This document shows positions 1 to 64,000 of a stretch of DNA of 64,000 nucleotides, in pieces (positions within the stretch are counted from its first letter, which is position 1; each line of letters begins with the position of its first letter). Origin of the DNA: Dipodascopsis uninucleata var. uninucleata (taxonomy: Eukaryota > Ascomycota > Lipomycetes > Lipomycetales > Lipomycetaceae); assembly GCA_030568195.1 (NCBI GenBank), contig JAJLTO010000002.1, forward strand, positions 310,001-374,000. Reading direction: 5' to 3'. The notes beneath the pieces are model-generated. The model had not been told where the DNA came from. It was given only the letters and a program-made list of their open reading frames with translations, and searched no databases. The position numbers were made by a program, and so were the translations under genes.

Positions 1-1482
1 CTAATTGTTTTTTCCCTCATGGTTTGTTATGATTATGTGCTAATTTTATCGTAGTTATCGAGACTATATTTTATTTTATCTTATTTTATTACATATTTGT
101 CATTTGACTTCATTCCTGATCTGATCTGATATTCGTCAGTATACCTACGTCTGCATTTTGATTTCCTTCCTTATAAATAAGAGTCTAATTGTTAATAACA
201 TCTAAATAGGTTATTTCAGTTCTCTATTGAAGTTTTTTTATTTACTTCGACGTCTTTCTTTCTGATCTGCACTTGTTCGCACGATCAGCTTTTCACACGG
301 TGTTTATAATGACTTCCACTCTTTTAGGTCTACATATTGTACAAATTTGTTTCTTGGTAATGTACTCATGTCATAACATTCAAATACTACTAATATGGGA
401 ATATGCATGCATATTATTAAGTTATATTACTGCTTTCTTCTTGAGTGTCCATTTTGTAAGACTGACCAATCGGTAACAGAGCTCGTGTCTTCTATGCAGA
501 TAGAAGTTCCACCGCCATATATAACTGAGCTAGGGTAGATGCAGGAGTGATTTGCCTTGGTTTGCTACTGCGCTTTCTGGAAACTGGCGTCGATTATTTT
601 AAGCCTGGCTGATTGGTCAATAGTCGGGTTAAACGCGTCTGTTATTTCGATTTCTACACTTTTCATGAAGCACCCATTTTGATATAGGGCACTAGTTCTA
701 GCATGCTATCATGCAAGTTGCTATTACTATGTCTAATAGGCTCCTTGTAAAACTGCTATGATAATATCTTTACATTTTAACTGTATTTTTATAATTAAGA
801 TAGCATCATAGAACAAGACATATCCGTCTACATATTTCCACTATAGTTTTGTTGCGTACTCCGGTCCTTCCGCCGCAGGATCGCCTACTACCATACTAAG
901 ACATTAGTCTACGCCATTGCAAAGAACGTCAGCGCCAAGGTACACCGAAATCAAATAGACTTCACGCTCAGTTACTGACGTAGATATTAATGAGAACAGC
1001 TTCTCCTATTGCAATCTTGATATACAACTTTTGCAGCATTCTAATGAAGAGATGAGCGTTTGAATGAAGGAACTTCACAAAGTCTCCTCGAGCCGCATCG
1101 ATAGGAGTAGTAATTAAGGGTTTGTGACGGTTATCCGATGCAACGATAATTTCTCTACGAACATTCGATGTGGATATATGGAATATATGTAGTTTAATTT
1201 ATGCGCTCGAGGCATAAGTGCAACACTAATTCTTTCGGAAGTAGCATACCCGCTAAAAACGCTTCAGCCAACCAGCACGCAGAGAACTGGCTCTCACTAT
1301 TCTTAAAGATAGGGCTATCCATAACTCTTTTCAGAGTTTTTCCCGTTCGTCGCCCTCCTTATTGTTAAGGTATTTCGCTGGTTTTTTCCGTTGATATCTT
1401 TTTTTTTTTCGTTTTTCTTCTTTTTCTTTTCTTTCAGACTGATAATTGTTCATCCTCTCAATAATCAACCACAATTATAAAA
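1..1482. other. intergenic region upstream of the PIC2-type carrier
   Basis: No gene is recognisable here; the only open frames are short and unlike any family I know. About 500-1300 is of mixed composition. A pyrimidine-rich tract at 1398-1437 ends in CTTTCAG, 45 bases before the start codon of the carrier. It is either a poly(dT) promoter element or the 3' end of an intron in the 5' untranslated region. Confidence 0.6.
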
Positions 1483-3010
1483 ATGTTGCCATCTACATCA
1501 GCTGTCGCTCAGGCATTCTCTGCTCAAGGTGCTTCTGACAGAAAGTCAGAGAACTTCTGGATTCGAGCTCCAGCCGAGTCCACCGGTAGTATTAAGCTTT
1601 ATTCGGCCGAGTACTACTGGGCCTGTGCCTTAGGTGGAAGTGTCGGTAAGTAATCAATTATTTTTTACAAATAGCTTATGGTGAAGTATTGGTAGCCAGA
1701 TGCATTATAGGTGTAGGGAATGAGAGTATATACATGGCTGCACCGTTTGTTAGCGAAGATTGAATCGGAAAGATACCTCCGTCGACTCAAAAGCAATTTA
1801 GTATGGATAATATCCCGATCGAATGCAACCTGTGGTATTTTATATGATCATACAGCATTATATCCCTCGAAGAAAATGACCCGGGATAATAGTCTATTCC
1901 GTCTTATTCTTAGTTATGTAATGTAGATTATGGGTCGTGGCATTTCGAGCGCTGATGAAGGTACTATTGAACTGTAGCACAGTTCAGATTCTAACGAGAT
2001 AATATCAATGAACATATATGCCACAAGATGATAATACCCGTGTCGAATAACAGGATGTATACGCCTAGAGTTTTAATTTTTAATAGCTATTGGTGCCATA
2101 CTGGAGGATTTCATAGAGAATACTCTTTGAGGCTTTTGAAGGAAATACTAACGTTAAATTTTATGTAGCTTGTGGTACTACCCATGCTTCTCTTACTCCT
2201 CTTGATCTCGTCAAGTGCCGAAGACAGGTTAACCCATCTCTTTACAGTGGTAATGTTCAGGGAATAAGAAGCATTATTTCCACTGAGGGTGCTGGTGGTA
2301 TCTTTACTGGCTTCGGTGCTACCTTGGTTGGTTACTCTTTCCAGGGTGCTGGAAAGTACGGTTTGTACGAGCTGTTTAAGAAGAAATATTCCGACCTTGT
2401 TGGTGAGGAGGCTGCTTCCAAGTACAAGACATTGATCTATCTTTCTGGTTCTGCCACCGCTGAGGTCTTCGCTGATCTTTTGCTTTGCCCATGGGAAGCT
2501 ATTAAGGTTAAGACTCAGACCACCATTCCACCATTTGCTACCAGTGTTTTCGATGGATACAAGAAGATGTATACCGCTGAGGGTTTCGGTGGATTTTACA
2601 AGGGTATCAGTCCATTGTGGGCTCGTCAAGTTCCTTACACTATGGTTAAGTTCGCTACTTTCGAGAGTACTGTTGCTGCTATTTATGCTCAGCTTCCAAA
2701 GTCTAAGAGCGAATACTCTGTCCTTGCTCAAACTGGTGTCTCTTTCTTGGGTGGTTACATTGCTGGTGTTTTCTGCGCAGTTGTTTCTCATCCAGCTGAT
2801 GTTATGGTTTCTAAGATTAACGCTGAGAAGCAGGCCAGTGAGAGCACCGGTGCTGCTATCAGCAGAATCTACGGCAACATTGGTTTCAAAGGATTGTGGA
2901 ACGGTTTGCCAGTTCGTATTGTTATGATTGGTACCTTGACTGGTCTCCAATGGCTCATTTATGATTCTTTCAAGGTCGCCGTTGGTTTCCCAACTACTGG
3001 TGGAAAGTAA
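1483..3010 (+). CDS. PIC2: mitochondrial phosphate/copper carrier, PIC2/SLC25A3 type
   Basis: Inner-membrane carrier of the SLC25 family; the PIC2/SLC25A3 branch imports phosphate and, in yeast and mammals, copper into the matrix. Two exons, 1483-1645 and 2169-3010, give 334 residues, the usual carrier length. The start lies in a clean AAAATG context, and splicing joins GGSV to ACGTTHA in frame. All three repeat signatures are visible: PLDLVK, followed by [16 protein letters not shown]; and a diverged third one around [10 protein letters not shown]. The string [15 protein letters not shown] resembles Pic2 and human SLC25A3 more than yeast Mir1, from memory. The single intron is 523 nt, far longer than other introns in the window. 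A 279-residue frame antisense to exon 2 is a coding shadow. The family call is firm; PIC2 rather than MIR1 is an inference. Confidence 0.92.
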
Positions 3011-4574
3011 GGAATTAAAAGTGGGAGAGAATGAGTAGAATATCAGCTATCAATAGAACTGAAGATTTTTTAGCAATTAGAAGGTTTTTATCTAGCGATA
3101 GTTTTTCTTGAGTGACTTTTTTCGATCTATCTTTGTTATCTGCTTTCAATATTTTTGTTTATAAATTTCTTTTATATATAATATATAATGAATTAATATA
3201 TATATATGTGAGAATTAATCTTTAGAACTCGTTAGTATGTAGTTTATTTATAGAAACTGGATCTTAGACACGTATAGTATTCTACAGTTCTTGGAGGATA
3301 ATGCATTCTGTAAAATGAATAATTTATTTAATTACGTTTCCGATTTACTAGTAATTAAAATCACTCTGTTTGCTTATTAAATGTCAATTATGATGACTGG
3401 CTTAGTGAAGTATGTAATATGATGATCTAAGTTGCGTTTGAACAAAAGTGAAAGTTCTAGCGCTACGGTTATAAATCAGAAGCAAATAATAGAGATTCTT
3501 TGCCTGAATTCGCCTTCAAAGTACTATGTTGAATTGGAGGTTAATAGACCTGATCAGCGATTGCTTTATGTGAGATACTTCAAATGTAGTCTACTCTAGT
3601 TTCTCTTATGTTCGCAAATTTTCGTCTCTCTCACAGCAAGAGAAACACCATTCCTCTCTTTCTCGGTTGAATATGGAGGCATTAGGATCAGTTTGAGATC
3701 GGAGCTTCTATAATATATCAAAAATATATAGCAATTTAGAATACGGCCAGTAGGTTACTTTGTAGAGTAATTAAATGTAATTAGCGTAGAACGTGGACCA
3801 ACTCTCCTGATGGGCTGCTGCTTTTCAATTGTCAAGAAGAATCGGATTATGTTCGTTCTACGGCTTATTTCATTTAACGTTAGAAGCAAGTCTTTTACAA
3901 TGATATGAGTTTTGTGTAGAGAAATTCATTTGATGGTTATTGCTGTAAATAAATGGGGACATTTGTGTATACCTGTAAAATTCGTATCTATATATCAAAT
4001 TATATATTTTGCTTTTATTAGTAAGTCTTATACGCAGGTTTTAAGGCCATTAAAGTGTTTGTTGATCTATATCTTCATCTACAACAACTATACATATCTA
4101 CTCACAAAGCAGAAAAATTCGCGGTATACCTATGAGATATATATTGACTGCTTTTGACTAGAAAGAAAGTAGGTAAGCTAGTATCTAATGCGCGAGGAAG
4201 CGGGGTGGTGAGAGTAAGAGAGATAAAGCAGCAATATGACGAAGATTAAGAGCTCGTCATCCAGGTTATCTACCCGAAGAGAGATTTTTATATTCCAAAT
4301 CAGCTAAATTACTTGCCTTTGAAGGCCGCGAACTGTTTAAACATATATAGTGAACAGGCGCGCAAAGTGTATGTGGATTAACATCGTAGCTGAGAAGCTG
4401 AAGTGATCTGAAACTCTCGAGGTTTAGAATGGCGGAAAGATGACTTTGTATTATTTAGTTAGAGAGTGCTAACTTATTCCTTATAAAGGGGCTTGCAATC
4501 GTAAACGAATACTAGCGGACTGCATTTTGAAATCCTTTGTAGAAATCATATAAGTGCTGCTAGAGATCAGAAAC
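3011..4574. other. intergenic region between PIC2-type carrier and WD40 gene
   Basis: The first 300 bases are very AT-rich and include a TATATA run near 3174-3206, consistent with a 3' end region. The rest presumably holds the promoter of the downstream WD40 gene. I see no conserved coding signal; the 81-codon frame at 3912-4157 matches nothing I know. Confidence 0.6.
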
Positions 4575-6830
4575 ATGGATGATTCTATTGATGGCGACGA
4601 TGCTGTTAGGCAATCTCTGACCTCACAGCGTGTAACCGCATCATCTACCACTCCTACAGGAACCACTACTCAGATATTGCCCGGTAATATGTCTTTCACT
4701 ACTGACAGCGTTACTAGCTCTTATTTTGATGGTGACTTTGATATAAGTTCGGCGAGCCTAGATGGAGTGTCTCAGCTGGTAGGTGAAGGACCTGATGTTT
4801 CGACTTCTCATCACGACTATTTTCCACGACTATTACGCCAGACAATCGAACCGGTAAACAACCGAATGGCTGATTCACTTCTACAACAAGTTACATATCA
4901 AAGATATCGTCGTGAGCAACAGCGTCAAAGACAAGAACAGCGGGAGCAACGCGATCGCGAGCAAGATACTGAACAATCATCTCATGTTGACTTGCCCTCA
5001 AGAACAAGAATTAGAGTTGGCACCAATCCTACTTTAGATAATAGTAGTAGCAGAAGTAGCAGCAGTAGCAGCATAAATAGCAGTATTAATACCAACAGTA
5101 CGAACACTACCATGAGTAACCGTCTTGATTCAAATAGTGGTACTCTTTATCGTCTGGGTAGCCTAGAAGAATCGCATCCACAAGAGGAGCCGAGTGAGAA
5201 TGAAGAATACAATCCTAACGAAGCCATGGATGTAGTCGATGACGTTTACGAAAGCAGATATGACGATGACGACGATGACGACGATGATGGTGATGAATAT
5301 GACGTCCCTGAATCTCTCATCATCAGTGCTGGAGGCGTTGTATCTGTTGATGGGCGACCTGGGGGACGGATGTATCGTGCTGGTGATTTGCGTAGAATAA
5401 TGCTCTCGATACATGAGCCTTTTAATAGCATAGAGTTCCCAGATGAGGAAGATGTCGAGATTTTTGAACATGAAGAAGATCTGGAGGACCCTCAGCACTC
5501 ACCAGAAGTATCTTTGTTGGATCAATATCAGTTTGAGTATTTTGAGAGAAATGCTGAATTTTTTGAGTTTGCTTTCGATCTTCTAAAGCATCATATTATT
5601 GACACAGATGTTTTTTACGCCCTTCGAGATATACGTCGCCCCTCGGTTATAACAGCAGATCAAGTCGAGAGCGGTTTATTTAGTGATCAAGGAATTCATT
5701 GGCCTGACAAGCTCAAAACAGAGTATATGGCTAGAGAGCGGCGTCTAAGAGCTTACACAGGCTACTCTAACGTTTCTGGCTCTCAGTCTAATTTACTGTC
5801 TGTCATCGATCGACGATATACAAATGAGAAAATATTTCACTTTAAAGCTACCTACACTGCTGTGAGACCACAATTAGTTCATTTTCAATTGCGCAATCTT
5901 ATGTGTCCACTGTCTAAAAACAATATATTATACTCTGACTCTCGAACTATTAAAAAATTCAATAGCGACACGGGTGAAGTTAATGACGTCCTTGATCGAA
6001 CAAAGAGCAAAACTGCGCTAGGAAGATGGATCAAAATCTCTACTATGGCGGCTTCAAAGGAAGTTGCTGTGGCGGGTGGTGTTTCAGGACAATATGTATA
6101 CAAGAATCTGGACTCTAACTTTGAAGATTCTGTACCATCTGCAGAAGGTGTAATGACCTCAGATGTCAATAGTATTACTAATCATGCTGATATTATTCGA
6201 ACAAATGGAGCACTGAGAGCTGTATTCTCATGCAATGATTGCATGGTAAGAACGTTAGATCTTACGACAAACAGAATAATTTCGGCGCATAAGTATCCAC
6301 TTGCCATTAATTGTACTGCAACATCTCCTGATTCCAAAATACGTTTGGTAGTCGGCGATACGCCGGAAACTGTGGTTGTGGACGCAAGCTCGGGCAAGTT
6401 GATATCTACGCTAACAGGCCACAGGGACTACAGTTTTGCTTGTGCATGGAGCAATGATGGGTATACTTTTGCAACTGGAAACCAAGACATGACTTGTCGT
6501 GTGTACGATTACCGAAATACTACTCGGCCACTTCATATTATTGGTGCCCAACTAGGAGCAATTAGATCTCTGCGTTTTGACGACAGTGGAAAATACATGT
6601 TAATGGCAGAGCCAGTAGACTTTGTACATGCCATCAACACTCGTGATTTTTCGCGTGGACAAATTATTGATTTCTGGGGTGATATAGCTGGAATTGGATT
6701 TTCTCCATACAATGCATTTGACGATAGCTCTTTGTGGATTGGTGTATGCGATAAAATTGTTGGGGGCCTGATGCAATTTGATCGATGGAGAGACGATTCA
6801 GAATACTCACTCGACAATATTTACATATAA
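4575..6830 (+). CDS. WD40-repeat protein related to S. pombe SPAC2A9.03
   Basis: Single exon, 751 residues. The open frame extends seven codons upstream, but only from a GTG; the first ATG is at 4575. Residues 1-440 are low-complexity: a Gln/Arg-rich stretch near 115-135, Ser/Asn runs near 155-185 and a run of Asp near 229-239. The C-terminal 300 residues form diverged WD repeats, including LTGHRDYSFACAWSNDGY followed by FATGNQDMTCRVYDYR, and LRFDDSGKYMLMAEPVDFVH. These strings, plus RNLMCPLSKNNILY and VNSITNHADII, match what I recall of the conserved family named after S. pombe 'uncharacterized WD repeat protein C2A9.03', which has plant and fungal members and no firm function. It ends tail-to-tail with PWP2, with 785 bp between stops. 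Confidence 0.82.
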   Translation: MDDSIDGDDAVRQSLTSQRVTASSTTPTGTTTQILPGNMSFTTDSVTSSYFDGDFDISSASLDGVSQLVGEGPDVSTSHHDYFPRLLRQTIEPVNNRMADSLLQQVTYQRYRREQQRQRQEQREQRDREQDTEQSSHVDLPSRTRIRVGTNPTLDNSSSRSSSSSSINSSINTNSTNTTMSNRLDSNSGTLYRLGSLEESHPQEEPSENEEYNPNEAMDVVDDVYESRYDDDDDDDDDGDEYDVPESLIISAGGVVSVDGRPGGRMYRAGDLRRIMLSIHEPFNSIEFPDEEDVEIFEHEEDLEDPQHSPEVSLLDQYQFEYFERNAEFFEFAFDLLKHHIIDTDVFYALRDIRRPSVITADQVESGLFSDQGIHWPDKLKTEYMARERRLRAYTGYSNVSGSQSNLLSVIDRRYTNEKIFHFKATYTAVRPQLVHFQLRNLMCPLSKNNILYSDSRTIKKFNSDTGEVNDVLDRTKSKTALGRWIKISTMAASKEVAVAGGVSGQYVYKNLDSNFEDSVPSAEGVMTSDVNSITNHADIIRTNGALRAVFSCNDCMVRTLDLTTNRIISAHKYPLAINCTATSPDSKIRLVVGDTPETVVVDASSGKLISTLTGHRDYSFACAWSNDGYTFATGNQDMTCRVYDYRNTTRPLHIIGAQLGAIRSLRFDDSGKYMLMAEPVDFVHAINTRDFSRGQIIDFWGDIAGIGFSPYNAFDDSSLWIGVCDKIVGGLMQFDRWRDDSEYSLDNIYI

Positions 6831-7615
6831 TCGACCTGAACTAAATCATTATTCATTTTATTGTTGCCTGGATGATTAATCGTTCCTTAATTCTAAAACT
6901 GTTTATTTTTTTTTTAATATTTTGCAGATAATTTAGATTGTCAATTTTGTGTTTTTTTCCTGGTTATGTGGGATTCTCAATGAGTCTTATTTATTATAAA
7001 CATGGCATGATTTGGTTGCACTACGGTTCTGTATTTTTATGGTCTTCGTTTGTCCTTCGTTTTATGTATCTTTTTCAGCTGTTTGGCTCCGTATTTCGAC
7101 AATAGTTTAATATCACTCCTTTCAATACGGTATGGTGCTGGACAGATACAATTCATTTTCGTGCTTTAATTATGGTATTTATGTTAAGGGGCTCTTTCAA
7201 GTGGTTTAATTATGATTTGGTTTTCTCAAGGTTAGAGAAATTGGCTATCATGAATCCATTTTGGAAGCCTGTTGTTTCCGTACTGGTTGACTAATAAATG
7301 AGAATTTTAGCTTTTTCATATCATATAAGTCAAATAGTGGATTGTATATTCATATAATATCATGGAATGGCAGCTTTTTTATTGTATTTAATCCTCTATG
7401 TGAACATAGGTGTCTCATTTATAAAACTAAACTTTATATGGTAATTATTTTTGACATCAATTAGCAGACGAAAATTGTGGGAATACTAGTATATTTGCTA
7501 AAATACCTACAAGCTAGGCGAAACAAAAGTATTGAAATATGTATATGTACACAAGCCGACCGTTTCCAACAATAGAACGGCTATTTCAGACATTAAAATG
7601 ACTTTTAATCCTTCC
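6831..7615. other. convergent intergenic region, WD40 gene / PWP2
   Basis: AT-rich sequence between two converging stop codons, with T-rich stretches such as that near 6904-6916. It presumably holds both 3' untranslated regions. No other feature is seen. Confidence 0.6.
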
Positions 7616-10301
7616 TTAGTTTTTTACTAAATGCATAAAGCTGTCAAGTGGTTCTTGGTCTTTCATCAGATATTCCAGTAGATAGGTATTTTTATCGGAC
7701 AATCTCACAAGTTCCCGTTGCAGCTTCGTAACATGCTTTTGGATACCTCGCAGTTCTGCAGCAACTTCAATTCTGTGATCCTTCAGATATCTACCATGAG
7801 AATTTAATATAGAACTGATCCATCGTAGATGAAATTCTAAATGAGGAGAATCGTCCATTATTGAAGCGATAAAAGTCAGCATACGCGGAAGATAGACCAC
7901 AGGAAGTCTTCTAGAAATAATTGGGATATCACGAGGTGGGATTGATTCGTAAATTTGGTGAATTAGATATCGCTCATTGAGTCGGAAAGCTATAACAGTT
8001 GCCTTCAAGTAGTCATGTTCATTTTTCAGCGCAAAGAGTGCAGCAGACGGAGTGACATCAATATCTAAATCAAAAGGATCAAAGAAAAATTCATCTTCTA
8101 CTGAATAAATCAGTAGTCCTTCAGTTGATGCTGCTGCAAAAGAGCGTCCTGCCGGTGAAAACATTACGGCAGTGGTTCGAATTGCTGGTCTAACTTTTCT
8201 GGCCGAAAGATCACCTCTAGAAGCTCCAGGTAATGTCTTGTCTATACGATTTTCCAAGTCCGAGGCTTCACCCTGGTCATCAAGTAAAGCTAGTGGACCG
8301 GCATCAGTCATGTTTCTGCTATTAAGATAATCAACAGTTCCGTCAAGAGCCATATTCCTCGATATTGTGTATTTTCTCAATAATACTTCGTTATCTATAT
8401 CATATAGACAGATGTACTTCGTGTTACCACCAGCGATGATAGAGGTACCGTCAGAATTATAGCAAATCGTAGTAAAGCTCTTTGATCGATTCGAATTTTT
8501 AGCTGTAAATCTGTCAGATTGATATCTTCCGCCTGAAATATCATTTCGACCATCAATGAGTCCTACTTGTCGTCCGTTCTCCACATCCCAAAACGTCAAT
8601 TGGCCATCAAGCGTCGAGACTGCTACTTGTTTTGAATCTGGACGAAGTGCAATTGCCAGAACATCGGATTGCTGTTCGAAAGGTTCTACAGATACATGTC
8701 GACCAAAAATGTTCCATATCCTTACAGTCTTGTCCCATGATGCGCTCGCCAAAACACCACCTTCATCGGCAAATGATAGGCATGACACCGGACCTTCATG
8801 ACCCGATAATCTATCTAATAATTGACCTGTCTGAACGGACCACAAGTGTATGTCAAAATTATCTAGAGAGCCAGCACATACGACTTCTCCGCTGGGATCT
8901 ATGGCTAAAGATGAAAACTGAAGTCTCTCAGGAGCTGTAAATGTACGGAAGTTTCTGTATCGGATCAAGTCCCAAGCGCGAATAGAACCATCTAATGACG
9001 CTGAGAAAAGCACATTCCCTCGCTTCGAGAACTGAAGAGCAGTTACACCTGATATATGTTCATCAAATGTTACAATTGTGAAACCTGAAGTAGCATCCCA
9101 GACTTTGATTTTGCCATCATCCGCACCTGTAATGATACGAGATCCATCAGGAGTATAGACGAGACAATTTATTGAATCGAAGTGTCCTTGCTGTTTCAGA
9201 ATGTACGACTCAGACTGCCATTCCCATACCAAGAGCTGACCCAATTTAGCAGCGCCAAAGGCCAGCCATTCTCCAGTCTTGTTAATAGAGATATAATCAA
9301 TCTCGTGCTGCGAGATACTAAGGGTATGAATCATATTGAAATCAGGTAACTCATAAATACCAAAAACGCCAGAATCAAAACCGATTACTAGTAAACTAGT
9401 ATCTGGGTGGAATGCTGAGCTGCGGACCTTCGAATCTTGGTTAAAATAATGTCTTTGAGTAGTCAGCCAGCGCATGCGACTCTCATCACCATCGTCAACA
9501 GCCATTGAATCAACTTCATCCTCATCTTTAAAGGTTAGAAGTGCATATTTCCAAATAAATAAAGCGCCATCTTTTGTCACTGTATAAATGCTTTCTTGAT
9601 CAGCGCTGAAGTAAGCCCCTACCACCGCATCACGATGACCACCGAGAACGCTAGCAGCTGATGCTTCTGAAGATTCAACCGAATATATTCGAGCAGTTAA
9701 ATCCCTCGACGCCGTAAGAAAGAATCGCGAATCTCTCGACCATGTGAGAGATAGTATTTCTGAATGATGTCCCGTATAAATTCTATATCTAATAAATGGT
9801 GCAAACTGACGGTCTTCCAAGTAGTTTGGTGTCCTCCAGAGTTGTATCTGTCGATAGGTAGTTACAGAGATATATTTACTGTCTGGTGAAAACTGCAAAT
9901 CAGTGACATGCTCTTTGAAGTTGAAATGATATAATACAGTACGACGAACAAAATTCACAAGAATTGCTCTTCCATCTTCGTCGACTGAAAGTAATAGGGT
10001 AGCTTTGGGATTCAAAGCGATTCGCGATATGTTTTTCCTATGTTCGTATGAAAATGTGAAGAACTTATTGTTCACCAGATCGAAACAGCTTACTCTATTA
10101 CCAACGGGACTAAGAACGCAAGTTCCATCGGGAGTGAACACAAGATTTCCCTGTCTATATACGGTACCAAGCAAATTCGAGAACTAAAAGACAAAAAATT
10201 AGGACTGATCATCCTACAAATGTCTCAAGTAATACGAGCAAGTCCTTGACTTGAGCAACCATCGATAGAAATTTTTGCTTACCTTAAATTCGGTCTTCAT
10301 A
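7616..10301 (-). CDS. PWP2: PWP2/UTP1, SSU processome WD40 protein
   Basis: Core UtpB subunit of the SSU processome; it acts in the nucleolus on the 5' external spacer and early 18S maturation. Two exons, 10284-10301 and 7616-10183, give 861 residues (yeast Pwp2 is about 920). The first exon encodes only six residues, MKTEFK; splicing across a 100-nt intron gives MKTEFKFSNLLGTVYRQGN, almost the family's N-terminus. Tandem WD repeats fill most of the protein, with SPVGNRVSCFDLVNNK, YEHRKNISRIALNP and EDGRAILVNF nearly as in yeast. The C-terminal ~110 residues are a Utp12-type helical domain (SPHLEFHLRWISSILNSHGR). The frame begins at 10183, so without the small exon the protein would lack its proper start. 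It is divergent from MPP6, with 345 bp between start codons. Confidence 0.97.
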
Positions 10302-10646
10302 GTTCTTCGATCTATACAAGGGACCTTTTAGAGATAATTGATCTCGTCTTAATTGATGAATCTTCAAATTCTTGCTTCTTCTAAGCTCAAGAAAATTTAT
10401 AATTAGTTTTCAATAGAGGCGCGAAAATAATTTTCTTTCATTCATAAAAATTTGAGATTTCTCCCAATCGTGAGATGGTGAGCATTTAGAGGTCAGGGTA
10501 TTAACAATATCTAAGCAGTTTTAATGTCATTTTTATTGCAAGGTCCAATTTTTCGTCGTTGCACTGTCGTGTCGACTCAAAGCTACTTGTGAGAACACCA
10601 AGTCACATATTGCTAGAGTAGAATATCGTCTTATGAGACTATCAAC
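10302..10646. promoter_or_regulatory. divergent promoter shared by PWP2 and MPP6
   Basis: This 345-bp gap is the only 5' region for two nucleolar rRNA-processing genes. It holds AAAAATTTG at 10446-10454, which resembles the RRPE element (TGAAAAATTT) of yeast ribosome-biogenesis genes. I see no clear PAC box (GATGAGAT). Function is inferred from position only. Confidence 0.45.
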
Positions 10647-11514
10647 ATGGCAGCTGATAAGTCAAAAAAGGATGAAGGTGGTATAACGTACAATTCGGGA
10701 AGTAGTACTCCCAACACTACTGCTTCAAAGGGTCTTTCTTCGAAGCTCTTGACTATGAAGGTAAGCAGCAGAATATAGGTTGGATATTTCGTCTAGAGCT
10801 TTAGCCTAGCGATAGTTTCCTTATCTTAAGGCATGCTACAAGAAAAAGCCAGTGCTGAGATAGTTGCAATACTCTTGAATCAATCAACAAAGCTAACTAA
10901 AAATTAGTTCATGAGACAAGCAGAATCGCAAAATACAAAAAATACAACAGAAACTAAATCTGCAAGCAGTGATTCTAAATGGACGTTAGGTGACGATGAA
11001 CTTCAGTTAAAAGAGACAGACGAAATTAAGAGTAGATATACCATAATCAGTGGAGTGGGACTAAATGTGATAGATCAAATGCAAAATAATGAAGGTGAAG
11101 TCGATGAAGATTTTCCTAGACCACAAGGTAATATTGGAAGACGGAGCTGGGGAAATTTTAATGAGGTAGGTTTTGTTCTTACAAATAGTAACGTTCAAAT
11201 AAATCCAAACGATTATGAAACGAATTAACTGACATATACAGAAATTTGATATATCGAGGAAAGATGATGCTGATGACGACGCCATAAACAACTCGGAGGA
11301 TAGTGAATCTGAGGACGAAGAAGAAGTTAAAAGGCGAAGGCGCCAAGATTTGGCTATGGAGAAGGACATTATGTTAAGGGCACAGAAGCAGCATCGTATA
11401 TCTGGTGGACTAGCTGCAGAAACCGTAAAATCGGGGAAAAACAATAAGAAGAGACCCAGTGGAGGATTTGATAGCAGCATGACCGACAGAAAGAAAAAGA
11501 AGCCGAAAAAATGA
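10647..11514 (+). CDS. MPP6: MPP6 / MPHOSPH6-like nuclear exosome cofactor
   Basis: Small basic RNA-binding protein of the nuclear exosome; in yeast and human it helps recruit Mtr4 to Rrp6-exosomes for 5.8S 3' processing and decay of cryptic transcripts. Three exons, 10647-10760, 10908-11165 and 11242-11514, give 214 residues, all joined in frame. The N-terminal family motif is rebuilt across intron 1: LSSKLLTMK joined to FMRQAES. The second motif, NIGRRSWGNFNE, lies at the end of exon 2. The C-terminus has an acidic segment (SEDSESEDEEE) followed by a Lys-rich tail (DRKKKKPKK) typical of nucleolar proteins. It shares its promoter region with PWP2, another rRNA-processing gene, and is convergent with YIH1 with 137 bp between stops. 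Confidence 0.9.
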
Positions 11515-11651
11515 GATATTTTCAAAACGACGTTTGGTTTAGCTACCCTTACATATTCAAGAATGTCTATGATTGTGTTTTATCATAATGATGTAGATAA
11601 TTTGTACAGTTTGTAAAATTAGATCAATGAAAGGTATTATGCTGTATGCAA

Positions 11652-12844
11652 CTATCGTTTCTTTTTTAAGCTCTTCTTCTTAGTATCCAGACTATCACGA
11701 CCAGGAATAAAACTCCCCTTAAGAAGTGCATTACGCGCACAAACATTAATGTGTTTAAATCTTTGCGAAACATACAATTAGTAAAAGAAGTACCGTAAAT
11801 ATTCATATTGTAGTTACCTGTCAGGACCAAGATGAATACCACCGAACCATCGAGTAACAACTACCATTACATTCCAAGAGTCCTAAACTTAGTTAATGAT
11901 GGAAAAACTTAGGACGTAAAAGCACTCGTACACTTACCGTTAACTAATTAAAAGACGCAATATGACTGTGTTAGTTTTCCAATTCCGATCATCAATATTA
12001 AACAATTATCAGGTCCAAGAAACTCACAGTAAGCAAATGCAGGAGCCTAATAATTAACAAATAAAAGCATTGATTAGTTAGTAGGAAATTAAAATTGACC
12101 AAATTTGCAAGCCATATTATTACCTTCCGCCAGCGGCAGACTCGCCATCATCGTCACAATCTAACGGAAGATCAAATACAGTGTCAGCTTCATCCATTGA
12201 ATATAGGCGTATGCATGGAAATATGAGAATTTCGTACCTTGGATAGTTATTCCAGGCTTATCTGTCTTAATGCGCCAAGCAGTTATATTATGCGTAGCTC
12301 TAGATATTTTCTTGTTCATCTTCAAGGAGACAAGCTTCGCCCTGGCATCACTCACCGACGTGACTTCGATTGCTCGTCCCTCAAACTTTGATTTTCGATC
12401 AATAACTACATCCGACACAAACCAATGCAACGAAGGATCGCTCTCGTCATCATGGTCATCGTTTTCAGCACTACTGGCTCCGTCTGACACATAGCCCGCT
12501 TGCTTTCTCTGTTCAACAAGTTTATCGTCAATCTCAAGCACTTCCCTCAGTTCATCCAAGAAATCAAACACACACACTTCGCCGGGGTGGAAACAACCCT
12601 GCAAAATGCCGTTTAATCTATCAACGTCTACTGACTTGTCTATTAGTGCTATATTGTCTGATAAAGTTACTGAGAGGACAATTGGGCGCTGTTCCTGAGG
12701 ATAGCTTGATGGAAATGATATCTGAATGGAGCACTCGGGTAATGCCGGTGGATGAAGCACGAAAATTGAAGAGGACTGCTGTTCCATACATTCTGGATAA
12801 ATGGCATTAATTGAAAAGATTTCTTCTTCTAATTCTTCGCTCAT
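11652..12844 (-). CDS. YIH1: YIH1/IMPACT, Gcn1-binding inhibitor of Gcn2
   Basis: RWD plus IMPACT protein that competes with Gcn2 for Gcn1 and so restrains general amino-acid control. The N-terminal ~110 residues are the RWD domain (EELEEEIFSINAIYPECMEQ). Six exons on the minus strand: 12238-12844, 12124-12160, 12028-12046, 11938-11943, 11818-11882 and 11652-11760. They total 843 nt, 280 residues. The joins rebuild the IMPACT core: CDDDGESAAGGR, then LLHLLT, LT, DSWNVMVVVTRWFGGIHLGPD, RFKHINVCARNALLKGSF. Exon 4 is only 6 nt. Leaving it out keeps the frame but removes two residues at a place where, as I recall them, yeast and human homologues keep the spacing between HLL/HLM and NV. Exon 3 is 19 nt. 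The C-terminus is lysine-rich. Confidence 0.94.
11938..11943 (-). other. YIH1: 6-nt internal microexon of YIH1
   Basis: On the minus strand the exon reads TTAACG, coding Leu-Thr in phase 0. It is preceded by TTTTAATTAG (acceptor, with CTAAC further upstream as a likely branch point) and followed by GTAAGT, a perfect donor. The flanking introns are 84 nt (11944-12027) and 55 nt (11883-11937). Confidence 0.75.
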
Positions 12845-15800
12845 TGAGCTTAACAGACACCATGTACGGCGTTAGATCAATATAGCTCGAATCGATAATG
12901 GCAATTCCAGAGCACTAATATCTGAAATTTCCTATATGCTATGGTGTTCTAATATTCCAAACAAAAATAGTCAGTATCATTTTACCCCAACCCAATATAT
13001 TATTAACAATCACGTGATGTTGTCTGTAGACTGTAGCTTCGTCGAACAAGGTTTATACAACAAAGCATATATCACTACAGAAATACATCAAGAACAAGGA
13101 ATAGTCTTTTTAGATTGCACTCTAACTGACACGATTTCGGAAGCTTAATTACTAGTGTTCGATTTATACACCAATGCAGTGCCTTGGAGAGTCTACTCTC
13201 TTTACTAGTTATTGTATACTAATCTGCGGTAGGCATTATCTATATCGACAATATGCTACAAATAAGAAAATCTAGAGAGTTCTATTCAATTTATTACACT
13301 TTTGGGACTTATGGATTGATGAAGGTGTAAATCCACTGTTGTTTCACGGCGGAAGTCTGTCAAAGGGATATCGAGTTTAAGTATAGAAACCCTCAACAAC
13401 AGGACTATATTTAGACTCTAAATCTCACATATTTCTCGCGCTTTACTCTCCATTTTGACAGTAGCCTGTAAATTATAAACTCTCCCAATATTATCAGGCC
13501 ACTTGGTTAGGTAAGCTGCTTGAGTTGGGACGACAACTGTAGAGCGTCGCAAAGATTTTCTGTAGATCGAAGTATTTTATATGCATTAGATACTGCAGTT
13601 GCAGTAGAATATTAAGCAGCCATTCTTTGTAATACTTATAAATAATGTAGAGTAGGTATGATGTACACTAGGTGATTTTTAATAAGCTGGCTAAAGTGAT
13701 CTCTACAGACTAGATAGGCTCACTAACTCAGAGACAATAAGTGCAGATTGCAACAGACATCAATGACATTCTACACGAAGTGTAGTATAGCGTCGTATAG
13801 CATATCACGCAGGCCCATTTAACAAGCGTATCTTACTACTTCTTCCATCGATCTAGTTTTGTCTCAGCGACCTCGCACCGTAGACAGTTGAAATCTTGGC
13901 TAAATGAATTACTGGGCTACAGGTCGCTTATTCTGGAACTCTCGTGCTTTTGGGCACAGAAGGGTCAAGCCATCTCGGCTTTACGAGTACCTTTTGCTCG
14001 CCGTTAGATTACAGTTGTGCAGGGCAAAATTACAAATGGCTATTCAGCTGGAAAGTAAATACTGCCAAGAATAGCGAGCTTCTAAACTTTGTACTAAGGA
14101 AGCAGTATTTTAACGCACTATACAGACTAAGAGCGGGTCAAACTTTCCAGTTTGTTTTATTAGCTCCATTTTAAGATTTTTTGACAGACGTGTGAATAAT
14201 AATAAGAAGCATGACAGAAGTTTCTATGCAGATTCTTCTTTAGTCTCTTACGTTTTTTGCGATATCTTCCTCGCTAGCGTTGTTAGTAGGTGGCTATACA
14301 GTTAAAGATGTTAATATCATATACTCAATTGAAATCCTGGAGCATTGTGTCTTTGTAGCTTGGTGTTGGTCCTACCATCCTCTCTGGCGAACTTTGGGTT
14401 TGCTACTGGGCTCTTCGCAGAGTAATCTTACTCTTGTGTGCTGATAGTGGTAGTAATAGAAGATGCTGAGTAAAAGGGACTCTAAAGGGACTCTATAAGT
14501 GCCAGTATTGGCCGTTCCTGCTAGGCTGCACACAGTGCGCAATATAATAAGTAGACTAACATGCCGCAATTAGCATCTCCGCAGAATATAATCTCATAAA
14601 ACAGATGTTATTCGGATGTCATAGCTACAGCAGCTACGGCTTCCATGCACACAAATGCGATGGTATTATTAACCTGGCTGCTTGTCGTCAATGGACGCAG
14701 AGAGTAAGTGCCAAGTGGAGCATTCGCTGGACTTGCTGGTCTCCTTCTGAAGTCTCGCATAGTTCAGTAGGGATCTGCACTGCGAAATGCACCAACAAAG
14801 AACGCTGTGAACGTTCAGTGGCCAAAGTTCTACTAGTGCGCTTTCTAAGCACAGAACGAAGCCGTGCATATATATTTTAGTATCTAATATAATACTAATA
14901 TACACGAATCTTGGAACCAGTGCGCAGCGCTTAAAATTCGATTCCAAGTTCTGTTATGGTGGTCATGGTGCGCGGCAGAGCACTGGACATCGGTGAACGG
15001 TGAGGGCTTTGGCATCTGTGCAGCAACGCTGCGTGAGCCACTATTGTTCCATTGCAAGCACAGCTGCAGGCTGCTGAACATGGTATTGACACCACTGGCA
15101 TGCTACATCCACTTCTGTAATGACGCCAGCTGTCTATCCGATTAATCTCAAATCACGCGTCAAAAGATAAACAGAAAGTGCGCGTCATATGCAAGAGCAA
15201 GTAGTGTAGAGCATAATGTCGGACCTGTGAACTACGGCGCCTCAATTAGATGTGCTAGGGTGGAAGGCATTTTAAGCCTGCTTAGCTGAGCTAACGGGCG
15301 TATTCATGTGGATTTCGTGCGCCCACTTTTGTCCTAAGCACGCCTAGTAGTATATTTGGTACGTTACGCCGCTGAAGTCTAGTCATGGTGCTAGTCAGGT
15401 TACAATCGCGGCCCTGCGTTACGTTTTACCCGGCTCGTGTGCATATGTACAATAACTGCCTTAGACGTAGTATAATAGAAATTATGCACTGGCGGCATCG
15501 GCTTTAATTGCATGTTTGGTTTCTGCTGCTACTTCAGAGCGAGCGCAGGCCACCGTGTTGCGCGTGTAAAGCAGGACGCGCCGTGATTCACAGACTTTGA
15601 GTGGACGCTTCTACGGATGAGTCTGACTGACGTATCGGCTACTGGCTTTACATCGACTGCGGCTCTTCATGACTCGCTGTCTTGGACAGCGCACTGCTAG
15701 ACGAGCGCGCTATCAGGCAGTTACGATCAAGCAGCCTTGACCTTGACCCTATTCATAGCGACTATCTCATTGCCTGCAGCAGACTACATACAACACCGCG

Positions 15801-18533
15801 GCAGTGTATAAGAGTAGACGCCAGGTGCTAATATTGCGTACGGTGAGTGTGGGCCAACACAGCAGTCAGTCACCTAGGGACTGCCAAAAAGGAAATTGGA
15901 GAACATAGTTAGTTGCTTGACTGCGGTGTCATGCTAGCACGATTTGTCGTATTCACTTTTAATGCATGATCCTAGTAAGAACAGAGTTTATATAGGAAAC
16001 TCTAAATGACAATACTGCACTGCAGTTTCCTGCGCATACCTTAGACATTCTGTATTAGAATTCGCGGCGTATAAAATTGTTTTGAAATTGCGTTTAAAAT
16101 GCAGGACACTGTTGATAGTACATTTAGTTTCATTTAGCTAGGTTTATGAAACTCAGTTACGGCCAGCTGCGCTAAGTTAGATAAAGGTCTCCCAGGGTCT
16201 CCACTGAAGGTGAAATTTGACTGTTCCAAAACTTAAGGATACAGAGTCTAGCTGCTTCTGTTCTGCGCATTAATCGGCTTGGGCCCAGTCACGAGTAGTT
16301 TCATATACGAGGAGCCATGATACTGGTTTACGGAAGATTCTCGCGAGTATTACTGGTACATCTGCACTAAGCCCTTTTCTGTAGAGCGTACCAGCGGATC
16401 CGTTCGCTAGTACAGAAGCACATTTGCTAGCATCACGTCTACAGCGCCTCTTTTCCTTGACACACGGTGCTAGTAGGAGCGTATAGGATGGATTGCCAAC
16501 TCTGCCAATTATAGTTGCAATATAGACTTCGCTTTCACTGAAAGAAGCAGACTAGAAGTATGATCACATACACTCTCTATGACTAGAAGGTAAATCTTTT
16601 TTGGTATTGACGCAACCTTTTTCCCCCTTCTTTGTGCGGTCTCGTCCCTTGACATTACTCACTTCTAAAAGTTCAATATTATGCCTCAAGATGGCTGATC
16701 CCTTGTGTGCGATCCTCCAAAAAGTAATTTATTTCCGCTGGATGCGATGTCATATGCCAGGCTGTCTGTCTCTTACTTCTCGTAGCGCGCTCGAGTGCCT
16801 GGTACCTCGCCACCAGCTACCAGTGCCTAGTTTCCTTTGCCCGCTGATCCTGACTACTACCAGGTCCGTCGGCGGAAAGAAAGGTCAGGTTTTTGGGTTG
16901 TCTGGTACTATTGACAAGAAATCTGAAGATCTGCAGCAGCCAGAACAGCTGTCCGCTGCATTCTTAGACTTACAATGGGCTGCGGTCAGTGGTAAGGCGC
17001 AAGAAAGTCTCCTGCTTCTGCAGTTACTTGCCTACACTACTAAATATAGCGACACGAGCACGTATCTCGCCGTTTTGCTAGCTATTTAGCAGCTCCAGGT
17101 CATATATAAGGAGGTCAAGTCTTTGATGGTTAACTCGGGGAGAAATAATCCGACAGTGCCGTATACTTGTTACTGTTTCAACAATATAGAAGACATTCAC
17201 GTAATACGTTGTTCGAGGATACTGGTGACTCCATTATATTGCTAATGTTGAAAGGAAGCTGCTGCACCCTAGTTGATAAATCACAGGAACTTAATGTCTT
17301 AAAACGCAAGTAGTACTAAAAAAAGCAATATTTATTTATGGGTTGTAATATTATTATTGATACTTACTATTATATAACATTACCTAATATATATTTTGAT
17401 CTCATTTGACTTTGAGCTTCAATGATGGAGATAAAAACATACTAAATGAACTTAAAATTAAACGTTTATTTGTTTTATAGACTTCGCTACACTAGTAGAG
17501 TTATACGCATTTCTCAGCATTTTAAGTGAAAAAAGGGAAATAGTAATTAGTACGGGAAAAATCTTAATTCTGGGTAGGACTAAGCAACTTAACGAAGGCC
17601 CACACATGAGCGATGTCGGGTCAGATGGCCCCTGCTCACTTGTCTCTTTGGACTCGATTTCTTGCGATTATACTTCAGAATTTATAGTGCAAATGCTTCT
17701 CTGTTTGCTCATTACTTTCTATCCTCTTTTCACACTACCGCGAATACTCATTTCTTTTTTGTTCCCATATGATTACTTTAGAATTTTTATATATAATTTT
17801 TAGTTTTTCTTTGTGGCCCTTATTTATCTGGATTGTTTTTTAAATCTTTCTTATTCTTCTTCCTTCGTATACTCTGTTTCTGTTTCTGTTTCTTTTTCTC
17901 TTGATTGTCGAAATGCAATAGATAGACATATTTACATAGAAAGACAAAATTCTTTTTTGCAGGTATTATTTTCTTCTTTATGGTGTCTCTTGCTATTGAC
18001 GCTGACTGAAATCTAGAATAGCGATATAGACCTTGTTCAGCTGTCGGTTGAGTATTAGAATTTTAGTGCGGTTGTAGCCAATAGACCATAATTGCACACT
18101 TATAGCAACAACTCATACTCGAACATTCACGAAAACATAAAGATTAGATTCTGATAGTATAGAAATCAGGTTAGATCCTAGCACAAGCTATCCGTTCCTT
18201 TAATTCAGTGTATCTGCTGTCTCTGATATAGTGCTTTTCAACATTTTGAAGTTTTCTACTACGATTCGTTCGCATACGTATAAGTCAAAGCAGATACTGT
18301 GTTAGCATTTACAATTCCATTATCTGAAGAAGAGACTAAGTGCTTTAATTTTGTTAAATAATTAGAGCATTTATCTTTACTCTATCGAGGGACGCATTTG
18401 ACGAAGGCAATAATAGATTCTCGCTTGTCTTCTTTTTAGGTGCATAATATTGACAACACTGCCTTTTTCTTACACTACTAATCAATATTTGAAGTCCTCA
18501 AAAGCGGCGCAAAGCTAGAAGACAAGTTTCATA
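12845..18533. other. gene desert upstream of the NRG1-like gene
   Basis: About 5.7 kb without a recognisable gene on either strand. Roughly 14.3-17.1 kb is close to half G+C in the lines I counted, while 17.3-18.5 kb, next to the zinc-finger gene, is AT- and pyrimidine-rich, with TCTGTTTCTGTTTCTGTTTC near 17875-17894. The longest frame is 162 codons at 16601-17089; it has no familiar motif and looks like chance in less AT-rich DNA. I see no terminal repeats, transposase motif or RNA gene. It could be a long regulatory region or a noncoding transcription unit; this is inference. Confidence 0.55.
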
Positions 18534-20246
18534 ATGATCCCACAAGTTATTACTGCCTCTGGCCGTTCAGTGTCGCTGCTTTGCGATGAGGCCCCTCAAC
18601 AGCAGGGCCACTATTCATCAAGTGTGGAGGATATACGTAATGACCAGTATCACAAAACTCCCTACTATTCTGAAAGACCAACGAGTTCACCATATCCACC
18701 GCCACCTGGATATCGCCCTCCAGGATATGGAAACCGTTCCATATCCCAGCAGTCATATTATGCATCTCCTCCGTTGCCTCAGCAGTACCCGTACCAACAG
18801 TCGCAACAGATGATTTCTCACGGTCATCATCAGTCGCAACTGCACCCACAGCTACAGCAGCAGCAGCAGAGTATGTATCCAATATCAAGTTCATATGGAA
18901 ATGAACGCTACAGCCATTCGGTTCCTCAATCATATAGTCAGCAGATGTATTCTGCGTCTCCGCATCAGAATTATCGTTCTTCGCCACCTAATACCTACAC
19001 GCAGCCACCGCAGACACATCATACTCAATCTACTTATACTCCGCATGGAACGGTGCAAAATGGATTGCCAAGTCCTCAGTATTCACCATCCTATCAGCAG
19101 CCTCAGAGAAACATGCCTGCTTCTCTTCCAAAGCAACCACCAAGTTCTATGTACAATAGCCATTTATATTCTGCACCTACACATTCTACAACAAGCTCTC
19201 CTATACATACACAGCAGACATCAATTTCACCGTCGATACCTGCACCGTCCCATATGGGTCCCATTTCAGGTCAAACGCACGGTTCAAATATGCCACTCCG
19301 TCATCCGCCCGGTCCGCCTACGCAGACACATTCACAACCGCCATCTTATTATTATGATGCTTTGCACAGAGTTCACCAGCCACCTCAGCCACAGGCTCAG
19401 AGTTCTGTGGTTAATGCTCCACAGCCAACTTATGGCCAAGCCACCGCACAAGACATCTACCGAGATAGAAGCACTTCGCCAGGAAATATGCAAAAAGGTC
19501 TGGTAGGACCGCATTCAGCTTCACCATCGCATTCGCCGCAGGGAGCTGGTGTGAATACTCTGAATAGTCAGCTGCCTATTGAGGAACGTAGAAGGCGACG
19601 ATATAATTGCCATTGTGGGAAGTCATTTACCACATCTGGCCATTTAGCGCGACACACACGAATTCACACTGGTGAGAAAAACTATCCTTGCCCTGAAGCT
19701 GGATGTGGTGCTAGATTTTCACGGCAGGATAACTGCATGCAACATTATAGAACACATCAAGCACAATCTGGTCGACGAAGCAATGGGAACTCGGGAAATG
19801 GAAGGGCTGCCACTGCAGTTAGTGCCACCTCATCCTCGAATTCTTCTAGCGACACTAGTAGTTTATCTGCTACTAGTAACTTGCGAAAGAGAAGGGCCTC
19901 TAACGCAGGGAGTGGCGATATAAAGGAGAAGAAAACCGCTATTAAAACGGAGATTATTAGTTCGGAGAGAAAGTCGGGGCAGCTGTCTCCAAGGCAATCG
20001 GAACTATCTCAGTCTGTGGAATCCAAATCACGGCCACAGAAAGTAAATGTATCATCCTTATCTGAACCAACTCAATCTGCACAGAAGCAGCACACTGGTT
20101 CTGTTTCAAGTGCTCAGAGGGCTATGATTGTTGCAGCTGTTACAAATCCAATGTCCATTGCTACAGAAAATTCTTTTGGAGGAGACCGAAGCTCTGCAAG
20201 CAGGCTTGACGCTCTCGCTAGCATTGCAATGTCTGCCGTTATTTAG
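18534..20246 (+). CDS. NRG1: NRG1/NRG2-like C2H2 zinc-finger transcription factor
   Basis: Single exon, 570 residues. Residues 1-345 are rich in Pro, Gln, Ser, Tyr and His, with a short poly-Gln run near 109-113. Two adjacent C2H2 fingers lie at about 354-409: [20 protein letters not shown], then [10 protein letters not shown] and [12 protein letters not shown]. The [10 protein letters not shown]...[10 protein letters not shown] pair is the signature of Nrg1/Nrg2, which in yeasts repress glucose-regulated and filamentation genes through Tup1-Ssn6. The first finger reads YNCHCGKSF, one residue between its cysteines instead of two. The tail is Ser-rich with Lys/Arg clusters ([13 protein letters not shown]) that may be nuclear signals. 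It stands alone between two deserts of 5.7 and 7.9 kb. Family certain; orthology to NRG1 probable. Confidence 0.85.
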
Positions 20247-22406
20247 TTTATGATGACGCTCATAGTAACATATAAATACTACCAATCACTGTATACAAAC
20301 TGGTGTTTATGGATTTCGAGAATATATTAATTGGATTTTACATGTATCAGTGTTCTGTTTGTTTCTACGTCTATATTTCTTCGCCTTCGGTGCATGTTGT
20401 GGTGTTAGTGAGGACAGGCTTTGTTTGCGAATTTATTATACGATCATAATATGCCTCTGTCGGATTATTTAATTTCCTTGGGCCATCTTGCTTTTAATTT
20501 CTTGATTGCGTCAGTTCAGTACCTACTATCTATTTGATACATTTTTGTCTATAATTCTGTAATTAGTTTATATTGTTATCTGTTATTACGTACCGTGTAT
20601 ATGTTATTGATTTTTAATATAATATATATTGTATTATTACCATTATCCGCAAGATCAGTTGGTTGTAGACTTTTTATAGCATGTGGGAAACTCGAATATG
20701 CAATCTATTTAATGAGTTTTTCCACCTATAGCAAGTGGTGATGTAAACAGAGTATCACTTTGAGATTTTTCACGAAAGTATATATCACTTCATGTCCATA
20801 GCTGAACATTCACTTAACGTGCTTTAAATTAATGCTTCAAGCGTACGGCTATATGAGGATAGACACTCTTCGGCGTGGCAGCAATTTACTACTAAGAGAG
20901 GTGATTTACGACGAAAGTCATACATACTCTGTGACAATAACACCCCGATAATATTTAGCATATCTCTAACAAAAGTACAACGACATCATAATCGCGCAAA
21001 AGTCTCAATATTGAAGAGGACACGGTTTTTATTGGCGCTCTGGCTACAAATTTTGCTGACCCTAAGTTTCTTTACCGTTTTGCCTTCTGGTCATAGATCC
21101 GGCTACTACAACGCTGGTCTGATGCACTGCAAGATTCAGAGCTGCATGGTCCACTATATTGGATTGGTTTCGTAGAATGGATAGCTTCACTTTACAGAAT
21201 GTTATATTTTAGACCATCTTCAAACATGTATGATATAGCATATATGATAACGAGCCAAATTTTCAACATCTTATGTAATAAAGGGCAAGTTACCCAATTA
21301 CAGCAGCTAACCAATTTATATCTGCAATCTAGGAATGTTTCTCGTATACACGCACTTGATTTGCGTATGTATGACCATGCATATATTTACAAGTAGTTTT
21401 ACGTATATATTTCTCGTATATTATATATTATGTTATATGAGCATTTCGTTAATCTAGATGCAATAATAATGCTGATGACGACGGATAGCAAACTAGTGAG
21501 TTTTTTTAATTTAAGGTTTTTAAAATAGTTGTGTTAACTAGTGCAAGATTAAACAGAAGTATTTTATACGCGTTTACATAGAGAGACAAACGTTAAACTG
21601 AAGAAGGGTAAACTCTGTTTGACATTTTGTTTCTCGTGAGTACTACATGGAAAACCTTAATCCAGTTTCCTGTTTTACTGGCCTCCTTCTTGCACTCAAA
21701 TCAGCAATATATATGCACAAATTGGAGAACTGAAAACCAAAGACCATTCTGGGGTGTCACGAAAGATAGCGTAGATTAGCATAGAGGCACATACCAGCGA
21801 CCAGTGGCTCGTCTCACGATAATGGATCCGATGGTAGCTGCTGTCGGCTTCACTAGAGACAACGTCTTTACGGTGCCAAGATACACCATATTTGAGAACT
21901 TTCTTGGTTTGGGCTACGTGGCATCGCAGCAGATTGTCAAGTCAGAAGATGTAAAAGGCGACAGAACTTGAAGTTACTACTTAAGTTATGCCCCCCTCGA
22001 ATGGGAATTAACACTGAGGTCATCAAGTAAATCGTAATACTTGACCACACAACTACGTCCAGTCGTCTCAGAGACGACGATAACATAACAACGTGTGATT
22101 ACCAAAAAAAAGAATTTATTACAGTGTAAACCGAAATAAAATCAACATTTGAAATGCAAAGTATTGGACCCGCGAAAGAATTAGGTCTGAGACGAATAGG
22201 CGCTCTCCAAGCGCTAAGAAGCCGAAGAACCAAAATGGTTTTATTGAATCGAAAATAGCAGGACATATACTACAATGGCATTAGCAGTAGTCATTGCATC
22301 CTTTTTGTTTTCTCTCTATTATGATGAAAAACTAATAATAAAATAGCCTCATGTGTGTTGAAGTGCAAAAGTTAACCAGCACCCTGATCACTCTATTGGG
22401 TTACTT

Positions 22407-22432
22407 GCTGCCGCTGCTGCCGCTGCTGCCGG
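22407..22432. repeat. short GCTGCCGCT tandem repeat (9-bp period)
   Basis: Nearly three copies of a 9-bp GC-rich unit in noncoding sequence. It is a simple microsatellite with no feature beside it. Confidence 0.7.
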
Positions 22433-25400
22433 ATATAATATATAGGTTTCGGGATTAGTAGCTAAATAATATTTCAAACGCATTATTCTCTTCGTTACAA
22501 CTAATATTCTGCCGCTTTGCTGCGATAAATCTTGTTCAATCTCCAATTAGCAGCTTACACCGTCGTCCTCCAAGGCGCTGACCATACAGCCACCAGGGCT
22601 CACGCTCTTACCATACTGTCAGCTACAGCAGTCGCCATTGTGTATATATGTCCTCTGAGATCCTGCCGCCTCCTCGTCAAACCTGCTCTCACAAAATCCG
22701 TGTTTCAGTGTTGGGTTGGAATAGCACAAGACGCAAGCTAGTAGTTTCACTGCCGTAGTCAGATTCAGGTCTCAGTCCAGGTCGTATGAGGGAGAGTATG
22801 TCTTGTGAAATCTTTATAAAGCGGGATAGCAGGTCTAATTTTGAGTGAGGGCGGAGCCGATACTGGCGGAAAGACCAAGTGCCTGAGGCATGGGTGGGTC
22901 AAGGAGAGGTCTAGCTAAGGTAGAAAAGTATATGACATTTCGAAAACGGTGCTGATGTGAGATACTTTTTTTGACTCGAATTCTTCTCTCTTTCTACCAG
23001 GACCTCAAGCCCCTCTTACTAGCCTCTTCTACGCCTCAAAAGTTCTCTCTTCTTAGCTGTCTGTCTCTACACTGAACAACTATTCTTGAACCAGAATCCA
23101 GAATGCTAACGCCGGTGCGACAGTTCCCTTTCAGTCTATCAGCGTTGGCATAGCACAAGCATCTGTGTTTCTTGAGATTGAGTGATATGAGCCATAATGG
23201 ATCAAGCTAGTCCGTGGTCCTGATGTTATAGAGGTGGTAAAAAAATATACTAGTGGGACGTGACAAGGGTCCCGCGCAATGGCAAACCCAGTTGGGAGGA
23301 AAAACTCTATACCATAATCTAAAACCCAAGCAGGTATTATTGAGTAAACTATGACTAATAGAGTTCGAAAAAGCGAAAACTATGCTTGCAAGAGGTAGGA
23401 CACTTTTGTTTGAAACTAAAGATGTATTTCACATCTTCTCATACCCAAAAAGGGTTCAATTTAATTGGCGATAAAACGCTATCACAATCATACTCTAAGT
23501 AGCTAATTACATTTTTCTAACTGACGTGAAGACGACTATGGTGCGCATCGGCACCCAAATCAGTCAAATTTAGATTAAAGGACGTGGTTCCCAAAAAAAT
23601 GAATAACCAAGAGAGGAAAGAGAATAGCAAAAAGTTGTTTGATTCTATAAGTGCGGTGCTATAGCCTTGCTGTCAGGTGACCGCCACAACTCTTTTCTCC
23701 CTCCGATTACTTTGCGTTGCTCCAGTTGCATACATCGGTCCTCCATACCTACCGCATATTGAGCCCCCGTTGCTCTTATGGTAACTGCTTTGCTTAGCAC
23801 TTCTTTGTAGTCGCTCTCACGTGCAAGCTCTTCCACACACCGACAAAGATGGCCATAGTAGTGCCCGCCGGCATGCTTGCATGCTACACGGATCTGTCTA
23901 ATTTAGTGCGCAGCCAGCGAGACAGACTAGGTGTGCGATCCGCACAATGGAATACCATGTCACCCCGATATAAGACGTCGGCTTGTAAACTAGAACGCTT
24001 GTCGTTCGCAATGGATCTCAATCGCAGTTATGCTATGGTCTGAGTGATATCATAAGACCAGAACTAGACGTGTCTCATATTTGGCAATTAAGAGTTGTTT
24101 TCGTCCTTACGGCGAAAGAGATCCATTTGTTTATTAAATCTCCTGACGACTGCTGGACGGCTGCGGTATGCTCGGATTAACGTTACCCACTTCCTACGGA
24201 ATATCTAAATAGTTTTGCCCGCTCAATATGGACGGAGCTGTAGCACGCCAGCCCATCAGCCTATCTGACGGGCTGTTGTGTACTAGAAATGGCTGCGGAG
24301 ACTTTCGTCGACCAGAATATGTTATGCATTACGTGGTATCGCTGACTGCGCCTACGTCTAAAAATTCCGAAATGCCGAGGTTCAGATGCCTGCGGTTTTC
24401 GTCTTTGGTGGTGACAGTCACGCCCATAGTGCTGTCAGAGCGTTTTCGCTACATGGCACTCCTGCGCGCTTGAGCCATCATATGTCTTCTGCGTAATTGT
24501 CGTGGGGCTTAGAAATGTCCAGCAGCGGGCTCGGCGAACCGTCGAGCTAGGAGACTATGTGAGAGATTCATTTGCTCGACGGAGCACATCAACAGACAGC
24601 GCGAGCTGCTCCGCTTTAGCCATGGTCCATATGAACTACCGGCTTTTCACTTGATACCGTATTGCATGCATATGCTGCGATTAGGCTGTGCCTTGGTGGT
24701 AGATATCATCTGATAGGTCATTCACTGATCATATGTATGCTGGCAATCGAGTTCTGTTAGTCATACGCAAAGAAATCTGCTTCTTTGTTTATCACAAAGC
24801 TTAAAGTAGCGTAAGATGCCACACTGCAGCCTCGCGAATATCCACGTTTATCGTGACATCCAGTCTACAGATGTACGGGTGCATTACTAAAATAATCTAA
24901 AATCAAATAGCAGCGAAGTAGCGGCCAGAAGTAGCGAGCGAACAAAGAAAGTTACATGACGGCTGTAGCACCGGTCTAGCGCAGAAAGAGCAAAACTCGT
25001 ACCTCATTAGACTGGCCAAGGAAGGCTATGCGTGGGTGTGGCATGGGTCAGAATGATAGGAACCATACCCGGCTTCTGTATTCCCTCGATATTTAACAGA
25101 AAGCATAATTACGCCAGTAGAGCTTACAAAAAAGCTGTACTATCATTGCTACCTGCGCAGAGCCTCACTATTTGTATTAATAAGCTTCTAGTAATATTAT
25201 TAGCGATATTGGTTTTCGCATACATCCCACACTATTTAGCACGGTGCGTACACTCTAAAGCACCTTAAAACACGGCTAACTGGATTTCTCTGGCTGACTC
25301 GCTTTTTTTTTGACGCTAGGGTCAGTGGGCAGGCGTCTATGAGCTCTCGTCAGCTGATGGCACTGTGCACTCTTGATGCTGCTCCTGTATGGCGGCTGGG

Positions 25401-25890
25401 CATCAACGGCGGGATGTGTGCATGGCCCACAATCTAGATGTTCTGGGGGGCGCGGCCAACGACAGAGCTCTAGACCCCGGTATATCTATATATATGGACA
25501 GCATAGAACCAATCTATGTTTCTAACGAGAGAACACGCTAAGCTTTGTCTTTATCTACTTCCCTTCGAAATTTGTTTAGATCTGAAATCGAAAGTTGGAA
25601 AGGTAAAGTGAAAGAAAGACGCCTAGCACAGATTAAGGATCTGAGCGATGGCGTGTGATCTTTATGGCACATAGCGTTTCTCACAGAAAAAACTAAAAAA
25701 TATTAAACAACCTGCTAGCCTGCCGCAACAAGCTTCACGCAATTTTCTAACATCTAGTATTCGCTGCCTGTACACACTCCGTCTATGCACTGGTATAAGT
25801 ACAAAGCTCGCGCTTAAGCTGTTCTTTGCTGCTGGTGCTCTTGGCTCGTAAATTGGGCTGTTCCTATTCCTGTGCTGGGCTCGGGGCACT

Positions 25891-25912
25891 GGTTCTGGTT
25901 CTGGTTCTGGTT
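25891..25912. repeat. GGTTCT hexanucleotide repeat
   Basis: Three full GGTTCT units and a partial fourth in the desert downstream of the NRG1-like gene. Confidence 0.75.
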
Positions 25913-28191
25913 AAGAAGAAAAATGATTTTATGCTATGCATCTTGTTCTTAGACGCGCCTGCGGCCATCTAGGTGAAAATAGACTGACGTCTTAATTGAC
26001 AGTATGCAGTCTGGTTATGCTAAAAAACCAAAAACCAAAATAAAGATAAAAATAAAAATAGCGACCAAAAATAAAAAATGGCCTATAGTAGTCCTATCGC
26101 TGAAAAAGTCTACTGGTAGAACAAGAACATATTTTTGAGGGGTTTCTACTACGATTGCGGTTTCCACGTAATGTGCTTCGAATACCGCTAATTATCAGAC
26201 GACATTCCCAGAGCTCCGTATCTGCGGTCACAGTAAAGCTGTTTCCACTAAACTTAAGTATGACCTTCAACCGAACTAGTATCTCTACCCTGACGGTTTG
26301 AGTAGACGGTGGGCGCTGTGAGCCTGGTTGTATAGATTGCTCGCACTTCTTAGTATTTTCCTCCTTCATATCGTCTTATATCCGAATAGCGAGCCTCTAT
26401 TCGAGCGGGCAACATTCGATATCTGTCGGTATATCTAAATCCACTAGGCTACTGCGAAGCGGGCGCGGCATGTACTGCCCTAATAATGTCCTACCTTTCG
26501 CTGTTCTCGTGCTGATTTCAACACTTTTCCCTTTTCACTCGGCGCTAACAGACAGCACAGCCTATTGTTCAGCTATCTTCCAAGGCTAGTAGGACTCGTG
26601 CTACAAATATCGTCTGCTGGTCAATATTTACCTGGCACCATCTGAAACCACCTGATACATACATGTGCTAAGCCTACGAGATAGCTGATCTGCTGGCAGT
26701 CTCAGGTATCAGCAATGCCAGTGTGTTTTAAATGGTAGTCATTTTTAGTATTAATTAATTTCACTTATTTGTCAAGTCATGTGGATTATTTGAGACTGCT
26801 GTCACTTGCTTGAGGTTCAGTTACCATGTCTTGTTCATCACTGTGGCCTCTTGGCTTTTTCCATGCAATGCAAAGCGAAACATTGCAGCAGTCAGTCAGT
26901 ATACTACTATGTAAATCTGGTCTCTATGGTCCTAAAATTTCTCTATGTCGTTCACATGCATAATGCTGCGCAGGGCAACAGCATTCGTTTACGCCTCGGC
27001 TTTTCGCGCAGTCTCGGCTCCCAATACCCTGGCCTCTCTGAAATATTTGATTTACGCTACTTGATTCGATCGCCATGTAAAACCCCGCCCTGGTATCGTG
27101 AATCTCGTTTCATGTTAGTGAAGATGCATTTGCGGCATTTCTAGCTGCGTGACCTGTAATGCTCTATTCTGTATGTGATCTGTTCAGTTGCTGCAGGCTC
27201 AAAAGAGGTTTTTGTTTGCTCTTGTTATTTAACTGACTAAACTGTTCTTGACAACTGCACCCTTGGCCTATTCTTATGTGTAACTTTAATTAGCGTTCAT
27301 CTCAGCACTTAAACATTTCGGCTCTTCAAACTTTATTTCAACCTACTCAGAGTTTAGCAGCACTACTTACATTTTTAAAGCTTATCTGGATATATCTGTA
27401 CGGCCGAAGTATGCACGAATTCTGTGCGACGTGCAGGGTATTAAGCTACACGGAAACGACTAGCATATGCAGCTCGACAACTTTCTTGAAACATAGAAGG
27501 GTCCAGCGCCTACAACAGCCACACTCACCGACTGACTACTCAGCTATCACTTTTGGTGCTTCCTAACTGCAGTAATTGTATCCAACAATTCATGCCATAT
27601 CCACCACAACCACATTTTTGTCTCTTCGGCTCGCATGTCTCGTACGTTTCCTGATGTGAGAAGTCACCAGGTTTCTGTGCTTGCTTCTGGGCAATGACCG
27701 ATGGAGATCTAGTACATAAGATTCCTAGACCATGTCTGACCTATAGTGAATGAAAATGGTCTTACGGGACAAAGCAGATTAGAGAGAAAGTCAAAAATAG
27801 CATCTTCGAAATGATAGTACTATTTTGAAATTCTATACTGCCAATTACAACGCTGACGAGGTCAATGATGTGCTTTTCTCTTCACAAGAATGGTGAGAGG
27901 GCAGAGGGCAGTGCTCCGTTGCAGTACTAAAGATAGCTCAATACTCAATAGCATACGATCAAAATTTACACAAATAACACTCGAAGTTAACTTTGGGACA
28001 ACTTGTAGTTTTCGTAGATTGTCGAGTTTCACAAACTTATTAGAATAGGTCTCTAGTAGAAGTGCCGTTCATCGAATCATTACACCATAGTATTGAGAAG
28101 ACAGAAAACCAGAATAAGCATGTACTTTTATCATTGCAAGCTGAAAAAAAATTCAATATTTACCAACGCCACTTATAACCTCGGTGGAAGA

Positions 28192-29889
28192 TTATGATAG
28201 CTCATCGCAATCTTCATGCTTAACAACTATCTTATCGCTCGAGGAAGAGTCTTCCTCAATTTGCTCAAGCATATTCCAAACATCATCACTATCTTCTTCA
28301 TCTTCATCTTCATCTACAACTTTCTTGTAAGCTCTCTTCTTCTGTCTTGATCTATGCTCGTCAGAGTCGTCACTGTCAACTTCCCTTTTGATTTTCCGTC
28401 GCTTAGTACCAGATGACTTTTCATCATTTACATCCTCGATATCCTCTCCTACATCTGACTCTAGTCCTGTACTAGAGTTACCACTACTACCATCAATTAT
28501 ACAAGCTGCCGTTATTTTGGTACCGAGATATATCTTGGCTAGTTGGTTTCTGGTTGCCATGTCGTATACTCGTAAAAAACGGTCTAAGCCGCCAGATGCA
28601 AGTAAAGGAGTGAGTTCTTGGCCGCTGTTGATTGTACTGTCCTCAGTTTTATTGCTCTCTGCAGGAAAGTAAGAATCCAGGCATAATACGGAACCTGCGT
28701 TGCCAGCATAATGACCTTCTTTACGACAATTCAGCAAACTAAAACGTGCGGTAGTTGAATGAGTGTCACAGTATATTATATCGCTAAATTTTTAATACAA
28801 GTTAGAACACAGTCATCGCTAGTATTTTTATCTACAGCTTTCACGGAAGCACTTACTTGTCTGACATGGAAGGCGAGAGCGCAATCAATGGATGCTCACC
28901 TACTTCTACATTGATTATAGGCTTTCTCGACATTTTTGTTTCGTACACGCGAATGTGGCCAAATCTTGTGCTGACCACGATTCGCCAATCTGTGGTACTC
29001 TCTCGGTTCACATCTAGAAATCTAATATCACTGACCCAGACTGGAACTCGTAGATCAAGCTCATCATTCTTAACATTTTTAGCTTTCCAAAGTTTACGTC
29101 TTGAGAGAACTCTGCCAGTAGCTGGGAATGGGATAATCGTCCAGTTTCCATCGTTACCTTCACTGCCGCGCACGTTCTCGATTGTGCTAACTTCCAGCTC
29201 CCTTTCCTTTCCACCGTACGCAACAATGTTTGGTTGTTTAGGATGAACTTTAAAAGAGCTGATAGGATATCCGAGAAGCTAATTTTATGTCAGCTTATTC
29301 GCATCAAGGCTATCACAGACATTTTCTATATTTAGACCATACCGTATAAAATTCTCCAGACTGTTCCGCTGATGCATCGAGATCGCGCATTATAAGCTTT
29401 CCAGTAGCTGTGCAACTACTAAGCTTACCACTCACGTATTCCAAGCCTATAAACGCGTCATCTGATTCTTGCATCGTGTCCTTCCATTCTGCAAACAGAA
29501 GATGCGGTTCTTCTAGGTCGTGTAATTGTATTATACCACCTTTTCGAGCAACACAAATCTTATTACTGTTAGTGGTCGTGACCGACAATGATAAATGCCT
29601 ATACAGTCTTCAGCAATTGAAAATCCTCATAAGAGCTTACATATTCTTTGCCATTTGCCAGTTTAACCACAGTCATCTTCTGGACATAAGATGATCTTCC
29701 GGCCCTAGCGAATGTAGATATTTCGGGTTGTATACTGTTCTGTTGAGATGTGTTCGCTCCAAAAGGAAATCGTACATCTAGAAATAATGTCAGTCAAGAA
29801 GGCTCAAAGTTGGATCGATCTAAACTACACATCCACTATCTCTCACCTTTCAAACTACCAGAATCTTCTGCTGCCAATAAAACTCTCAT
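28192..29889 (-). CDS. NSA1: NSA1/WDR74, pre-60S ribosome biogenesis WD40 protein
   Basis: Nucleolar beta-propeller protein of early 60S precursors, released by the AAA ATPase Rix7/NVL. Five exons on the minus strand: 29847-29889, 29641-29777, 29343-29558, 28857-29278 and 28192-28783. They give 469 residues (yeast Nsa1 is about 460). The assembled start MRVLLAAEDSGSLK joined to DVRFPFG fits the family. Other markers are VARKGGIIQLHDLEEP, the block KAKNVKNDELDLRVPVWVSD and, across intron 4, NDIIYCDTHSTTARFSLLN. A late repeat (LLASGGLDRFLRVYDMATRN) closes the propeller, and the C-terminal ~90 residues are acidic and Lys-rich with a VWNMLEQIEE segment. The exon 2/3 acceptor (AATAAG) is the weakest junction. 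It is divergent from the PPR gene, with 701 bp between starts. Confidence 0.9.
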
Positions 29890-30590
29890 CTCCGTCCTGC
29901 TTTTTAATTATAAATTTCCTCTAGGTATGTATGTTTTGAATCCAAATCTTCGATCTGTTAGCATTAGGTCTCTCTCAACGATCAGCACGCCGATTGTTCT
30001 ACAGTTCCCGAGTAATACATGAATATAACTTCACGCTCTCGAATCGCGACTTACAGTTTGAGATATAATATAAGAAGAAGGAGAAATAGCTAGGTATAGG
30101 TGAAAATTTCCTTCGATTACTTCAAACCTCTATATGTTAACTTATTCTGTTTCTCGACAATTCAGAAAGTCTTCTAATATTACAGTCTTTCTCTTTTTCA
30201 GAACACTAATACACAAAGCCTGCGATTAACTACTTCTCAGAGTGAGTTCTAGCTCTACTGAAAATATATGTTCTGAACTTGTCTGACAGGGAAAAAAACA
30301 ATCTTCTCGGGATTAGTTCTAGAGAATTTTTCATCTACCCTAAACTTACATCCCAATGTTGATTATTAAGTGTGGATTATATATTACATAAGAAGAAATA
30401 TCAGGAGAATTTCATTTCGTCTTGTTCACATTGTACATAGTAGAAGGACGAGCGAAGTAAGGTGATTGTATGGACGGCAGGCGATGCATCTCAGAATAAT
30501 ACGTGCTGTTTCATTGAAACGTGTGCGTTATAATGCGTACCGTCAGACACTACTATATTGCGAAAAATGTGGTAGTATAGGTAAGGCAAG
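29890..30590. promoter_or_regulatory. divergent promoter region, NSA1 / PPR gene
   Basis: 701 bp between two start codons. GATGAAAAATTC on the minus strand at 30324-30335 resembles the RRPE element, and ACCCTAA follows at 30337-30343, a Tbf1-like motif. Both would suit a ribosome-biogenesis gene such as NSA1. These are single motif matches by eye. Confidence 0.35.
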
Positions 30591-32793
30591 ATGTTTATAA
30601 ATAGAAGTGAAGACTCGATGCATCGAAGTATTAGATCTAATGGCTTTGCTGGCATGGGCCATATAGGCAAATCAGTAAGAAAGCTTTCTTCAGTTTCCGA
30701 GGATAATATAGGACCCAAAGGTTCTAAATGGAGTGAAAAATACAGTACTCCAAGAAAGAAATCTCCATTGTCGACACCACAATTACCTACTGAAGATTCG
30801 AGGATTTTGCGTTTGTAAGTAACAAAACAGGTCTACGGCTAATATGACTTTGTGGTAAATTTATAATGCTGATATTAATTATATTACATTAATAGAGAAT
30901 CTCTAATTAAGCTAAAAGAATATTTTGAGCCATCCAATAAAAGATCTAGAGGACAGACTGCAAATTCAGATGGAGCTGATAACGGGGAGACGGCCAAGCC
31001 TTCAAAGTCAGCAGGCATAACAGGTCGAGAAACGGCAGGGTCATTTTTAAGCAGTGAGATTCCGGAATTAGAGACAATAGGTGACGACGAGATCTACTGG
31101 AGACAAGTGCAAGCTAAGATGAAAGCTCTCAATTCCGGTGGGCAGTCAAAGGAAGTATTCCAGCTGGCAAATCAAGTTGCTACTAATGGAAAAGTCCCTC
31201 CCATGGATATTTATTCTGAAATCCTTATGGCCATGACAAATGTTCAGCAAGTATCTATGGGTCCCCCAGCAATGGAATTGGTAGAGGAAATAATTGCACA
31301 CTACCAGACCGTTCCGCTGTTTGTTTTTGAAAAGCTTTTCAAGGTGAGTAAACGCTCTAGTTTCCTGTAGGCTATTCTGTTACATATTGCTAACTCTTAC
31401 TTTAAGTTAATTGGACAATCTCCGGATGCGATTATGCGGTCAAAGCTACTAGACTTAGCCATAAAGTACGAATATAATATTAATGAACGAGGATGGCAAA
31501 GTTATATCCAGAGCTGTTTGATTAGTGGTGAATTGGAGGTTGCACTGGACACTTTAGATAGAGTTCGATCGCACGGCTTATTTTGCCCTGCAACTCTATA
31601 TGACAGTCTTGTACATCAGCTTGTCCATCTAAATGAATTGGAGGTAGCCTTTAAGGTATTTAAAGATGCCTTGGAAGTGCATAGATCTTTACCTACACTC
31701 ACATGGAATCTACTACTTAGTGTAGCTGCGCGAGAATTCAACGTGAGTATTATATTGCAGGAGTAATAAGGCTTTCGCAAAAATATACAATAAGCTAATA
31801 TTTTACGAATAGTATGACATATTAAAATGGACGTGGGAGAACGGAGTTGATACGTCATTTATTGAGCCAGATGATGGAACCTGCGAAAATAGTATTCTGA
31901 CTGCTACCCGAAATAATGATCCATCTCTCGGTATCAAGGCCCTCAGGTTCCTCATTGCGCGAAAATCCAAGATATCCGAACATCTTCTTTCTACTATTGT
32001 GGACGCCTACATTAATACTCGTCAAGTTCAGAATGCTTGGGTTATTCTTCGGGCAGCGGATCATCTTTCAGTTCCCATTACTAGAGACACTCTGGATATT
32101 ATAGCGCGTGGCATCTCTAGATCCTATGTTTCAATAGAAAAAGCGTTTGCGTATTTTCGGCAGAATTTTAAGCACTCTGATAAAGTCAACTCTGATTGCT
32201 ACGCTACGATTGTCGGTGCGTGTGTAATGCGGAATCAACTGTTTAGTGCTATGGCTATGTTAGGAATTAGTAAAAAATACGATATTCATCTATCTGAGCC
32301 GGTATTTTCTTATCTCATACAGGGTGCAGAACAAAATGGGTATAAGCGTCTGGCTGACTCATTGTACAAGCTCCTACTTCAGATTGGTTTGGAGCCAAGC
32401 GCAGATATATTGTATTGTATGATATTTGTTCACTTAAACGGTGACAACTATCAAGGAGCTTTCAAGTATTGGAAAGAATTAAAAACCCGAAAAATAGTTC
32501 CCCCAATTCAACTATACACGGCTTTTATTAAACACTTAATATTTTTTCAAGATTACGAGAACGCAAAAAAAACGCTGGATGAGCTGAAAGATGCCGGCTA
32601 TTCAGATCGATACCTTCATAGCAAGGTATTCAATTCTAAGACATCAGATACTCTTACTGTTCCTAATAAGGGAACATCATCCCAGACTCTGGAGATTGAA
32701 GATAGACTACTATCACTGTTATATAAGGTCGTCAAGGAAAACTTGAATCTAGAAGTCAAATCTTTGGAGAGCGATGCATTTTCATCAAGCTAG
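30591..32793 (+). CDS. pentatricopeptide-repeat (PPR) protein, probably mitochondrial
   Basis: Four exons, 30591-30814, 30896-31343, 31407-31742 and 31813-32793, all joined in phase, give 662 residues. The N-terminus is rich in Arg and Ser with few acids (MFINRSEDSMHRSIRSNGF), consistent with a mitochondrial presequence. From about residue 150 the protein is built of degenerate 35-residue helical hairpins, e.g. PATLYDSLVHQLVHLNELEV, DSDCYATIVGACVMRN-like and ADILYCMIFVHLNGDN followed by YQGAFKYWKELK, typical of PPR proteins that stabilise or activate organellar mRNAs. I cannot assign it to a named yeast gene; Ppr-type, Aep3- or Dmr1-like factors are possible. It is transcribed towards HEL2, which follows on the same strand after 687 bp. 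Confidence 0.78.
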
Positions 32794-33480
32794 TCAATTT
32801 ATAAATTAGATACGTAATCAGGGAAATACAAAATTGTACATAACTGGCTCTGTAGAATAGATCAATTATATTGATAAAATGATATTATGAAAAAATATTG
32901 CTATTTCTAGTCTTCTGTGAACTTTCACTTCATCATTTTAGTGCTATACGCTATTTGAGTGTTTCGATATGAGCGAACTTAATCCTCACCAAATATTGAA
33001 AAATTTCACGCTGACATAAACATTATTTCTTACCTCTTCGAAGTTTCGGTGTAAGAATAATCAAAATCTGCCAAAGCACACCAATACCGTACGTAATTGA
33101 GAACGAATTATATATTGTCAACCAAACCGAATCAATATTCTAGCGGGCATCAAGTACAATTATTAATTGTATTTTTCATCAGGAGTTGAAATAAACATTT
33201 TTAGTTCAGTTTGAACACGCAAAGTTACTAACAGGATTCTGTCACCGTTCGACGCTTTTCAGTCGACTAAGGGCCTATCTAAACTGACACTTAAATACTT
33301 CTCGAGGAATAAAAATTAAGCTCTTGTGTCTGAAAGGTACTTTTTGTTTCAAACTAAGTATCTATTTCTTGTTGTTTGATATTTCAACTATCAACGACTA
33401 TACCTATCGGTAAACAAGATATATTCGCTGAGTTTAGCGTCTTCTTACTTATTACTTTTTTTACCACTATCCTTAATTTC
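32794..33480. other. intergenic region, PPR gene / HEL2
   Basis: AT-rich spacer between two genes on the plus strand; it should hold the PPR 3' end and the HEL2 promoter. An in-frame upstream ATG at 33376 would extend Hel2 by 35 hydrophobic residues, which does not suit a cytosolic RING protein, so I place it in the 5' untranslated region. Confidence 0.55.
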
Positions 33481-35922
33481 ATGTCGGCAGAATCTTCCTC
33501 TGATATTACTTCTTCTGGTAGTTCATCAATAATTCGTCAATCGAGAGAAGAATCTTCTAAGTCAATTAGCAGTAACAGCAGCAAGAACCACGGTTCATCG
33601 ATTGGTGGCAATGATCACCGACGCCGTGGCAGAAGGAGCAAAAATGTGAACAAGTTTTTATGTATGTCTCGATACTCTGCTTAGTATCTTCGTGCGATTA
33701 AAAGAACCTACTAACTAATCTGACTTATATCTTTAGCTGGTGATAAAGGTCCAGTAGACTCATTACAGTCTTCAAATGGCAACTCGTCTGTTAGTCCGGA
33801 AGACAGGATCGAGTCCTCTGAGCCTTCTGCGCCTGGATCAAAGGTATGTCGGAAATTATAAATCAAACGCTGTAATATTCAACGAACTGTAAACTAACTT
33901 GAGTGTTAGACTGAGATTTGCTTCATCTGTGCGGAACCAGTGAAGTACAGTGCTGTGTCTCCATGTAATCATCGATCTTGTCACATTTGTGCTCTGCGGA
34001 TGAGAGCGTTATATAAGACCAATGCGTGTGTTCATTGCAGAGTAAGTATTTATGTACTAGATTACATAGATAATTGTCAGTTTCTGACGTTAATTTTAAC
34101 ATATAGACAAGTCAAGAGAAAATTATCTTTACAATAGATAACTCGAAGCGTTACGAAGATTACACTAAACAAGATATTGTGGCATCTGATTCAAAACTTG
34201 GAATTGACTTTGACAGGCTGGAAATCCAAGAGGACACGAAGAGATTACTCCAGCTGACTTGTCCGGACAAGAAATGTGATACAGTGTGTCAGAACTGGAC
34301 GGAATTAAGACGTCACGTTAGAGAAGTACATCATAGAAGTATGTGCCAGCTATGCACTCGAAACAAAAAGGTTTTTACGCATGAGCACAAATTATATACT
34401 GCTAAAGCTCTTGCGAAACATGAACGTACTGGTGACGAAGAAGGCTTTACTGGTCATCCTGAATGCCAATTTTGTAAGGACAGGTACTATTCAGTTGACG
34501 AACTACGTGTCCACTATCGAGAACGACATGAAAGATGTCATATATGTGATAAACATCTAGTGGGAAATAGCGAGCCTCAGTACTTTTTCGATTATCAGTC
34601 GCTAGAACAACACTTCAAAACAGAGCATTTTCTTTGTCCTGCTGCCTCATGTCTGGAGAAGAAGTTTGTTGTGTTTGAAGACGAAATTGACTTGAAAGCA
34701 CATCAGCTTTCTGAGCATCCCAATATGTTAGGTAGTGGTAAGTCAGCTCGATTAGTAGAAACCAACTTTCATTTTGGAGTTGGGCACCAGTCTTCTGCTG
34801 TGAACGGTTCTAGTGGTCAGTCTAGGAGACAAAATGGTAGACGAAACAATCGTATCGGTTTCGGTTCTCAATTGTCTTCTGATTTCGACAGATTGCATGT
34901 TAATAATGATTTGAATTCACGTACAAATGATCCCGTTAGGTCGAACTCGTCGTCTGACTTAATTCAATTGTAAGTATAGAAAGAGAAATATGTGAGTTAA
35001 TATCAAAGATTCGATCTAATATGCATGGCCTACAATTAGTCGACATCAAATTTTGGATGAGCGTGCCGCCTCACATCTGAATCGAGATTCGCCCAAATAT
35101 TCTGAGTTCCGACGTCTCAATACTGCATATAAGGACTCCGATATTCAGGCGAAAGAGCTAATATCCGGATATCTCAACATTTTTGACACTGATTCCAATG
35201 AAATGACTATAATTATACATGAATTCGCTGAACTATTCAACGACGAGAAACCAAAGAAGGATGCTATTTTAAGTGCCTGGAGTGATTGGAGAGCGCGAAA
35301 TGAAGATTATCCTGAACTTCCTACTACTTCTTCAGTAGCCAACCAGTCGGGTGCTATGAGATCATCAGCAGTGGTAAGAAAGCCTTTGAATGTGGGTTCT
35401 GTTTGGAGCGGTGCGGCATCTAGTCAGCCGTCATTATCTTCGTCGACTCGGTCATCAATCCCAGCACCTGGTTCGCAAGTATCAAGGATGCCAATGTCAA
35501 AGCCAGCTTCTGCAAGGACGTCTCCTTCCCAGTTTCCTTCAATCTCTTCATTACAGTCCTCATCATTTCCATCAGCATCCGCTGCGTATGCAAATACATG
35601 GCAACCCTCTTCGACACCGAATTCAGTTCCACAGAAGTTGAGTTTTACTGCTCAGAGGCCTGTGTCTAGTGCGGCTAGCACGTCCTCGAGTTCTTCTAGC
35701 AGTTCGAAGATTGTTCGAAATAATCTCAAAGAGTTCCCCTCACTGCCTCCTGCAAAGAAGAAAATTGCACCTTATGTATCTACGAAGTCGTCAGCTGCAT
35801 CATCGTCTAATGCTACTAATGGATGGGCTCAGTCTGCAACCTCTAGGACCGAGGATGAATTGCAGCCAGAGAGCTTTAAGACTGTTAAAAAGGGCAAGAA
35901 AAGTGTTGTTGTCTTTCGATGA
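33481..35922 (+). CDS. HEL2: HEL2/ZNF598 ribosome-collision E3 ubiquitin ligase
   Basis: RING E3 that senses collided ribosomes, ubiquitinates uS10 and starts ribosome quality control. Five exons, 33481-33661, 33737-33843, 33910-34041, 34107-34969 and 35040-35922, give 721 residues (yeast Hel2 is 639). Exon 3 is almost exactly the RING: CFICAEPVKYSAVSPCNHRS, then CHICALRMRALYKTNACVHC. Exon 4 carries the family's C2H2-like zinc fingers: LTCPDKKCDTVCQNWTELRR with HVREVHH, HPECQFCKDRYYSVDELRVH, CHICDKHL and CPAASCLEKKFVVFEDEIDL. Next to these is the family's FDRLEIQ-type linker. The C-terminal half is Ser/Pro-rich, ends with a Lys-rich segment (KTVKKGKKSVVVFR), and includes NLKEFPSLPPAKKK. Start chosen at 33481 rather than an upstream in-frame ATG. 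Convergent with PEX10, 182 bp between stops. Confidence 0.95.
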
Positions 35923-36104
35923 ATCAATTCGTAATAACAGGCATCGGCTTAGGTTTGTATTAAGATGGAATATATTTTTAAGATGACTGCACGTAACAAT
36001 ATGTCGTTATTTTACAAAAATATGTAGTCAAAATAAACTAATAACTGATATAAACAACTATATTCTCCTTATGAAAATAAGATAGCTAAAGAATGCAGAA
36101 TATA

Positions 36105-37456
36105 CTAACTTAATAGCAATATGTTCTGCTCTTTTGCAGGTTGACGACACAAGGGGCACTCAGGCTATATCATATGTTAGTGATACTATTATAAAATTCA
36201 AAAACATATAACTTGCCTTCTCTATGCACCATTCCGTTATGCATGACCAGCAAAACAAATGACCACAAGGAGTTGATGCGGGATCTGTCATATATGATAA
36301 ACATAGAGTACATTTCCTCGAAGTCTCAGGTATAAAATTCATCTGCCCTGCATCTGAAAGTTCCACTGAAGATTGATGTTGTTTTGTGTCTGTATCGCTC
36401 GCTCGGAACGTCTTTTCTTCCGCGATATTTTCTGAGGATTTTATGCTTGATGGTAGCAATGTACTTGTCTGTCTATAAACCTTTATTCCAATTTGTATCA
36501 TAAGAAGTAATCCCAATATTTCGTATCCCGGTCTCTGTTCGTGATCTTTAAGCTTCCTTGGGAATATCTTTTAAATGTTAGTAAGATGGTAGTCACAACG
36601 ACGCACCTTCAGTAAAATACTCACATATCGCATTCCCCATAACCTTTTTATAATACTGTAATAAGAACCATAGAAATAAAATAATGCCAAATGTAAAACG
36701 CTTATAGATTCTCCAGACAAGATATTGTTGATATTACGTAGTAGGAAAAGTCTTAATCTAGCAGAAAGATTACTTCGGGATCCTGGACCATAACAAGAGC
36801 CATCTCCTTCCAGAAAGTCTTTAACTCTCTGTCTGATCTTCGGCAATGACTTTTGTAAGATGTATGGAAAAAAGGTGCTTGATAGTACAAATCCTAGCCG
36901 TCTCTTTGAAATTTACAGCATCGATTAGCATATGCGATTTGTAAAAGTAGGTTACCAAACAATAGCACATACCTTCAAGCTGAACTGGGCCTTCAGGTCA
37001 CTTCTAACTGGAAATATGTCACAGTATTCTTCACCTAGTGTACGATTTCCTTGTAATGTAGTTAAACCAAGGTATAAGAAACTTGCAAGGAAGCTCATCT
37101 CATGTTCATATCTATGAACGAAAGCAGAACCTTTAACAACGCACGCAGTAAAACATATTGGTTAGTTTGAATACACACTTCGTAGAACAGAAATATCAAT
37201 GCTTACCATAAGCATTCCTGATTACCGTAGATAGTCTGTCACGCAGAGTCGACTCAATGTATTCATCCTTTTGACTAGATCTTACTACAAAATATTAATC
37301 GTCAGAATCAAATAGGTCTCTCACAAACTGCCGCCAAACACGCACTTCTATGATCTCATCAAACACGACTCTTCAAGTATACTTACTTAGATCGGCAGCC
37401 GGTGCAAAACTCACTACATTTGCAGTACTTTCTATTGCACTATCATTTGCGCTCAT
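36105..37456 (-). CDS. PEX10: PEX10, peroxisomal RING E3 of the import receptor complex
   Basis: Integral peroxisomal membrane E3 that, with Pex2 and Pex12, forms the channel that ubiquitinates and recycles Pex5. Six exons: 37387-37456, 37207-37284, 36973-37130, 36625-36903, 36217-36567 and 36105-36164; 331 residues (yeast 337). Family markers in order: [56 protein letters not shown], and [17 protein letters not shown]. The C3HC4 RING follows: [29 protein letters not shown], then PECPLCRQ. The RING is split by a 52-nt intron whose donor is GC (AAG then GCAAGT), ending in ATATAG. The exon 1/2 junction can be drawn two ways, four bases apart, both in frame. It is divergent from ERD1. Confidence 0.94.
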
Positions 37457-38045
37457 TGTCTATCATTTAATCAAAATAGAAGAGCTGTTCGTAAATGTTT
37501 CCACTGAATTTCATACAATATCGTTTTAACTATTGCCGGCATATCTCCACTTTCTCAATGATATATTGTATAGTAGATTACATAATATATTATACCACAT
37601 GTTTATATGGCACGTGAATATGATGACAACCCGCATGCAGATATTACCCTGTTCTTGATTTACTTATAGGGTAAGGGATATCCATTGCTGCATCATTCAA
37701 GAGAACAATAGCTGTAATAAGTTAGCGCTGCAGCTTAAGTCGATCAACGCCTGCACAGATTATTTTACGACCCTGACTACGATTCTGTATTTTATTAGGT
37801 GGAAGCATCCGCACAAGGTGTCTATGAACGACTTACTTTCTTAGTTCGACTACGGGAATAATTAAAAGCTGCCATCTAGATATATAGAGGTCCGGTGTGT
37901 ACAGCTATTATAGAGAAGCGAAAGCTGTTGAAGGCGGGATATGCTAGTATTCGGTCATAGGTTCGCAACAGCTGCTACCCAAAAACTGAATCATTTGAAA
38001 TTGCCAAAAGGACCACAGAGGACTATTAAATAGTCAAGGTACAAT
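37457..38045. other. divergent intergenic region, PEX10 / ERD1
   Basis: 589 bp between two divergent start codons; it presumably contains both promoters. I recognise no conserved element. Confidence 0.5.
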
Positions 38046-39376
38046 ATGACGGAAGAAACTGTGTCAGGCTCTATGCCTGATCTGAGTAGCCATTTCAATT
38101 ATTATTTTCCTCTGCCGTTTCGAATTGAGCTCACGATCGTCTTTGGTAAGTATGAAGAGCACGAATTTTGATTCTCTATAGATCATGATATATGTATGCA
38201 GACTGCATGTTTCCAATATATTGACGTGTTATATATAGGATTGTGGTCATGGGCTTTTATTTTACAGCTAATGACGAAATACCGAATTGATGTCGAACAC
38301 CTTCTTAAATACAGTTATACTACTATACCTTTATATGTAGTTGCATATCAAATGGCTGTCGTTTTTACAGTGGTCTATATTGCCACTACAGTGCTATACT
38401 GGATGTGTTCGAGCATTGATGGTCAGAAAAATTTTCCAGGCATTGAACTTTTACCTTTTGTTTGTTATTCGTCTATTCCAGTCGTATTACTTTATCCTGG
38501 CATAGCTCTACACAAATCTGCGAGATATCGATTTGTCAGGTAAGACACTAGTAGCCGGAAGACTAGTAAAAAACGATCATTAATGTATAATTCCTCTCGT
38601 ATAGAACTTTAAGAAGAATAGCTTTAGGTGGACTTGATAAGGAAGCTAGGTTTGGAGATATCATTGTAGCTGATATCTTAACATCTTATACGAAAGTTAT
38701 TGGAGATATGTGGATCGTTGGATGTATGTGCACATCTGGACAGTCGATTCTCGGTAATCCAGATAGAAAGTGTGGAGGCAGGTATTTTGCTCCTCTATTG
38801 ATAGCATTGCCGTATATGATTCGTCTTCGACAGTGTCTTCTTGATTATTTTCGCAGCAACCTGAAAGATATCTCACACTTAATGAACGCATTGAAATACA
38901 GCACTTCATTTCCGGTGATCGTTCTTTCAGTACTTCAAGCGAGTTATTCAGGCTCCTCGGAATTTTTTAATGAATCTACTCTATATAATTTATGGATTGT
39001 ATCTTTGTTGGTCAACTCACTTTACTCTTATTGGTGGGATGTTACTAAAGACTGGGATTTAACACTGTTCAGGACCAAGCAAAATGGCGTTGAGGATCAT
39101 AAAGGACTTAGGGCCAAGCTCTATTTTTCAAGGAACTTCTATTACTTTGCTATTTTTATTGATCTCATCCTTAGACTTTCATGGAGTGTCAAATTGTCGC
39201 CTCACTTATATTTTTTTAATAACGAGGGTGGCATATTTGCCCTTGAAATATTTGAACTAATTAGACGATGGGTTTGGCTTATACTACGTTTGGAAACCGA
39301 ATGGATACGACAAGGATCTCACGGCAAATTGCCAATGTATAGTGAACGAATTGAAATGCACGAGGCAAAAGACTAA
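38046..39376 (+). CDS. ERD1: ERD1-like EXS-domain Golgi membrane protein
   Basis: Multi-pass Golgi protein with an EXS domain; in yeast Erd1 recycles phosphate from Golgi glycosylation by-products and keeps glycosyltransferases and ER residents in place. Three exons, 38046-38145, 38239-38539 and 38605-39376, give 390 residues (yeast Erd1 is 362). The N-terminal LPFRIELTIVFG is joined in frame to LWSWAFILQLMTKYRIDVEH. EXS landmarks follow: FGDIIVADILTSYTKVIGDM, RQCLLDYFRSNLKDISHLMN-type, YSYWWDVTKDWDL and a basic/aromatic end (FELIRRWVWLILRLETEW). At least six hydrophobic segments are visible. The N-terminal SPX domain of Pho/Syg1 proteins is absent, which favours ERD1. A frame that begins at 38196 in intron 1 is an artefact. 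Convergent with RRP17. Confidence 0.9.
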
Positions 39377-39708
39377 TTTCCGCCTTGACAAGATATACTT
39401 GGCACTACTGTAGCTTTTGCAGCCATGGTATCATCCACGTTTAATGTGACTGGCATTGTTTTATAGATTGACATTGTATTTTTAAAGTAATTTCACTGCA
39501 TATGAAATAAACGTTGTATTTTAATGCGTTCGTTCTTTACACATTAATGACTGAAGCATAGAATCTGAATGTATATAAGCGTATATTTCTCTACAAAACA
39601 GCTCAGTCTACTTATAGAACTTTCATGGGCATCAAACATATAATATATGCAATAATTAAATTATCTATTTAACACACAAGACAGACGTCATTATAGTTTT
39701 ATCTTAGT
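39377..39708. other. convergent intergenic region, ERD1 / RRP17
   Basis: 332 bp of AT-rich sequence between two stop codons. It contains AATAAA at 39507-39512, a possible polyadenylation signal for ERD1. Nothing else is seen. Confidence 0.5.
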
Positions 39709-40737
39709 TTATTTTGAACGCTTGCCTCTCATTCGTTCCTTCTTTGCATTTGCTTTTCTCTCTTGTGGCGTCAAATATCGAAATTTCTTCTTGGGCTTCT
39801 TCGGAGGAACCCTTCGGCCATTCATGATTTTCTCAACTCGTTTAGCATAGAATCCGGCCTAGTGACACGAAATAAGTAGTTAGCACACAATAGTAACAAG
39901 GACACATTTTGATCTCCCGGACGCATTTAATATCTATACCTTTACTAGGCTGTTTCTCAAAACTTCATCTGAATTGGACTGTTTATCTAAACTTGGATCT
40001 CGTCTATTCTCCTCATCTGAGCTGTCAATTTGCTCGATAACTACCGTTGCTTCTCCATTGATTAAGCTATCCCTGTCATCGTCATCATGGTCCAGCTCAC
40101 TTTCGAACTTTTGTATTTGCCTTTTCTGAGTCTTTAGTATTCCAACTGGCTTCAGGAGTTCTGTGCTATCCTGATCTGAGGTTATGCCATGCCATTCTTC
40201 CTCTTCCTCTTCTTCGTTTGATTCAGATGAATCATTCATGTCAGTCAAACCATTCGCACCTACTCTAGAATTAATATCATTGACAATATCGCTCAATTCT
40301 TCGAAATCATGTTACCTTCGTAGAGTTGCTTAGCAAATTCTAATCTCTCTTGGAGTTCTTGTTTTTTTCTTTCTCGTATCTATTAGTTTAACTCGTTAAC
40401 TCAGTCTAGTAGACTCCGCGTTTTATTTCATAATTGTATTTACCTCTCTTCGTTCATTTAGACGGTCCTGGCGTTGTATCTCCTTCTGTCGTTGCTGAGC
40501 GCGCTCCTTTCGCTCGAGGTTTCTCTTGTGAAAGCCCTTTAAATATTCCCTATAGTTCAGAGACTGTTAGCAACGTGATCTGCTCACCCAATTTCAAGTC
40601 CCATGGTAATGTAGAGTGCATATATTACTATTCACTTACTCCCTATTTGATTTATCGAAGACAATTTCTCTAGGTCGAAATCCGCCGTCAGCTCCTCTCG
40701 GTTCTCTTCCATAAGAAGCTCTTCCACGTCCTGACAT
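39709..40737 (-). CDS. RRP17: RRP17/NOP25 (NOL12-like) rRNA-processing protein
   Basis: Nucleolar protein required for 5.8S/25S 5'-end maturation in pre-60S particles; yeast Rrp17 is a 5'-3' exonuclease. Five exons on the minus strand: 40640-40737, 40444-40549, 40316-40379, 39940-40259 and 39709-39858, total 738 nt, 245 residues (yeast 235). The Nop25 core is rebuilt across intron 1: REIVFDKSNREEYLKGFHKR, then NLERKERAQQRQKEIQRQ, a long charged helix. The middle is acidic (SNEEEEEEEWHG) and the tail very basic (KKPKKKFRYLTPQERKANAK, ending RMRGKRSK). The acceptor before exon 4 lies in CTAGAGTAG; only its second and third AG keep the frame, and I used the last. That junction is the uncertain one. 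Confidence 0.85.
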
Positions 40738-41420
40738 GGCCAATTTTTTTTTAATCTAGCCTATATATCAACGTTCAAGCGACTAACCAGCAAGAATGTC
40801 CTTATTTCTATTTATCCTTGATTACCGATTTATGTTCATTCAATGCAGAGTAGATCAAATTAAATGGTTATTAAACTCCTTAAGAATACAAGCGCCTTTG
40901 GTTACCAAAATAAAAATTTCCTGGAGAAAAATTATCCATAATCGTTTTGCAAGTACTGCGGCTCAATTTAGAGTACAGTAATCTACAACTACATTTCAAT
41001 AGGCAAGCCTACATATTTAGCTTATCCTGCTCGACAAACTAATAGTAGATCCATTTTCTTCTACTACATGCAACACGGGATTATTATCATCTCGAGAATC
41101 AAAAAAGAACTAGCCTTCCGAGTCATCATTAGAGATATCAATCCCGATATGTAGTGAAAAATGCGGTAAAGAATTGCTTGCTTAATAGACTCCTCTCTCT
41201 AATACATATCATCTACCTACTTTTTTGATAGTATAAATAGATGTATAGCTATAAAATTTATAAAACTACTGAATGATAAATACAATCAACCTCTTAAATT
41301 TTCTTTAACCAAATCCGTAAACGCCTATTTCAACAATATCCTATCGTTCATTATCACGTGCGATCAACTACTTGAGACAAAAAAGTCTATATATAATCAC
41401 TCCAGATTAATAAAAAGCAT
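40738..41420. other. intergenic region, RRP17 promoter / IRE1 3' end
   Basis: 683 bp, AT-rich; it should contain the RRP17 promoter and the IRE1 3' untranslated region. A 61-codon plus-strand frame at 40796-40981 has no family match that I know. Confidence 0.5.
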
Positions 41421-44400
41421 CTAGCTCGCTTCAGTGCTGAAATAAGGCCTAAAATGTGCTTCATCTCTTAAATCGGAGTCCTTAACAACGTAATACACAT
41501 GCATTAGAAGATTTGGAAATTTTCTTGCGAAATAATTTACAAATCCATCGGGCATTGATCCAAACATCACTTGAACATTAGAAGGAAGATCTTGATAATG
41601 ATGTTTTTTATTCCTAAGAGCTCTTAATAGGTCAAGTACCTTGTCAGGGTAATACTTGCGGTACTTGCCCAGGTTTTCCAATACACATTTATCCAGTCGC
41701 TTGTGCCAGTCATTATAAACAACTTCCCCTGGGCGAGATTCAAGCTCTTGTAACAATGGACTCGGCGGGTCTCTCTTTTCTATTTCAAATCTGTCTGACA
41801 CTTCTAGGAGGAAGTCTAATCGCTTCTGCGGCGACCAAAAATATGGATGCATCATAATATCTGCGGCTGTTGGTCTATTCTTTGGTACTGGATCTAACAT
41901 TCTTGTTATGAGATCTCTAGCTTCCACGCCTTCATACCCCAGTGCATCCAGGTATTCCAGACTGTAATGACCTTTAATGATATTGGCTTCACGCATATAA
42001 CGATCTCCAAATGGATGTGATCCATTTGATAGAACATAATAAAACACGCAGCCAAGAGAGAATATATCAATCGCTCTTGTTGCTCTTCGATTCGACAATG
42101 TATCAATCACTGCTGGTTCTGACGTTGAGCCACCATTATTGCTTTGAGACGCAATACCCAATTTGTTATAAGAGTTTGATCCACTGTTGTTATTGCTATT
42201 ATTTCCACCATCATCATCATCAATCAATAACTCAGGCGCTCGCCAGCCTGAGGTTCCAGCAGCATGGGCAGTGGTCGCTCTGAAACTGCTTTGATCACCT
42301 TCTAATTTCTTACATAGACCAAAATCAGATATCAAAAGTCTAACTGGTTTTATATCACCTGAAGCAGTAGTTGTCTTCGGCGCTGATACCAGAATATTCT
42401 GTGGTTTGATATCCCTGTGTACTATCTTCAAAGAATGCAGATACTGTAGTCCATTCGTAATCTGGTATAATGTCTTTTGAGTATCCATGCGCTTGACAAT
42501 GTCCACAAAATCATAAGACTTTTCGACTACATCTTGAAGCGTAGCAGGACATAGTTCCAACGCAATATATAAGAACCTTTCGCTCTCTTGCTTGCAAAAA
42601 TATCTCACAACGTTTGGATGATCGTCACTTTCCTGAAGTAAAGAAACTTCATGTGACGCCACATCATAGAAGTCGAGAAGCATTCTCTTAACAGCCACTT
42701 CTCGTTTCTCAAACATTCCCTTGTACACGACTGTTCCGTGACTTCCATAGCCAAGTATGATATCGGATACTTCTAGCGAGTTCAGCTTGAATGGAGCGGT
42801 AGATGTATCAGAACCATCCACCCTCTGAGTGCTTGAAATCTTCGATGTGACTTTAACAATTTCTATCTGTCTATCCGATAGTTTATCCTCTGCTATACCA
42901 ATTTCTTTACTAGTGGAGAGAGTATCTACAGCTTCTTTTTCTTTCGAAGCCTTCATTCCGCCATTACCATTTCGACGGCCACCTCTAGCACCTCGTTTCC
43001 GTTTTTTGATGGTACCCTGGGCACCATCCTTATCATTAGACGTCTCACACACCGGGCCTGTAGAAATCGAGTCATCACCTTGCCTTTCCTCGTTTTCTCC
43101 TAAATCCTGTTGCTCTAATGGTAGGGAAGCTATTCGCTTGTCTACAGTTGCCTCCATGACATTCTCAACTGATCCATTCTTGAATATATTGCTGTCTCTG
43201 ATGGGCTCTGACTTTTTACTTGCAAGCAAGTTTTTGACAGAAGAACTTTTCAAGATAAAATAGATGATCATCAAAAATGGAGTTGCTAGCGCAATATCAA
43301 CAAACGCACGACGAGTGAGTGATACTTTGGGCTCCGGATAGTAATGTCCAGGAAGATAGCCACCAAAATTCGATACAGGTCCTTCTATTCCAGGGAAAGG
43401 ACTTCCGCTAGTGAGTCTCTTTCCGTCATGAACACCTATCAATGAAGTCACTTCTTTACTACTTCTACTAGATGCAGGTATTAAATTCCAAAGAGCCCCA
43501 GGTGCATTTTGGACTAAAAACGGGAAATGCTGTTCTGAGAGTGCGTACCAACCACCATCCATAGTTTTGTTTATGTAAGTTGAAATAGATGCATCTCCAG
43601 TAGAATCAACCTTAGAATTTTTCAGCCGTGGCTGTGGAAGAATAATGAGATGATTATTTTCGTTATTGCTATCAGCAACAAGAGAAGTAGGCGAGAAGAT
43701 ATCGAAAACAGAGATTGCAGGTGACGATAACACCTGAGCCCACGTATTTGTAGAGTTATTAGCATCGACACCCAGAATTACGCCATCATGAAGCGAACAG
43801 ACATATCGATCATCAATGCTCATAGTATGCTGCACAGCCAAATCGTTATCCATGTTGTTTGGACCCCAGACTACGTATGAAACGTTCCATAAGACACGAC
43901 CCTTGGACTGTATCTCGAGTCTATACTCAGTCCGTCCCAACAAAAAAGTATCTGAGATACGTGAGGCATCATCCCAGAGACTATCATCTTCATCCAGATC
44001 TTCGAGGGTTTTTGGCTTGCAATACTCCTGTAAAGCACCCGACCCATAAACGTCTAGAATTTTTCCAGTTCTCGCATCAATCGAATATAGTGTTGTAAGA
44101 CGAGAACCAGTGTAAAGCTTGTCATCTCCGGTGAGAGCGAATGGTGATTCCGCCACAAGCTGTTTAATTGATATTGGTAATTTTTGAAGACCCGTATCTG
44201 CTGCAAAATAGTAAAGTGCTCCATCCCCTAAAGGCTCGACTATCCAAATTAAATCGTCCTCCGGGAAATTTTCTCCTTCTTGTCCGTCTTCTGTCTGCTG
44301 TACCCGTACCACTGAGCCTTCACCTTCTAGTTGCCATAGTTCTAATCCTGTATTTCTATCACAAGCATGAATCGAGCCATCTACGGTAGCCACGAGAAGA

Positions 44401-44693
44401 AAATCGGTAAGCTTCCAATCACTAAGCTGTCTCCCAGTAGATACGCCTGTGAATGCGCCTGAACTACTAGATGATGAGTGCGAGCGAAATTTGTGTCCGT
44501 TGATAGGCGCTATAGAAGATGATTTACCACTTTTCTCAGACACCTGTATATGAGGTGTCACGACCAAATCATTTCTTTCAGAGCTACCGCTGACCAATGA
44601 CGCCGTCTCGGAAAGCCCTGCCTGGAGTGTTAGCAGCAGAATGAACAATGCCGTAACATATCGATTCAAGAATGATATGCAATTGTACTGCAT
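41421..44693 (-). CDS. IRE1: IRE1, ER stress sensor kinase/endoribonuclease
   Basis: Type I ER membrane sensor of unfolded proteins; its cytosolic RNase splices HAC1-type mRNA or degrades ER mRNAs. Single exon, 1090 residues (yeast Ire1 1115). Signal-like hydrophobic N-terminus (FILLLTLQAGLSE). The luminal domain (about 85-400) shows DGSIHACDRNTGLELWQLEG. A transmembrane helix lies near 467-485 (VDIALATPFLMIIYFIL), followed by a Lys/Arg-rich linker. The kinase starts near 636 with GYGSHGTVV, the invariant Lys in EVAVKRM, HRDIKPQN near 758 and DFG near 790. After APE there is an Asn/Ser-rich insert before DIFSLGCVFYYVLSNGSHPF. The KEN RNase domain (about 960-1085) carries LRNKKHHYQDLP and FPNLLMHVYYVVK, with the Asn and His of the RNase site. 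All catalytic motifs are present, so it looks functional. Confidence 0.97.
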   Translation of the reverse strand: MQYNCISFLNRYVTALFILLLTLQAGLSETASLVSGSSERNDLVVTPHIQVSEKSGKSSSIAPINGHKFRSHSSSSSSGAFTGVSTGRQLSDWKLTDFLLVATVDGSIHACDRNTGLELWQLEGEGSVVRVQQTEDGQEGENFPEDDLIWIVEPLGDGALYYFAADTGLQKLPISIKQLVAESPFALTGDDKLYTGSRLTTLYSIDARTGKILDVYGSGALQEYCKPKTLEDLDEDDSLWDDASRISDTFLLGRTEYRLEIQSKGRVLWNVSYVVWGPNNMDNDLAVQHTMSIDDRYVCSLHDGVILGVDANNSTNTWAQVLSSPAISVFDIFSPTSLVADSNNENNHLIILPQPRLKNSKVDSTGDASISTYINKTMDGGWYALSEQHFPFLVQNAPGALWNLIPASSRSSKEVTSLIGVHDGKRLTSGSPFPGIEGPVSNFGGYLPGHYYPEPKVSLTRRAFVDIALATPFLMIIYFILKSSSVKNLLASKKSEPIRDSNIFKNGSVENVMEATVDKRIASLPLEQQDLGENEERQGDDSISTGPVCETSNDKDGAQGTIKKRKRGARGGRRNGNGGMKASKEKEAVDTLSTSKEIGIAEDKLSDRQIEIVKVTSKISSTQRVDGSDTSTAPFKLNSLEVSDIILGYGSHGTVVYKGMFEKREVAVKRMLLDFYDVASHEVSLLQESDDHPNVVRYFCKQESERFLYIALELCPATLQDVVEKSYDFVDIVKRMDTQKTLYQITNGLQYLHSLKIVHRDIKPQNILVSAPKTTTASGDIKPVRLLISDFGLCKKLEGDQSSFRATTAHAAGTSGWRAPELLIDDDDGGNNSNNNSGSNSYNKLGIASQSNNGGSTSEPAVIDTLSNRRATRAIDIFSLGCVFYYVLSNGSHPFGDRYMREANIIKGHYSLEYLDALGYEGVEARDLITRMLDPVPKNRPTAADIMMHPYFWSPQKRLDFLLEVSDRFEIEKRDPPSPLLQELESRPGEVVYNDWHKRLDKCVLENLGKYRKYYPDKVLDLLRALRNKKHHYQDLPSNVQVMFGSMPDGFVNYFARKFPNLLMHVYYVVKDSDLRDEAHFRPYFSTEAS

Positions 44694-45360
44694 TCAGTGC
44701 TACTTCCTCAGTCAGCAAAAAGCTGTTAAAAATAGAGCGAATATTTAGATAAAGCAATTAAATCACTTCTGTTATAGCGAGATATGTGATTAGTATGACT
44801 CCGGTAGCTGTTCTTCGTTTAGGAGGAAAAATAATTCTGAAGGAAAAGTAAGGAAGGGAAGAACAAATTAGGCAGCTACACACATTACGAACGCTTTAGC
44901 CTTTCTCGACTTCCCAACATATCCCTCACTAGTGCACGAGAGAAATTCTGGAGCCAAGATTTAAACAATCCAGGCTTCCACCGACTTCCTCCAAATATAT
45001 ACCCGAATATTTATATAAGATATCTGGCAAGTTAAAGACTCAAAGATAATATTGAAAAGGATCCAGGAATAACGAATAAATAAAGAGCGATACTATCGAT
45101 TTTTCTTTTATACGGCTGAAAATACGGCATTCTGGAAATAGATAACACCAAACCCATGATATTATTTTCCTCTACAATACAGACATTGGGACCCAACGTA
45201 CAATATAATAGTAATAATAGTTAGAAATATCTAATTCAAATATTCAAACATATGCTATTATTTTCGATAGTAAATATAAAAAAATGTACAACAGATTTTG
45301 CAATTATAGAGACATTTTAAAGGTAAACATATCTTGAGTCTTCAAGTTCGTATGAATAGA
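44694..45360. other. intergenic region, IRE1 promoter / CCT2 3' end
   Basis: 667 bp between two minus-strand genes. It holds the IRE1 promoter; I saw no certain UPR-type element, and nothing else is recognisable. Confidence 0.5.
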
Positions 45361-47152
45361 TCACATCATTCCGCCCGCACCTCTGTTTGCAGTTCGCGGT
45401 TTAGCCCTGATAATATTATCTACACGCAGTAATAGCTCTGCTGCCTCAGACGCACTAGAAACAACAGCTCTTTTAAGCTTATAACTCTCAACAATACCAG
45501 CCTCCCTCATATCTACAATTCTTCCAGAGTCAAGGTCCAGACCTGAAGTGGACATACCGTTGTAAATTGCCGTTCTCAATTTGGCGATCAACTCACTGGA
45601 GTCAAGACCAGCATTGTCTACGAGAATGATAGGAAGTTGACGTAAGGCACGACCAAACGCTTCAACTGCAAGCTGTCTCTTGCCATCTTCGTTTTGGGCA
45701 GCACCGTCCACAGCCTTACTCATTATCATTTCTGAACAGCCACCACCAAGGACGGTTCGGGTCTCGACGACAGTCTGAGAAAGAACTGACAGTGCATCAT
45801 GCAGTGAACGTTCAGCTTCATCTAAAAGCTGCTCAGTGGCACCACGAAGAACTACAGTGCATGCTTCACCAGCAGCAACTCCAGAGAACTTCAAAAGAGT
45901 ATCCTCACCGATCATGATTTCTTCTATGAGGTCACAGTGTCCGAGCTTAACAAGCTCAGGATGGTCAAAAGTGGATGCAATCTCACCACCAGTGACTAGA
46001 GCAAGTCTCTCGATACCATCAAAGTCAGCATGCTCAATAGAAACAATACCGGCGTCAGCAAAGAGCTGTTCTGGCCAGTTATAGATCAGCTGTCTATTAA
46101 TGAAGCAGTTAATGCCATGTGATTTGATTTTCTCAACCTTAGCCTTCATCTTCTCCCTCTCTGCTCTCTCTAACTCAGCTAGCTTACTAGTAGCATCGAC
46201 CTTAACTCGAGCACCGAAAATCTTGACCTTATCGGTATCCATAGCAGTATTGGCAATTAAAATTTTGGCATTCTCAAGACGCTTAGGTTGGTTTACGCCA
46301 ATCTTCTTGTCAAGGATGAAGCCTATAAATAAAGTAAGTTAGAACCTAAAACCATATGATTCAATCTATGTCAAAAACTACATACCTTCATCTAAATAGG
46401 AATCTATCAATCTCCCTCCTGCCTTCTTGATAATCTGTATATGGTCGAGGTTGGTGCTGCCTCTCAATCTTAATACAGCATCGACAGCAAGATTTGCAAA
46501 ATGATCCTTATCCTGACTCAAAACTTTTGAGCTTAGAGTAGTCTTTGCAATAGCTAAAAGGTCTTTTCTAAAAGCCTCTGGATTCTGACCATTGTCAACG
46601 GCAGATTTTTCCAATGCAGTAAGAGCAGCCTTCGATGCTATTCTATATCCTTCAATAATGGTTTGAGGATGAATCTTTCGATCCACTAGTTTTTCAGCTT
46701 CTCTCAGTAATTCCGCTGCTAGCACAGTGACTGAAGTTGTTCCATCGCCAATCTCATCATCTTGCACTTTAGAAATGTTGACGAGGACTTTTGCTGCTGC
46801 ATTATCAAGAGCAATAGATTTCAGGATAGTAGCTCCATCATTTGTTACGAGAACCTCGCCGGTAGATGCAGACTGTAATAACTTATCCATTCCCTTAGGA
46901 CCCAATGTTGTCTTTACTAAATCACCAACAGCGATGGCTCCAACGAAGGCAGAGAGACCTAAATGCAACCATTAGTTTTATCCTATGATGTCTATCACTA
47001 GTATTCCCATCGTTACATACGAGCATTTTCTCCTCTCTCCTCGGTTACTTGATCCCCAAAAATTTGGACAGACTAACGCAGAACGTGAATGTTAGTATCT
47101 CTAAGTCATTAACGCATCATACTCTCATATTCTATTGTAATAAACTTACCAT
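45361..47152 (-). CDS. CCT2: CCT2, beta subunit of the TRiC/CCT chaperonin
   Basis: Subunit of the cytosolic eight-membered ring chaperonin that folds actin, tubulin and WD40 proteins (several of which lie in this window). Four exons: 47150-47152, 47021-47072, 46386-46958 and 45361-46322, total 1590 nt, 529 residues (yeast 527). The first coding exon is the ATG alone; splicing gives [19 protein letters not shown] joined to [20 protein letters not shown]. The chaperonin ATPase motifs are intact: [22 protein letters not shown] and [20 protein letters not shown]. The C-terminus, [17 protein letters not shown], is like other beta subunits with a Gly/Met tail. It lies between IRE1 and RPL39, all on the minus strand. 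Confidence 0.98.
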
Positions 47153-47747
47153 TGCTGATAGATGAACAACAGTATTTTATTTGACGCGTTCGAATAAAGA
47201 ATAGGTTGGAACCTCGTTCGCGTCTCTTCTGTAATTTTCTTATTATGAATCTTTTTCTATTATTTCACTAGACTATCACAAAAACCTAACCCTCACGCAG
47301 AACTTTCGATCTCAAAAGAGAATTCACAGTAGCAATAATTATTCTGCTATGGGAGGATGAAATATGGAGAACAAAAACTCAGCAACACTAATATTTTTTT
47401 TATTTAGACCTCTATCTATTAAAAAGATAAAACTAGAATGGTATTGAACAATTAAATAATTACGTATGGCTCTCTACTGATCGATTGAAGAAAAAAATCA
47501 ACTTTAGCTATGATATTCGTTTTATTTTAATGAGAAATGACACTTTCTGTATTATACAATCAATATATCCACAAAAGCAATAGATAAATCAATAGTTCCG
47601 CTTCTACACCATCCGTATTTCCATACAGTAACTAGAACTGAACTAAAACCTGAAGTATCCGCTATCCCTGAAGATATATCATGCCAACATTTTTATTTAG
47701 AAAACCCCATCATCTGTACCAATACACTTAAAAAGCATACTGATAAT
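47153..47747. other. intergenic region, CCT2 promoter / RPL39 3' end
   Basis: 595 bp between two minus-strand genes. CCTAACCCTCAC at 47286-47297 lies about 135 bp upstream of the CCT2 ATG and partly resembles a Tbf1-type motif. Nothing else is evident. Confidence 0.45.
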
Positions 47748-48193
47748 TTAGATATTGAGTTTCTTTCGACGCCAGTGTCGTCTCTTAGTGTTCCATCTAA
47801 AATGCAGTTAGTAAAATCTACTGTCTTAACTATCGTGATACTTCTTCCAGTTACTCAACCGAAAACGTAAATAAAAAAAGAGCATACCTAATGGTGTTGC
47901 CAGTCTTCATTCTAAACCAGTGTGGAACACGACCATCCTGGTTCTGAGCCTTAGCAAGCTTGACTTTAGTCCTGAAAGATTTGTGGCTCTATAGTCATCC
48001 ATCATTAGCAATCATTTCACATAAAATTCTCTCGTAGTCCAGTCAACCGAACTTCCAGAAAGGTCACGACGACTCAATTTCCTAACGAAAAAAGAAATAT
48101 ACAACAACCATAAGACACGAATAAATCGTAGAACTCATGACGATGCTTGCAAACAGAATTGAAAATACAAAAATCGAATGTACCTACCGGCAT
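47748..48193 (-). CDS. RPL39: 60S ribosomal protein L39 (eL39)
   Basis: Tiny basic protein lining the polypeptide exit tunnel of the 60S subunit. It is missed by ORF callers because its three exons are 6, 101 and 49 nt: 48188-48193, 47888-47988 and 47748-47796, coding 51 residues, exactly the family length. Translation: MP | [33 protein letters not shown], then [16 protein letters not shown]. The last block is the diagnostic eL39 C-terminus. The first coding exon holds only two codons, followed by GTAGGT. Introns are 199 nt (47989-48187) and 91 nt (47797-47887). AACCCTAA/AAACCCTA boxes lie 200-330 bp upstream. Confidence 0.98.
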
Positions 48194-48395
48194 TTTGATT
48201 CTTTCGAGCGTTGTATGATAGTATCAACTCTTTGAGAGTAAGAAATCAAAAACAGATGACTAGTAAATCAAACGTCTGTAGTCGGAGACGCATGTCGAGT
48301 TTACTAGCATATCTGCACATGGTTACTACCACATAATCAACGTGACTGCGTTTTTCTTCTACGTTCTAGGACTACAAGGTCTTTGACCTAACAAA

Positions 48396-48526
48396 AACCC
48401 TAACAAGGTTCAAACCCCTTATTGTCGTCATCAGGGGCTGACTAAATGACTTTGAGCAATGGTGCTGAAAAGGGTATTGTGTAAAGGGGTTTATATGATA
48501 TTTAGACTTTCTAGACGCAAACCCTA
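48396..48526. promoter_or_regulatory. two CCCTA boxes (Tbf1-like) upstream of RPL39
   Basis: AACCCTAA at 48396-48403 and AAACCCTA at 48519-48526 lie about 200 and 330 bp upstream of the RPL39 start. RCCCTAA is the Tbf1 site, which drives ribosomal-protein genes in several ascomycetes. Fission-yeast RP genes use a HomolE box of related sequence. The match is by eye and its function is inferred. Confidence 0.45.
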
Positions 48527-48870
48527 CAGCGCGGTCACTTACAGGTGCCTCGGAGACCACTAGTACTAAAACGTATAGTTTTGCGTAGAACTGTTGTTTC
48601 TTGACATTCAATGAAAGAATATTATTATTATAAGAAACGGGAGACAGTGCTTTTGCTTTCCACATAATTTTGTTTTACCCTGGCTTCACGGCTTTCGATA
48701 TATCCGTGAAGATATCGAAATACACTTTGACAATACGAACTGCTAAATCTGCCTACCAGGAACATGGAATATTCCGTGTCACCATCAACTCCCTCAATAG
48801 CAGGGCACACCGCGTTCATAGACGTACCATGAAAAATGTGTATACTCTGATTTCATAGCTACTAAGATTG

Positions 48871-48896
48871 CACAACGCTATTTTTGCAGCGTTGTG
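48871..48896. repeat. 9-bp perfect inverted repeat with 8-base loop
   Basis: CACAACGCT, an 8-base spacer, then AGCGTTGTG. It could be a hairpin in a transcript or a dimeric factor site. It lies mid-way between RPL39 and the ABC transporter. Confidence 0.7.
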
Positions 48897-49447
48897 TTAC
48901 GTATATTCTATAGCTTACGTTTATTATATACAGGTTAAAGCATGTTACTATGTTGAAACCTAGTGGTTGTATTGTGGAAGCAGTAATCGACTGGCACTAT
49001 TAAACCCAGGTTTATGGGTGGACAATTCTCAAGGCCAGGAACAGAAGCTGACTAGCCGGGTCTGTCAAAGATGCTGTCGAATACTGTTTACATATTAACA
49101 AATAAGTAGTATATTTGCTGAATGATATCTTTGTGCGGTTATGAGTAAAACGTTAATAATCGGATGTTAGAAGATCCGAGATGCGTAACGCACAATGGCT
49201 CGCTAAAACGTGAAAAGTGAATACGGCAAAGCAAACTCGCCTAAAGCGCGATTAGAGAATTTTAGCCCAAGAGAAGTAGTTCGATGCCTGTAAAATGCGG
49301 TAACAACCTTAACGCCGTCGTATTTGGAATTTTTCTGAAGCATCAGGCGCGTGAGTATACGTACATATTCCACAATGTTAAGTATGCACACTCTCACTGA
49401 AGTCCTCACAAAGCTTGTTTTATATACATCCGTACAAACAAAACATA

Positions 49448-49469
49448 TGTATATATATATATATATATA
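49448..49469. repeat. (TA)n microsatellite
   Basis: About eleven TA dinucleotides in noncoding DNA upstream of the ABC transporter. Confidence 0.85.
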
Positions 49470-49591
49470 CTTTCGTATATATAAAGAACGATTTGACAAA
49501 TAATGTGATAGAGTTTACTTACAGATATACAGGTCTACTATATTTTGATCTCTGGGGATAAGATAGTTCCGACGCCACAGGATTCCTAAAT

Positions 49592-49712
49592 TTATCTAGA
49601 CCTTTTTCGCAAATTTCGCCTATAGAGGAAAAAAACAATAACGGATTAAGAGTTATCTAGAACTTTTTCGCAAGTTTCGCCTGTACAGGAAAAACCATAA
49701 CGGAATTAAGAG
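49592..49712. repeat. 60-bp tandem duplication in the ABC-transporter promoter
   Basis: Two adjacent copies, 49592-49652 (61 bp) and 49653-49712 (60 bp), agree at all but a few positions. Each copy runs TTATCTAGA, CTTTTTCGCAA, TTTCGCCT, AGGAAAAA, ATAACGG, ATTAAGAG. The 3' end lies about 300 bp upstream of the transporter start, so each copy could carry a regulator site (for instance around TTTTTCGCAA). No coding potential. Confidence 0.85.
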
Positions 49713-49840
49713 AATACTCAGGGTCAAATAGAATGCGACATTTACTATAATAAAATCGTTCAGCTGTCTACTATTTATTAACTTTTCCAGGGAGATTATA
49801 TAGATATTTCGAGCATCAAATTCATATGCTTTAAGATATA

Positions 49841-49870
49841 GATATATATCTATATATATCTATATATATC
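49841..49870. repeat. TATATATATC decamer repeat
   Basis: Three near-identical 10-bp units in tandem, 140 bp upstream of the transporter ATG. The unit contains TATATA and could act as a TATA region. Confidence 0.7.
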
Positions 49871-50009
49871 TGCAAGTTTAGTTGTTCTGAAGTTTTAAAA
49901 TAGTACTGCACTCAGGAGGAAAATACTCTTATAAATTTCACGTATATCATCTTCTATTATTCTGTGGTTGGCTCGTCTACGATACAGTCTGTACTAAGAC
50001 TTCGTCAGA

Positions 50010-53000
50010 ATGCAGCGATCAGAGGACAAGTCTTCGATAAATATGGAGAAGTCGAACGTGGATACGACGAGGGAGATGGCTACACTAACTGAGAGTCGCT
50101 CCTCTGGATATAACGAGAAGGAGCAGAATAAAGCTGGCTTAAAGGATGATGCTGAGGTAGACCACTACGCTCTTCTGCCACCAGATGAAGCTAACTTACT
50201 GCGACGGCAGATCCATATTGATGAGCCTAAGCCTCGATTTCTTAATTTTTATCGATACTCGACTAAATTCGATATCTTCATGTTTTTCATCGGTGGTGCT
50301 GCTGCTATCATCGGTGGTATATTACTTCCTCTCATGACAATTATATTTGGCGCTCTTACTCAGACGTTCACGAATTACTTTCTAGGACAAGTTACCAAAG
50401 CCCATTTCAATCACGAGGTTTCAAAATACGCGCTCTATTTCGTGTATCTGGGCATCGGGCAGCTTGTGTTTACCTGTACTTCTACCTTCATTTTCATAGA
50501 CAGAGGTGAGGTTTTGTCGTCGAGAATTCGTCAGCGTTATCTGTCTGCAACGTTGCGTCAGAACATTGGTTATTTCGATAAACTTGGATCTGGTGAAATT
50601 ACTTCCAGAATCACCTCAGACACTAATCTTGTGCAGGAGGGAATGTCTGAAAAGGTCAGTCTTGTCTTGAATGGCCTGGCGACGTTTATTACTGCGTTCG
50701 TCGTTGGCTTTATCAAGTCGTGGAAGCTCACATTGATCATGTGTAGTGTCGTTCTAGCAATCGTCCTTACACTTGGCACTTTGTCAAAATTCATGGTTAG
50801 GTTCTCTGGAAAGTCTTTGGAAGGATATTCAGTTGGTGGAACTATAGCAGAAGAAGTTTTCGCAAGTGTCAGAAACGTGCATGCTTTCGGAGCGCAGCAT
50901 CGTTTGGCGAAGGAGTATGATAGGTATCTTGACATTACCGAACATTGGGGATTAAGACAAAGTCTCATTTTCGGTCTTATGATAGGATTGCTCTGGTTTT
51001 ATGTTTACTGTAACTATGCTCTTGGATTTTGGCAAGGATCTAGATTCCTTGAGCGAGACGATATTTCTGTTGGAGGTATTATTTCAGTATTGATGTCATC
51101 CTTGATCGGTGCTTTTTCTATGGGTACGACTGCTCCTAATTTTACCAATATTACTAATGGAATTACTGCTTGTGCCAAAATTTATGCCACCATTGATAGG
51201 GTTCCTGCTGTTGATGCTACTTCTGACTCTGGGGATTCATTAGCTACAGTTAATGGAGATATCGAATTGAAAAATGTTAAGTTCATCTATCCATCTCGTC
51301 CTGATGTTACTGTTCTAGAGGATATGAATCTTCAAATTGAAGCTGGAACGACAGTGGCACTTGTTGGTGCTAGTGGATCTGGCAAGAGTACAATTATTGG
51401 ATTGCTTGAGAGATTTTATCTTCCTGTGAAGGGAACCATTACTTTGGATGGTCATGATATTTCTACTCTTAATGTACGTTGGCTACGACAGCAGATCGCT
51501 CTCGTCTCCCAAGAACCAACCTTATTTGCCTGTTCAGTGTATGAGAATATTTCCTACGGATTAATTGGAACTGAATATGAAAATGCGTCAGATGACGTGA
51601 AGCGTAAATTAATTATCGAAGCATGTGAGCAAGCTAATGCTTGGGACTTCATCCAGACTCTCCCTGAGGGACTAGAGACAAATGTTGGTGAACGTGGTTT
51701 CTTGATGTCTGGTGGCCAGAAGCAACGTATTGCAATCGCAAGAGCGATTGTTAGCAATCCTAAAATTTTGCTGCTCGATGAGGCTACATCAGCTTTGGAC
51801 ACTAAGAGCGAAGGTATTGTGCAAGATGCCCTGGACAGAGCATCGCAGTCTCGAACAACAATAGTCATTGCTCATAGGTTGTCAACAATTAAGGATGCCG
51901 ATAAGATTATTGTTATGTCTAAGGGTATGATTGTAGAGCAGGGTACTCATAATGAGCTTCTTGATAGAAAAGGAATGTATTACAATTTGGTAGAGGCTCA
52001 GAAAATTTTTAAGCGTAATTCAGATGAAGATGGCGAGAATGGAACGGAAGAAATGAAGTTGGAGTTACATGAAGATTCCAACATCGTTGACATAATGCGG
52101 ACAAAGTCTGTTCAATCTGTTTCAAGTCAAGCATTAAAGCATATTAACAAAGCGCCTGAGAGAACATATAGCATCTGGCAGCTAATCGTTATGCTCAATG
52201 AATTCAGTAAACCAGAGAAGTGGTTCATGGTCTTGGGCGTCTTTGGCGCTTTCATCAATGGTGTGGCGTATCCTGTGATGTCTGTATTATTTGCTAAGTG
52301 TATCGTCGCTTTTGAAGTATATCCATCTATGTATCCTCATATGCGATCTCAGATTAATATGTTCTCTGGTTTTTATTTTCTGCTTGCAGTTGTTGAGGGA
52401 TTTGCTCATATTATCTGCGTTGGTTCTCTTGGTTTCGTTGGTCAAAGATTAATTCATAGAATCAGATATGAAAGTTTTCGACAAATGCTGAGACAAGATA
52501 TAAGTTATTTTGATCGTCAAGAAAATACTACCGGTGCGTTAACTAGTACTTTGTCGAAGGATGCACAGAGTGTTGAAGGACTTAGTGGTGCCACACTGGG
52601 TCAAATCATCAATTCTATAGTTACAATTATTGTTGGTATTATTTTATCTCTTAGCGTTGCATGGAAACTAGCTTTGGTCTGCACAGCTTGTATGCCAATT
52701 TTGATTGGATGTGGCTTCATTAGATTCTGGATTCTTGCAAAATTTCAGGAACGAGCTAAGAAATCGTATGATGATTCTGCTAGTTATGCTTGTGAATCAG
52801 CATCAGCTATTCGAACTGTCGTTTCTCTTACCAGAGAAGAAGGTGTACTTAAAAAGTATACCGACGCAGTCGAGTCACAAGTTACCAGCGGTAGGTGGGC
52901 TTCCTTCAAATCAGCTTTTCTTTATGGTTGCTCTCAAAGCTTAGCATTGTTTGTGATGGCTCTTGGCTTCTGGTTTGGTAGTACTCAACTTGCATCTGGA

Positions 53001-53939
53001 AAACTTGGAACCACGCAGTTTTTCATCACTTTTTCGGCTCTCATTTTCGGAGCTCAATCTGCTGGTACTGTGTTCTCTTTTGCACCTGATATGGGTAAAG
53101 CTAAGCAAGCAGCTATAAACATACATAAACTTTTTGACTCGATCCCCTTAATTGATTCATGGAGCGATGAAGGTATTGTTCCAGAGACTGTCACAGGTGA
53201 CATTGAATTTAAAGATGTTCATTTCAGATATCCAACTCGACCTGAAGTTCCTGTATTACGTGGCTTGGACTTAACTATCAAGAGCGGTCAGTATGTTGCA
53301 CTGGTCGGTTCATCAGGTTGTGGTAAAAGTACTACTATTAGTTTAATCGAGTCTTTCTATAGCCCCTTATCTGGGCAAATTCTTCTTGATGGAGTGGACA
53401 TTGCATCATTGAACGTTACTGCATACCGTGAGCATATTGCTCTAGTATCACAGGAGCCAACTCTGTACGCTGGTTCTATAAAATATAATATCAAGCTTGG
53501 TGCCAGCCGTGATGTCACTGATGAAGAAATAATTGAAGCTTGTAAGCAGGCTAATATCCATGACTTCATTACGTCACTTCCTGATGGCTACGATACTCTT
53601 TGTGGAAGTAGAGGTGCGCTTCTTAGTGGTGGACAGAAGCAGCGTATCGCTATTGCTCGAGCTTTGATTCGTCAGCCTAGAATCTTACTTTTGGATGAGG
53701 CCACCTCAGCTCTGGATAGTGAATCTGAAAAGATTGTACAAGCTGCCTTGGACGCTGCAGCGAAAGGTCGTACTACAATTGCCGTTGCTCATAGGTTAAG
53801 TACTATTCAAAATGCAGATGTTATATATGTGTTTGAAAATGGTAAGATTCTTGAGTCCGGTACTCATCAAGAGCTTATTGATATGAAATCGAAGTATTAC
53901 GAACTGGTCAAATTACAGGCTTTAGAGCGTAATGCCTAA
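50010..53939 (+). CDS. full-size ABCB (P-glycoprotein/Pmd1/Ste6-like) ABC transporter
   Basis: Full-length exporter with TMD-NBD-TMD-NBD layout, 1309 residues, single exon. A charged N-terminal tail precedes TMD1 (about 85-380). NBD1 has Walker A GASGSGKST near 454, a Q-loop VSQEPTLF, signature MSGGQKQRIAIARA near 565, Walker B ILLLDEATSALD near 586 and the His switch IVIAHRLST. TMD2 spans about 740-1030. NBD2 has GSSGCGKST near 1100, VSQEPTLYA, LSGGQKQ near 1205 and a second LLLDEATSALD. Both ATP sites look catalytic, as in human ABCB1 and fission-yeast Pmd1; Ste6-type pheromone export is an alternative. The signature of NBD1 begins with Met, not Leu. The 5' side has a 60-bp tandem duplication and a decamer repeat. 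Convergent with SWI5, with 251 bp between stops. Confidence 0.95.
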   Translation: MQRSEDKSSINMEKSNVDTTREMATLTESRSSGYNEKEQNKAGLKDDAEVDHYALLPPDEANLLRRQIHIDEPKPRFLNFYRYSTKFDIFMFFIGGAAAIIGGILLPLMTIIFGALTQTFTNYFLGQVTKAHFNHEVSKYALYFVYLGIGQLVFTCTSTFIFIDRGEVLSSRIRQRYLSATLRQNIGYFDKLGSGEITSRITSDTNLVQEGMSEKVSLVLNGLATFITAFVVGFIKSWKLTLIMCSVVLAIVLTLGTLSKFMVRFSGKSLEGYSVGGTIAEEVFASVRNVHAFGAQHRLAKEYDRYLDITEHWGLRQSLIFGLMIGLLWFYVYCNYALGFWQGSRFLERDDISVGGIISVLMSSLIGAFSMGTTAPNFTNITNGITACAKIYATIDRVPAVDATSDSGDSLATVNGDIELKNVKFIYPSRPDVTVLEDMNLQIEAGTTVALVGASGSGKSTIIGLLERFYLPVKGTITLDGHDISTLNVRWLRQQIALVSQEPTLFACSVYENISYGLIGTEYENASDDVKRKLIIEACEQANAWDFIQTLPEGLETNVGERGFLMSGGQKQRIAIARAIVSNPKILLLDEATSALDTKSEGIVQDALDRASQSRTTIVIAHRLSTIKDADKIIVMSKGMIVEQGTHNELLDRKGMYYNLVEAQKIFKRNSDEDGENGTEEMKLELHEDSNIVDIMRTKSVQSVSSQALKHINKAPERTYSIWQLIVMLNEFSKPEKWFMVLGVFGAFINGVAYPVMSVLFAKCIVAFEVYPSMYPHMRSQINMFSGFYFLLAVVEGFAHIICVGSLGFVGQRLIHRIRYESFRQMLRQDISYFDRQENTTGALTSTLSKDAQSVEGLSGATLGQIINSIVTIIVGIILSLSVAWKLALVCTACMPILIGCGFIRFWILAKFQERAKKSYDDSASYACESASAIRTVVSLTREEGVLKKYTDAVESQVTSGRWASFKSAFLYGCSQSLALFVMALGFWFGSTQLASGKLGTTQFFITFSALIFGAQSAGTVFSFAPDMGKAKQAAINIHKLFDSIPLIDSWSDEGIVPETVTGDIEFKDVHFRYPTRPEVPVLRGLDLTIKSGQYVALVGSSGCGKSTTISLIESFYSPLSGQILLDGVDIASLNVTAYREHIALVSQEPTLYAGSIKYNIKLGASRDVTDEEIIEACKQANIHDFITSLPDGYDTLCGSRGALLSGGQKQRIAIARALIRQPRILLLDEATSALDSESEKIVQAALDAAAKGRTTIAVAHRLSTIQNADVIYVFENGKILESGTHQELIDMKSKYYELVKLQALERNA

Positions 53940-54190
53940 GGTATATATCTTAATAATGTTCACATCAAAATTTAAATCTGCTTAAGTTTGTGTTTATTAT
54001 TCTTTCTCTTTTCTCGTGTAAACCCTATTTAGGATGGTAATGTTATGTTAATTTAAGAGTTCCGGTATGCAATACGTAAAATTTTCTGTACAGCAAAATA
54101 TAATTAATATATTATATAATTTTCATTTGGATCGGTTCATGTATGGTTTTTATTAGCGAAGTCCGTCTTGTACCTGACTCAGGCGATATT

Positions 54191-55101
54191 CTAATCTTCG
54201 ATTTCAACTCCATAATCGGCCATGACGTCTGCTACGCGAACGCCTTTGGTATCCGCAATCTGTAAATAAAAGTGAGGTTAGTTGTTAAGTTCTTACAACT
54301 AATGATATATTATAATTTACCATTCCTAGTAGACCAAGAGCGATATCTCGTATATCATTGTAGTCCTTAAGAAGTCTAATATGTCTTTTAATAGTTTGAT
54401 TAGGATCGGGGTTCCTAGATTTTAGATATATGACATGTAAGCTTTTGGCATAGAACATTAACGAGTTGTACATACTTGAGCTTCTGAATCCAGTCATTAT
54501 ATTCTTGTTGCAGTTCGCTTAATTTGCTCTGCTTCTCTTCGATCCTCCGCTTTATAACCGCCTCTTTGGCTTCTTTCATACTGAGAGGATCTACTGTGGT
54601 ATTCAAAGCTGTAGATAGCACACAACACGAATCTTTTTTGTAGTTCTGAGCAGTTGAATTGAGATCATCTATCTGTCCTTTGGTATCATTTGATGGACTC
54701 TGCTTGTCTATGGTATCGCCTGATTCAGTATGATCACTAAGTCCAAGTTGATTATAGTCAATATCGGTATCAACGTCGGTATCGGAATCGTTATTGGTAT
54801 TTGAATTCAAATCAGCTGTTGTTATTTCTGGCTTAGAATGTATAATATTACGGGCGTTTTGTTCTTCGCCTTTATTATGCGTATGATTTTCTATAATTTC
54901 CGATTTTCCAAGTGCCTGAGAAACAATAAAACTTGACTGCTGTGGCGTCTCGCTTGTAACAGCTTCTTTTTTCTTCCCGTCTGTTGCATTTTCTGAGTCC
55001 ACCTTCTCATCAGTAAGCCTCTCAGATTCGAAATTGCCAGCGCTGCTACGATCACCTAGATCGAGAACAATCTCTTCAAGAGGTTCAGTTTCTCTAGTCA
55101 T
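54191..55101 (-). CDS. SWI5: SWI5/SAE3 recombination mediator with long N-terminal extension
   Basis: Small partner of Sfr1/Mei5 that helps load and stabilise Rad51/Dmc1 filaments. Three exons: 54476-55101, 54321-54414 and 54191-54259, total 789 nt, 262 residues. The Swi5 domain is the last ~85 residues: EEKQSKLSELQQEYNDWIQK joined to LKNPDPNQTIKRHIRLLKDY and NDIRDIALGLLGM, then IADTKGVRVADVMADYGVEI ending in ED. This coiled-coil plus VxxxxxxYGxxxxD end is diagnostic. The first ~175 residues are acidic, Ser/Thr/Asn-rich and apparently disordered; yeast Sae3 and fission-yeast Swi5 (about 85-90 residues) lack them, whereas some animal SWI5 proteins also carry an extension. The introns are short (61 nt each). 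Confidence 0.9.
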
Positions 55102-56238
55102 CGTAACTATATTTTTCTAGAGTTACACTGGTAGAAGACTATATCTCACTCGATGGCACTTCGACAGAATGTGCTGAATGAATTGGCTGATTTGTGTTCA
55201 GATACAAGCTTCACGGTCTGCTGCGCAAACAGGCTGCGCATAACGCGATTTTTTTTTATTCGTGGATCGATCGCGTTTACCCTAATCAATATGGAATGTA
55301 CCGATGCTTACCTTTGAACTGTCTACTTTCAGGAACGGCTCTTATATTGTATGTATCCTGGCAGTTCAAGGTACCTGCACTCTTTGATTATTATGTTAGT
55401 TTTTGTAATAGACTGTACTATATTGCTTGAATCGCATAGGTTATCTCAACTCTACTGACAAACAACGAGGAAATAACATTATTCTGAATTAACAGCGTAT
55501 CATTGATAGTGGGTGCAGAGGGTCATACTATTTAGGGAAGATCCATAATAAATGCAGCTATTATTACAGGAATACAAGTAGATAGCTGTAACATTACTGT
55601 AGAATACTTAAGAATCGAGTAAATTAGTGGTCAAAAGACGTACTATACTGCTCTACCAGCTAGAGTCCTAAGCCGCACGCCGATGACTTCGAGGAAATTA
55701 ACTATGGAAATAAGGAATGTTACCAGAGAGAAGTCACTGCTCTTGGCCCATCAGTATTTTCTTCCATTAATTCTATAATCCACATAATATTGGGTCAAGA
55801 TTACTAGTCTCGACTATTAATTGCAGATTATATATCTCGTTGCATATATTCGAGGGTACCTCAGTATTAGCTAATTTTCTATCACCAACAATATCGTATT
55901 TAAGCTGCTTCTTAGTTAACCCATCAGGATATTGTGGATGCAACATCGCGTGCTCGTGCATTTCAGACAGTAAATAAAGTGTGTTTATCCTTTAGATTTA
56001 TAAGACGATTGAATTGACTGGCTGAGAATTTGAATCGGTGCTTTTTAGAAGCTCAAAGGGAAGAATTTACCTTTCTATAACATACTAGTGACTACGGTGC
56101 GTTATTTTTGAGTATATACACGGCCACTCTGCGTATGTGATTCCTAAATACCTTAAACTAATAGACATATTAAATATATAGATCGTGAACACTCCGACAG
56201 CTCAAGAAGCATATAATATTTGTATATAGCATGCTGCG
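55102..56238. other. divergent intergenic region, SWI5 / SMP3
   Basis: 1.1 kb with no gene that I can support. A 62-codon minus-strand frame at 55773-55961 has no known family. A stretch near 55655-55695 looks slightly like part of a tRNA on the minus strand, but it lacks a T arm. Confidence 0.5.
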
Positions 56239-58187
56239 ATGTTATCTTGGCGACTAACTTACTTGATTTTACTGATCATTCGACTGTATTATACTATTTC
56301 GCCTTCATACATCCACCCCGATGAGCATTTCCAAGGTCCGGAGGTTCTTGCGGGTAAGTCAGAAACTAGATATCAATAGTAATGGGCAAAGCTATATATT
56401 ATTAATAACATTTTCCTACCACTCTGATTGTGTTGATACTAATAACTTTTGTTGATGAAAGGCGAGATATTTGGATGGAAAGTCACGAAGACATGGGAAT
56501 TCACGAGTGAGCATCCAATTAGGAGTATATTACCTCTTTGGCTCGGATACGGTTTACCGATGACTATTTTAAGGTGGATATTTGGAAGTACGTCGTTATG
56601 CTGGTTATTGACGTGAGAAAACGTTCTCGAACGAGACGAGTGCGTACTAACTGCTGGTTATTCAATAGTGTCCGTTAGTCCAGTAATAGCATACTATGCG
56701 GTTCGCATATTTTTCTTTATAACTTCATTCTCAATCGGTACAGCCACGCTTTTTATAACAAATTCTTGATAAGACTGATTTTGCATTTATATCTAATAAC
56801 TTTTATAGAGGACTGGGCAATTCAAGAGCTAGGTACTACACCAAATGTCAAAGCGAGGTACTTGCTTTACGTTGCCAGCTCGTATGTAACTTGGACATAT
56901 CAGACACATACATTTTCCAATTCAATAGAAACTATGATTCTGGCATGGAGTCTAGTTCTGATAAAACGAATCTCATTGAAGAATTTTGGTCCTACTTCGC
57001 ATTTTTGGTCATGCTGTCTCCTTGGAGCTCTTGTTGCAATTGGCACATTCAATCGAATCACCTTTCCAACGTTTCTCGTATTGCCGTCATTGTATTTATT
57101 TCCGAGATTTATAAAGTTTCCTTCAACAGTTCTGATTATTGGTGTATGTTTTGCGATTACTAGTGCGGTAGCTGTCTATATTGACACGAAATTTTACATG
57201 TCTAAGACTATTGTTCTGACTCCTCTGAACAATCTTCTATACAATTTTCAGACAGATAATCTAGCAAAGCATGGTCTTCATCCACGATATACGCATGTCC
57301 TAATCAATCTGCCCTTATTACTTGGTCCATATTTACTATTCATAAGGCCACGATTATCAATTGCATTTCTTTCGGCTTGTTCTGGAACCCTTATACTTTC
57401 TTTCTTCAAACATCAAGAAGCTAGATTTTTGTTGCCAGCAGTACCTCTCTTTCTGACTAGAGTTTCCTTACCTTCCTTCTCTGGAAGGAGGAAGCCTTGG
57501 AAGACTCTAATAATTATGTCTCTAGCAATGTATAATATTGTGCTTGGAACAATATTTGGGATATTGCATCAAGGCGGAGTAGTCCCAGTACAGGCATTTT
57601 ATATCGCGCCTCGTACACTCACTATACGTGATGTTGTCTGGTGGAAAACGTATTCTCCTCCAGACTGGCTGTTGGGAAATGATGCTGAGTTCACGCACCA
57701 TGGCGGTGTCAGCTCATCGTCTGAACTTTCTGATCTGGAATCAAACGCAGATTTGAGTGGTCCAGTACAAGGGATTAGGACATGGGATTTAATGGGCTCC
57801 GATATTTCTGTTGTAGAGAAGCTTATTTTGGACCTAATAGAATCTAAGTCAAGACTTTTGGAAGATTCTATTGATCCGATAAGCTTAGATCAAAACAACT
57901 CCATTTTATTTGTTGCTCCACTTAGCGCGAAGGGCTTACATAAACTAATAGATAACCGTGACTTTCCATACTATCTTTCTCTTGAATGGAAGTATCTGCG
58001 ACATGTCAATCTTGATGATATAGGATGCGACCTTGAAGATTATGTAAATAGTCAAAGTAACGACTCTGGTAGTCTTGCGCTTGACGAGCTCAAGGAGCTG
58101 AGTCTTATTCAAAAGGTGAAAATCTGTGCAATACAGAATAGACCTGGTATCGGCGTTTGGAGAATTGAGTTACGTGACTACAAATGA
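56239..58187 (+). CDS. SMP3: SMP3/PIGZ-like GPI mannosyltransferase 4
   Basis: ER membrane dolichol-phosphate-mannose-dependent enzyme that adds the fourth, side-branch mannose to GPI precursors, essential for GPI anchoring in yeast. Four exons, 56239-56353, 56462-56587, 56669-56737 and 56809-58187, give 562 residues, in the family range. The luminal catalytic motif is [10 protein letters not shown] (residues about 29-38), followed across intron 1 by [17 protein letters not shown], the GT22 family hallmark. [20 protein letters not shown] is another strongly conserved block. Many hydrophobic segments occupy the middle, with [16 protein letters not shown] near the expected place. The start was set at the second nearby ATG because the first (56231) runs into a stop. 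A frame that starts at 56766 is a truncated version that misses exons 1-3. Convergent with the 998-residue gene. Confidence 0.93.
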
Positions 58188-58802
58188 TTCTACTTAGAAC
58201 ATAGATTAGATTTGAACTACAATACTTCATAATAGCATTTATTATGTAGTTAATATCACTGTCACTTGTATATAAGGAGAGGGAATGATTTGGAATTCAA
58301 AATGAAGCCTGATAGAAATATTATTTTCGCGGCGTTGCTCAAAGAACCAAATCTTAAAATGCTTGAATACTTTATATATAGCTCTTTAACATAATAAATA
58401 TGCGATACTTTTTAAAATTACGTCAAAAAAACTGTTGAATTAATCAAAAACTACAAATACTGAGACTAAGGAACGTTAATATATATTGGCTTATACGATA
58501 TCAAGTTTTATATAGTGAATGCTGAATGTTCGCCTTCTGGAGGGTCTGTACTATTAATAAAACTTTCTATTAAGCAATTAAGACTTATTTTCTTCGTACA
58601 TGTCACTGTGTGCCTTAGCAGTTCATAAATTTTGATCATAGGCAGATAGAACGATTGGATTGTAATATGAGAATAATTTAATTTATGGTTTAATTAATAA
58701 ATTACATTCTAGAAGAGACATTCATTAATTATGTATGTAATGATGCTGGTGAGCGTGCAGTAACGGTTGCTGAATATATTGCATGTAGTGCTGCGAATGT
58801 TC
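58188..58802. other. convergent intergenic region downstream of SMP3
   Basis: 615 bp, very AT-rich, between two stop codons; it presumably holds two 3' untranslated regions. Nothing else is seen. Confidence 0.55.
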
Positions 58803-61800
58803 CTAGTCTCCGTATTGTAGCCGTTGTTGATGCTGCAATGCATGCGCTGGATAGTGATGTTCGCTATTTGAAGCGTTATAGTAGCGATAATGCTGATAAT
58901 ACATATTGTGCTCTTGTGCTTGTGGATTATTAAGAGTATACAACATCGTAGATTGAGGGAGAGCCGGTCTCGGACCCTGGTGACCAATATTATATGGTAG
59001 TGTCGCGTATATATCAGATTGTTCAGATGGTCCACCATTAGAGCTACTTCCCGAATATTGATCATGTTGCATATAGGACGCAGTCATATTTTGACAATGA
59101 TGTATATCTCTAAAATCCTGACTTCGATGATCAACTGGATATCCAGATCTAGGAAGATAATCGTTAGGCCCTATTACACTGTCGCGAGCGAAATGATTGT
59201 GTAGTGAAGGTGATGTTGATGCTGACGAGAATGGAGGCGGAGGTGCCTGCTGATGATAAAGGATTGGGGCGGATGCAATAACTGCTGAAGCATGATTTGA
59301 GTGCAGGGATACTGGTGTTTCATGATGAAAAGGACGAGATAACGATTGACCACTACTATTTATATGATGAGACGGTACAGATGATAGAGATGTAGTGTCC
59401 TGATCATGTGGATAGTTTAAGTCTTTGACAATATGCTTATGAAAAGCTTGACTTCCTTGACTATTAGGTGCTGCTACATGAGGTGAATATTGATCGCTAT
59501 CATAGCCATTAGACGTAATTACATGCTGCATAAAATAGTTAGAACCTTCTCTAGTTGAATGTAATTGGTTTGACTCGTGGCTACCTAAGCTTCTGTTGTA
59601 TCCCAGATTAGCGGTAGATGTGTCCTGATAATCAACATGCTGTGGGTGGCCATTACCAGAAATACCATTGGGATAGCCAGTATAGTTCTTTGATTGTGAA
59701 CTTTGAGTATACATTGGAGACATCGTTGAATTCTGTTTAGATGATGGTTTTTGCAGGTTTTGCGTTGACATCGAGTATGACAGTGTAGCGGTATTTCTTT
59801 CGCTATCTAAGTGCGATGTCGGAACCTGCTCACTGGTAGACAGAGAACTGCTTTGTATTAGTGATGCAACGCTATAACCAGTGCGTTGACCGATTGATGC
59901 TTGATTGCGCTGCTGTAACCTTTCAGAATTTGATAAATGATCAGTTTGAGATAAATTTGCCTCTGGAGACTGATGCCCTTCTGTATTCCTATTCTTCTGT
60001 TCTATAACTCTGAGTCCAATAATAACTGCATTCTTTGAATCTCCAGTCTGAGTATCACAAGTCTTATTCGCAATCAATTCGCTATTTCGAGAAGATGGAG
60101 GCACTCGTTCACCTTTGACGTTTGAAGGATAAAATACATCTTTCGTAACTACAACAGAAGACAAGCTTGAACTAGACGATCTTGACGACGTTGCATTCTT
60201 CTCTCTAGATTCTTCCGTCACTACCTTCTGACTTGAAGGCAAAATACTACCAGAATACGTGGGCTCCACGTCCACTGTAGCCTTTGCCAAATCTTTGGAC
60301 GATTGAGCAGATTTGATAGTATGCTTTCGTCTTTGCTTGAGCGTCTGCTCACTTTTAAATATTTCCAGTTTCTCAGAACTGCCGGCGCTCTTCATTGCAG
60401 ACCGATTTTGCATATCTAATTCGGCCAGGATCAAGATCGCACTATTGCTCTCACTCTCATTTGGATCTTTTAAAGCGCCGTTCAAACTATTACGCGAAGT
60501 ATCATAGTCCATACCATTTACAGCAGATAGCAAAACACCAAGACCATCATTCCCATCATTCTTATTCTGGTAAATTTGACATTCATTTTCTCGCATTTGC
60601 TTTCTAAACCAACGCTCCTCAATAAGAGACTTCTGCTCAGTCCTTGCATTATCAATATCAAGATCAAGATCAGTGCGCTCAAGAGATGGCTGATTCTTAG
60701 GTGGTACAGACTTAATAAGCTCAATATCTGCCAGTACTTCAGACGGGCTCAGAGACTTCAATTCAGGACCATCTTGTTTGTAGGAGCTATATCCACTCCA
60801 TGATCCCTGAAATTTATTCTCATTTCCAGTGGATGTAAGAACACATCGCTGTTCAGCCCTCCCTTGAATATTTGATATCATCTCAGTGACTTCTTGAATG
60901 AGCTTCATTTTAAAGTTATTCTTTCTGTTATAAAATTCAAACCAGATGATTTCGCGATAGCCTTTCGTTACTCGGCATATCTTTTGATGCTCCAAACTAA
61001 GTTTTTGCTTTGATAAATGCTTTCGTTTTCGTAGAGTTCCGTGAAGATGCTTCAAAGCATTGATTTCCGGAATTTCGTCCACTATAATATTGGATATTGA
61101 ATCCACATTCGAAGTTAAGTCCATACTCTGAATTTCGTTAATCTGTTTATCTAGGTTCTCAATAAATTTCCCTATTGTCTCTGAATTGTATCCCACACTA
61201 GCATGAGAATCCCGGTCTTTTGTCCGTGACTCGCGAGTTTCTTGTAATTGGCTTATCGGAGCAGCACCTATAAAGTAGAATACAACTTAGCAACAATATT
61301 CGGCCAAAACTTCCCAAGAAAATGAACACATACGCTTTCTATGAGAGTGGCTTCGAGCAGATAACGAAGATGGTGTGGCTTGTTCTGAAAATTCATTTAT
61401 ATCTAACTGTTGCTCATCAGAATCAGAGTTATCAGTTCTTCGAGCTCGCTTGAAGGGCGTTGCATATTTTTTGATATCAAGACTCTCAATACTCTTCACA
61501 TCAGCATAATCTTCTTTAGGATCTATGGCACTTATATTTCGATGGCCATTTATTGCACGAGAAGCGATGTCAGATATTTCTCTCTTATTACTACTGCTCG
61601 TCGCTATGCTTTCGCTCTTATACTCTGTCACATTGTCAGAAGTAGACTTTAAGCTCTGATTGTTCTGTTCCTTGGCAATCGGTCCTGTATTTAGAACTTG
61701 CAGCTGAGATTTCTTCCCATAAAAATTTGACGCCGATACCGGTAACGATTGTTGTGAAGGAAGCATAATAACAGACTGCTGAGAGCTCTGTTGCTTCGAT

Positions 61801-61865
61801 TCGTTGAGAGACGATGCTGAAGATACAGCTTCATTACGAATTGTTGCGAGAGCAGTCGCAGACAT
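58803..61865 (-). CDS. unidentified Ser/Gln/His-rich protein with a basic helical segment
   Basis: Two exons, 61334-61865 and 58803-61267, joined by a 66-nt intron (GTATGT to TTATAG), give 998 residues. I do not recognise the family. Residues 1-175 are Ser/Gln-rich and end with a basic patch (FKRARR; RSHSHRKR). Residues about 200-300 are the only part that looks folded: GKFIENLDKQINEIQSMDL, KHLHGTLRKRKHLSKQKLSL, GYREIIWFEFYNRKNNFKMK, which reads as amphipathic basic helices. The remaining ~700 residues are low-complexity, with Ser/Asn/Gln giving way to His/Tyr/Pro/Gln-rich sequence and a short run PPPPF near 880. This composition suggests a nuclear regulator or chromatin-complex subunit, but that is inference. 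It has a long empty 5' side (more than 2 kb). Confidence 0.75.
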
Positions 61866-64000
61866 TAAGAATCAATTCGCCGAGCAAGGCTAGAATTGAA
61901 TGCGCAATATATTTTTACCTCGAGGAAATAAGAAATTATCTTGAGGTATCTGATATAAAATTTGAATGACTTTGACAGGCACAGAGCTAGTCTGCTCGTA
62001 GCTATATAGTGACTAATATATATCTACTTCAGCGTCCTAAAATACTGAATATAATGCGAGTATTATTAGCTAAAATTTCACGTTTAAAGTTAACAGTGGA
62101 TCATAGAACGCTTGTCTCCTACTGCCAGTCGATAAATATCTAGCTTAAGGTATGGAACTTTTTGTATAGTGCCAGAGATTGTATAATTCTAGTCAAGTAG
62201 AAGTTAGACCCTGTAGACTCACAAATATGATACCTAAGGGACACAAAGAAGCATATATATTATATAACAAAGCTAATGTATCTTCGCTATATATCTTGCA
62301 GTAGTCTCTGCTGAAAGGCGAGTTCTGTCATAAGCACGTTAGCAATATATCGAATGCAGCTCTACATATCACAATCACCATGGACTATGTAAACTGTGTC
62401 TGTCTCTAGTGCCATTTCCATGGACTCATTGACTCAACGTACATGCTCAGATATATACTAAATCAGATATCGAGATTAAAAGCCAATAATGCCTGTTATC
62501 ACAATATACGAAGCCGTTTATGAGAAATGAGTACCGGTACTACGATACTGTTAGATCACTCACGAAGTTGTCGAGATAAACCGAACTCAAGCTGAATACC
62601 TATTAAATCATATAACGATGTAAGCAGATTTGTATGAAAACGTCCAGAGTCGTCGATTCTGGAATTCATAATGTTAATACAAGAACTGTACCAAGATGGA
62701 AGTGACTGGCACCTGCAGAGCTGTCTAGCAACCAGTCTCTGGTAATAACTTACAATATCCACATCCTAGTGTGAGAACACTCTTGTATATATCCCACCAA
62801 CAAAATAGAACGTAACAACTCTAGGGCTACAACAAAACGAAGAAAAAGACTGACCAAAAATAACTTGAGCGGGACAGATGAAGCAACGGATAGTACTCGG
62901 CATAAAGCAAGACGAAGTTGCTGCCCTTTTACTGTGTGCGAAGGCTACAAAGGAAAGAAATTAAAAAAAGCAATAAAATTAAAAGTAAGATGGAACTCTA
63001 ACTCAGATTAGTGAGGAACTCATTTTTGATAAGGTTCGCATATAAAGTCAAATATGCCACCCTGCGATGTGCTCTCACGTTGCTTTTCTGTAACTAGGAT
63101 AACAATATGAGACGTATGAATATATGCCTGATATGCGTCATTCAACATGACTAAATGAAACGCAAATCTTTCCGCTGCTCAGATGAATGTTAATTTTTTT
63201 GGTAACCAGCGACAGCAATGGCTTTCCGTGGATGTTCAACGAAATATGCTGGAATGCTCGCCTACCATTAATCGCTTTTCGTTTAATTCACTCTTAGAAG
63301 AATCTCAATCTTTTACGTTCTTACTATAGCGCTTGGTGGTCTGCCGCCTGTTTGTCAATGCCTGCATATCTATAGTGTCAGTGCTCGTGCACTACAGCCT
63401 GCACGGCCACAGCTACTCTGCATAGTAATATCAACAGCGTAGCGGGTATGAAATATAGAGCTGTATCCACAACGGTATAAGCTGCGAATAGAACTATTTC
63501 TATACATATAGTTTGTACGCGCATATATATAATGCACATCCTTCTTGCATACCGTAATATATAAGCAATATAGGCTCTGTAAGGTGCACGATTAGGGTTG
63601 CGATATTAAGAGTATTTATGCACGTGCAGACTATATAAAGAGGCTACAGAAGAAAGTTACGGAATGAGATGGCTAAAAGCAACTCATTATTCGCCTGTCT
63701 ACTGAAAATCTTACTGGCTCTTAAAGACGGAAAGCACTACAAGGCTCAGGTTTGTACATATCTGGAGTAGATATTAAGATATTACGCAAGCATGTATCTA
63801 AACCACTAGCTGAGGATTTCAGCATTTTTCTGTTAGAGCAGCAGCATGCCACAAGCAAGGTAGTCTGTGCTTGATTTTGAAGTGCTGCGGGGTGCGCAAA
63901 GAATTTGCACCACTGATGTATGCAATGCATATATCTGTCGCAGGCTGAAGAAAAGAGTAAAAGAGTAAAAACGCGGTGTCACCCTAGAAGAGCAACGAAT
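61866..64000. other. intergenic region upstream of the 998-residue gene
   Basis: No gene is recognisable to the end of the window. The half after about 62.5 kb is less AT-rich than normal spacers, like the interiors of the two deserts near the NRG1-like gene, and has only short frames (69 codons at most). Confidence 0.5.

What the first reader, a model, noticed from the sequence alone, without database searches (positions are those of the whole stretch)
11938..11943. Six-nucleotide internal microexon in YIH1
Seen: between exon 3, ending LLHLLT, and exon 5, starting DSWNVMVVVTRW, the sequence TTAACG has a good acceptor (TTTTAATTAG) before it and a perfect GTAAGT donor after it. Inclusion keeps phase 0 and adds Leu-Thr. 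From memory, yeast Yih1 and human IMPACT have the same number of residues between HLL/HLM and NV as the version with the microexon; skipping loses two. Exon 3 is only 19 nt. Microexons this small are rare in fungi and strain the exon-definition and intron-definition models, because the two introns are separated by 6 nt.
Basis: partly seen in the sequence, partly recalled or inferred. Interest (0 to 1): 0.72.

Follow-up and report, generated by a model that had tools for sequence, protein, structure and literature searches.

The report
Six-nucleotide exon in fungal YIH1
A fungal gene seems to contain an exon only six letters long that adds two amino acids where related proteins also have them; exons this small are unusual but already known, in fungi too.

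Summary
TTAACG lies at 11943-11938 (- strand) in a YIH1/IMPACT gene, between an AG and a GTAAGT. Including it gives a 280-aa protein that aligns without a gap here to the solved 'Protein IMPACT homolog' 6bqi (yeast Yih1, by recall). Skipping it removes two residues and costs 4.5-7.5 bits on Pfam, TIGR00257, 6bqi and a profile built here, and 2.8 bits on TTHA1053. All 80 bacterial relatives examined (of 459 confirmed) have the inclusion length at this site. The donor scores at or above all 38 high-confidence introns in 264 kb. No other AG-N6-GT there, on either strand, reaches both scores, and 0 of 20,000 shuffles did. Against: the acceptor is weak for this genome; the profiles support two residues here but not Leu-Thr in particular; and a 145-nt skipping intron is also possible. 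No RNA data or related fungal genomes could be reached. I judge inclusion, by intron-by-intron splicing, about 93% likely. It is a new member of a known kind: a 6-bp exon is reported in Phanerochaete P450 genes and a 1-nt exon in Fusarium.

The parts
12238..12844 (-). YIH1 exon 1, 607 nt (RWD domain and start of UPF0029 domain)
   Evidence: Open frame from ATG; RWD and UPF0029 Pfam hits
12161..12237 (-). intron 1, 77 nt
   Evidence: GTACGA..TTAG, branch-like GCTGACA; weak sites, total 10.9 bits
12124..12160 (-). exon 2, 37 nt (codes about DCDDDGESAAGG)
   Evidence: Aligns to 6bqi without gap
12047..12123 (-). intron 2, 77 nt
   Evidence: GTAATA..TTAG, branch-like ACTAACT
12028..12046 (-). exon 3, 19 nt (RLLHLLT)
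   Evidence: Aligns to RMLHLIT of 6bqi
11944..12027 (-). intron 3, 84 nt, donor GTGAGT, branch-like ACTAACA at 11975-11969, acceptor AATTAG
   Evidence: Donor 7.5, acceptor 1.8, branch 6.2 bits
11938..11943 (-). exon 4, the 6-nt microexon TTAACG (Leu-Thr)
   Evidence: inclusion scores best (TIGR00257) and 40 and beats skipping; length match; chance tests
11883..11937 (-). intron 4, 55 nt, donor GTAAGT, branch-like ATTAACT at 11897-11891, acceptor TTTAG
   Evidence: Donor 10.7 (at or above all 38 high-confidence introns), acceptor 5.9, branch 6.0 bits
11818..11882 (-). exon 5, 65 nt (DSWNVMVVVTRWFGGIHLGPD)
   Evidence: Pfam UPF0029 hit in the genome scan begins here, at profile position 73
11761..11817 (-). 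intron 5, 57 nt
   Evidence: GTAACT..AAAG
11652..11760 (-). exon 6, 109 nt with stop codon
   Evidence: RFKHINVCARNALLKGSF aligns to 6bqi

Best explanation
TTAACG (11943-11938, - strand) is a real internal 6-nt coding exon, exon 4 of 6 in an apparently single-copy fungal YIH1/IMPACT gene, and is included in most or all productive mRNA. Its two residues fill a length-conserved turn between RLLHLLT (probably a helix) and NVMVVVTRWFGG (probably a strand). Inferred mechanism: both flanking introns (84 and 55 nt) are recognised across the intron. U1 pairs strongly with the intron 4 donor (GTAAGT and the G before it are complementary to ACTTACC near the 5' end of this genome's U1 candidate). Because U1 and the U2AF/U2 complex cannot both sit on 6 nt, the introns are removed one after the other, probably intron 4 first because of its donor. 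Once intron 4 is out, TTAACG is simply the first 6 nt of a 71-nt exon and intron 3 is removed normally. Shown: sequence, reading frame, family length match, splice-site scores, U1 candidate, a Prp40-like protein. Inferred: actual inclusion, order of removal, constitutive use, any role of Prp40, and the secondary structure at the site.
For: Inclusion beats skipping by 5.6 bits on Pfam UPF0029 (107.5 v 101.9), 4.5 on TIGR00257 (42.5 v 38.0), 7.5 against 6bqi, where inclusion is ungapped across the site and skipping opens a 2-residue gap there (195.3 v 187.8), 2.8 against TTHA1053 (23.6 v 20.8), and 5.9 and 5.6 on profiles built here with and without the yeast sequence (100.9 v 95.0; 90.8 v 85.2). 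NF008600 lists the inclusion and 12-nt forms at E 0.001 but not the skip form. Aligned to the profile without yeast, 80 of 80 bacterial homologs have 17 residues from the second helix Leu to R[YW]FGG, as does the inclusion form; skip has 15 and the 12-nt form 19. The donor scores 10.7 bits, at or above all 38 high-confidence introns; 5 donors that good, this one included, lie in 528,000 strand-bases. One AG-N6-GT with both scores this good in 528,000 strand-bases (this one); 0 of 20,000 shuffles. No YIH1 intron was in the training set. The U1 candidate begins ATACTTACCTG. A Prp40-like protein is encoded.
Against: No RNA evidence. The acceptor is weak (1.8 bits; 1 of 38 high-confidence introns scores as low). 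The dipeptide itself is not favoured: 295 of 400 possible dipeptides score higher than LT on the family profile, 292 of 400 on the profile without yeast, so the support is for length, not for these residues. The 145-nt skip intron has acceptable sites (donor 7.5, acceptor 5.9), keeps frame, and is not unusually long: 16 of 38 high-confidence introns are 145 nt or more. NF008600 slightly prefers the 12-nt form (21.2 v 20.8). Counted from GEx to R[YW]FGG without alignment, 77 of 80 homologs have 25 residues and 3 have 23, against 23 for inclusion (counts for the homologs); the alignments place the two extra residues before the helix, not at this site. The homologs were ranked with the inclusion form in the query. 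Conservation of the exon in related fungi could not be tested.
Confidence: 0.93

Rival explanations
1. No microexon: exon 3 is joined straight to exon 5 by one 145-nt intron (12027-11883), giving a Yih1 two residues short.
For: Frame kept (278 aa); donor 7.5, acceptor 5.9, branch 6.0 bits; length within the range of this genome's introns.
Against: 2-residue deletion where 80 of 80 bacterial homologs and 6bqi have none; lower scores in each profile that lists both forms; leaves unexplained a top-scoring donor exactly 6 nt after an AG.
Confidence: 0.03
2. Both forms are made: the microexon is a cassette exon and skipping yields a second Yih1 isoform.
For: Symmetric phase-0 exon of 6 nt with a weak acceptor and a usable skip pair. 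A glucose-switched 20-nt microexon exists in Trichoderma Xlr2 (PMC11121469, abstract and passages).
Against: The skip form deletes two residues in a length-conserved stretch; I saw nothing in the sequence that points to regulation, though I did not search for regulatory motifs.
Confidence: 0.07
3. The exon is 12 nt (TTAACGGTAAGT, Leu-Thr-Val-Ser), using the GTACGA donor at 11931.
For: Frame open (282 aa); intron 1 also starts GTACGA; NF008600 0.4 bit higher than for the 6-nt form.
Against: Donor scores -1.1 against 10.7; 5.4 bits lower on Pfam, 1.9 on TIGR00257, 4.8 and 4.1 on the two profiles built here; two residues longer than 80 of 80 homologs at the site. Not run against 6bqi.
Confidence: 0.02

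Closest known systems
6-bp exon in P450 genes of Phanerochaete chrysosporium (PMC1184071, part of the abstract and passages seen)
   Same: Same length (2 codons), fungus, many short introns
   Different: P450 multigene family in a white-rot fungus; here an apparently single-copy conserved gene, in what looks like an ascomycete. The evidence behind that 6-bp exon was not checked
1-nt exon of CYP621A in Fusarium (PMC12940212, first of three parts seen)
   Same: Fungal ultra-small exon inferred from a required protein length between two introns
   Different: 1 nt, frame-restoring, backed by 20 orthologs and SRA reads of two species; here 6 nt, frame-neutral, no RNA or ortholog evidence
1-nt exon of Arabidopsis APC11 (PMC4674806, passages seen)
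   Same: Constitutive exon far smaller than usual; [quoted passage not shown]
   Different: Plant; tested with GFP fusion constructs
20-nt microexon of Trichoderma Xlr2 (PMC11121469, passages seen)
   Same: Fungal microexon with canonical flanking splice sites
   Different: Regulated by glucose and larger; regulation here is not shown
PRP-40/PRPF40A-dependent microexons of worm and mouse (PMC11463390, passages seen)
   Same: Intron-definition solution to an exon too small for cross-exon complexes; a Prp40-like protein is encoded here
   Different: Metazoan, partly SRRM4-dependent; no such regulator was sought here and no link to Prp40 is shown

Membership tests
YIH1/IMPACT | N-terminal RWD domain | tested here: met
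   PF05773, 38.6 bits, cut-off 22.8
YIH1/IMPACT | C-terminal UPF0029 (IMPACT) domain | tested here: met
   PF01205, 107.5 bits, full profile 1-107
YIH1/IMPACT | Full-length similarity to a solved IMPACT homolog (6bqi) | tested here: met
   E 1.1e-56, residues 3-262; that 6bqi is S. cerevisiae Yih1 is recalled
YIH1/IMPACT | Binding Gcn1 and restraining Gcn2 | not testable with these tools
   Needs experiment; function recalled, and the GCN2-inhibitor role of IMPACT seen in an abstract start
internal microexon (30 nt or less) | Flanked by AG and GT, with flanking introns having donor, branch and acceptor signals | tested here: met
   acceptor of intron 3 weak
internal microexon (30 nt or less) | Required by the protein family's length | tested here: met
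internal microexon (30 nt or less) | Present in spliced transcripts | not testable with these tools
   No RNA-seq available
internal microexon (30 nt or less) | Conserved in orthologs | not testable with these tools
   No relatives of this genome held; one scan of viral contigs gave no relative; the prokaryote homologs match as continuous frames
regulated (switch-like) microexon | Inclusion changes with condition | not testable with these tools
   No RNA data

The most novel reading that the evidence does not exclude
The weak acceptor makes inclusion of the 6-nt exon condition-dependent, so that the fungus makes two Yih1 forms differing by Leu-Thr in the core of the Gcn2-restraining protein, tuning the amino-acid starvation response through splicing.
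Probability: 0.06. Interest if true: 0.6.

Novelty: new member of a known kind. Interest (0 to 1): 0.3.

Why it matters
A conserved, apparently single-copy gene with consecutive 37-, 19- and 6-nt exons is a compact natural test of intron-by-intron splicing in a fungus. It is also a case that exon-size limits in gene finders could miss (an expectation, not tested here), leaving a Yih1 two residues short or broken. It does not change the general picture of splicing.

Tried and rejected
Acceptor at 11966 (ACACAG, 4.7 bits, better than the one chosen), giving a 28-nt exon: read in frame it meets TAA, and the AG lies about 5 nt after the likely branch A, so I rejected it. Retention of intron 3 or of intron 4: both meet in-frame stops on reading the sequence. 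Intron length as evidence: rejected, since 16 of 38 high-confidence introns are 145 nt or longer, unlike the Fusarium case. Residue identity as evidence: rejected.

Search for other microexons of 30 nt or less in 264 kb: 0 real and 0 control with strict settings, which ask for 45 coding nt on each side and which YIH1 itself cannot pass because exon 3 is 19 nt. Three looser settings gave 46 real v 30 control, 98 v 13 and 70 v 134; the YIH1 exon was found only with the third. They conflict and rest on sequence alone, and control sequences rarely have the coding flanks that the second setting demands. I draw no conclusion on how common microexons are in this genome. A first simple intron finder had many false hits (73 real v 32 control) and was replaced.

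Counts of homolog length: a first pattern matched 68 of 80 (65 with 16 residues after the helix Leu, 3 with 13, 12 unmatched), and a looser count gave 73 at 25, 3 at 23, 3 at 37 and 1 at 39. One search, taking the shortest match in each, gave 77 at 25 and 3 at 23. One search, aligning all 80 to the profile, gave 17 residues at the site in 80 of 80; that alignment is fitted to a profile made from the same 80.

The scan of viral contigs found no relative. Paper searches that gave nothing on the point: microexons with Lipomyces (no paper); Yih1 with intron (7 papers listed, none by title or abstract start on YIH1 gene structure); mini-exons in Ascomycota (2 listed).

Full report
What is there. 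On the - strand, 12844-11652 encodes a Yih1/IMPACT protein in six exons of 607, 37, 19, 6, 65 and 109 nt, separated by introns of 77, 77, 84, 55 and 57 nt. The protein has an RWD domain and a UPF0029 domain and matches the solved 'Protein IMPACT homolog' 6bqi at E 1.1e-56; that 6bqi is S. cerevisiae Yih1 is recalled. The genome search with UPF0029 found two pieces, both in this gene, so it appears single-copy (multi-exon genes match piecemeal).

Is the exon needed? Three protein forms were compared: inclusion (280 aa), skip (278) and a 12-nt alternative (282). Pfam UPF0029: 107.5, 101.9, 102.1 bits. TIGR00257: 42.5, 38.0, 40.6. NF008600: 20.8, not listed at E 0.001, 21.2, the one comparison in which the 12-nt form leads. 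6bqi: 195.3 for inclusion with HLLTLTDSWNV over HLITIMDVWNV and no gap there, 187.8 for skip with a 2-residue gap (the 12-nt form was not run). TTHA1053: 23.6 and 20.8. Profile built here from 80 bacterial homologs plus the 6bqi sequence: 100.9, 95.0, 96.1; without it: 90.8, 85.2, 86.7.

Length at the site. The 80 homologs were kept as best of 459 confirmed; the two search patterns flank the site and do not span it, but the ranking used a query that includes the two residues. Aligned to the profile without yeast, 80 of 80 have 17 residues from the second helix Leu to R[YW]FGG, as does inclusion, while skip has 15 and the 12-nt form 19. Counted without alignment from GEx to R[YW]FGG, 77 have 25 and 3 have 23 residues; inclusion has 23, skip 21 and the 12-nt form 25 by direct count, so this raw count taken alone does not exclude the 12-nt form. 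The alignments put the two extra bacterial residues before the helix. The support is for the number of residues only: 295 of 400 dipeptides would score better than Leu-Thr.

Are the splice sites real? A site model was trained on 51 introns in 264 kb (11 hits in control sequences at the same threshold; 38 v 1 at a stricter threshold). None of the YIH1 introns was in it. The microexon's donor scores 10.7, at or above all 38; its acceptor scores 1.8, near the bottom, as does intron 1's. Intron 3 has ACTAACA and intron 4 ATTAACT as branch-like sites. AG-N6-GT with both scores at least as good occurs once in 528,000 strand-bases, here; with cut-offs of 7.0 and 1.8 it occurs 14 times. Among 20,000 shuffles of the 145-nt stretch, 3,216 held some stop-free AG-N6-GT, 42 reached the summed score, 37 had a donor of at least 7.5 with an acceptor as good, and 0 reached both scores. 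These tests ask for exactly the 6-nt length that the protein family independently points to.

How it probably works. The genome has a U1 candidate (57.6 bits, under Rfam's cut-off of 69.5) starting ATACTTACCTG, complementary to GTAAGT and the preceding G of the microexon donor. It also encodes a protein with three FF domains and a PRPF40A-type FF domain (55.0 bits, cut-off 27), whose best solved match is PRP40 (6n7p, E 2.9e-29). With short introns and 6 nt between them, cross-exon recognition is not feasible. Intron-by-intron removal, helped by PRP-40/PRPF40A, is the mechanism proposed for microexons in worm and mouse (PMC11463390 passages; also PMC8624252 passages). That Prp40 acts here, and that intron 4 goes first, are my inferences.

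Organism. PWP2 from the window matches 6lqs at 1183 bits, 5oql at 1168 and 7mq8 at 817; that these are S. cerevisiae, Chaetomium and human is recalled. This points to an ascomycete. I could not name it.

Novelty. A fungal P450 gene set with a shortest exon of 6 bp was reported in 2005 (PMC1184071 passages), a 1-nt fungal exon in 2026 (PMC12940212, first part), and 6 nt was called the smallest known constitutive exon in 2015 (PMC4674806 passages). The 2024 Trichoderma paper says microexons in fungi had been experimentally tested only in S. pombe (PMC11121469 passages). A microexon in YIH1 did not appear in the listings, in a library that lacks most subscription journals. This is a likely real, well-supported finding of an ordinary kind.

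Noticed in passing
window 10911-11514 (+ strand): A convergent gene of two exons by eye (intron about 11166-11241, GTAGGT..ACAG); its first exon has a weak MPP6 match (21.8 bits, under the cut-off of 29.4) and its second no Pfam match. Its stop lies about 140 bp from the YIH1 stop.
   Followed up: partly
window 34107-35922: Hel2/ZNF598-type gene (C2H2 zinc finger and ZNF598 PAH domains) in two frames, probably split by an intron near 34974-35019.
   Followed up: no
window 41421-44693: IRE1-type gene with kinase and Ribonuclease 2-5A domains in one open frame.
   Followed up: no
window 45361-46971: TCP-1/cpn60-type chaperonin gene in two frames with a probable intron between them near 46340-46380.
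   Followed up: no
window 12844-11652: YIH1 has five introns although only 51 introns with coding flanks were found in 264 kb; the finder needs 75 coding nt on each side and so undercounts genes with small exons.
   Followed up: partly
L024, L025, L026: These three bacterial homologs (titled Rhizobiaceae group, Carideicomes, Litoreibacter) have 23 rather than 25 residues from GEx to R[YW]FGG (3 of 80), carry RWFGG (7 of 80 do) and are the best three matches to the query alignment; possibly a subfamily nearer the eukaryotic one.
   Followed up: no
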